A stretch of DNA of 33,971 nt from a virus. The stretch spans positions 1-33,971 of IMG/VR virus record IMGVR_UViG_3300020463_000064; one strand, given 5' to 3'. Below the pieces are notes generated by a model. It saw only the letters and a list, made by a program, of their open reading frames with translations. It was not told where the DNA came from and ran no database searches. Positions 1-33,971 of this stretch are shown here, piece after piece (position 1 is the first letter of the stretch; every line of letters begins with the position of its first letter). Both the position numbers and the translations under genes were made by a program.

Positions 1-561
1 CAGATCTCACAGGACTACTCATCAATGGTTAACTTTGCAAGATGCAAATGCCTTGGTGCAAACGTATTAAGAGGCCCAGACCAGATACCTTGGGACGGAA
101 AACTAAAATATGACTGGCAGTTATGGATAGACTCAGACATCGTATTCGATACAGAAAAGTTTTATCGTTTAGTATGGATGCAGAAGGACATTGCTGGAGG
201 TTGGTATTGTACAGAAGATGGCAAGACAACATCTGTTGCACATTGGCTAGAAGAAGACGACTTTGCTAAGAATGGTGGAGTGATGAATCACGAAACTATC
301 GAGTCAATCTCTCGTAGACGCAAACCATTCACAGTTGACTATACTGGTTTCGGTTGGTTACTCGTGAAGAACGGTGTATTTGAACATGCAGAGATGAAGT
401 ATCCTTGGTTTGCTCCTAAGATGCAAGTCTTTGAATCAGGTGATGTACAAGATATGTGTGGAGAGGACGTTTCATTCTGTCTTGATGCAAAAGAAGCGGG
501 TATGGAGATCTGGATTGATCCTAAGATCCGTGTAGGACATGAGAAGACAAGGATAATCTAA
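1..561 (+). CDS. GT-A type glycosyltransferase, 5'-truncated by window edge
   Basis: The reading frame is open from base 1 and the first ATG is at 25, so the true start probably lies upstream; 186 codons are visible. WIDSDIVF carries a DxD-type motif (DSD at 130-138), the usual metal/nucleotide-sugar site of GT-A glycosyltransferases. Further on, GEDVSFCLDAKEAG and WIDPKIRVGHEK resemble the acceptor/metal-binding end of Anp1/GT2-like enzymes. It would transfer a sugar from a nucleotide sugar to an unknown acceptor in the infected cell, perhaps a virion protein or glycan. Homologues of this kind are, from memory, common beside structural genes in T4-like cyanophages. Its stop overlaps the next ATG (TAATG), so translation is probably coupled. 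The enzyme class is fairly secure; donor and acceptor are not visible. Confidence 0.7.
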   Translation, partial: QISQDYSSMVNFARCKCLGANVLRGPDQIPWDGKLKYDWQLWIDSDIVFDTEKFYRLVWMQKDIAGGWYCTEDGKTTSVAHWLEEDDFAKNGGVMNHETIESISRRRKPFTVDYTGFGWLLVKNGVFEHAEMKYPWFAPKMQVFESGDVQDMCGEDVSFCLDAKEAGMEIWIDPKIRVGHEKTRII

Positions 562-725
562 TGGATGTCAAGTACAAGGTAGTAGAATTAGGCACATCAG
601 GGTGGTGTGTCAACGACCCTAAACAAGATGTAGGTCTTACAAAGGAAGAAGCCGACATTAGATTGCAGTTTTACCTTGAAGAAGGTATTTCTCCTGGCAG
701 ATTAAGAGCTCAAATAGATAAATAA
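561..725 (+). CDS. Small hypothetical protein, 54 aa
   Basis: ATG at 561 shares a base with the stop of the glycosyltransferase gene (TAATG), and the frame closes at TAA 723-725. The product is acidic and soluble-looking, with no signal peptide or membrane segment. It contains a GTSGWCVNDP stretch and a helix-prone LTKEEADIRLQFYLEEG segment. I do not recognise a named family. The composition, coupling and late promoter inside its 3' end suggest a real small gene of the kind conserved beside cyanophage structural genes, but no function can be read from it. Confidence 0.6.
   Translation: MDVKYKVVELGTSGWCVNDPKQDVGLTKEEADIRLQFYLEEGISPGRLRAQIDK
717..724 (+). promoter_or_regulatory. T4-type late promoter (GATAAATA)
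   Basis: GATAAATA followed by an A-rich stretch matches the T4 late promoter -10 element, TATAAATA, recognised by the gp55 sigma factor, at 7 of 8 positions. It overlaps the stop codon of the 54-aa ORF and ends 18 bases before the ATG of the 51-aa ORF. Confidence 0.55.
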
Positions 726-742
726 AAAGAAAAAGGTTAAAG

Positions 743-898
743 ATGGCAGACTCAAATCCAAAATTAGCACCCCATAATGTCGAAAGTCAGGGATTCGCTA
801 GTGGAAGTTTAGTTGGACAGTATGATGTGAGTGCTCAGGCAAGAAAAAAGGCTGCTGCAAACACAAATGATTCACAATCTCCACTTGCTGCTGGTTAA
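743..898 (+). CDS. Small hypothetical protein, 51 aa
   Basis: ATG at 743 follows a purine-rich leader (AAAAAGGTTAAAG) and a late promoter box; TAA is at 896-898. The product is rich in Ala, Ser, Gln, Gly and Asn, with a SLVGQYDVSAQARKKAAAN segment and no hydrophobic core. It looks unstructured or helix-forming and could be a minor virion component or assembly factor. It is followed directly by an intrinsic terminator, which supports a real, separately transcribed short gene. No family is recognised. Confidence 0.6.
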   Translation: MADSNPKLAPHNVESQGFASGSLVGQYDVSAQARKKAAANTNDSQSPLAAG

Positions 899-919
899 CA
901 AGAATCTAAAAAACTTTAG

Positions 920-945
920 AAGGCCCTTAAAAGGGTCTTTTTTTG
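920..945 (+). terminator. Rho-independent terminator
   Basis: An inverted repeat AGGCCCTT/AAGGGTCT, with a short A/T loop, is followed by an uninterrupted T run at 938-944. It lies 22 bases after the 51-aa ORF and directly before the next promoter box, so it separates two transcription units. Confidence 0.8.
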
Positions 946-947
946 TG

Positions 948-955
948 TCTAAATA
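948..955 (+). promoter_or_regulatory. Late promoter (TCTAAATA) for the 52-aa ORF-gp25-gp6-gp7 unit
   Basis: TCTAAATA lies 3 bases after the terminator T tract. The CTAAATA variant of the T4 late box recurs in this window before gp8 and at the right edge. It should drive the 52-aa ORF, gp25, gp6 and the giant gp7 gene, which are contiguous. Confidence 0.5.
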
Positions 956-960
956 GGATT

Positions 961-1119
961 ATGAATAGTATAATAGCCATGAGAATGGAAGACTGGGATA
1001 AATCTTACGAAGATTTTTACATAAAATCCGAAAAAGATAAGAAAAAAGAAGATTTACTGCGTGAAGTCGTAGGAGATTACCTTAATGATAAGGCGGATCA
1101 ACAACAACTTGATGAGTAA
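961..1119 (+). CDS. Small hypothetical protein, up to 52 aa
   Basis: The frame runs from ATG 961 to TAA 1117-1119, and the stop overlaps the gp25 ATG (TAATG). Starts at 979 and 985 are also in frame. They may be the real ones, because a transcript from the box at 948-955 would begin close to 961, leaving no leader. None of the three has a clear Shine-Dalgarno. The product is highly charged (KSEKDKKKEDLLREVV) and probably alpha-helical, with no membrane segment. Coupling to gp25 suggests a late structural or assembly role, but no family is recognised. Confidence 0.6.
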   Translation: MNSIIAMRMEDWDKSYEDFYIKSEKDKKKEDLLREVVGDYLNDKADQQQLDE

Positions 1120-1535
1120 TGGCAAAAATCGATCAACGTGACATATCAAGTCAACCTTTTAAAGACATAAGTTTGACTTTTACCAGACATCCTGTAACGG
1201 ATGACATTGGAGTGTTCACGAATGAGAATGCCATTAAGAGATCTGTGACTAATTTGATAAGAACAAGGATTGGTGAACGATTTTTCGAGTCTATATTGGG
1301 TAGTGCTGTCGAAGATTCTCTCTTTGAACAAGCAGATCCTGATAATGCTCAGGTTTTGGAAGACGATATTAGGATTTTACTTGAAAACTTTGAACCTAGA
1401 ATCGCCAAAGTCAGTATTAAAGTTGTTTATCCCTTAGATACTAACGAATTAACAGTGCAAATTGCATATGATATTGTCGGATTATCGATTCCGAGACAAA
1501 ATATAGAATTTATTCTTCAATCAACTAGGATATAA
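1119..1535 (+). CDS. 25: Baseplate wedge protein gp25 (GPW/gp25 lysozyme-like family)
   Basis: The 138-aa product is close to T4 gp25 (132 aa). It has the GPW/gp25 layout: an N-terminal segment (VTDDIGVFTNENAIKRSV), RTRIGERFFES around residues 46-56, and the signature EPR motif at residues 92-94 (FEPRI), which in the T4 baseplate and in TssE contacts the wedge core bundle. The C-terminus is a beta-rich half ending in IEFILQSTRI. It acts in the baseplate inner ring, joining wedges to the central hub and sheath initiation. ATG shares a base with the upstream stop, and its own stop overlaps the gp6 start, so 25 and 6 are translationally coupled. Confidence 0.92.
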   Translation: MAKIDQRDISSQPFKDISLTFTRHPVTDDIGVFTNENAIKRSVTNLIRTRIGERFFESILGSAVEDSLFEQADPDNAQVLEDDIRILLENFEPRIAKVSIKVVYPLDTNELTVQIAYDIVGLSIPRQNIEFILQSTRI

Positions 1536-3409
1536 TGTCATTTAACCAATTTACGAACCTAGATTTCGCTAGTCTTAGGGCCCAAATCAAAGACTATCTT
1601 CGTGTAAACAGTGAATTTGCTGATTTTGACTTTGAAGGATCGAACTTTTCGACCTTAATTGATCTTTTAGCATACAACTCTTACATAACTGCTTACAATA
1701 CCAACATGGCAGTTAACGAGTGCTTCCTCGACAGTGCGACATTGCGTGAAAACGTAGTATCACTAGCAAGAAATATTGGTTATGTACCTAGATCAGCTAG
1801 ATCTGCACAAGCTGTGGTGAATTTTAGTGTAGACTTGTCAACAAATGACACAAAAATTGTAACTTTGAAAGCTGGACAAGTGGCATTGGGTGTTCAACAG
1901 GGAAGTAATTACATTTTTTCCATTCCAGACGACTTTGTGGCGACAACTGGTGTTAATAATATTGCAACTTTTGATAATTTAAGAATTTACGAAGGAATAT
2001 ATCTCCAAAAAACATTTCAAATTGATTATTCTCAACCAAATCAAAGATATGTGCTTCCAAATGCGAATATTGACGCTACTTCTATTCGTGTTACAGTCAC
2101 TTCTACGACAAATGAGATTTATTCGCTCTATAATAACATTTTACAAGTCGATTCGACCTCTAAATTGTTCCTAATTCAAGAAATTGAAGATGAAAAATAT
2201 GAAATCTTATTTGGAGATGGAATTATTGGTAAAAAACCGCCTGCTGGAGCAATTATTACTGTAACGTATATTGTTACTAACGGAAAATTAGGAAATGGAG
2301 CTAGAAATTTCTCATTTGTTGGTATTTTGAGAGATGATACTGATACAACTATCACTTCTGGCATGTCTGTATTGACAACAAGTCAAAAATCAGAAAATGG
2401 AGACAACATTGAAGACATAAGTACGATCAAATACTTGGCGCCTCGTATATACTCCTCACAATACCGTGCCGTAACCGCAAATGACTATACAGGTATAATT
2501 CCATTCGTGTATCCTAACGTTGATTCTGTGACTGCCTACGGTGGAGAAGAGTTAGATCCACCTGAGTATGGAAAAGTCTTTATTTCTATCAAACCGAAGG
2601 ATGGTGCTTTCCTTTCACAGATTACAAAGGACGATATTTCAAGACAACTTAAACAATATTCAATTGCTGGTATTAAGCCAGAAATTATTGATCTCAAATA
2701 TCTTTATGTTGAAGTAGATACTACCGTTTATTATAATACCAACGCAACATCAGAAGTATCTGAATTAATTACTTCTGTGACTAAGACACTAACTACATAT
2801 TCACAATCATCAGACATCAACTCATTTGGTGGTAGATTTAAGTATAGTAAAGTTATTGGATTAATAGATGATTCTTCTAGAGGCATCACATCTAACATTA
2901 CTAGAGTGAAAATGAGAAGAGATATACTCCCTGAGTTAAATACTTTTGCAACTTATGAACTTTGCTACGGAAATGGGTTTTATGACCAACCAAATGGATA
3001 TGGCATACGTTCCACAGGATTTACAGTCAGTGGTATTGACGGAACTTTGTATTTGGGTGACATTCCTACTGCTGGGACGACTGTTGGAAAGATAGTATTC
3101 TTTAAACTTGTAAATAACCTCCCTTTAGTTGTTAAGAATGACGCTGGTACTGTGGACTACGTTCATGGAGAGATTAATTTGGATGTGGTAAATATAACAG
3201 GAGCTTCACTTGCAAGTGGAGTGATTGAAGTTGAAGCAATACCCGATTCAAATGATGTAATTGCTTTAAAAGATTTGTATTTACAATTAAACGTTCCTAA
3301 TAGTACAGTAAATGCCTTACCAGACGTTATATCTTCTGGAGAGAATACTTCTGCTACTGCATACGTTAAAACCTCTAGTTATGCTAGCGAATCAATCTAT
3401 ACCCGATAA
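1535..3409 (+). CDS. 6: Baseplate wedge protein gp6 (baseplate J-like)
   Basis: The 624-aa product compares with 660 aa for T4 gp6. The N-terminus matches the gp6 family from memory: FEGSNFSTLIDLLAYNSY, then NMAVNECFLDSATLRENV and ARNIGYVPRSARSAQA (residues about 32-92). The central part (residues about 290-400) is baseplate-J-like, including APRIYSSQYRAVTANDYTG. gp6 forms the dimeric ring that ties wedges together around the hub. AGGA at 1527-1530 is a good Shine-Dalgarno 4 bases before the ATG, and the start also overlaps the gp25 stop. The gp7 ATG follows its TAA with no spacer. The C-terminal quarter is less conserved and beta-rich. Confidence 0.93.
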   Translation: MSFNQFTNLDFASLRAQIKDYLRVNSEFADFDFEGSNFSTLIDLLAYNSYITAYNTNMAVNECFLDSATLRENVVSLARNIGYVPRSARSAQAVVNFSVDLSTNDTKIVTLKAGQVALGVQQGSNYIFSIPDDFVATTGVNNIATFDNLRIYEGIYLQKTFQIDYSQPNQRYVLPNANIDATSIRVTVTSTTNEIYSLYNNILQVDSTSKLFLIQEIEDEKYEILFGDGIIGKKPPAGAIITVTYIVTNGKLGNGARNFSFVGILRDDTDTTITSGMSVLTTSQKSENGDNIEDISTIKYLAPRIYSSQYRAVTANDYTGIIPFVYPNVDSVTAYGGEELDPPEYGKVFISIKPKDGAFLSQITKDDISRQLKQYSIAGIKPEIIDLKYLYVEVDTTVYYNTNATSEVSELITSVTKTLTTYSQSSDINSFGGRFKYSKVIGLIDDSSRGITSNITRVKMRRDILPELNTFATYELCYGNGFYDQPNGYGIRSTGFTVSGIDGTLYLGDIPTAGTTVGKIVFFKLVNNLPLVVKNDAGTVDYVHGEINLDVVNITGASLASGVIEVEAIPDSNDVIALKDLYLQLNVPNSTVNALPDVISSGENTSATAYVKTSSYASESIYTR

Positions 3410-6400
3410 ATGACGGATATTAAAAGAGTAAAAATCTCTCACTTAATAGAATCTCAAATTCCTGAGTTCTTAAATCAGGAATCACCCCTATTCAAGAGTT
3501 TTTTAGAACAGTATTACGAATCACAGGAACACCAATCGGGTATGACCGACTTGGCCAGTAATCTGGCGGAGTATCGGAAGATTGGTGCGTTCAATGATGA
3601 GACACTTATAGCTTCTACAACCTTAACTCTTTCATGTTTTGCTGGTGATACTACTTTATCAGTTATATCCACAGATGGATGGCCTGATACTTACGGTTTG
3701 TTGAAAATTGACAACGAAGTAATTACATATACTGGAAAATCGGAAACTCAGTTCCTTGGCTGCGCTAGAGGATTCAGTGGTATAGATCAAATATCAAAAG
3801 AAGACGATGCTGAGTTTGCAAACTTTGCCGAAACCAGTGGTGCGGTTCATCTTTCTGGTTCTACAGTAACTAACTTAAGTAATCTTTTCTTACAAGAATT
3901 TTTTACTAAATTTAAAACAGAATTTTTACCTGGCTTTGAAAATAGAAGTTTTACAACTGGTACATCAATTACTAATGTGCTTACCAGAGCAAAAGACTTC
4001 TATATGGCAAAGGGAACCGATGCTTCATATAAAATTCTCTTCAAACTTTTGTATGGTGAAGAAATTGAACTTATAAAACCAATTGATAGAACATTAATTC
4101 CTTCAGATAATGTATATTTCAAAACTAAGCACGTTCTAGTTGAAAACTTGTTTGGTGGACAACCATTAGAGACTATTGGTAACTTCTTATATCAAGATAT
4201 CTCTGGAATTGGAACTGCGAGTGCTTCAATTTACAATGTAGAGTATAGACCAATCAATCAAGTTGATTTTTACGAAATATCACTTGACTCAACATCATTT
4301 GATGGATCTTTCCAAGTGCCTGGTAAAACAAAAGCACTTGAGATTACTCCAGCAGATGCAACTTCCCTTGTTGTTGACTCTACAGTCGGATTTGGACAAA
4401 GTGGCACACTTTTGATAAAACCAAGAGAAGGTGCTAACTTCCTAAACATCAGATATACCGATAAGACAGTAAACCAGTTTCTAAACGTCACTGGCATCAC
4501 AACATCTCTAATTTTCGGTGCAGATGTTCTTGAGAACAAACTTGCTTATTCTTATGCTGGATTTGGACAAACATCTTTACTACAATTCAGACTTGTCAAC
4601 GTTATTGATGAAGTAGACACTACTACATCATCAAATATGCAAATTGGGGATAGTCTTAAGTTACTTTCCTTTGGTAAAGATCTAGCAGATAACCCAAAGT
4701 TCAATAATTGGATATACAACGTACCTTCAAGTCATAATCTTGCCACAATCAGTCAAGTAAACGTCAATACCTTTAGAATTACGATATTTGACTTATGTGT
4801 TTTCTATGTTGATGAAATTTTAAAGTTAAGAAACGATCTTGGCGATGAAGTCAATATTACAGTCAAACAGATTGAGTATGATGCAACAAATACAGCGCAA
4901 GTTTACTCAAACACTATTGTTGTTCAAACTACTGGTGCTGTGCCCACCAATCCTTCTAAAATTACAAAAACAGTTACAAAGGCATCTCATAACTCAAATT
5001 ACTTTGCTGGTGTTGATCAGTTTACAGTTGGTATTCAGAATAGTTACATTGACAAAGAAGAAAAGTTCTTTTATGTATCATCATCTGGTCTACCTAACTA
5101 TCCTATCTTTGCAACTGATAATAAGGTATTCGTAAAGACTAGTTCTATTGAGGTTGTAGACGGATTTGGCACACCTTTACTTGGTGGTGGGTTTACTTAT
5201 ACCATACAGTCTTATGACCCCGCCTTTGACCCTGCCGCAGGGACTAGTTTGCTTCCACACAACTATGTGACTGGAGATAAGATTTATTGGGACAATACAG
5301 CTGATAGTGGTATCACAACTGGTATTTACTTTGTAACTAAGGTAAACCAAACTGACTTCTATCTTTCATTCAGTGGATCTGACGTATTTGCTCAAAAGTA
5401 CATTGCAGTTAAAACAGGAACAATTGGACAATACATTTATAAATCTGGTTGGGAGAATAAGACACTTAAGAATCAAAAAATTCTTAGAAAGTATCCTGTT
5501 ATTAAGGAAAAAGAATTATTTGATGATCCAAATAAAAGAGATGTTAATAATAGGCCTGTGGGACTTATGGCGAATGGTGTTGAACTATTCCCTCCTACTG
5601 TTTTCGATGAACAGATTTTCCACGGTGATCTTACAAGTATTACAGTTACAAACCCAGGCTCAGGTTATGATGTCATCACAGGGCCACCTTTACAAGTTTT
5701 AGATCAACAAGGATCAGGTGCAATTGGTTATGCAAACATATCTGGATCATTCAAAGAAGTTAAGTTAGTATCGCCAGGTATTGGATATCAAGATAAACCA
5801 AAAATTACTGTAAAAGGTGGTAATGGAAGTGGTGCTGTTCTGGAATCTAATCTAGTCAAAGGCAAGATCGTTGCTAACTTTAAAGCTGATGGTTCATCTG
5901 TCAATACGACTGATGAGAGTATTTCATTTGAAAACAGACATAACTTTGAAGTTGGTGAAGCAGTTGTTTATGATTCAAGAGGAAACACTCCAATTGTTAA
6001 CGTGGTTAGTGGATCGGTTTACTATGTTGCACCAGTAAATGAGACAAAGATAAAATTACACAATAAGCCAGAAGAAGCTAAGGTTGGTATCAATACTGTT
6101 AATATTGGAAACGTTAGTTTTGGTTTTCATAAACTTACTACAGTAAAGGCAAAGAATACAATAACCAAGATCTATGTAAAGGAAAGTGGTTCTGGGTATT
6201 CAAATAGAAAAGTTATTGTCCCTGCAAGACCTGTTAACGGAGACGTTCAATCTGGTATTAGTACATCTGACGATTATATACTGGCATATAACCATCACTT
6301 CAACAACGGAGAGATAGTTGAATATTCTACAACAGGAACAATTGCGTCTGGTCTTTCAACAACCACACAGTATGCCGTTAAGGTCATTGATCCTAACAGA

Positions 6401-9400
6401 TTTAGACTTTGTGATGTTGGGATTTCCTCACAAAGAAACTTTACGAATTATGACAAAAATAAACCCGCTGTAATTCGTGGATTGGGTAGTGGTAATCATA
6501 CTGTAAAGTATCCACCTATAGTAGTAAACATAGAGAGTTTATCTGGTATTGCCGTTACCACGGTCATCAAACCAGAGATTACACCTATAGTTCTTGGATC
6601 AGTTGAAAACGTTTACTTACAAGAAGGTGGTATTGGTTATGGTTGTACTAATATCATGGACTTCCAAAGAAGACCTGACGTTGGCATCTCTACAATTACT
6701 TTCAGAGCGTTATTGAAACCAATTATCATTGGTGGTTCTATAGTAGATGTTCAGATACTTGCCAATGGTAAAGGATATCGTGAAGATTCCGATATTGAAA
6801 TTACTAGTCCTACAGGAAGTTTTGCGGATGTAAGACCTATAGTTGTTGATTCTAGAATAATTGGTGTACAGATTCTCGATGGTGGTATTGGATATGGAAA
6901 GAGTGATACTACTTTACTTCTACAGAACAGAGGTAAGGATGCTAAGTTTATAGGTAATGTTCGAGAGTGGAAGATTAACCAAGTTCAAAAGAACGAAAAT
7001 ATTATTAATGTAGAAGATTCAGTACTTACAAAACCAAGTACAAACCCAGCTTTCCAATTACAAACTATTGGAATGTATCCTCCTCAAAAATTGAGATATC
7101 AATTAGGAGACAATATTGATTCAGCAAACTTAGAAACACCTAATGCTTTCCACTCACCAATATTGGGATATGCATATGACGGCAATCCAATCTACGGGCC
7201 ATATGGTTATCAGAACTCAGTAGGTGGTGCTATTATTAGACTTAGATCTGGGTATATCCTTGATACATCCGCTAGAGCAGGCCTCAGACCTCCTGGCTTC
7301 GCTTTTGGATACTTTGTCAATGATTATCTTTTTGACAACTCTGGCGACCTAGACACATACGGTGGTAGGTATTGTGTAACGCCACAGTTCCCAGATGGAA
7401 CTTATGCATACTTCTACTCTGTAGAGGTTGATTCTAGTGGTGTTGCTAAACCTAAGTTCCCATATATGGTTGGTAGTCAATTTAAAGACACTCCTATAGA
7501 AGAAAACTTTGTTACCTTCTTCAACCAAGATATTGATATTTCAAGTAGGAATGTAACAAGAAACATTGCTCCATACTACCTATCATACGGTAACTCTGAT
7601 TACGAACTAATTGATGATGTAAAAGATGCATTAAAACAAGAGTTTGAGGTCACTAAAACAAAGAGTGCTGGAATTACTTCCGTAACTGTATTTTCAAGAG
7701 GAGATGGTTATAAAATAGATGACCCTCTTACATTAGATAATAAAGGAACAAATGGAACTGGTGCTAATATTGTTGTAAGTGAATTATTAGGAAAAGAAAT
7801 AAACTCTGTTGACATCGGCATCAATACATTCAAAGATGCTTCATTAAGACTTGAAAAAAGAAATATTATTGGTATTACTTCTATACCACATGGTATTGCT
7901 GATGGCGAAACAGTCATATTGAGTGGTATTGACACATCTCAGTTTACAGAGTTCAATGGTTCTCAGAAAGTTCAAGTTATTAATAGATCAGTAGGTCTTG
8001 CTACCTTCGTAGACAACGTAACAAACACTGGAGTAAGCACACATCTCTTTGTAACTGATACAAGAGGTTTTAGTCCAAGTGATGTCATCGGAGTTGGAAC
8101 AGAATCTATGATTGTCACTGGCATTGATACATCCTTCTCTAGATTGCTTGTAAACAGAGAAAACTTTGTTGGTGCTGCAATGACACACCAAGCTGGCACT
8201 AACAACGTAGTATTAAAACCAAATCAGTTTATATTCCCTGTTGGAACCTCAACAGTCACTCAATTTACATTTGAAAATTATAAAACTTACTTCAATCCAC
8301 AAGAAACAGTTGGTGTTGGATCTACAGGAACACATTATGCAGTTACAGTAACTGGTTTTGGAACACAAGCAATTCAGACTGTAGAAAATCGTTTTGTACC
8401 TCAACAAAGAATATATCTTAAGGATCATAAGTTCTTTACTGGTCAGAAACTAGTTTATAACATGGGTATCGGTGGAACTTCACTTGTTTGGGCAAAAGTT
8501 TCTGCTGGTGCAACTTCTGGAGTAGGAACAGAGGTTCTTCCTGATGGGGATGTGTATGCCGTCAACTTTGCCAAGGATTATATTGGATTGGCTACTGTGG
8601 CATTCTCTACTGCTGCTGATGCGATATGGTTTTACAATGTAGCATCTAATTCTGGGTTTGCCCACTCTCTTACAACTGCATATCCTAAAGTATCAACTAA
8701 AGTAGAAAGATTCTTTGGGGAAGTTGGACTTGGTTCTGCTCATGGACTAGTAGCAGGCGATCTTATCAAACTTGAAGCTTTACCTAAGTCTACTGAATCA
8801 ACAGTTATTAGATATGACCCTGTTATTGCTAAAACTACAACAAAACGAGTTGGATTCACATATACAAGTTTCTCTCCCGACTTAACTCAAATAAACATTG
8901 CTGATCAGGACTTACAAAGTTATGATAAAGTAGTTTACTATGATAATGGCAACACAATCAATGGATTGATCAACAATGAGACATATTTTGTTCTTAGAGA
9001 AGATCCTGAGTCGATAAAACTCTGTAAATACAAATCTGATGTATTTGATTCCAATCCAGTTTCAATATCAACAGTAACCACTGCAAGTGCTAACAATTTA
9101 AGTTTCATTGCTAAGATTAACCCACCTCTATCTTTCACATCAGGTAATACAATCGTATTTGATGTATCAGATCAAAGTCTTCTTGATATGAGGTTGGATT
9201 TCTTTGGAGATATCACTTTCAACAATAGACTAGACGTTCAAGGCACAAATCTTGGTGGATTCAATATTACTAGGAGTGGTATTTCTGGAAACGCTAATTC
9301 TACAGTAACAATCAACACTGAAACTGAGTGGCCAAGAAAAACATTCTATGATCTAACTCCTGTTGTTCCATCAGACACTAGAAAGACATATGGTTCATCG

Positions 9401-12400
9401 GATACTGATGTAACGGGAAGAAACAACATAACATTCAGTGATATCGTTCTCAGAAACGAACATAGCGTTTTAATTAAGGATGATACTACATTTACATTCA
9501 ACTTAAAAGAAAAACCACTAGAATCTCAAAGATTTGTTTCTAGAGTTGGTGTAAGTACAATAACATACAGTACAACATCTCTTAATGCTAGAGGGCCTGT
9601 ATTTAAAACTAAAATCAACTTCCCAGGCAAAGGATATACGATTTTACCTAAAGTTATTGGTTTTGCAAGTACACAAGGCCAAGATGCTATTGTAAAAGTA
9701 TCATCTCCCGAAATTGGGCAAATTGACATTATTGAAAGAATCAAAGATGGATTTGACTACCCAACTGACCCAACTTTGCTACCATACTTAGCAGTTCCCG
9801 CTATAGTTGATATAAGTGGTATTTCAAGGATTGATCAAATTAAAGTTATTGATGGTGGAAAGAGATATAACCAACCACCTTCACTTGCAGTTCGTGGTAA
9901 CAGTAATGTACAGATTCTAGCACATTTATCTGGTGGATCTGTAGATAGAGTTGAAATTATCAAAAATGCGTTTGAGTTCAAAGAACCACTAAACATCATT
10001 ACAACTAATAACTCTAATGGTTATGATATTGATGCTATAAGTCATAGTGGTACTACAGTTACTGCTGAGTTACTATTAGATCAACAATTCAATCAACCAA
10101 TACAAACTGGATATGCTTCTACTGATATTAAACTACCATTTGCAGTTGGTGACAAAGTATTAGTTGAAGGATGTAGAATTAAACCAGCATCATTAGCAGT
10201 AGGTGAAGGCAACTTCAACTCATCTGATTATGACAACTCATTCTTTACAGTTACAGGTGTAAGCACAACAAACTCAACTGTTCAGTTCAGTATGTCAGAT
10301 GCGCCTGGAATATCCACTGTTACTTTGGGATCTTATGACGATGACTTTACATTAGGATCTATTGTTAATTTCAACGACATGGCGAAGTTTAATATGACTC
10401 TTATTAACGATGCCAAGTACTTATCTGGTGAGAAAGTAACATCTGCTAGATTTGAAGGAATTGTAGCTGAAAATGGTTGGAATGTCAATATTAACCAACT
10501 TAGATTAAGAGATACTATTGGAACTCTTTTACCAGGCGACACATTGTTTGGTGAAGTCTCTGAATTGAAAGGAGAAGTTAGAGATGTCAATAGATTCAGT
10601 GTAAACACTACTCTTGGAGTCACAAGAGATAAAGTGTCTAAGAATGACATGGAAGTTGGTATTCTTAACGACTTCAATCAAAGATTATCAGATAACTTCT
10701 ACTTCCAGAAGTTTTCATACTCAATTAAGAGTAATCTTCCATATACTACATGGAAAGAATCTGTAAAATCAATTGTTCACCCATCTGGATTCTTAGAGTT
10801 CTCAGATCTTGTTATTGAGAGTGATTCCAAAAAAGACGCCAATACTTTAAATCTAGTAAGCGTTGGAATCGCAAAATCAAATAATATGAAGGTTAAACCT
10901 GTTGACACTACAGTTAACCTTATATTGAATATTGATAATGAAATATTCATGGGTAAGAGAGATAACTTTGCGGTAGTAACCGAAGATGATGCTTTACCTG
11001 ACGGATCTGTACAAAGAATATTCTTCCCAGAAGGCAGACCAATTAAGAGTTTCATCATGAACAAAACCAACAAGGTTATATCAATAGATGATATTTCTTC
11101 TGGATTCACTGGAGAACATGATAGAACTGGTACATTAGTTGGAAGTAAACAGTTCCAATTAAGAACGAATGGAAGACCAGCGTTTAAGAAGTCATACGAT
11201 GCATCTGATTCTGCCATCGTTAATACTACTTTGAATGTAATATCAATTCAGAGTCATGACTTCCAAACTGGACAAGTAGTAAATCTTGATACTCAAGGTG
11301 GATCTAAGATTGGAATAGGAACTACATCATACACAACAGGAACTAAAGACATCATTATGTCAGTGGTTACATCTGGTGTTGGTGGAAGTGCGATGTTTGA
11401 AAATGGATATAATGTTCAAATTCCAGGCCCAGTAACAGGAACTGCTGTTACACAGAATCCTCCAGGCGCAGTGTTCACAGTGTTTGGATTTGGTAGTGTT
11501 GATGGTGGTTTGCCTGGAATTACTACTGGAAATGGTACTGGAGCAAGATTCCAAGTTAAGTTTGACTTTAATCCGACCACTGGACAATGTATATCTACCG
11601 CTGTTGTTCTAATTAGTGGTGGTAAAGATTATATTGTTACTGATAATGTAAGTATTGCTGGTACATATCTTGGTGGTGCAACTCCAGCCAACAACTTGAC
11701 ATTCCCTGTTACAAAAACAACAGGATCTAGAATTGGTATACAAACAACATATAGTAACGTTCCATCCACAAACAATGGTTCTGGATCTGGTGCAAGATTC
11801 AATGTCACTAGAGATTCTAACTTAGATGTCTCTCTTGTTGGTGTAGTAACTGGTGGAACTGGATATGCTTCAACCAACGTTGTTTCTATTTCGGGAACAC
11901 ATATTGGTGGTACAACTCCAACCAATGATATTGAATTGACTCCTGTAGAATGTGGAACAGATGTTATGCCTAATGAATTATTTGTTCAGAAGGTTGATGA
12001 TGTAAACTTCCGAGTTGCTGGTCTATCTACATCATTACCATTTGTCTTTACTGGATTGGGAACTGGTACTCACCTACTCAAAGTTCAAGATCCAAATAAA
12101 CAGGCCTTGATCATGATTGATAATATTATTCAGACACCAGTGACAAATAAACTTCTAAATGTTGAAGTAACGGAAGCTATTGGTGAAACTGGTGAAAACA
12201 TCGTAGTTGGTGCTGGTATTGGATCACTATCGAAAGGTGATGTTCTGAAAGTTGATGATGAGTTCCTCAAAGTACAACAAATAGGAGAAGCAACATTTGC
12301 ACAAGCAAAACAAGCGATTGCAAATAAAGTTGTTGACAACAATTTCTACTATGATACTAAGAGAGTTAACTCAAATGTGTTGAATGTAGATACAACATCT

Positions 12401-12430
12401 GCTACTATGGATGACAACCCTCCATATTAA
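3410..12430 (+). CDS. 7: Giant gp7-like baseplate wedge protein with YHYH domain, 3006 aa
   Basis: T4 gp7 is 1032 aa. Two blocks match its C-terminal third from memory: KDFYMAKGTDASYKILFKLL at about residues 195-214 (T4 DFYSTKGIEASYKFLFKVL), and SIKSNLPYTTW...VHPSGF at about 2438-2461 (T4 KIKSNLPSSRW...VHPVGF). Between them lie about 2,200 residues: several GGxGY-type units, HGxxxG-type units and a YHYH domain at about 1220-1345 with ILGYAYDGNPIYGPYGY and RYCVTPQFPDGTYAYF. Residues about 98-125 (LKIDNEVITYTG, then a C-A-R-G turn) form a module seen elsewhere in the cluster. T4 gp7's own N-terminal two thirds are not recognisable. The start abuts the gp6 stop without a Shine-Dalgarno, suggesting coupling. 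It should extend the wedge outward; what the added domains do is unknown. Confidence 0.82.
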   Translation: MTDIKRVKISHLIESQIPEFLNQESPLFKSFLEQYYESQEHQSGMTDLASNLAEYRKIGAFNDETLIASTTLTLSCFAGDTTLSVISTDGWPDTYGLLKIDNEVITYTGKSETQFLGCARGFSGIDQISKEDDAEFANFAETSGAVHLSGSTVTNLSNLFLQEFFTKFKTEFLPGFENRSFTTGTSITNVLTRAKDFYMAKGTDASYKILFKLLYGEEIELIKPIDRTLIPSDNVYFKTKHVLVENLFGGQPLETIGNFLYQDISGIGTASASIYNVEYRPINQVDFYEISLDSTSFDGSFQVPGKTKALEITPADATSLVVDSTVGFGQSGTLLIKPREGANFLNIRYTDKTVNQFLNVTGITTSLIFGADVLENKLAYSYAGFGQTSLLQFRLVNVIDEVDTTTSSNMQIGDSLKLLSFGKDLADNPKFNNWIYNVPSSHNLATISQVNVNTFRITIFDLCVFYVDEILKLRNDLGDEVNITVKQIEYDATNTAQVYSNTIVVQTTGAVPTNPSKITKTVTKASHNSNYFAGVDQFTVGIQNSYIDKEEKFFYVSSSGLPNYPIFATDNKVFVKTSSIEVVDGFGTPLLGGGFTYTIQSYDPAFDPAAGTSLLPHNYVTGDKIYWDNTADSGITTGIYFVTKVNQTDFYLSFSGSDVFAQKYIAVKTGTIGQYIYKSGWENKTLKNQKILRKYPVIKEKELFDDPNKRDVNNRPVGLMANGVELFPPTVFDEQIFHGDLTSITVTNPGSGYDVITGPPLQVLDQQGSGAIGYANISGSFKEVKLVSPGIGYQDKPKITVKGGNGSGAVLESNLVKGKIVANFKADGSSVNTTDESISFENRHNFEVGEAVVYDSRGNTPIVNVVSGSVYYVAPVNETKIKLHNKPEEAKVGINTVNIGNVSFGFHKLTTVKAKNTITKIYVKESGSGYSNRKVIVPARPVNGDVQSGISTSDDYILAYNHHFNNGEIVEYSTTGTIASGLSTTTQYAVKVIDPNRFRLCDVGISSQRNFTNYDKNKPAVIRGLGSGNHTVKYPPIVVNIESLSGIAVTTVIKPEITPIVLGSVENVYLQEGGIGYGCTNIMDFQRRPDVGISTITFRALLKPIIIGGSIVDVQILANGKGYREDSDIEITSPTGSFADVRPIVVDSRIIGVQILDGGIGYGKSDTTLLLQNRGKDAKFIGNVREWKINQVQKNENIINVEDSVLTKPSTNPAFQLQTIGMYPPQKLRYQLGDNIDSANLETPNAFHSPILGYAYDGNPIYGPYGYQNSVGGAIIRLRSGYILDTSARAGLRPPGFAFGYFVNDYLFDNSGDLDTYGGRYCVTPQFPDGTYAYFYSVEVDSSGVAKPKFPYMVGSQFKDTPIEENFVTFFNQDIDISSRNVTRNIAPYYLSYGNSDYELIDDVKDALKQEFEVTKTKSAGITSVTVFSRGDGYKIDDPLTLDNKGTNGTGANIVVSELLGKEINSVDIGINTFKDASLRLEKRNIIGITSIPHGIADGETVILSGIDTSQFTEFNGSQKVQVINRSVGLATFVDNVTNTGVSTHLFVTDTRGFSPSDVIGVGTESMIVTGIDTSFSRLLVNRENFVGAAMTHQAGTNNVVLKPNQFIFPVGTSTVTQFTFENYKTYFNPQETVGVGSTGTHYAVTVTGFGTQAIQTVENRFVPQQRIYLKDHKFFTGQKLVYNMGIGGTSLVWAKVSAGATSGVGTEVLPDGDVYAVNFAKDYIGLATVAFSTAADAIWFYNVASNSGFAHSLTTAYPKVSTKVERFFGEVGLGSAHGLVAGDLIKLEALPKSTESTVIRYDPVIAKTTTKRVGFTYTSFSPDLTQINIADQDLQSYDKVVYYDNGNTINGLINNETYFVLREDPESIKLCKYKSDVFDSNPVSISTVTTASANNLSFIAKINPPLSFTSGNTIVFDVSDQSLLDMRLDFFGDITFNNRLDVQGTNLGGFNITRSGISGNANSTVTINTETEWPRKTFYDLTPVVPSDTRKTYGSSDTDVTGRNNITFSDIVLRNEHSVLIKDDTTFTFNLKEKPLESQRFVSRVGVSTITYSTTSLNARGPVFKTKINFPGKGYTILPKVIGFASTQGQDAIVKVSSPEIGQIDIIERIKDGFDYPTDPTLLPYLAVPAIVDISGISRIDQIKVIDGGKRYNQPPSLAVRGNSNVQILAHLSGGSVDRVEIIKNAFEFKEPLNIITTNNSNGYDIDAISHSGTTVTAELLLDQQFNQPIQTGYASTDIKLPFAVGDKVLVEGCRIKPASLAVGEGNFNSSDYDNSFFTVTGVSTTNSTVQFSMSDAPGISTVTLGSYDDDFTLGSIVNFNDMAKFNMTLINDAKYLSGEKVTSARFEGIVAENGWNVNINQLRLRDTIGTLLPGDTLFGEVSELKGEVRDVNRFSVNTTLGVTRDKVSKNDMEVGILNDFNQRLSDNFYFQKFSYSIKSNLPYTTWKESVKSIVHPSGFLEFSDLVIESDSKKDANTLNLVSVGIAKSNNMKVKPVDTTVNLILNIDNEIFMGKRDNFAVVTEDDALPDGSVQRIFFPEGRPIKSFIMNKTNKVISIDDISSGFTGEHDRTGTLVGSKQFQLRTNGRPAFKKSYDASDSAIVNTTLNVISIQSHDFQTGQVVNLDTQGGSKIGIGTTSYTTGTKDIIMSVVTSGVGGSAMFENGYNVQIPGPVTGTAVTQNPPGAVFTVFGFGSVDGGLPGITTGNGTGARFQVKFDFNPTTGQCISTAVVLISGGKDYIVTDNVSIAGTYLGGATPANNLTFPVTKTTGSRIGIQTTYSNVPSTNNGSGSGARFNVTRDSNLDVSLVGVVTGGTGYASTNVVSISGTHIGGTTPTNDIELTPVECGTDVMPNELFVQKVDDVNFRVAGLSTSLPFVFTGLGTGTHLLKVQDPNKQALIMIDNIIQTPVTNKLLNVEVTEAIGETGENIVVGAGIGSLSKGDVLKVDDEFLKVQQIGEATFAQAKQAIANKVVDNNFYYDTKRVNSNVLNVDTTSATMDDNPPY
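11528..11955 (+). repeat. Two-copy GGxGY module duplication near the C-terminus of the gp7-like protein
   Basis: Copy 1 begins at GTGARFQV and contains SGGKDYIVTDNVSIAGTYLG followed by GATPANNL. Copy 2 begins at GSGARFNV and contains GGTGYASTNVVSISGTHIG followed by GTTPTNDI. The two are colinear and about 80 residues apart. This is a diverged tandem duplication visible at protein level. Confidence 0.75.
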
Positions 12431-12431
12431 C

Positions 12432-12439
12432 TATAAATA
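12432..12439 (+). promoter_or_regulatory. T4 late promoter TATAAATA before the gp9-like gene
   Basis: This is an exact T4 late -10 element, TATAAATA, then AAAAGAAAAC. It starts 2 bases after the stop of the giant gp7 gene and ends 24 bases before the next ATG. The leader contains an A-rich segment facing a T run (AAAAC/GTTTT) and no Shine-Dalgarno. Confidence 0.75.
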
Positions 12440-12463
12440 AAAAGAAAACAAGTTTTTTAAGTA

Positions 12464-13486
12464 ATGTCTAAACAAGGGATTAGTACTGGTTCTGCTCCGA
12501 ATGACGGCACAGGTGATACCCTGTTGGCTGGAACCATCAAGATTAATAATAATTTTAACGAGATATATGATACTTTCGGAGACGGTACTAATCTTGTAAG
12601 TTTTGTTTCCTTCGCTTCTACAGCGGGTTATTCAACAAATGCTGGTATTGCATCGACATCTGTTCTTGCTGGTATGGCATCTAGTGTTACTGGTAATATT
12701 GATATCAATACATCTGGTGTTGTTACTTCAAGTTATGCAGACATTGGTAAGATAACAATTCAACAGCCAGGTGCAATTACAGATGGCCCTATTGAAGTTG
12801 GAACTGCATCAACAATGTTTCGTATCAAAGCGGACGGTATGGTCGGTATTGGGACATCACTTCCTACCTCTCAATTAGAAGTTGCATCATTCTCAAATGA
12901 AAACCCAACTATTTGGGCAGTTGCAAAAGGAAATGGATATGGATTGCGAGTATCTGATGGTGCAATAACAGATAATAAGTCATTTGTAGTTACCAACGAA
13001 GCATATACTGGTATTGGATCTACTTCCCCAACATGTAGATTGGATGTACAGGGTGACGTTCTGGTCAGTGGTGCTAGTACCCTGATGGATCAGGTTAACT
13101 TTAACTCCGATATTACAGAAAAAGTTGTAGGAAACTACAGTGATGTTATGAGTGTAAGTGCAGGCGGTACATTTACTATTGATGTTTCACAAGGATCTGT
13201 AGTATGTGGTGTTGCAACGACATCTATCAGTTCATGGGCATTTACAAATGTAAGTGGACAGAACAGTAAAGCAACCACAGCAACACTTATCATCAATGCT
13301 GGGGTTGGGTATACTTACGGTGATCCAGTCACAGTTAACGGAGCATCTATTGCCGCAGGGGTTAAATGGGTTGGAGGTAATCCACCACCTTCCACTGCAA
13401 ATGATGATATATTAACGTTTAGTATAATACGAGATAGTACTGGTGTTACCAGAGTTTATTGTTCAAGTTCTATTAACATTAGTTGA
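12464..13486 (+). CDS. 9: gp9/gp10-type baseplate wedge-tail fibre connector
   Basis: The 340-aa product compares with 288 aa for T4 gp9. The N-terminus (GTGDTLLAGTIKINNNFNEI, ending YDTFGDG) matches the motif shared by T4 gp9 (TGDILFDGGNKINSDFNAIY) and gp10 (GTGDYLRKGGIKINENFDELY). The middle carries two fibre-type segments, VGIGTSLPTSQLEVA at about 126-140 and GIGSTSPTCRLDVQG at about 178-192, typical of trimeric tail fibres. The C-terminal domain (TATLIINAGVGYTYGD, then ILTFSIIRDSTG and VYCSSSINIS) resembles the gp9 C-terminus, which docks long tail fibres. It should be a trimer on the wedge holding fibres. It has its own late promoter, and its stop overlaps the ribosome-binding site of the next gene. 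gp9 is preferred over gp10 because of length and C-terminus. Confidence 0.7.
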   Translation: MSKQGISTGSAPNDGTGDTLLAGTIKINNNFNEIYDTFGDGTNLVSFVSFASTAGYSTNAGIASTSVLAGMASSVTGNIDINTSGVVTSSYADIGKITIQQPGAITDGPIEVGTASTMFRIKADGMVGIGTSLPTSQLEVASFSNENPTIWAVAKGNGYGLRVSDGAITDNKSFVVTNEAYTGIGSTSPTCRLDVQGDVLVSGASTLMDQVNFNSDITEKVVGNYSDVMSVSAGGTFTIDVSQGSVVCGVATTSISSWAFTNVSGQNSKATTATLIINAGVGYTYGDPVTVNGASIAAGVKWVGGNPPPSTANDDILTFSIIRDSTGVTRVYCSSSINIS

Positions 13487-13499
13487 GGAAACAGAGTAA

Positions 13500-16400
13500 A
13501 TGCCAAGAACTACGCCTGGACAAGGAGTTCTACTAAGACCAACTTTTAACTCTGTTTATGGAGTAACCAATATAGAGGTTTTAGCGGGAGGAGCAGGCTA
13601 CGCACAAACAGATCCACCCAAGATTACAATAGAGGGCACTGCGACCCCTAGTGTAGAGGGAGTCTTTTACCCTAAAATATCTGGGATTGGGACAGTATCC
13701 GAAATTATTGTATTTAAAACTGGTGCTGGATATTTTCCAGTATTCAACCAATCAGAACAATCTGGTGTTGTTGTAGAAAGGGGTGCATTTGGAACTATAG
13801 CAACTAGTCATAGTTCTGCTGGTATTGCATACTCTGTATTTTCTGGTGATTACAATATTGTTGACGATAATATAATTTTTACTGATGCACCTTATGGTAA
13901 AGCTGGCCCTGCTGGATTACAGACTAACTCTTCATTTTCTGGGAGATTATTCTCTAGAAAATTAGATCCTTATGATGAAAAAGATAAAAACGTAATTTTA
14001 GATGACATATCATTAGAATTTACAGGTATTGCAGGTACACAATTTAGTTTATCAGAAAACACTGGTGTTGTAACATCACTTTATAACAGTGTAAACACAG
14101 GTGTAGACATAAACAATAATCCGTTCATTTTAATCAACAATATTGTTCAGACGCCAGGATTAGATTTTGAGGTTGTAGATAATACATCAAATAAACTTAA
14201 CTTCTTAAGTGGAGTTCCAAGATCAGGTAGACTCTCTAAGGTTGGACTACAAACTGGTTCTGGTTACTACTTACCAACAAAAGCAGCAGTTAGAGTTGGT
14301 GTTGGTTCTACTGGTAGTCTTGAACACATTCAGATAGAAGGTAAGGGACAAGGTTATAGAACAATACCAGAAATTACAGTCAGGGCATCTCAAGGTTATG
14401 GTGCAAGTATTACTGCATTTTTAGGCGAATCATCAACAACGAGTGTTGCAATTTCTACTGCAACTTATAATCATATTTCTGGTGTTGCTACATTTACAAC
14501 TGGCAGTGCTCATGGATTTGAAATTGATGACAGAGTAAGAGTCACAGGTGCTGGATTTACATTCGCTCCAGTATCTGCTGCAAGAAATATAGGTTCATTT
14601 GGTTACGATTATATTACTGGTATTGCAACCGTTCAAGTTTTTGGTGGCCATTACATTGGTACAGGTAAAAATCAAAGTAGAAACTTACTTATAAAAGAAG
14701 TTCAAGTTACAGAAGGCATATCCACTTTCTTATTCAGAGAAGATGGATACCCGATTGTAAGTATTGGTAGTACTCAAATAGTAACAGTCATGGCTGGTGT
14801 AGGTACACAACCATTGACATATGTTAGTGGAGGTCTAGTACAAGCTGGTATTGATACTGGAATCATGGATGGCAGAAACGTCACAGGTTTCGACTTAATA
14901 GGAGCAACTGCAAATACCTTCAAAGCGTTTATTGGAATAACAACTTATGCACATAATTACGTTGGTGGTGGTGTTGTAAACCGAGCAGAAGCTGGTATTA
15001 TCACAAACTTCAGTATTGTAGAAGGCGGAACTGGTTTCTATGCTCCAAAACATATTGAACATATCAATCAAAACCCTCCAACTGGTATCACAACAATTAC
15101 TGCTGTTGGTGATAAAGATGGTGATTCTAAGAATATAGCTGCGTTAGATTATGATAGTGGATCTGGTATTGCAACTATCACTGCTGCAAGTGCTCATGGA
15201 TTGACAACTTCAAATGTTGTTAAGTTATCTGGCATTGCATTTAGTACAGGTATTGGAGATATCATCTTCCCATCTGATACTCAAAAATACTTTGGTGTTA
15301 CAGGTATTAGTAGTACACTGAACTTTACCATCAATATTGGTATTGCAATGACTACTACTGGTATTCATACTGCAAATGTTGGATCTGGTATTGGTTCATA
15401 TATTCCATACAAAGGTCATGGACTAGAGACTGATGATTTTGTTCAGACAACAGGTATTGCGGTTACATTTACGAGTGCTCCTGCTGTTCAAGTTGGTCAT
15501 GTTGAGTATGATGAGTCATCTGGTATTGCAACAGTCACTACAAGAAAAGATCATAACCTCACAGAAGATGATTGTGTTGTTCTTTCTGGTATTGCATTTA
15601 CTTGCGACTATGACCCTGCCCTAGGCGTTTCTAGTGCATTATATGATAACACAACTGGAGTTCTAACTGTCACTACTGCCGCACCTCACGGCTACAAGGT
15701 AGGTAAAGATGTTATTCTAACTGGTCTTGCATTTACATGTGCCATAGACAATGGTGCAAAAGATCACTACTACCCAAGAAGTAGATCAACCGCATACGAT
15801 ACTTCTATTCCAATTGTAGGTTATTCTGGAACTGCACTTGAGATAGATGTTGGTATATCTCGTGTTAAGAATCAATATATCCATAGATTTGAAGAGGCAA
15901 CAGCTGGTGCTTTGGTGTATGGTGGAGATTATCCTCACTTATTCCTTCGTGCAGAAGAAGGTGCATTACTAACTGGTGGCCCATTCCTACATGAGTTCCA
16001 CAGTGCAACCGCAACATCAACATTTGCTGGTGGTGATTATGCACATACTTACGCTGGTTCTGATGATGCAACTATCAAAGTCGGTGGTGATTATGCACAT
16101 CAATTTGTTGCTTCTGAAACTATAGCTGATTCAATCTCTATAGTTGGAGGAGGAACAACTACACCAACAAATGCAGATTACTTCCCTGCTACAGGATCAT
16201 TAATACTGACAGTTGCAAATCATGGTCTATCAGGCCCTACACAACACTCAATAACAACTGCTAATTACAACCCTCTTGCTGGTATTATGACTGTGACTAT
16301 TCCTAGTCATGGTTTCTCAAATGGTGATGAAGTTAAAATTGCAGATGAATCTATAGGTTGGAAGTGTTCATTAGACCAATTTACAGCAACCAAATATTAT

Positions 16401-19400
16401 CCAAGATCCACAGATCCTATTAGTGATTCATGGCTACCCATATCAAACAAGACAGACGACACCTTTGAAGTATTTGCTGGTATTACCACTAGATTAGATT
16501 ACACAGTCTCTGGTGCGGACTACACCCCTTCTGTGGGTGTGATGACAATGAGTATTGGAACTCATGATCTAACAACTGGACAAAGTATTAAGTTTAGAGA
16601 TAGTTCATTAGGTTTTTCATGTACTGCTGACCAAAATACTGACACCAAATATTATCCAAGATCTAAAGATCCAGTTTACAATACTGCTGTTGCAATCACA
16701 GGTGTTGCTGGAACTACAATTACTGTCAACGTTGGTATATCAACAATAGTCAACTATAACATTAGATTTGCTGACTATACACCAGCATCAGGTATTATGA
16801 CCGTTTCTGTTGACAGAAATCATGGTTTCCAATCTGGCGAATCAATCAAGTTCAAGCCTGGATCTGTTGTATTCAAGTGTGATCAAGACGGATTCCAAAC
16901 TAATCATTTCTATCCAAGACCACAAGATCCTTACTATGATAAACCAGTTACTCTTGTTAGTGCTGCTGGTACTATCTTTACAGTCAATGTAGGGCCTACA
17001 ACATCATCCAATATCTATCAATTCTTACCTAATCAGGGTGTTGCTGTTGATGGTGTGATATCTGGTGGTGACTATCCATATACACTAGTTGGTGTTGGAA
17101 CTGATGCAGTGATTACTGGTGGTGGAGATTACACCCCATATGTGTATGTTTCATCAAATGCAAATAACGTTCAAAGACCATCACAAAAAATAGGCATTGC
17201 TACTGGTGGATTATCATTCAAGTGTGCTAAAGATAACTATGCAACTATTCATGCATATCCTCGTCCTACAGACCCTGCACATAACGTTAATTTAGGAATC
17301 ATATCAGCAACAACAAATACCTTTGAAGTTAGAGTTGGTGTATCCACAATAGCAGAAAGATCTATCTCAACATCCACCTACAATGCTGGAACAGGTCAAC
17401 TGACAATGACAGTGGGAGCTGGACACAGTTACACTGCCCCAAGTCTCCACACAATTTCGACGGCAACGTATAATGCTAGTACTGGTGTACTAGAACCAAC
17501 CATTGCAAATCATGGTTTCGTTGCTGGTGAATATGTTAAATTTGATTTGGAATCAATTTCATTCAAATGTGATCTAGATGGATATACTGCAACTAAGGCA
17601 TATCCAAGATATTCCGATCCATACCTTAACAAGTGGTTATCAATATACAACGTTGGTGTAAACACTTTCTCTGTATTTGTTGGTGTATCTACTATTGTAA
17701 ATGCACATATATTCCAAAGTGCAACTACTGGTGGTTTGAAGAAGGCAACTGATACAGTTGGAATCAATACTGCATCTATTAGATTTACATGTGCTAGAGA
17801 TAATTTCACAACAGAACACGCATATCCTCGTCCTGATGATCCTATTGGTGGTAATGTATCTGTTGGTATCGGATCAACCTCTGCAACTACACTGACTATC
17901 AATGTGGGTGTATCTACAATAGTCAACTATGGTATTACTACTGCAGCATACACTGCAAATACAGGTATCATGACTGTATTCTCGAACGTTCATGGATTCA
18001 ACGGTTCGTACACTAAAAACGTAGAATTTGCAACTTACGATGCTGGATCTGGCATTATGACTGTGACATCTGCTGGACATGGGATGGTTACTGGTAATAG
18101 AGTTCAATTTGAAAGAGACTCTATAAGATTCAGATGTAAGATGGATGGCAGAAAAACAATTAAGAGTTATCCAAGAAGAAAAGATCCATCTGATCAAAAA
18201 TGGTTGTCAGTCACAACTGTTGATCTTGATAAGTTTACTGTTAACGTAGGAACTTCGCCTCTCGTTAACCATACTCCTACAAGTGGATCATATGATCCGT
18301 TTTCTGGATTGATGACTATTGATATTGGGTCTCATACACTTAAGAAAGGAACTTCTGTCAAGTTAAAAACAAATGGATTTAAATTTACTTGTGCCTTAGA
18401 TAATCATGCGACATTCCACTACTACCCAAGAAAGAGTGGATTGAATGGCCCAGACCCTGCTTACAATACTGCTGTTAAGATCACTTCTACAACAGATACT
18501 ACAATTACTCTGGATGTAGGAACATCATCTAATCAAACTGCACACATACTTGTTTCTGCTGTCAATAATGCAGTTATCAGTGGTGGTAATTATATTCACA
18601 CATTTGAGAACGCAAAACTTGGTGGAATGTTGATTGCTAGGGATACTCTTGGTCTTGCAACAGATTCATATACATGGAGATGTTCTCAGGACAACTATGC
18701 CACAGATCACACATATCCTAGAAGCACTGACCCAATACACAATGTAGAAGTTGGTGTTGTTACTTCTACTACAGATACATTCACAATTAACGTAGGTATT
18801 ACATCTAGAGTTAAGTTCAATGTAACCAATGCAACTTATGATGCAAACAGTGGACTGGCAACGATAACTACTGACTCATCACATGGATTGTCAACTACAA
18901 CATCAGTAGGACTGGTGACAGGTGGATTGATTTATTCATGTTCAATGGATCAATATGCAACAGAGCATCCATATCCTAGAACTACAGACCCTGCACATAA
19001 CTCTGCATTATATCCAACTGCGGTCACATCAAATAATATTACTCTTAATGTTGGTGTTTCTACTAGAGTTGCATATAATATTAACCATGCAGACTACCAT
19101 GAGTCTATAGGTGTCATGACAGCATTCTTGCCAGTTGTTCATGGTATTACTACTGCTGCTGGAGTTGGTAGAAATGTTAAATTGGAAACTGAGTCAATTC
19201 TATTCTCATGTTCTCAAGATAACTATACTACAAAACAATTCTATCCAAAGGGAGGAGACCCTTACTATAATGGTTCACTAATTACCAGAGTTCTCAGTAA
19301 TACTCAGATTGAAACTCAGGTGGGCCCATCTACTACACCTAGTTTCTACAACTCTGGTGGTAAGATCCAAGGTGTTATTCTCGCACCTAGACTTATTAAT

Positions 19401-22400
19401 AATTCTCTTAGTGGAACTGACTTTGCTGCTGGTGGTACATTTGTTGATAAGATTATTGATGGTAAAACATATGTCGTTAATGTTGGTATTTCTACTGTAG
19501 ATCACAACTATGCTAGAGCTGGAATTTCACAGGCTGGTAAGAGAATTGCATCTTCCATAGAACAAGGATTCTCAGGATTTGATGTAGTAGAAAAAATAGA
19601 TGCTGCAAACTTTAGAGTCAATGCTGGATTATCAACTCAAGTCGCCTTGTATAAGAGAGGTGGTGAAGTTACTAAACCAGTATATGTTGATATTGTAGAA
19701 CCAGATGGATATTTCAATAGAAGTCTAGAATATGTTTCTGGCACTAGTGGAGTTGGAACAAATGCAAAGGCAGACTTCCGTATCAATGTTGATGGTAACA
19801 TTGCTGAGTACGCTATCCTAGAAGAGGGAACAGGATTTAAAGTTGCTGACAAACTTACAATCAGTGGTATTGCAACAGACCCAAGAGTCGGTGTACTAAC
19901 AGAATTCCAATTAACAGTTGAAGAATTACAGAACGATAGTTTCTCTGGATTCTATCCTGGCCAATTTATCCTGTTTGATGACATTGCACCATTCTTTAAT
20001 GGTAGTCGTAAGAAGTTTACTCTATCAGTAACAACTTCTGGTAATACTGAAATACTAAGTCTCAAGACTCAGCCTGGTAGTGATATGGATATTACAAATA
20101 ATATCTTCATCTACATCAATGATATCTTACAGACACCTGGCTCATCATACACTTACAAAGGTAGTAGAGTAATCTTTAGTGAGGCACCAAAACCAAATTC
20201 TAAGTGTGCTGTATTCTACTATAGAGGATCAAAGAGAGACGTTGAGACTGTGGATCCAATTTCAACCTTGAAACCTGGCGATACTGTTCAGATCAAAGAG
20301 AATAAGTTTGATGTTACCGACATAGATCAGTTTGAAAGAACAAGTAAGAGAATTGTTGCTTCTGATCTTCTTGAGACATTTACATACGATAGTATTGGAA
20401 TCAATACAGCACAGGACGCAGATAGACCTCTAGCATGGGAGAAACAGAAGGGAGATCAAATTCTTTCTGGTGTATTGATATCTAAAGCAAGACCTAGTTT
20501 GAAGAGTAAGATTCTTCCTACAACTAGATTAATTAAGAATCTTGGTAAGACTGATGATGTAATTTATGTTAATAACGTATTCCCATTATTCACTAACATT
20601 GATAAGTTAATCCAGTCCGAAAGAAATATTCAGATATTTGATGATGCTGAGATTCTACCAGGCGTCGTAACTTCTATTGTTTCTACATCTTCTAGTATAT
20701 CCTCACTAACTGTTAGTTTTGGTGGTACTGGATATCAGAACCTACCAAATCCAAATGTTGCAATATCAAGTGCTTTAATCAAACGTAAAGACCCAATCAA
20801 GAACTGGAGATTTGATGGAATTAGTGGTATTATTCAACTTGTTGAATTTAAGGCAATCACACAACAAGAACCAATAGTTGCCGTAGGTTCAAGTAGTTAC
20901 TATATGAATACTAAGAGTGGTACTTTCTGGGAGAGGGGACAGATTGGATTTGGTAATACTGTTCAGTTCAATGGTGTAGGTGTTGGATACTCTTCTTCTA
21001 GTATCAGTAAGTATGTTATGGCTGTTGGTGATGGTGGTTCAATGGCAAGATCAGTCTCTATAGGTAACAGTCTTTCTAGTTGGGACGTTATTGATCTAAA
21101 AGAGAAGAGAACTATCCCTGCAATCAACCAAACAAATACCTTTGATAGTACATACATTGGAAGTTTCAAAGATGTAGTTTGGGAACCTTCTATTGATACA
21201 TGGGTTGCAGTCGGTGCTGGTGGATCTATATTTACTGCGGTTGGTCTTACAACAGCTGAGGCATTCAGTCAGTTCTCTGGAAGTTTAGAAACTTTAAATT
21301 CAGTTGCATTTGGTCAGGGTGAATTTATTGCAGTTGGTGGTGGCGGTGCTGTCATCGCTTCTAATGATGGTTTGATATGGTCAGACAAAGTAAGTAATAC
21401 TGTTCAAGATATAAATGATGTCATCTTTGATGGTAGTAAATTCATCTATGTTGGTAACAACGGAACAATTGGTATCTCTACTAATAAAAACTTCTGGCAA
21501 CCTTGGAGTCAACAGTTGCCTGCTGGAACACTGCACCCTGCAACATTTGATTTCAAGAATATTAAATACTTCAATAACTTCTATATTGGTATTAGTACAG
21601 TCGGTAAGATGTATTATTCATTCGATTTGGCTAACTGGAATGAAAGATTGATAGATCAATCAAATGAAATTCGTGATCTTGCTAATACTACCTTCGGTGA
21701 TTTTAATAGTACTAGAATCATCGCAGTTGGAAGTGCAACAACTCAGTTCTATGCAGACCCAGCCATCAACAGGGCAACTGCTAGTGCGTCTGTGACTTCT
21801 GGAGTAATCACATCAGTCACTGTGACCGATGGTGGATTTGGTTATGATGTTGGTAGTTCACCTCCAGTTATAGTTCAATCTGATAGAACTAAGAAGGAAG
21901 ATGTATTCTCAGTTAATGCAAGAGGTGACTTTGGTGATATTGTAGGAATAAATACATCGATGCCTGGTTCTTCTACTAGATTACCTAAATTAGAATTTAC
22001 TCTTAAATCTCAATTTAACGACAACACAAACTTAGGTTATGGTTATTCTTCACTAAATGCTCTTGGAGTCAACTTTAGTGGATTGCAAAAAGGAGATTTC
22101 TTTACTATTTTCGATAGTCCTCTACTTGTTGGACACGCACTTACTGGTATTACAACTTCTTCTGGATCAAACGTTGCTGTAGGAATGGTCACATCTGGTG
22201 ATTATCTAGGTGGAACATTCCGAGTAGAGGAAGTTACTGGAGCTGGTGATGCAGTTTCTGGACTTACTACTGTAACATGTTCATTCTTACCTGGCCCTGT
22301 AACTTTTGGAAATAATCAAATCCAAGTGGGTCTTGCTGGAACTTCAAATGTTGATACCTTCTGGGGTAGATATAGTTGGGGTCAAGTCTACGGTTATCAG

Positions 22401-22505
22401 AATCGTGGATCAGGTAATCCAGATGAATTTTTCGTCAATACTATGAATGGAAACACTGGACTATCTACTGCTTCTGTAGTTTCCAGAAAGAAGCCATTAA
22501 CTTAA
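13500..22505 (+). CDS. Giant modular virion structural/adhesin-like protein, 3001 aa
   Basis: GAGGAA at 13485-13490, overlapping the upstream stop, is a good Shine-Dalgarno for ATG 13500. Architecture: residues 1-350, GGxGY units (VLAGGAGYAQTDPPKITIEG) and an INNIVQTPG unit near 210; 320-760, repeated SGxxTxT...HGxxxxD/G beta units; 740-1920, twelve one-Cys YPRxxDP modules; 790-879, five 18-residue GGDYxHxF units; 2195-2240, a second ILQTPG unit; about 2456-2753, a beta-propeller-like stretch of recurring VAVGxGGxI...SxDxxxW blades; then a GGFGY unit and a conserved-looking C-terminus. No signal peptide or membrane segment is seen. Position between 9 and 8 and the beta-repeat composition indicate a baseplate-peripheral or fibre protein, perhaps contacting host glycans. 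No T4 homologue is recognised. Confidence 0.75.
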   Translation: MPRTTPGQGVLLRPTFNSVYGVTNIEVLAGGAGYAQTDPPKITIEGTATPSVEGVFYPKISGIGTVSEIIVFKTGAGYFPVFNQSEQSGVVVERGAFGTIATSHSSAGIAYSVFSGDYNIVDDNIIFTDAPYGKAGPAGLQTNSSFSGRLFSRKLDPYDEKDKNVILDDISLEFTGIAGTQFSLSENTGVVTSLYNSVNTGVDINNNPFILINNIVQTPGLDFEVVDNTSNKLNFLSGVPRSGRLSKVGLQTGSGYYLPTKAAVRVGVGSTGSLEHIQIEGKGQGYRTIPEITVRASQGYGASITAFLGESSTTSVAISTATYNHISGVATFTTGSAHGFEIDDRVRVTGAGFTFAPVSAARNIGSFGYDYITGIATVQVFGGHYIGTGKNQSRNLLIKEVQVTEGISTFLFREDGYPIVSIGSTQIVTVMAGVGTQPLTYVSGGLVQAGIDTGIMDGRNVTGFDLIGATANTFKAFIGITTYAHNYVGGGVVNRAEAGIITNFSIVEGGTGFYAPKHIEHINQNPPTGITTITAVGDKDGDSKNIAALDYDSGSGIATITAASAHGLTTSNVVKLSGIAFSTGIGDIIFPSDTQKYFGVTGISSTLNFTINIGIAMTTTGIHTANVGSGIGSYIPYKGHGLETDDFVQTTGIAVTFTSAPAVQVGHVEYDESSGIATVTTRKDHNLTEDDCVVLSGIAFTCDYDPALGVSSALYDNTTGVLTVTTAAPHGYKVGKDVILTGLAFTCAIDNGAKDHYYPRSRSTAYDTSIPIVGYSGTALEIDVGISRVKNQYIHRFEEATAGALVYGGDYPHLFLRAEEGALLTGGPFLHEFHSATATSTFAGGDYAHTYAGSDDATIKVGGDYAHQFVASETIADSISIVGGGTTTPTNADYFPATGSLILTVANHGLSGPTQHSITTANYNPLAGIMTVTIPSHGFSNGDEVKIADESIGWKCSLDQFTATKYYPRSTDPISDSWLPISNKTDDTFEVFAGITTRLDYTVSGADYTPSVGVMTMSIGTHDLTTGQSIKFRDSSLGFSCTADQNTDTKYYPRSKDPVYNTAVAITGVAGTTITVNVGISTIVNYNIRFADYTPASGIMTVSVDRNHGFQSGESIKFKPGSVVFKCDQDGFQTNHFYPRPQDPYYDKPVTLVSAAGTIFTVNVGPTTSSNIYQFLPNQGVAVDGVISGGDYPYTLVGVGTDAVITGGGDYTPYVYVSSNANNVQRPSQKIGIATGGLSFKCAKDNYATIHAYPRPTDPAHNVNLGIISATTNTFEVRVGVSTIAERSISTSTYNAGTGQLTMTVGAGHSYTAPSLHTISTATYNASTGVLEPTIANHGFVAGEYVKFDLESISFKCDLDGYTATKAYPRYSDPYLNKWLSIYNVGVNTFSVFVGVSTIVNAHIFQSATTGGLKKATDTVGINTASIRFTCARDNFTTEHAYPRPDDPIGGNVSVGIGSTSATTLTINVGVSTIVNYGITTAAYTANTGIMTVFSNVHGFNGSYTKNVEFATYDAGSGIMTVTSAGHGMVTGNRVQFERDSIRFRCKMDGRKTIKSYPRRKDPSDQKWLSVTTVDLDKFTVNVGTSPLVNHTPTSGSYDPFSGLMTIDIGSHTLKKGTSVKLKTNGFKFTCALDNHATFHYYPRKSGLNGPDPAYNTAVKITSTTDTTITLDVGTSSNQTAHILVSAVNNAVISGGNYIHTFENAKLGGMLIARDTLGLATDSYTWRCSQDNYATDHTYPRSTDPIHNVEVGVVTSTTDTFTINVGITSRVKFNVTNATYDANSGLATITTDSSHGLSTTTSVGLVTGGLIYSCSMDQYATEHPYPRTTDPAHNSALYPTAVTSNNITLNVGVSTRVAYNINHADYHESIGVMTAFLPVVHGITTAAGVGRNVKLETESILFSCSQDNYTTKQFYPKGGDPYYNGSLITRVLSNTQIETQVGPSTTPSFYNSGGKIQGVILAPRLINNSLSGTDFAAGGTFVDKIIDGKTYVVNVGISTVDHNYARAGISQAGKRIASSIEQGFSGFDVVEKIDAANFRVNAGLSTQVALYKRGGEVTKPVYVDIVEPDGYFNRSLEYVSGTSGVGTNAKADFRINVDGNIAEYAILEEGTGFKVADKLTISGIATDPRVGVLTEFQLTVEELQNDSFSGFYPGQFILFDDIAPFFNGSRKKFTLSVTTSGNTEILSLKTQPGSDMDITNNIFIYINDILQTPGSSYTYKGSRVIFSEAPKPNSKCAVFYYRGSKRDVETVDPISTLKPGDTVQIKENKFDVTDIDQFERTSKRIVASDLLETFTYDSIGINTAQDADRPLAWEKQKGDQILSGVLISKARPSLKSKILPTTRLIKNLGKTDDVIYVNNVFPLFTNIDKLIQSERNIQIFDDAEILPGVVTSIVSTSSSISSLTVSFGGTGYQNLPNPNVAISSALIKRKDPIKNWRFDGISGIIQLVEFKAITQQEPIVAVGSSSYYMNTKSGTFWERGQIGFGNTVQFNGVGVGYSSSSISKYVMAVGDGGSMARSVSIGNSLSSWDVIDLKEKRTIPAINQTNTFDSTYIGSFKDVVWEPSIDTWVAVGAGGSIFTAVGLTTAEAFSQFSGSLETLNSVAFGQGEFIAVGGGGAVIASNDGLIWSDKVSNTVQDINDVIFDGSKFIYVGNNGTIGISTNKNFWQPWSQQLPAGTLHPATFDFKNIKYFNNFYIGISTVGKMYYSFDLANWNERLIDQSNEIRDLANTTFGDFNSTRIIAVGSATTQFYADPAINRATASASVTSGVITSVTVTDGGFGYDVGSSPPVIVQSDRTKKEDVFSVNARGDFGDIVGINTSMPGSSTRLPKLEFTLKSQFNDNTNLGYGYSSLNALGVNFSGLQKGDFFTIFDSPLLVGHALTGITTSSGSNVAVGMVTSGDYLGGTFRVEEVTGAGDAVSGLTTVTCSFLPGPVTFGNNQIQVGLAGTSNVDTFWGRYSWGQVYGYQNRGSGNPDEFFVNTMNGNTGLSTASVVSRKKPLT
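15733..19265 (+). repeat. Twelve-copy YPRxxDP module array (protein-level repeat)
   Basis: The core is FxCxxD, then 5-6 residues, TxHxYPRxxDP and a beta segment ending VNVGxST. The Tyr of YPR falls at residues 758, 967, 1052, 1138, 1253, 1368, 1442, 1557, 1642, 1739, 1825 and 1915. The last copy has YPK, copy 1 lacks the DP, and copy 9 has a 4-residue insertion before DP. DNA identity between copies is modest, so this is an old protein repeat, not a recent DNA expansion. Confidence 0.9.
15867..16136 (+). repeat. Five tandem 54-bp units (18-aa GGDYxHxF repeat)
   Basis: Residues 790-879 of the 3001-aa protein split exactly into five 18-residue units beginning KNQY, GGDY, GGPF, GGDY and GGDY. 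Each has His at position 6 and an aromatic residue at position 8. The starts are 15867, 15921, 15975, 16029 and 16083, with no indels. Related single units occur at 17064 (GGDYPYTL), 17121 (GGDYTPYV) and 18582 (GGNYIHTF). Confidence 0.9.
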
Positions 22506-22508
22506 CCC

Positions 22509-22515
22509 CTAAATA
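22509..22515 (+). promoter_or_regulatory. Late promoter CTAAATA before gp8
   Basis: CTAAATA followed by A-rich sequence lies 4 bases after the stop of the 3001-aa gene and ends 25 bases before the gp8 ATG. The leader between contains an ACTAGT palindrome flanked by an A run and a T7 run that reaches to 4 bases before the ATG. Confidence 0.6.
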
Positions 22516-22540
22516 AAACAAAAAGACTAGTTTTTTTAAA

Positions 22541-24136
22541 ATGCCTGCTATTATATCCGAACAGTTTAGAATTCTAAATGCCGAAACCTTTGTGAAAAGT
22601 TTTGTCGGAGTCGGATCTACTGTCAACAAATATTATGCGTTCATGGGATTACCCAATTCTATTGAACCAAAGGCAGGCGGTACTGCCACATGGGCCACTA
22701 ACACCCCTGCACCTTTAGATGGATTTGAAGAAGAGTACTCTATCAAAGAGTCCATCATTGCAATGAAAAAGGTTACGGACAAAGATGTTCGTAGACTTGT
22801 TAGAAAAGTATCATGGGTTGCTGGAACAACTTATGAGATGTACAGACATGACTATAATATTTACAATCTTACACCAATTACTTCACAGGGTAGTTTGTAC
22901 GAGGCAAATTACTACATAGTGAATGAAGACTTGAAAGTTTACGTTTGTCTGCAAAATGGATCAGACCCTGAGAACCCAAAGGGAAGGCCTTCATATGACC
23001 AACCCACATTTGTTGACCTTGAGCCAAGGGCAGCTGGCACTAGTGGCGATGGTTACGTTTGGAAATATCTTTATACAATTAAACCATCAGAAATCGTTAA
23101 ATTTGACTCTATTGAATACATACCTGTGCCCGAGAACTGGGGAAAGGAAGGCGAGACTATTGCAACAAAGGCTAATGCTATAGATGGAAAAATCGAAGTT
23201 GTGGTTGTTGATAATAGAGGTTCTAACTATCAACCAATCTCTACATCTTTTGCCAATGTTCCAATTTTGGGAGATGGATCAGGAGGAAAGGCAACAATTA
23301 CAGTTGATTCTTTCGGAAAGGTTTCTGAAGTATTTGTCACCGATGGAGGGGAAGGATATACCCACGGATCAATACAGTTCTTCCCAGGCGCTCCTGGCAG
23401 TGAGTCTGGCGGTGTTCTTGCTAACCTTACCAACACTGGAATAGGAACAACATCATCTGCTGGATTTAGTGTTATAATTCCACCCAAGGGTGGCCATGGA
23501 CATGATGTTTATAGAGAACTTGGTGCATATAGAGCTCTTTTATATTCTAGATTTGAAACGATTGAGACTAACCCTGATATTATTGAAGGTAACGACTTTG
23601 CTAGGGTTGGACTAATAAAAAATCCCACAGTATTCGGTAGTAGTACAGAATTACTAGACACTGCAATGGTGAGTGGATTGAAGGCAATTAAGATGGCTGG
23701 TGTAACAACAGGAACGACATATTCTGTTGACTCTGAGATTACACAGACAGTTGGTGTTGGATCGACTGCAATTGGATATGTCGCATCATGGGATAAAGTG
23801 ACTGGTGTGTTGAAGTATTATCAACCAATGGGTCTTGCATCTAGTGAAACTGGATACAAGATAATACCATTTACTGCAGCACCTGATGCTGGATATGGAC
23901 TGACTATTAATGGATCATCCGTAACAGGTTCTTTATTATCTGTTGATACTGCATATAACGGTGTCAGTACCTCAATAAATAATAAAGTCTATCAACTTGG
24001 TATGAGTTTTAGTGCTGGTATTTCATCAGCAGAATTCAATACTAAGTCTGGTGAAATAATCTATATTGATAATAGGACTGCGATCCCTAGATCTGCCAGT
24101 CAGAAGGAAGACATCAAAATAGTGCTGGAGTTTTAA
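22541..24136 (+). CDS. 8: Baseplate wedge protein gp8, enlarged
   Basis: The 531-aa product compares with 334 aa for T4 gp8. N-terminal EQFRILNAETFVKSF resembles T4 SKFRTEKMLNFYNSI; GDGYVWKYLYTI at about 169-180 matches T4 GDGYVWEYLFEI, followed by EYIPVPENW (T4 EYIVVPWPEE). The C-terminus GEIIYIDNRTAIPRSA...EDIKIVLEF matches T4 GEMIYMENRPPI...EEINILFTF. The extra length is mostly an insertion after about residue 210 carrying two GGxGY-type units (VVDNRGSNYQPIS and VTDGGEGYTHGS). gp8 dimers sit in the wedge next to gp7 and gp10 in T4. It has its own late promoter but no clear Shine-Dalgarno. The next gene starts 6 bases after its stop. Confidence 0.9.
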   Translation: MPAIISEQFRILNAETFVKSFVGVGSTVNKYYAFMGLPNSIEPKAGGTATWATNTPAPLDGFEEEYSIKESIIAMKKVTDKDVRRLVRKVSWVAGTTYEMYRHDYNIYNLTPITSQGSLYEANYYIVNEDLKVYVCLQNGSDPENPKGRPSYDQPTFVDLEPRAAGTSGDGYVWKYLYTIKPSEIVKFDSIEYIPVPENWGKEGETIATKANAIDGKIEVVVVDNRGSNYQPISTSFANVPILGDGSGGKATITVDSFGKVSEVFVTDGGEGYTHGSIQFFPGAPGSESGGVLANLTNTGIGTTSSAGFSVIIPPKGGHGHDVYRELGAYRALLYSRFETIETNPDIIEGNDFARVGLIKNPTVFGSSTELLDTAMVSGLKAIKMAGVTTGTTYSVDSEITQTVGVGSTAIGYVASWDKVTGVLKYYQPMGLASSETGYKIIPFTAAPDAGYGLTINGSSVTGSLLSVDTAYNGVSTSINNKVYQLGMSFSAGISSAEFNTKSGEIIYIDNRTAIPRSASQKEDIKIVLEF

Positions 24137-24142
24137 AACCAA

Positions 24143-27100
24143 ATGCCACAGAATACCAACTTAAATTCATCTCCATACTTTGATGATTTTGAAGAGTTAA
24201 AAAATTATCAAAGAGTACTATTCAAACCAGGCTTACCTGTACAGTCTAGAGAACTTACTACACTTCAATCTATTCTACAGAATCAGATTGAAAAGTTTGG
24301 TAAGCATTTCTTTAAAGAAGGTTCTGTTGTAATTCCTGGCCAAATTGCATATGACTCAGACTATACTTCTGTCCAGATTGATGATAGTCATTTAGGTATC
24401 CCCATATCTCTTTACTTGGATAGTTTAAAGGGCAAAAAAATTAGAGGTGAGACTAGTGGTGTTACTGCTAAAGTAGAAAGTTATATTACAAATAGAGAAT
24501 CAACTAAAGGTGCATACACTCTATACATCAAGTATCAAAGTTCTAGTGATACTGATTTTTCTAGAGTAACTTTTGCTGATGGAGAAAATTTATTATTAGA
24601 AGAAGATCTTAACTACTCTCTTTCAAGCATTAGATCTGGCGGTAGTTTTGCAACAACAATTATATCAAATGCAACATCAACTGGTGCTGCGGCAAAGATT
24701 GCGACTGGTGTTTATTTCCTTAGAGGATTCTTCGTCACTGTTGCAGATTCAACTGTCATATTGGATCAATACACAAACTCACCATCATACAGAGTTGGTT
24801 TATTAGTTAAAGAAGAACTTGTCACTGCCTCTGCATCTGACAACGATCTATATGATAATGCAAGAGGTTTCTCCAACTTTGCAGCGCCTGGTGCAGACAG
24901 ATTTAAACTCTCCACAACCTTAATCAAAAAGTCTCTTACTGACTTAAATGATGAGAACTTTGTAGAGTTGATGAGAATTGAAAATGGTGAATTGCAAAAA
25001 TTTGTCAAAGAATCAAGCTATAATTTAATCCGTGATGAGTTAGCAAAAAGAACATTCGATGAATCAGGACATTATTATGTAAATCCATTTAGTGTTTCTA
25101 CTAAAGAATGTTTAAACAACAGAGTTGGTAATGATGGTGCCTTCTACTCAAATCAACTAACTCGACAGGGAAATACCCCTACAGACGATTTGATGTGTTT
25201 GAACATAGGGCCAGGAAAAGCATATGTCAAAGGATATGAGGTAGAAACAATAAGCACTACATCTTTAGATGTAGAAAAACCAAGAACTACTCAAAGAGTG
25301 TCAAATGAATCTATACCATTTAGTCTTGGAAGACAAATAGAACTTAACCATGTTAGTGGTTCACCTATCATTGGAATAGGTACAGACTCTTATGTCAATC
25401 TTTTCAATAAAAGAACTGCAACTGTTGGTGAAGGCAATGGCGAACAGATTGGTGTTGCTAGATTATATGACATCAAAGTTAAGAATGTTGGATATGCAGA
25501 TTCAGCTACAGTCTTTGAATCATCTCTCTATGACATTCAAACATTCACATACCTCCAAGTAAACACAGGAACCAGTATAAGTATTCCATCGTATATTGAA
25601 GGCAAGAACAGTGGTGCTGTTGGTTATGCATTTACATCTGCAACTAACTCCAATCAACTAGTATTATACCAAACAAATGGTCAATTCCAGAAAGGTGAAC
25701 AATTAGAAATCAATGGTGTTGATGTTTCTAGAAGCATTACAGATGTTGAAGATTATGGTGTTGATGATGTAAAACAAATTGTAGGAAATGATACTACTAA
25801 CTATAAGTTTAGTGCTGATCCAGTATTGAATTTAGGACATCTACTTGCTCCTGTTGCAACACAGTTTAGTGTAAGTGCAAAATCTGGTGCTGCATCTACA
25901 ATCACTTCTCCTAGTGCGAACTTTGGTAGTGTTGGAATCAAAACTGGAGATATTATTCAGTACAGTATCTCTGGTAATAATGTTCCAACATTCAACCGTG
26001 TTACTGGAACAAATGCTACAAGCATCACCCTTGAGGCTGTTTCTGATGTTACTAACGTTAACTCAGGTGCATTACCATCTGCCGATGTCAATGTAAATGA
26101 TTTATTCAAAGTTACTTTAGAAGTTAAGAATAATTCTAGTGCATTTTTATTCAGTCAATTAACTAAGAATAATATTGCAAGTGTAGATACAAATGGTGCA
26201 GATCTTATATTCAGAAAGTCATATTCAATCACTGTTGCCAATAACGCATTTAGTGGAACACTAGAAACTGATGCTGACTTAAATTTAGAACCATTTGATG
26301 AAGAAGATTACAACTTATCATTTAAAACAACTGGTGTTGTAGAAAATCTAACTGATCAGAAACTAACAGTCAGTGGAAGAACAGCAACCTTATCTGGATT
26401 ATCTGTTGCATCTGGTGCTGCAGTATTAACAGTTACTTGGAAGAAAGTAAATGTAAAACCAAAATCAAAAGTATTAAAGAGAGCAACAACTTACACAATT
26501 AATAAGTCCGCAAAAACCCAGTCAGGCACTGGATTAATGAAGTTAAATGATGGACTAACTTATGATGGAGTCTATGGTAATAGAGTGCAAGACAAGAGAG
26601 TATCGTTAGGCGTTTGTGACGTTGCTTATGTTCTTGCGATCTTGGAATCTTCAACTACTGCTGATCCTCAGTTACCTATTCTTCAACTTACTGGTTTAAA
26701 CACTAATATTCTTAATGCTCTACAGGGCGAGAATATAGTTGGTAAAAACTCTGGTGCATCTGCTGTATTCGTATCTACAAACGGATCTAATGAAGTTAAT
26801 TTCGTTTATCAGAATGAAAATACATTTGAAGTTGGCGAAGAAGTTACTTTTGAAGAAACAAATGTACAGGGTGTAGTCCAAACATTTGTTCCTGGCGATA
26901 AAGACATCCAGAATGACTTTGAGTTTGATCCTGGCCAAGAATTAGATTATGTTGACTTCTCTGCTATTATTAGAAAACAGGGTACAGAAGCTCCTACAAG
27001 AAGAATTACCGTTATTTACAATAACTATGTAATTGATGCTGCAGACCCAGGCGACTTTGTAACTGTAAACTCATATGACTCCAAGTTATACAAGGATAGT

Positions 27101-30100
27101 TTACCCTCTGTTGCTGGAACTTATGCTTCTGACATCATTGATTTAAGACCAAGAGTAACTACTACTGTTGCAAGTAGATCTCCTGGCGAGTTCTTTGCAA
27201 GACAATTTGAATCTGGTACATCTTCTACATCACATATCATTGCAAAAGATAAGTCATTTAATATATCATATGATTACTACCAAGGTAGAATAGACAAACT
27301 CTTCTTAAGTAAAGAAGGTATTTTCTCTATGATACAGGGATCACCAGCAGATTATCCAAAACTACCAAACACCATAGACAATGCACTAGAAGTGGCAACC
27401 ATTGAAATGCCACCTTATGTTTTTAATACAGATGATGTTAAGTTAACTCTTGCTAAACATAAACGATTCCGAATGAAGGATATCGCTACTATTGAGAATA
27501 GAGTTAAAAATATTGAATACTACACAGCGTTGTCTTTACTTGAAGTAGAAACAACTAATATGTCTCTTCGTGATCCACAGACCAACCTTGATAGATTTAA
27601 GTCTGGATTCTTTGTTGATAATTTCAAGTCAGTAACTTCTGGTGATGTCACAAACAAACAATTCAAGGCATCTATTGACTCAACTGAGGGAAGATTGAGA
27701 CCACAACATTACACTACCTCTATCGATCTTTTACTTGGATCAGAGGCGATTGTTGGTGCTGCAACATCATCCAATCCATCAGCAGATTATAGATTTGCTA
27801 GTGATCTAGGAGATTCAAATGTAAGAAGAGTAGGTGACGTTGTATGTCTAAATTATGATGATTTTGTTTTTCTAGAAAACAAATTCGCTACTCGTATCGT
27901 AAACGTAAACCCATTTGCTGTTGTAAACTGGATTGGTCAAGTTGAATTAAATCCAGCAACTGACACATGGATAGAAACTAGAAGAACTACTGCAACATAC
28001 GATATTGAAGGTAGTTTCAATTCAATGATGGGAATGACTGGTGCTGATAGTAATACTGGTCTTTCACCTATTGATTGGGGTGGTTGGGAAACTACATGGA
28101 CAGGAAAAAGTTCTACTTTAGGCCCTGTTACTAAAAGAGAAACATCATCAAGAGTTCTTAGTAAAACAGTTCAGCATCATGGCGAATTTGTAGGCCCTCG
28201 TAGAGGCGGTATTCCGATTACTACAACTACAAATATATTACAAAGAAGAGCAGAATTCAGAACTGAGACTACAATTAATAAAAGTAATCAAAGTAGAGAA
28301 GGTATTCAGTTTAGAGTTGGTGAGAGATTTGATACTACAAGTCTTGGAGATAAAGTAGTCAACACAGAAGTTGTTGCTACAATGAGATCTAGAAACATTG
28401 AATTTGTTTGTAGAAGATTAAAACCAAATACAAGATTATATCCATTCTTTGACAATATTGACATGGCAAGATTTGTTGTGCCTAAACTTGTCGAAGTTAC
28501 AATGGTATCTGGTACATTTGGTGCTGGTGAAATTGTTGAAGGAAGTCGTCCTAATTCAAATAATGATGCAATTAGATTCAGACTTGCAAATCAGGATCAT
28601 AAGTATGGGCCATATAATGCACCAACACAAACATATAAACAGAATCCATACGAACCATCATCATCTATTGCACCAACATATTCTTCAACTACTACAATTT
28701 TAAACGTTGATACTGCTGCGTTAGAACTTCAAGCTGCATCTGGATTCTATGGATACATTACGACTGGAATGAAACTAGTTGGACAGTCTAGTGGTGCTAT
28801 TGCAACCGTATCTAATATCAGACTTATTACTGATAAGGCGGGAGTTCTTCTTGGATCTCTATTCTTACCAGATCCTACTGTTCCTTCAGCTCCAACATTC
28901 AATACTGGAACTAAGACATTTACATTATCATCTAGTTCTACTAACCAAACTATTTCTGGATTTACAGATAGTGAGGGTTCAGCAAACTTTACTGCTGCTG
29001 GTACTTTACAGACAGTTGAGGCATCTACTCTTAGAACGAGAAATGCAGATGTTCAAAGAATACCACAGTCAGATTCTAGACAAATCTCAAGTACAGATAC
29101 AAGAGAAGTTGTTGATGTTGCTTTCACTCAAAGATCTACTCGTCAAACAAGATGGGTTGACCCTCTTGCACAATCATTTGAAGTTCCTGATGTTAATGGT
29201 GTATATCTAACTAAATGTGATGTCTACTTCTCAGCGAAAGACACAAACCAATTACCTGTTACATTACAAGTAAGAACACTACAGACTGGTTTACCTACAC
29301 AAGAAATCTTGCCATTCGGTGAGTGTATTCTTGATCCAGATGAAATCGTATTGTCAGATGATGGATCTAAGGCCACGACATTTACATTCCCATCACCTGT
29401 TTATTGTGAAGGTGGAGGAGAGTTTGCTCTTGTTCTACTTTCTGCATCTAATGAATACTTCGTTTATATCTCTAGGATGGGTGAAGAAGATATAACGACT
29501 GTAAACTCGGCAGACTCTGAGAAGGTCATTGTATCTCAACAGCCTTTACTTGGTTCATTATTTAAATCACAGAACGGTGCTACATGGGATCCAAGTCAAT
29601 TAGAAGATCTTAAGTTTAATTTATACAGAGCAAACTTCTCAGCTACAAGTGGTAGTGTCAATTTCTATAATCCAGATTTAGATATTGGAAACAGACAGAT
29701 TGTTTCTCTTGTACCTAATCCAGTTGATATGCTTTCTTACAATGCTGTCGTTGGATTGGCAAAGAGTTTATCAACTGCCGAACAAACTGGATTAGCTCAA
29801 GGTGTAACAATATACCAACAAAATAATCCTAACTTTAAGGCAAACTTAAATTCTGTTCTTGGTGCGATTGGTATTGGAAGTGATTTAATACTTACAGATA
29901 CTGGTAGTGGATTTGCTTCTACATCTGTTGTATACTCAGGAATACCTTTGGTTTCTGAATTTGGTAGAGGAACTGGTGCAACAGTTAACTTACATGTTAA
30001 TGGTGGAGTTGGAGTTGCGGCAACAGTCGCAATCGGTGGAACGGGTTATGCAGCTGGTGATGTGTTAACAGTATCTCCAACTAACACAGGCGGATTTGGA

Positions 30101-31663
30101 AAGAATTTAAGACTAACAATTCCAAACAATATTGGTATTATAACTGCCTTTAATACCTTAGTCCTGAACAATATTCAGGGTATACCTAAAGTAGATACTT
30201 CATCTTCAGTTGTTTATGTTGGTGCTGGTGGAACTAATACTGTTACTGGTGGTTCTATCAAGTATGTCAATAATGTTTCTGATGGACTACATTTCCGTGT
30301 AAGACATTCAAATCATGGTATGTACTCTAACTTAGATCATGTTGTTCTATCTGGAGTAGAAGCTGATGTCAAACCTGAGAAAATAACAGCAACTATTGAT
30401 TCCTCAAGTACAGATAACATAACTGTTACTAATGTCGGTATATTTACATCATTTGAAGATGTAGAAGTAAATACTTCCAACCCAGGCTATGCTAAGATTG
30501 GAAACGAGATTATTAGATATACTGGTGTAACTACTGCATCATCTTCTTTGAATAACATCACAAGATCTCTTGATGAAACTAAGGCTGGTGATTATTCTAT
30601 CAATGATAAGATCTTCAAGTATGAAATGAACGGAGTGTCATTGAGAAGAATTAATACATCTCATAAGTTTAGTGATACAGATTCTGCTACATATCCAATT
30701 GATGTAGACCACTACTGGTTGAAGGTCGGTATTTCTAGTCGTGGACTTGATAGAGCAACTGGAAATGCTAGTGGATTACCAGAATTATTCTTTAAAGAAA
30801 CTAAGTCTGGTGGTAGTTATGACCAACAGTATGTACAAGTTGGAACACCATATGGGCCAATGGCAACACAGAACATTGCGTTCAACATTGTTAGACCTAA
30901 CATTTCTACAATTCTCCCCGATGGAACCGATATTTCTGGAAGAATAAGAACATTCTCTAGTAACAGTCCTGACGGAACCTTAAGTGCATTTGTTGATCAA
31001 GGATTTGAAGCAATTTCACTTAACAGTAATAACGTTCTACCTACTCCTAGGCTGGTTGCATCTAAACAGAATGAATTGGATAAGTTAGTTGATTTCCCTG
31101 GCAGAAAGTCATTTACATTACAAACTTTCTTAACTACACAAGATTCAAAAGTCAGTCCTATGATTGACTTAGATAGAGTCAACATGGTTACTGTTATGGA
31201 CAGACTTAACTCTAAAGTTACAAACTATGCTACAGATAGTAGAGTCAACTCTCTTGAAAGTGATCCTAGTGCAGCGATCTATCTTTCTAAGGTAGTGTCT
31301 CTTGAGAAGGCTGCAGATGGTTTGAAAGTTATGTTCGATGCCTACAGACACTCAACAAATGATATTAGAGTATTGTATAGAGTATTCAGAATTGATGCTC
31401 CACCACAATATCAATTATTTGAATTATTCCCTGGCTTCGATAACTTAGATTCTAATGGAGTAATAATTGATCCAGCAAAGAACAATGGTAAACCAGACAG
31501 AAGAATATTATCTTCTGCAACTGAACAAGATTATAAAGAATATGAGTTTAATATAAAGGATCTACCACAGTTCAATGGATTCCAAATTAAAATTATCATG
31601 ACAGGAACTAACTTTGCTTATGTTCCTAAGATTCGTGACCTAAGAGCGATAGCATCTATTTAA
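24143..31663 (+). CDS. Giant DUF4815-type virion structural protein, 2506 aa
   Basis: The N-terminus (PYFDDFEELKNYQRVLFKPG, then QSRELTTLQSILQNQIEKFG) is the DUF4815 start familiar from cyanophage structural proteins. Other landmarks: KHKRFRMKDIATIENRVKNI at about 1105-1124, probably a helical connector; MRSRNIEFVCRRLKPNTRLY then FFDNIDM at about 1413-1440; DPLAQSFEVPDVNGVYLTK at about 1673-1691; a GGTGYAAGD unit near 1970; a KIGNEIIRYTG module near 2117; a C-terminal domain ending KIRDLRAIAS. GGAG at 24127-24130 lies 12 bases before the ATG. By position and size it may replace T4 gp10 or other peripheral baseplate proteins, but no T4 homologue is recognised. The stop overlaps the next ATG (TAATG). 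Confidence 0.8.
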   Translation: MPQNTNLNSSPYFDDFEELKNYQRVLFKPGLPVQSRELTTLQSILQNQIEKFGKHFFKEGSVVIPGQIAYDSDYTSVQIDDSHLGIPISLYLDSLKGKKIRGETSGVTAKVESYITNRESTKGAYTLYIKYQSSSDTDFSRVTFADGENLLLEEDLNYSLSSIRSGGSFATTIISNATSTGAAAKIATGVYFLRGFFVTVADSTVILDQYTNSPSYRVGLLVKEELVTASASDNDLYDNARGFSNFAAPGADRFKLSTTLIKKSLTDLNDENFVELMRIENGELQKFVKESSYNLIRDELAKRTFDESGHYYVNPFSVSTKECLNNRVGNDGAFYSNQLTRQGNTPTDDLMCLNIGPGKAYVKGYEVETISTTSLDVEKPRTTQRVSNESIPFSLGRQIELNHVSGSPIIGIGTDSYVNLFNKRTATVGEGNGEQIGVARLYDIKVKNVGYADSATVFESSLYDIQTFTYLQVNTGTSISIPSYIEGKNSGAVGYAFTSATNSNQLVLYQTNGQFQKGEQLEINGVDVSRSITDVEDYGVDDVKQIVGNDTTNYKFSADPVLNLGHLLAPVATQFSVSAKSGAASTITSPSANFGSVGIKTGDIIQYSISGNNVPTFNRVTGTNATSITLEAVSDVTNVNSGALPSADVNVNDLFKVTLEVKNNSSAFLFSQLTKNNIASVDTNGADLIFRKSYSITVANNAFSGTLETDADLNLEPFDEEDYNLSFKTTGVVENLTDQKLTVSGRTATLSGLSVASGAAVLTVTWKKVNVKPKSKVLKRATTYTINKSAKTQSGTGLMKLNDGLTYDGVYGNRVQDKRVSLGVCDVAYVLAILESSTTADPQLPILQLTGLNTNILNALQGENIVGKNSGASAVFVSTNGSNEVNFVYQNENTFEVGEEVTFEETNVQGVVQTFVPGDKDIQNDFEFDPGQELDYVDFSAIIRKQGTEAPTRRITVIYNNYVIDAADPGDFVTVNSYDSKLYKDSLPSVAGTYASDIIDLRPRVTTTVASRSPGEFFARQFESGTSSTSHIIAKDKSFNISYDYYQGRIDKLFLSKEGIFSMIQGSPADYPKLPNTIDNALEVATIEMPPYVFNTDDVKLTLAKHKRFRMKDIATIENRVKNIEYYTALSLLEVETTNMSLRDPQTNLDRFKSGFFVDNFKSVTSGDVTNKQFKASIDSTEGRLRPQHYTTSIDLLLGSEAIVGAATSSNPSADYRFASDLGDSNVRRVGDVVCLNYDDFVFLENKFATRIVNVNPFAVVNWIGQVELNPATDTWIETRRTTATYDIEGSFNSMMGMTGADSNTGLSPIDWGGWETTWTGKSSTLGPVTKRETSSRVLSKTVQHHGEFVGPRRGGIPITTTTNILQRRAEFRTETTINKSNQSREGIQFRVGERFDTTSLGDKVVNTEVVATMRSRNIEFVCRRLKPNTRLYPFFDNIDMARFVVPKLVEVTMVSGTFGAGEIVEGSRPNSNNDAIRFRLANQDHKYGPYNAPTQTYKQNPYEPSSSIAPTYSSTTTILNVDTAALELQAASGFYGYITTGMKLVGQSSGAIATVSNIRLITDKAGVLLGSLFLPDPTVPSAPTFNTGTKTFTLSSSSTNQTISGFTDSEGSANFTAAGTLQTVEASTLRTRNADVQRIPQSDSRQISSTDTREVVDVAFTQRSTRQTRWVDPLAQSFEVPDVNGVYLTKCDVYFSAKDTNQLPVTLQVRTLQTGLPTQEILPFGECILDPDEIVLSDDGSKATTFTFPSPVYCEGGGEFALVLLSASNEYFVYISRMGEEDITTVNSADSEKVIVSQQPLLGSLFKSQNGATWDPSQLEDLKFNLYRANFSATSGSVNFYNPDLDIGNRQIVSLVPNPVDMLSYNAVVGLAKSLSTAEQTGLAQGVTIYQQNNPNFKANLNSVLGAIGIGSDLILTDTGSGFASTSVVYSGIPLVSEFGRGTGATVNLHVNGGVGVAATVAIGGTGYAAGDVLTVSPTNTGGFGKNLRLTIPNNIGIITAFNTLVLNNIQGIPKVDTSSSVVYVGAGGTNTVTGGSIKYVNNVSDGLHFRVRHSNHGMYSNLDHVVLSGVEADVKPEKITATIDSSSTDNITVTNVGIFTSFEDVEVNTSNPGYAKIGNEIIRYTGVTTASSSLNNITRSLDETKAGDYSINDKIFKYEMNGVSLRRINTSHKFSDTDSATYPIDVDHYWLKVGISSRGLDRATGNASGLPELFFKETKSGGSYDQQYVQVGTPYGPMATQNIAFNIVRPNISTILPDGTDISGRIRTFSSNSPDGTLSAFVDQGFEAISLNSNNVLPTPRLVASKQNELDKLVDFPGRKSFTLQTFLTTQDSKVSPMIDLDRVNMVTVMDRLNSKVTNYATDSRVNSLESDPSAAIYLSKVVSLEKAADGLKVMFDAYRHSTNDIRVLYRVFRIDAPPQYQLFELFPGFDNLDSNGVIIDPAKNNGKPDRRILSSATEQDYKEYEFNIKDLPQFNGFQIKIIMTGTNFAYVPKIRDLRAIASI

Positions 31664-31872
31664 TGAAAAAAATTAAAGTCAAAGATAGTAACTCTCTTTA
31701 TAGAGATGAGGACAGTGGTGCAATATTAAATTGCAATGATACTGCATATGATAACTACCTCAAAATGAAACAAAACAAGTTGAATGAGGTAAATGAAATG
31801 GATAAACTAAAGGATGATGTTGATGAACTAAAAGACATGATGAAACTCATTTTGAGTAAATTAGATAAATAA
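31663..31872 (+). CDS. Small coiled-coil protein, 69 aa
   Basis: ATG shares a base with the stop of the 2506-aa gene. The N-terminal half (KIKVKDSNSLYRDEDSGAIL) looks like a compact beta segment. The C-terminal half (NEVNEMDKLKDDVDELKDMM then KLILSKLDK) has heptad-spaced Met/Leu/Val/Ile, a good short coiled coil likely to oligomerise. Similar small proteins follow large structural genes in marine T4-like phages, to my recollection without known function. It could be a minor virion or fibre-assembly component. A late promoter box overlaps its stop codon. Confidence 0.75.
   Translation: MKKIKVKDSNSLYRDEDSGAILNCNDTAYDNYLKMKQNKLNEVNEMDKLKDDVDELKDMMKLILSKLDK
31864..31871 (+). promoter_or_regulatory. 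Late promoter GATAAATA
   Basis: GATAAATA overlaps the stop of the 69-aa gene and ends 22 bases before the next ATG. It is identical to the box at 717-724, which also overlaps a stop codon. The leader (CCCTCCTTTGACAG) has no Shine-Dalgarno; its CCTCC is the anti-SD sense. Confidence 0.5.
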
Positions 31873-31893
31873 CTAAAATCCCTCCTTTGACAG

Positions 31894-32226
31894 ATGACAG
31901 CAAGAAGTATTAATCTAGTTTTAGATCAAGGTGTAGATTTTGAAGCAACTTTTACCGTCAGGAATGAGGATTCTAGTGCTTTAAATTTAACTGGTTACAC
32001 TGGAGAAGCTAAAATAAAGAAACACCCTGCTGCAACAAAGTCAAATGATTTTGTTGTTTCTTTCCCTAATAGGGTAAATGGACAGATAAAAGTTGCAATG
32101 GCATCTACAATCACTACTGTTATAGAAGGTGGAAGATATGTATATGATTTGGTTTTAACTTCGCCTAATGCGTATAAGACTAGACCAATACAAGGAAATG
32201 TTCTCGTAATCCCAGGCGTAACCTAA
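31894..32226 (+). CDS. Ig-like/BppU-like virion structural protein, 110 aa
   Basis: The pattern is that of short phage baseplate-fibre Ig-like domains: INLVLDQGVDFEATFTV, then LNLTGYTGEAKIKK, NGQIKVAMASTITTVIEGG, RYVYDLVLTSPN, and IQGNVLVIPGVT. The LTGYT and GRYVYDL landmarks are typical of the BppU N-terminal fold and similar structural proteins in many phages. It probably forms an oligomeric adapter in the tail periphery. The stop overlaps the next ATG (TAATG), so it is coupled to the fibre-tip-like protein, with which it may assemble. Family resemblance is by pattern only. Confidence 0.7.
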   Translation: MTARSINLVLDQGVDFEATFTVRNEDSSALNLTGYTGEAKIKKHPAATKSNDFVVSFPNRVNGQIKVAMASTITTVIEGGRYVYDLVLTSPNAYKTRPIQGNVLVIPGVT

Positions 32227-32900
32227 TGGCAAATTACCTAGTAACGCTAAACGAACCTGGCAAGTATAATGTCGGTGTAGACTATGAGATTCCCTCAAAG
32301 TCGATCCAATATGGTAATATCATTCTTGGTAAGACACCTGTACAAGATGGTTCTGAGGTAACATTCTCCTTGACTGATCAGGGAGCTCCTTATAGTCCTA
32401 ACAATGGGCAACAACTCATTGTTACTAAAAACGGTCTTTTCTTAGACCCAGCAAACGACTACACTATTTCTGGAGATAAAGTTGTATTTACAACTGCTCC
32501 AGCAACAAATGATGACGTAGTAATAATTGCTCTTGCTGCAGCTGCAGACTTAACAAGAACAGTTAATTATGTTATAGATAGTGGCAGTCTCCCCATGCAA
32601 ACTGGGGACAAAGGAAAATTGACAATAGATGTCACTGGTGTCATAGAAAACATCAGAGTCTTATCCGATCAGACTGGTGACATCGTATTTGAAATAGAAA
32701 AATGCACCTTTGCCGATTATCCTAATTTTACTAGTATAACCAATGGTGCAAGAGTTCAACTAACGAATTCTGATAAATACTTTGATGATGTCCTAAATAA
32801 TTGGACAAGCACGATCACAGCGGGAGAAATTCTTCGTTTTAACGTGATCAGCGTGAATAATATTAGAAGGTTACTAATCTCTCTAAAATTAAAATTATAA
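32226..32900 (+). CDS. Fibre/appendage structural protein, 224 aa
   Basis: Residues about 60-110 form a binding-type beta module (IVTKNGLFLDPANDYTISG then KVVFTTAPATNDDVVIIAL), the same type as the IxxIxQTPG units in the giant proteins. The C-terminal 90 residues (TGVIENIRVLSDQTGDIVFE, then FADYPNFTSI, STITAGEILRFNVISV and RRLLISLKLK) match a domain frequent at the ends of phage fibre-like structural proteins, recalled from many tailed phages. There is no enzyme signature. It is coupled to the upstream Ig-like gene through TAATG. A late promoter overlaps its stop. Confidence 0.72.
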   Translation: MANYLVTLNEPGKYNVGVDYEIPSKSIQYGNIILGKTPVQDGSEVTFSLTDQGAPYSPNNGQQLIVTKNGLFLDPANDYTISGDKVVFTTAPATNDDVVIIALAAAADLTRTVNYVIDSGSLPMQTGDKGKLTIDVTGVIENIRVLSDQTGDIVFEIEKCTFADYPNFTSITNGARVQLTNSDKYFDDVLNNWTSTITAGEILRFNVISVNNIRRLLISLKLKL

Positions 32901-32903
32901 ATA
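32896..32903 (+). promoter_or_regulatory. T4 late promoter TATAAATA
   Basis: This is an exact TATAAATA whose centre is the stop codon of the 224-aa gene. It ends 43 bases before the next ATG, the longest leader in the window. Confidence 0.7.
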
Positions 32904-32919
32904 ACAATAGTTCTTAAAC

Positions 32920-32944
32920 AACTAGACCCCTAGAGGTAGTTTTT
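32920..32944 (+). promoter_or_regulatory. Leader hairpin with T tract before the 335-aa gene
   Basis: AACT and ACC (split by an AG bulge) pair with GGT and AGTT around a CCTAGA loop, followed by TTTTT. The candidate Shine-Dalgarno GAGG (32933-32936, 10 bases before ATG) lies across the loop and stem. It could act as a weak terminator or modulate translation; it could also be chance. Confidence 0.35.
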
Positions 32945-32946
32945 CA

Positions 32947-33954
32947 ATGGCATTACTCGTTCCTAATATTGGTGAAATTGAGTCGCTACGTTATCTGATT
33001 GCTCAGAATAACTTTGTCGCAGATTTAGAAGATACATCACCGCGAAATCTTGTATTAAAACTTTTTACAAGTAACACAACTCCTGCCGAGGGGGATGTTC
33101 CGACTGCAACAGCATACTTTGAACCATATATTGACGGAAACGTTAATGGTTACGGTACAACTGCGAACACAGGATATCCTGTTTGTGTAAACAATAGATC
33201 AGATCAAGACTATAACCAACAGTACGGTATTCTGTTGAATGGTGCTAGATGGGTAATTAAGAACGTTGGATCTGGAACAACTGCTACATACCCAGAACAG
33301 ACTTTTACTTTCACTGGCCCTGCTGGTAACATCTACGGTTACTATGTAACTAGAGCAAATAACATGCCTGTCGCAGTACAGGGTGTTGTTCACGGTGCAA
33401 GTGTTGGTATTGGAACCACAGTTACTAAAGGTAATAACACTGATCCTTGTATCGGTATTGTTGGTAACTCTTATATCACTATTGACCCACAAGTTAGTAT
33501 CGATGATCTAACTCTTGGACAATTCGTTGCTGGTAACGCTGGTGTTGCAACAGGAACGAAGATTATCGGTATTGACCGAAGTTATCGAACGATTTATCTC
33601 GATAAGGCACTAGTAGACAACATACAGGTTGCTACTGACCCATCAGTTACATTCAGTTTCGGTAAGATTTCGTTTACTAACCACGGACTTAAGGCTGGAG
33701 ACATCCTTTATGTTAACTCTGGTGCTGGTAACACAACTCTCGAATCTAATGTTTACACTGTATTCAATGTACCAAACGCAGATGAGTTCGTAACAACTCC
33801 ATCTATGACTGCTACATCAAACGGTGTGTTAGGACTTAACACTGCAACTCTTTACAGTTCAATAATGTACGCTGAAAGATTTACAAACGGCCCTTACAAC
33901 ATTCAGAACAACGGAGACCAAATCAAGATTACTCTAAACGTCGCACTCGACTAA
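32947..33954 (+). CDS. Virion structural protein, 335 aa
   Basis: The start (ALLVPNIGEIESLRYLI) and first domain (RNLVLKLFTSNTTPAEGD, then WVIKNVGSGTTATYPEQTF and NIYGYYVTRANNMP) have the look of tail/fibre structural proteins repeated in marine T4-like phages. Residues about 240-255 carry an HGL-type beta module (KISFTNHGLKAGDILYVN). The C-terminus (MYAERFTNGPYNIQNNGDQI) is polar and well conserved in style. There is no signal peptide, coiled coil or enzyme motif. GAGG ends 10 bases before the ATG. It has its own late promoter and another follows its stop, so it is probably monocistronic and strongly expressed late. The exact virion location cannot be read. Confidence 0.7.
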   Translation: MALLVPNIGEIESLRYLIAQNNFVADLEDTSPRNLVLKLFTSNTTPAEGDVPTATAYFEPYIDGNVNGYGTTANTGYPVCVNNRSDQDYNQQYGILLNGARWVIKNVGSGTTATYPEQTFTFTGPAGNIYGYYVTRANNMPVAVQGVVHGASVGIGTTVTKGNNTDPCIGIVGNSYITIDPQVSIDDLTLGQFVAGNAGVATGTKIIGIDRSYRTIYLDKALVDNIQVATDPSVTFSFGKISFTNHGLKAGDILYVNSGAGNTTLESNVYTVFNVPNADEFVTTPSMTATSNGVLGLNTATLYSSIMYAERFTNGPYNIQNNGDQIKITLNVALD

Positions 33955-33962
33955 TAGAAACA

Positions 33963-33969
33963 CTAAATA
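33963..33969 (+). promoter_or_regulatory. Late promoter CTAAATA at right edge
   Basis: CTAAATA lies 9 bases after the stop of the 335-aa gene. By analogy with the other boxes it should serve a gene starting just beyond the window. Confidence 0.45.
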
Positions 33970-33971
33970 TC

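Follow-up and report, generated by a model that had tools for sequence, protein, structure and literature searches.

Organisation of the P0001 locus

The window analysed here, a 33,971-base IMG/VR record, encodes a giant protein, P0001, along which a module with a single cysteine and a YPR motif recurs many times. The questions raised by this locus are what kind of module this is and what such an array does in the phage. Our preferred reading, to which we assign a probability of roughly 0.6, is that P0001 is a baseplate-anchored rod of beta domains of a T4-like marine cyanophage, which serves as a spacer and is followed by a propeller-like C-terminal part.

By megablast, the window is 79% identical over 25 kb to the Synechococcus phages S-SSM7 (Kyanoviridae, Lipsvirus) and S-SSM6a. 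It contains a baseplate operon made up of gp25, gp6, P0002, P0004, P0001, gp8 and P0003 (2506 aa) together with smaller structural genes (Table 1). Apart from its place in this operon, P0001 matches PHROG 2885, 701 and 5342, which are giant baseplate/tail proteins of Kyanoviridae (E 2.5e-152 to 8e-113). S-SSM7 SSSM7_103 (ADO98169, named "gp7") has the same 12 units at nearly the same spacings in the same operon, with about 75% amino-acid identity to P0001. The N-terminus of P0001 matches Syn9 gp103 and P-SSM4 082 (43% for residues 1-81, 37% for residues 1-107), which are labelled baseplate wedge subunit, putative fiber. Near the C-terminus, recurring aVGxgGxI..S.dG..W motifs suggest a beta-propeller, and sequence searches with this stretch gave no Pfam and no PDB match.

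Table 1. Features of P0001 and its neighbours, in window coordinates.
Feature	Position	Strand	Evidence or remarks
P0002 (3006 aa), YHYH domain (residues 1248-1339) and actual gp7 resemblance	3410..12430	+	PF14240 2e-16; T4 gp7 E=0.0014
P0004 (340 aa), gp9/gp10-like baseplate-tail fibre connector	12464..13486	+	phrog_677 E=5.7e-34
P0001 CDS, 3001 aa	13500..22505	+	orthologue of S-SSM7 SSSM7_103 (annotated gp7); 76% identity over array, synteny
P0001 N-terminal ~107 aa, probable baseplate anchor	13500..13820	+	common to Syn9 gp103, P-SSM4 082
Partial unit, first strands only, without Cys/YPR (residues 319-355)	14457..14564	+	20.9 bits
Partial unit without Cys/YPR (residues 550-582)	15147..15245	+	20.8 bits
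Partial unit with FTC, without YPR (residues 669-705)	15504..15614	+	23.5 bits
Unit 1 (Tyr 758; YPR without DP)	15633..15884	+	102 bits
Four GG-D/P-Y/F-x-H-x-F/Y repeats between units 1 and 2	15921..16136	+	exact 18-residue period; GG at 808, 826, 844, 862
Unit 2 (Tyr 967)	16257..16511	+	118 bits; AF2 model
Unit 3 (Tyr 1052)	16512..16766	+	121 bits; AF2 model
Unit 4 (Tyr 1138)	16767..17021	+	120 bits
GGDY-type insert of 34 aa separating units 4 and 5, distinct from the SGxxTVT..HG cassette	17022..17123	+	pLDDT mostly <50
Unit 5 (Tyr 1253), alternative N-terminal half	17124..17369	+	102 bits
Extra 30-aa hairpin cassette YNAGTGQLTMTVGAGHSY	17370..17459	+	gap between HMM matches; strands E205-209/E214-218
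Unit 6 (Tyr 1368)	17460..17714	+	116 bits
Unit 7 (Tyr 1442), short N-terminal half (74 spacing)	17715..17939	+	92 bits
Extra 29-aa hairpin cassette YTANTGIMTVFSNVHGF (HMM match 1481-1511)	17940..18026	+	15 bits; strands E395-399/E404-408
Unit 8 (Tyr 1557)	18027..18281	+	115 bits
Unit 9 (Tyr 1642; 5-aa insertion before DP)	18282..18548	+	109 bits
Unit 10 (Tyr 1739), alternative N-terminal half	18567..18827	+	108 bits
Unit 11 (Tyr 1825)	18828..19085	+	115 bits
Unit 12 (Tyr 1915; YPK)	19083..19355	+	106 bits
P0001 C-terminal stretch (residues 2434-2770), recurring aVGxgGxI..S.dG..W blades	20799..21809	+	propeller-like by eye
P0005, gp8 baseplate wedge	22541..24136	+	phrog_438 E=9.6e-161; T4 gp8

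A twelve-unit array with quantised spacing

The first-pass annotation had placed the tyrosines of twelve YPRxxDP modules at the residues given in Table 1, with successive spacings of 209, 85, 86, 115, 115, 74, 115, 85, 97, 86 and 90, and all of these positions and spacings are exact. Twelve homologous units are indeed present, but the strict YPRxxDP motif is found in only nine of them: unit 1 reads YPRSRSTAYD, unit 9 reads YPRKSGLNGPDP and unit 12 has YPK rather than YPR. Because these three units deviate, the strict DNA pattern C..D.......YPR..DP finds nine copies, as compared with none in 100 shuffles. The single cysteine per module is without exception: every one of the 12 units has it exactly 11 residues ahead of the tyrosine, and the units together account for 12 of the 16 cysteines of P0001. 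The relaxed pattern C.{10}YP[RK] occurs 12 times in P0001 (mean 0.0015 and maximum 1 in 2000 residue shuffles), and a unit HMM recovers 12 full domains of 87-117 bits in one scan (92-121 bits in that of Table 1) plus partial copies.

The quantised spacing also extends beyond P0001. Among the matches listed, 88 of 347 non-redundant spacings in the mined relatives fall at 85-87 residues, with further peaks at 59-61, 73-77, 113-117 and 143-145. The shortest form of the unit in these relatives is about 59 residues long, the DP...VNVG half being missing.

Predicted fold of the unit and the hairpin cassettes

In a two-unit AlphaFold2 model based on 105 related segments (mean pLDDT 89.4), each unit is predicted to be a beta domain, so that the motif appears as part of a folding unit. 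The first copy has seven strands (E2-6, E11-15, E26-28, E34-37, E46-49, E60-62 and E70-74), most of which recur in the second unit, and there is one short helical turn just C-terminal of the unit cysteine. In a 520-residue model covering units 4-8, the elements of the two-unit model recur. The succession of such domains would form a rod, although their placement relative to one another is weakly determined in the models (pTM 0.58 and 0.43).

The roughly 30 additional residues of the 115-residue spacings had been ascribed, in at least two cases, to one extra SGxxTVT..HG unit. This applies to two of the three such gaps: between units 5 and 6 and between units 7 and 8, the 520-residue model shows an additional TGxxTVT..HG hairpin that resembles unit strands 1-2. 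The third gap, between units 4 and 5, is instead filled by the GGDY-type insert, which is modelled at low confidence. The related proposal of interchangeable cassettes around an invariant module holds in part, in that some copies are free-standing extra hairpins, but usually the cassettes are not separate parts. In the standard 85/86-residue unit, the TGxxTVT..HG half is predicted to belong, as its opening strands, to the one domain that also carries the cysteine and YPR, and in some units this half is replaced by another short element.

Distribution and conservation

The array is not confined to this genome. Searches by tblastn found it in 330 phage records and the unit consensus in 329, and all of these records bear the names of Synechococcus or Prochlorococcus phages, of cyanophages or of uncultured marine viruses. 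A DNA pattern search for the unit, with an extra Thr included in the pattern, identified at least 120 viral-contig stretches and 24 genome-contig stretches, 20 of the latter with an HMM-confirmed unit above 60 bits. Unit-bearing bacterial contigs appear to be phage sequence within the assemblies. The one compared, a 188 kb contig of a Nonlabens xiamenensis assembly (NZ_RMVE01000006.1), matches cyanophage P-TIM40 at 98.7% identity over 8 kb and is nearly as long as that phage; it is probably a cyanophage genome that remained in the assembly of a bacterial isolate. Three further unit-bearing stretches (L133, L136 and L144) lie on one 189 kb contig, QCLS01000003.1, filed as Prochlorococcus AG-418-C09, which is probably the phage of an infected Prochlorococcus cell.

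Mining of these sequences yielded, among the matches listed, at least 986 distinct full units, which a 60% identity level reduces to 352 representatives. Within this same set, conserved residues of the representatives include Cys (99%), Pro (99%), Tyr (93%), Arg (92%) and Asp-Pro (93/83%), as well as Asp42 (87%), His20 (84%) and His48 (68%). Among the matches listed, Cys precedes Tyr by 11 residues in 1314 of 1336 cases.

Comparison with known families and folds

The lack of a match to any named domain noted at first sight was confirmed by searches of Pfam, NCBIfam and PDB, none of which gave a significant match: NCBIfam returned nothing for P0001, and PDB sequence searches with P0001 or its units nothing significant. 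PDB sequence matches to an antibody, iota-carbonic anhydrase and CTP synthase were set aside as weak, local chance similarities, and Foldseek matches to alphavirus glycoproteins were dismissed at a TM of about 0.1. The units do match PHROG 1276, 5342, 701 and 18802 (best E 1e-10 to 1e-15), and the whole of P0001 matches PHROG 2885; all five are large clusters of whole cyanophage structural proteins that give the unit neither a domain definition nor a function. A search of predicted viral structures had giant cyanophage structural proteins as its significant named matches. In the literature searched, which lay mostly outside subscription journals, we found no paper describing the YPR domain, and literature searches gave no virion mass-spectrometry or cryo-EM evidence for P0001.

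Two known folds come near the unit. E1_FCCH (PF16190; PDB 2v31, 4p22) has in common with it a TGxxTV..HGxxxGdxV strand-turn-strand, and the match excludes the Cys/YPR element of the unit. The E1_FCCH scores (28.8 bits for P0001 and 24.7 for the relative L198) lie below the gathering cut-off of 29.5, and the alignment to P0001 spans only profile positions 3-25 of 70, that is, the HG..GD turn. Aligned by hhalign with human UBA1 FCCH, whose sequence was verified against PDB, the unit profile gave a probability of 6% over 17 columns, and 1 of 100 shuffled controls scored higher. Foldseek comparison of the 520-residue model with FCCH structures gave probabilities of 0.89-0.97 at E about 0.04-0.11 (for 2v31: probability 0.97, E 0.11, TMt 0.46, rmsd 7.7). 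The other is the beta barrel of phage endosialidases (PF12195; phi92, K1F): the phi92 endosialidase is the top Foldseek match to the unit models, with a low TM-score, and End_beta_barrel has weak Pfam matches in 8 of 110 homologous two-unit segments (best E 4.7e-5) and none in P0001 at E<=1. These resemblances hint at a common small-barrel fold, not at membership in either family.

Proposed role of the array and alternative explanations

We propose that P0001 is a structural protein at the periphery of the baseplate, that its N-terminal ~107 residues probably anchor it in the baseplate wedge, and that the middle of the protein would be a rod of 12 copies of an 85-residue, seven-stranded, single-cysteine "YPR domain" with optional hairpins between them. 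The C-terminal part, including the propeller-like stretch, would thereby be held out at the end of the rod, at a distance that depends on how many units and hairpins there are. In each domain, the buried core and turn most likely consist of the conserved Cys, Asp, Tyr-Pro-Arg and Asp-Pro. The YPR unit is undescribed as a domain, and it is an ordinary kind of phage structural device. A broader proposal, which we hold only tentatively and at less than even odds, is that the units form a beta-domain family not described before, derived from small barrels of the FCCH/endosialidase type and marked by the cysteine, which marine T4-like cyanophages use as interchangeable rod segments, with discrete additions of units or 29-30-residue hairpins and the movement of whole arrays between baseplate proteins tuning the reach of those parts that contact the receptor.

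The main rival to the spacer rod is that the units are weak glycan- or surface-binding modules and the array a multivalent adhesin for reversible contact with the cyanobacterial surface. Phage endosialidases are among the best structural neighbours, the End_beta_barrel matches described above point the same way, and one unit-bearing ORF (L142) also has a LamG-type lectin domain. We nevertheless consider this reading unlikely, given that the structural matches are weak (E 0.0007-0.2, TM <0.3) and that the most conserved residues (Gly, Pro, Cys, Asp) look structural. Moreover, the array evolves no faster than the rest of P0001: its dN/dS relative to S-SSM7 is 0.19, like that of the remaining protein, the propeller-like part being highest at 0.24, and the array is thus not a hypervariable surface. 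The near-invariance of the cysteine at its fixed offset from Tyr, together with the conservation of His20, Asp42 and His48, would also suit a metal site or an inter-chain cross-link that locks the rod. This is a still less probable explanation, as His48 is replaced by Lys in 21% of the units among the matches listed and His20 also varies, with no compensating ligand seen, so that a constant set of ligands is not evident. Covariation of the candidate ligands was tested and did not support a metal site, and a disulphide within the unit is excluded by its having only one cysteine.

The annotation of S-SSM7, in which the orthologues of both P0002 and P0001 are called gp7, would make P0001 a second copy of this baseplate wedge initiator, and its position between gp6 and gp8 would fit this. 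We regard this as highly improbable. P0002 matches T4 gp7 over one short stretch (residues 192-221 against 729-758, E 0.0014), whereas P0001 gave no match to T4 gp7 (0 hits in the PDB sequence search), and the N-terminus of P0001 groups with another wedge protein, Syn9 gp103. From sequence comparison, then, P0002 and not P0001 is likely the gp7 counterpart, and the gp7 name of SSSM7_103 is not supported. T4 gp7 itself is reported to appear absent from cyanomyophages, with VrlC in its place (PMC7029224).

The practical consequence of defining the YPR domain is that these giant proteins could be parsed: the unit is present in ~330 sequenced cyanophages, where the proteins that carry it go under the labels hypothetical, structural, gp7 or tail fiber. 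Such a definition would also put right the gp7 label that S-SSM7-like phages carry twice, and the unit count would offer a measure of length to set against host range and particle images.

Evolution of the array

The number of units varies, from 7 in Sf-FS3 to 12 or 18 in close relatives, the 18-unit form being a protein of ~3630 aa. Unit n matches unit n among the window, S-SSM7 and the relative L195, and in L198 the correspondence extends to unit 10. Within the 18-unit form, the 79% identity between units 11 and 14 suggests a duplication inside the gene. In P-SSM4 and Syn9, P0001-type units lie inside the giant protein at the gp7 position (11 units in P-SSM4 gp7 and 1 in the 6076-residue Syn9 gp101, which adjoins gp6), together with a C-terminal segment that is likewise homologous. 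The array is thus part of the gp7-type giant itself in these phages, whereas P0001 is a separate downstream gene. As the N-terminus of P0001 matches a separate wedge protein, this arrangement indicates that the array has moved between neighbouring baseplate genes.
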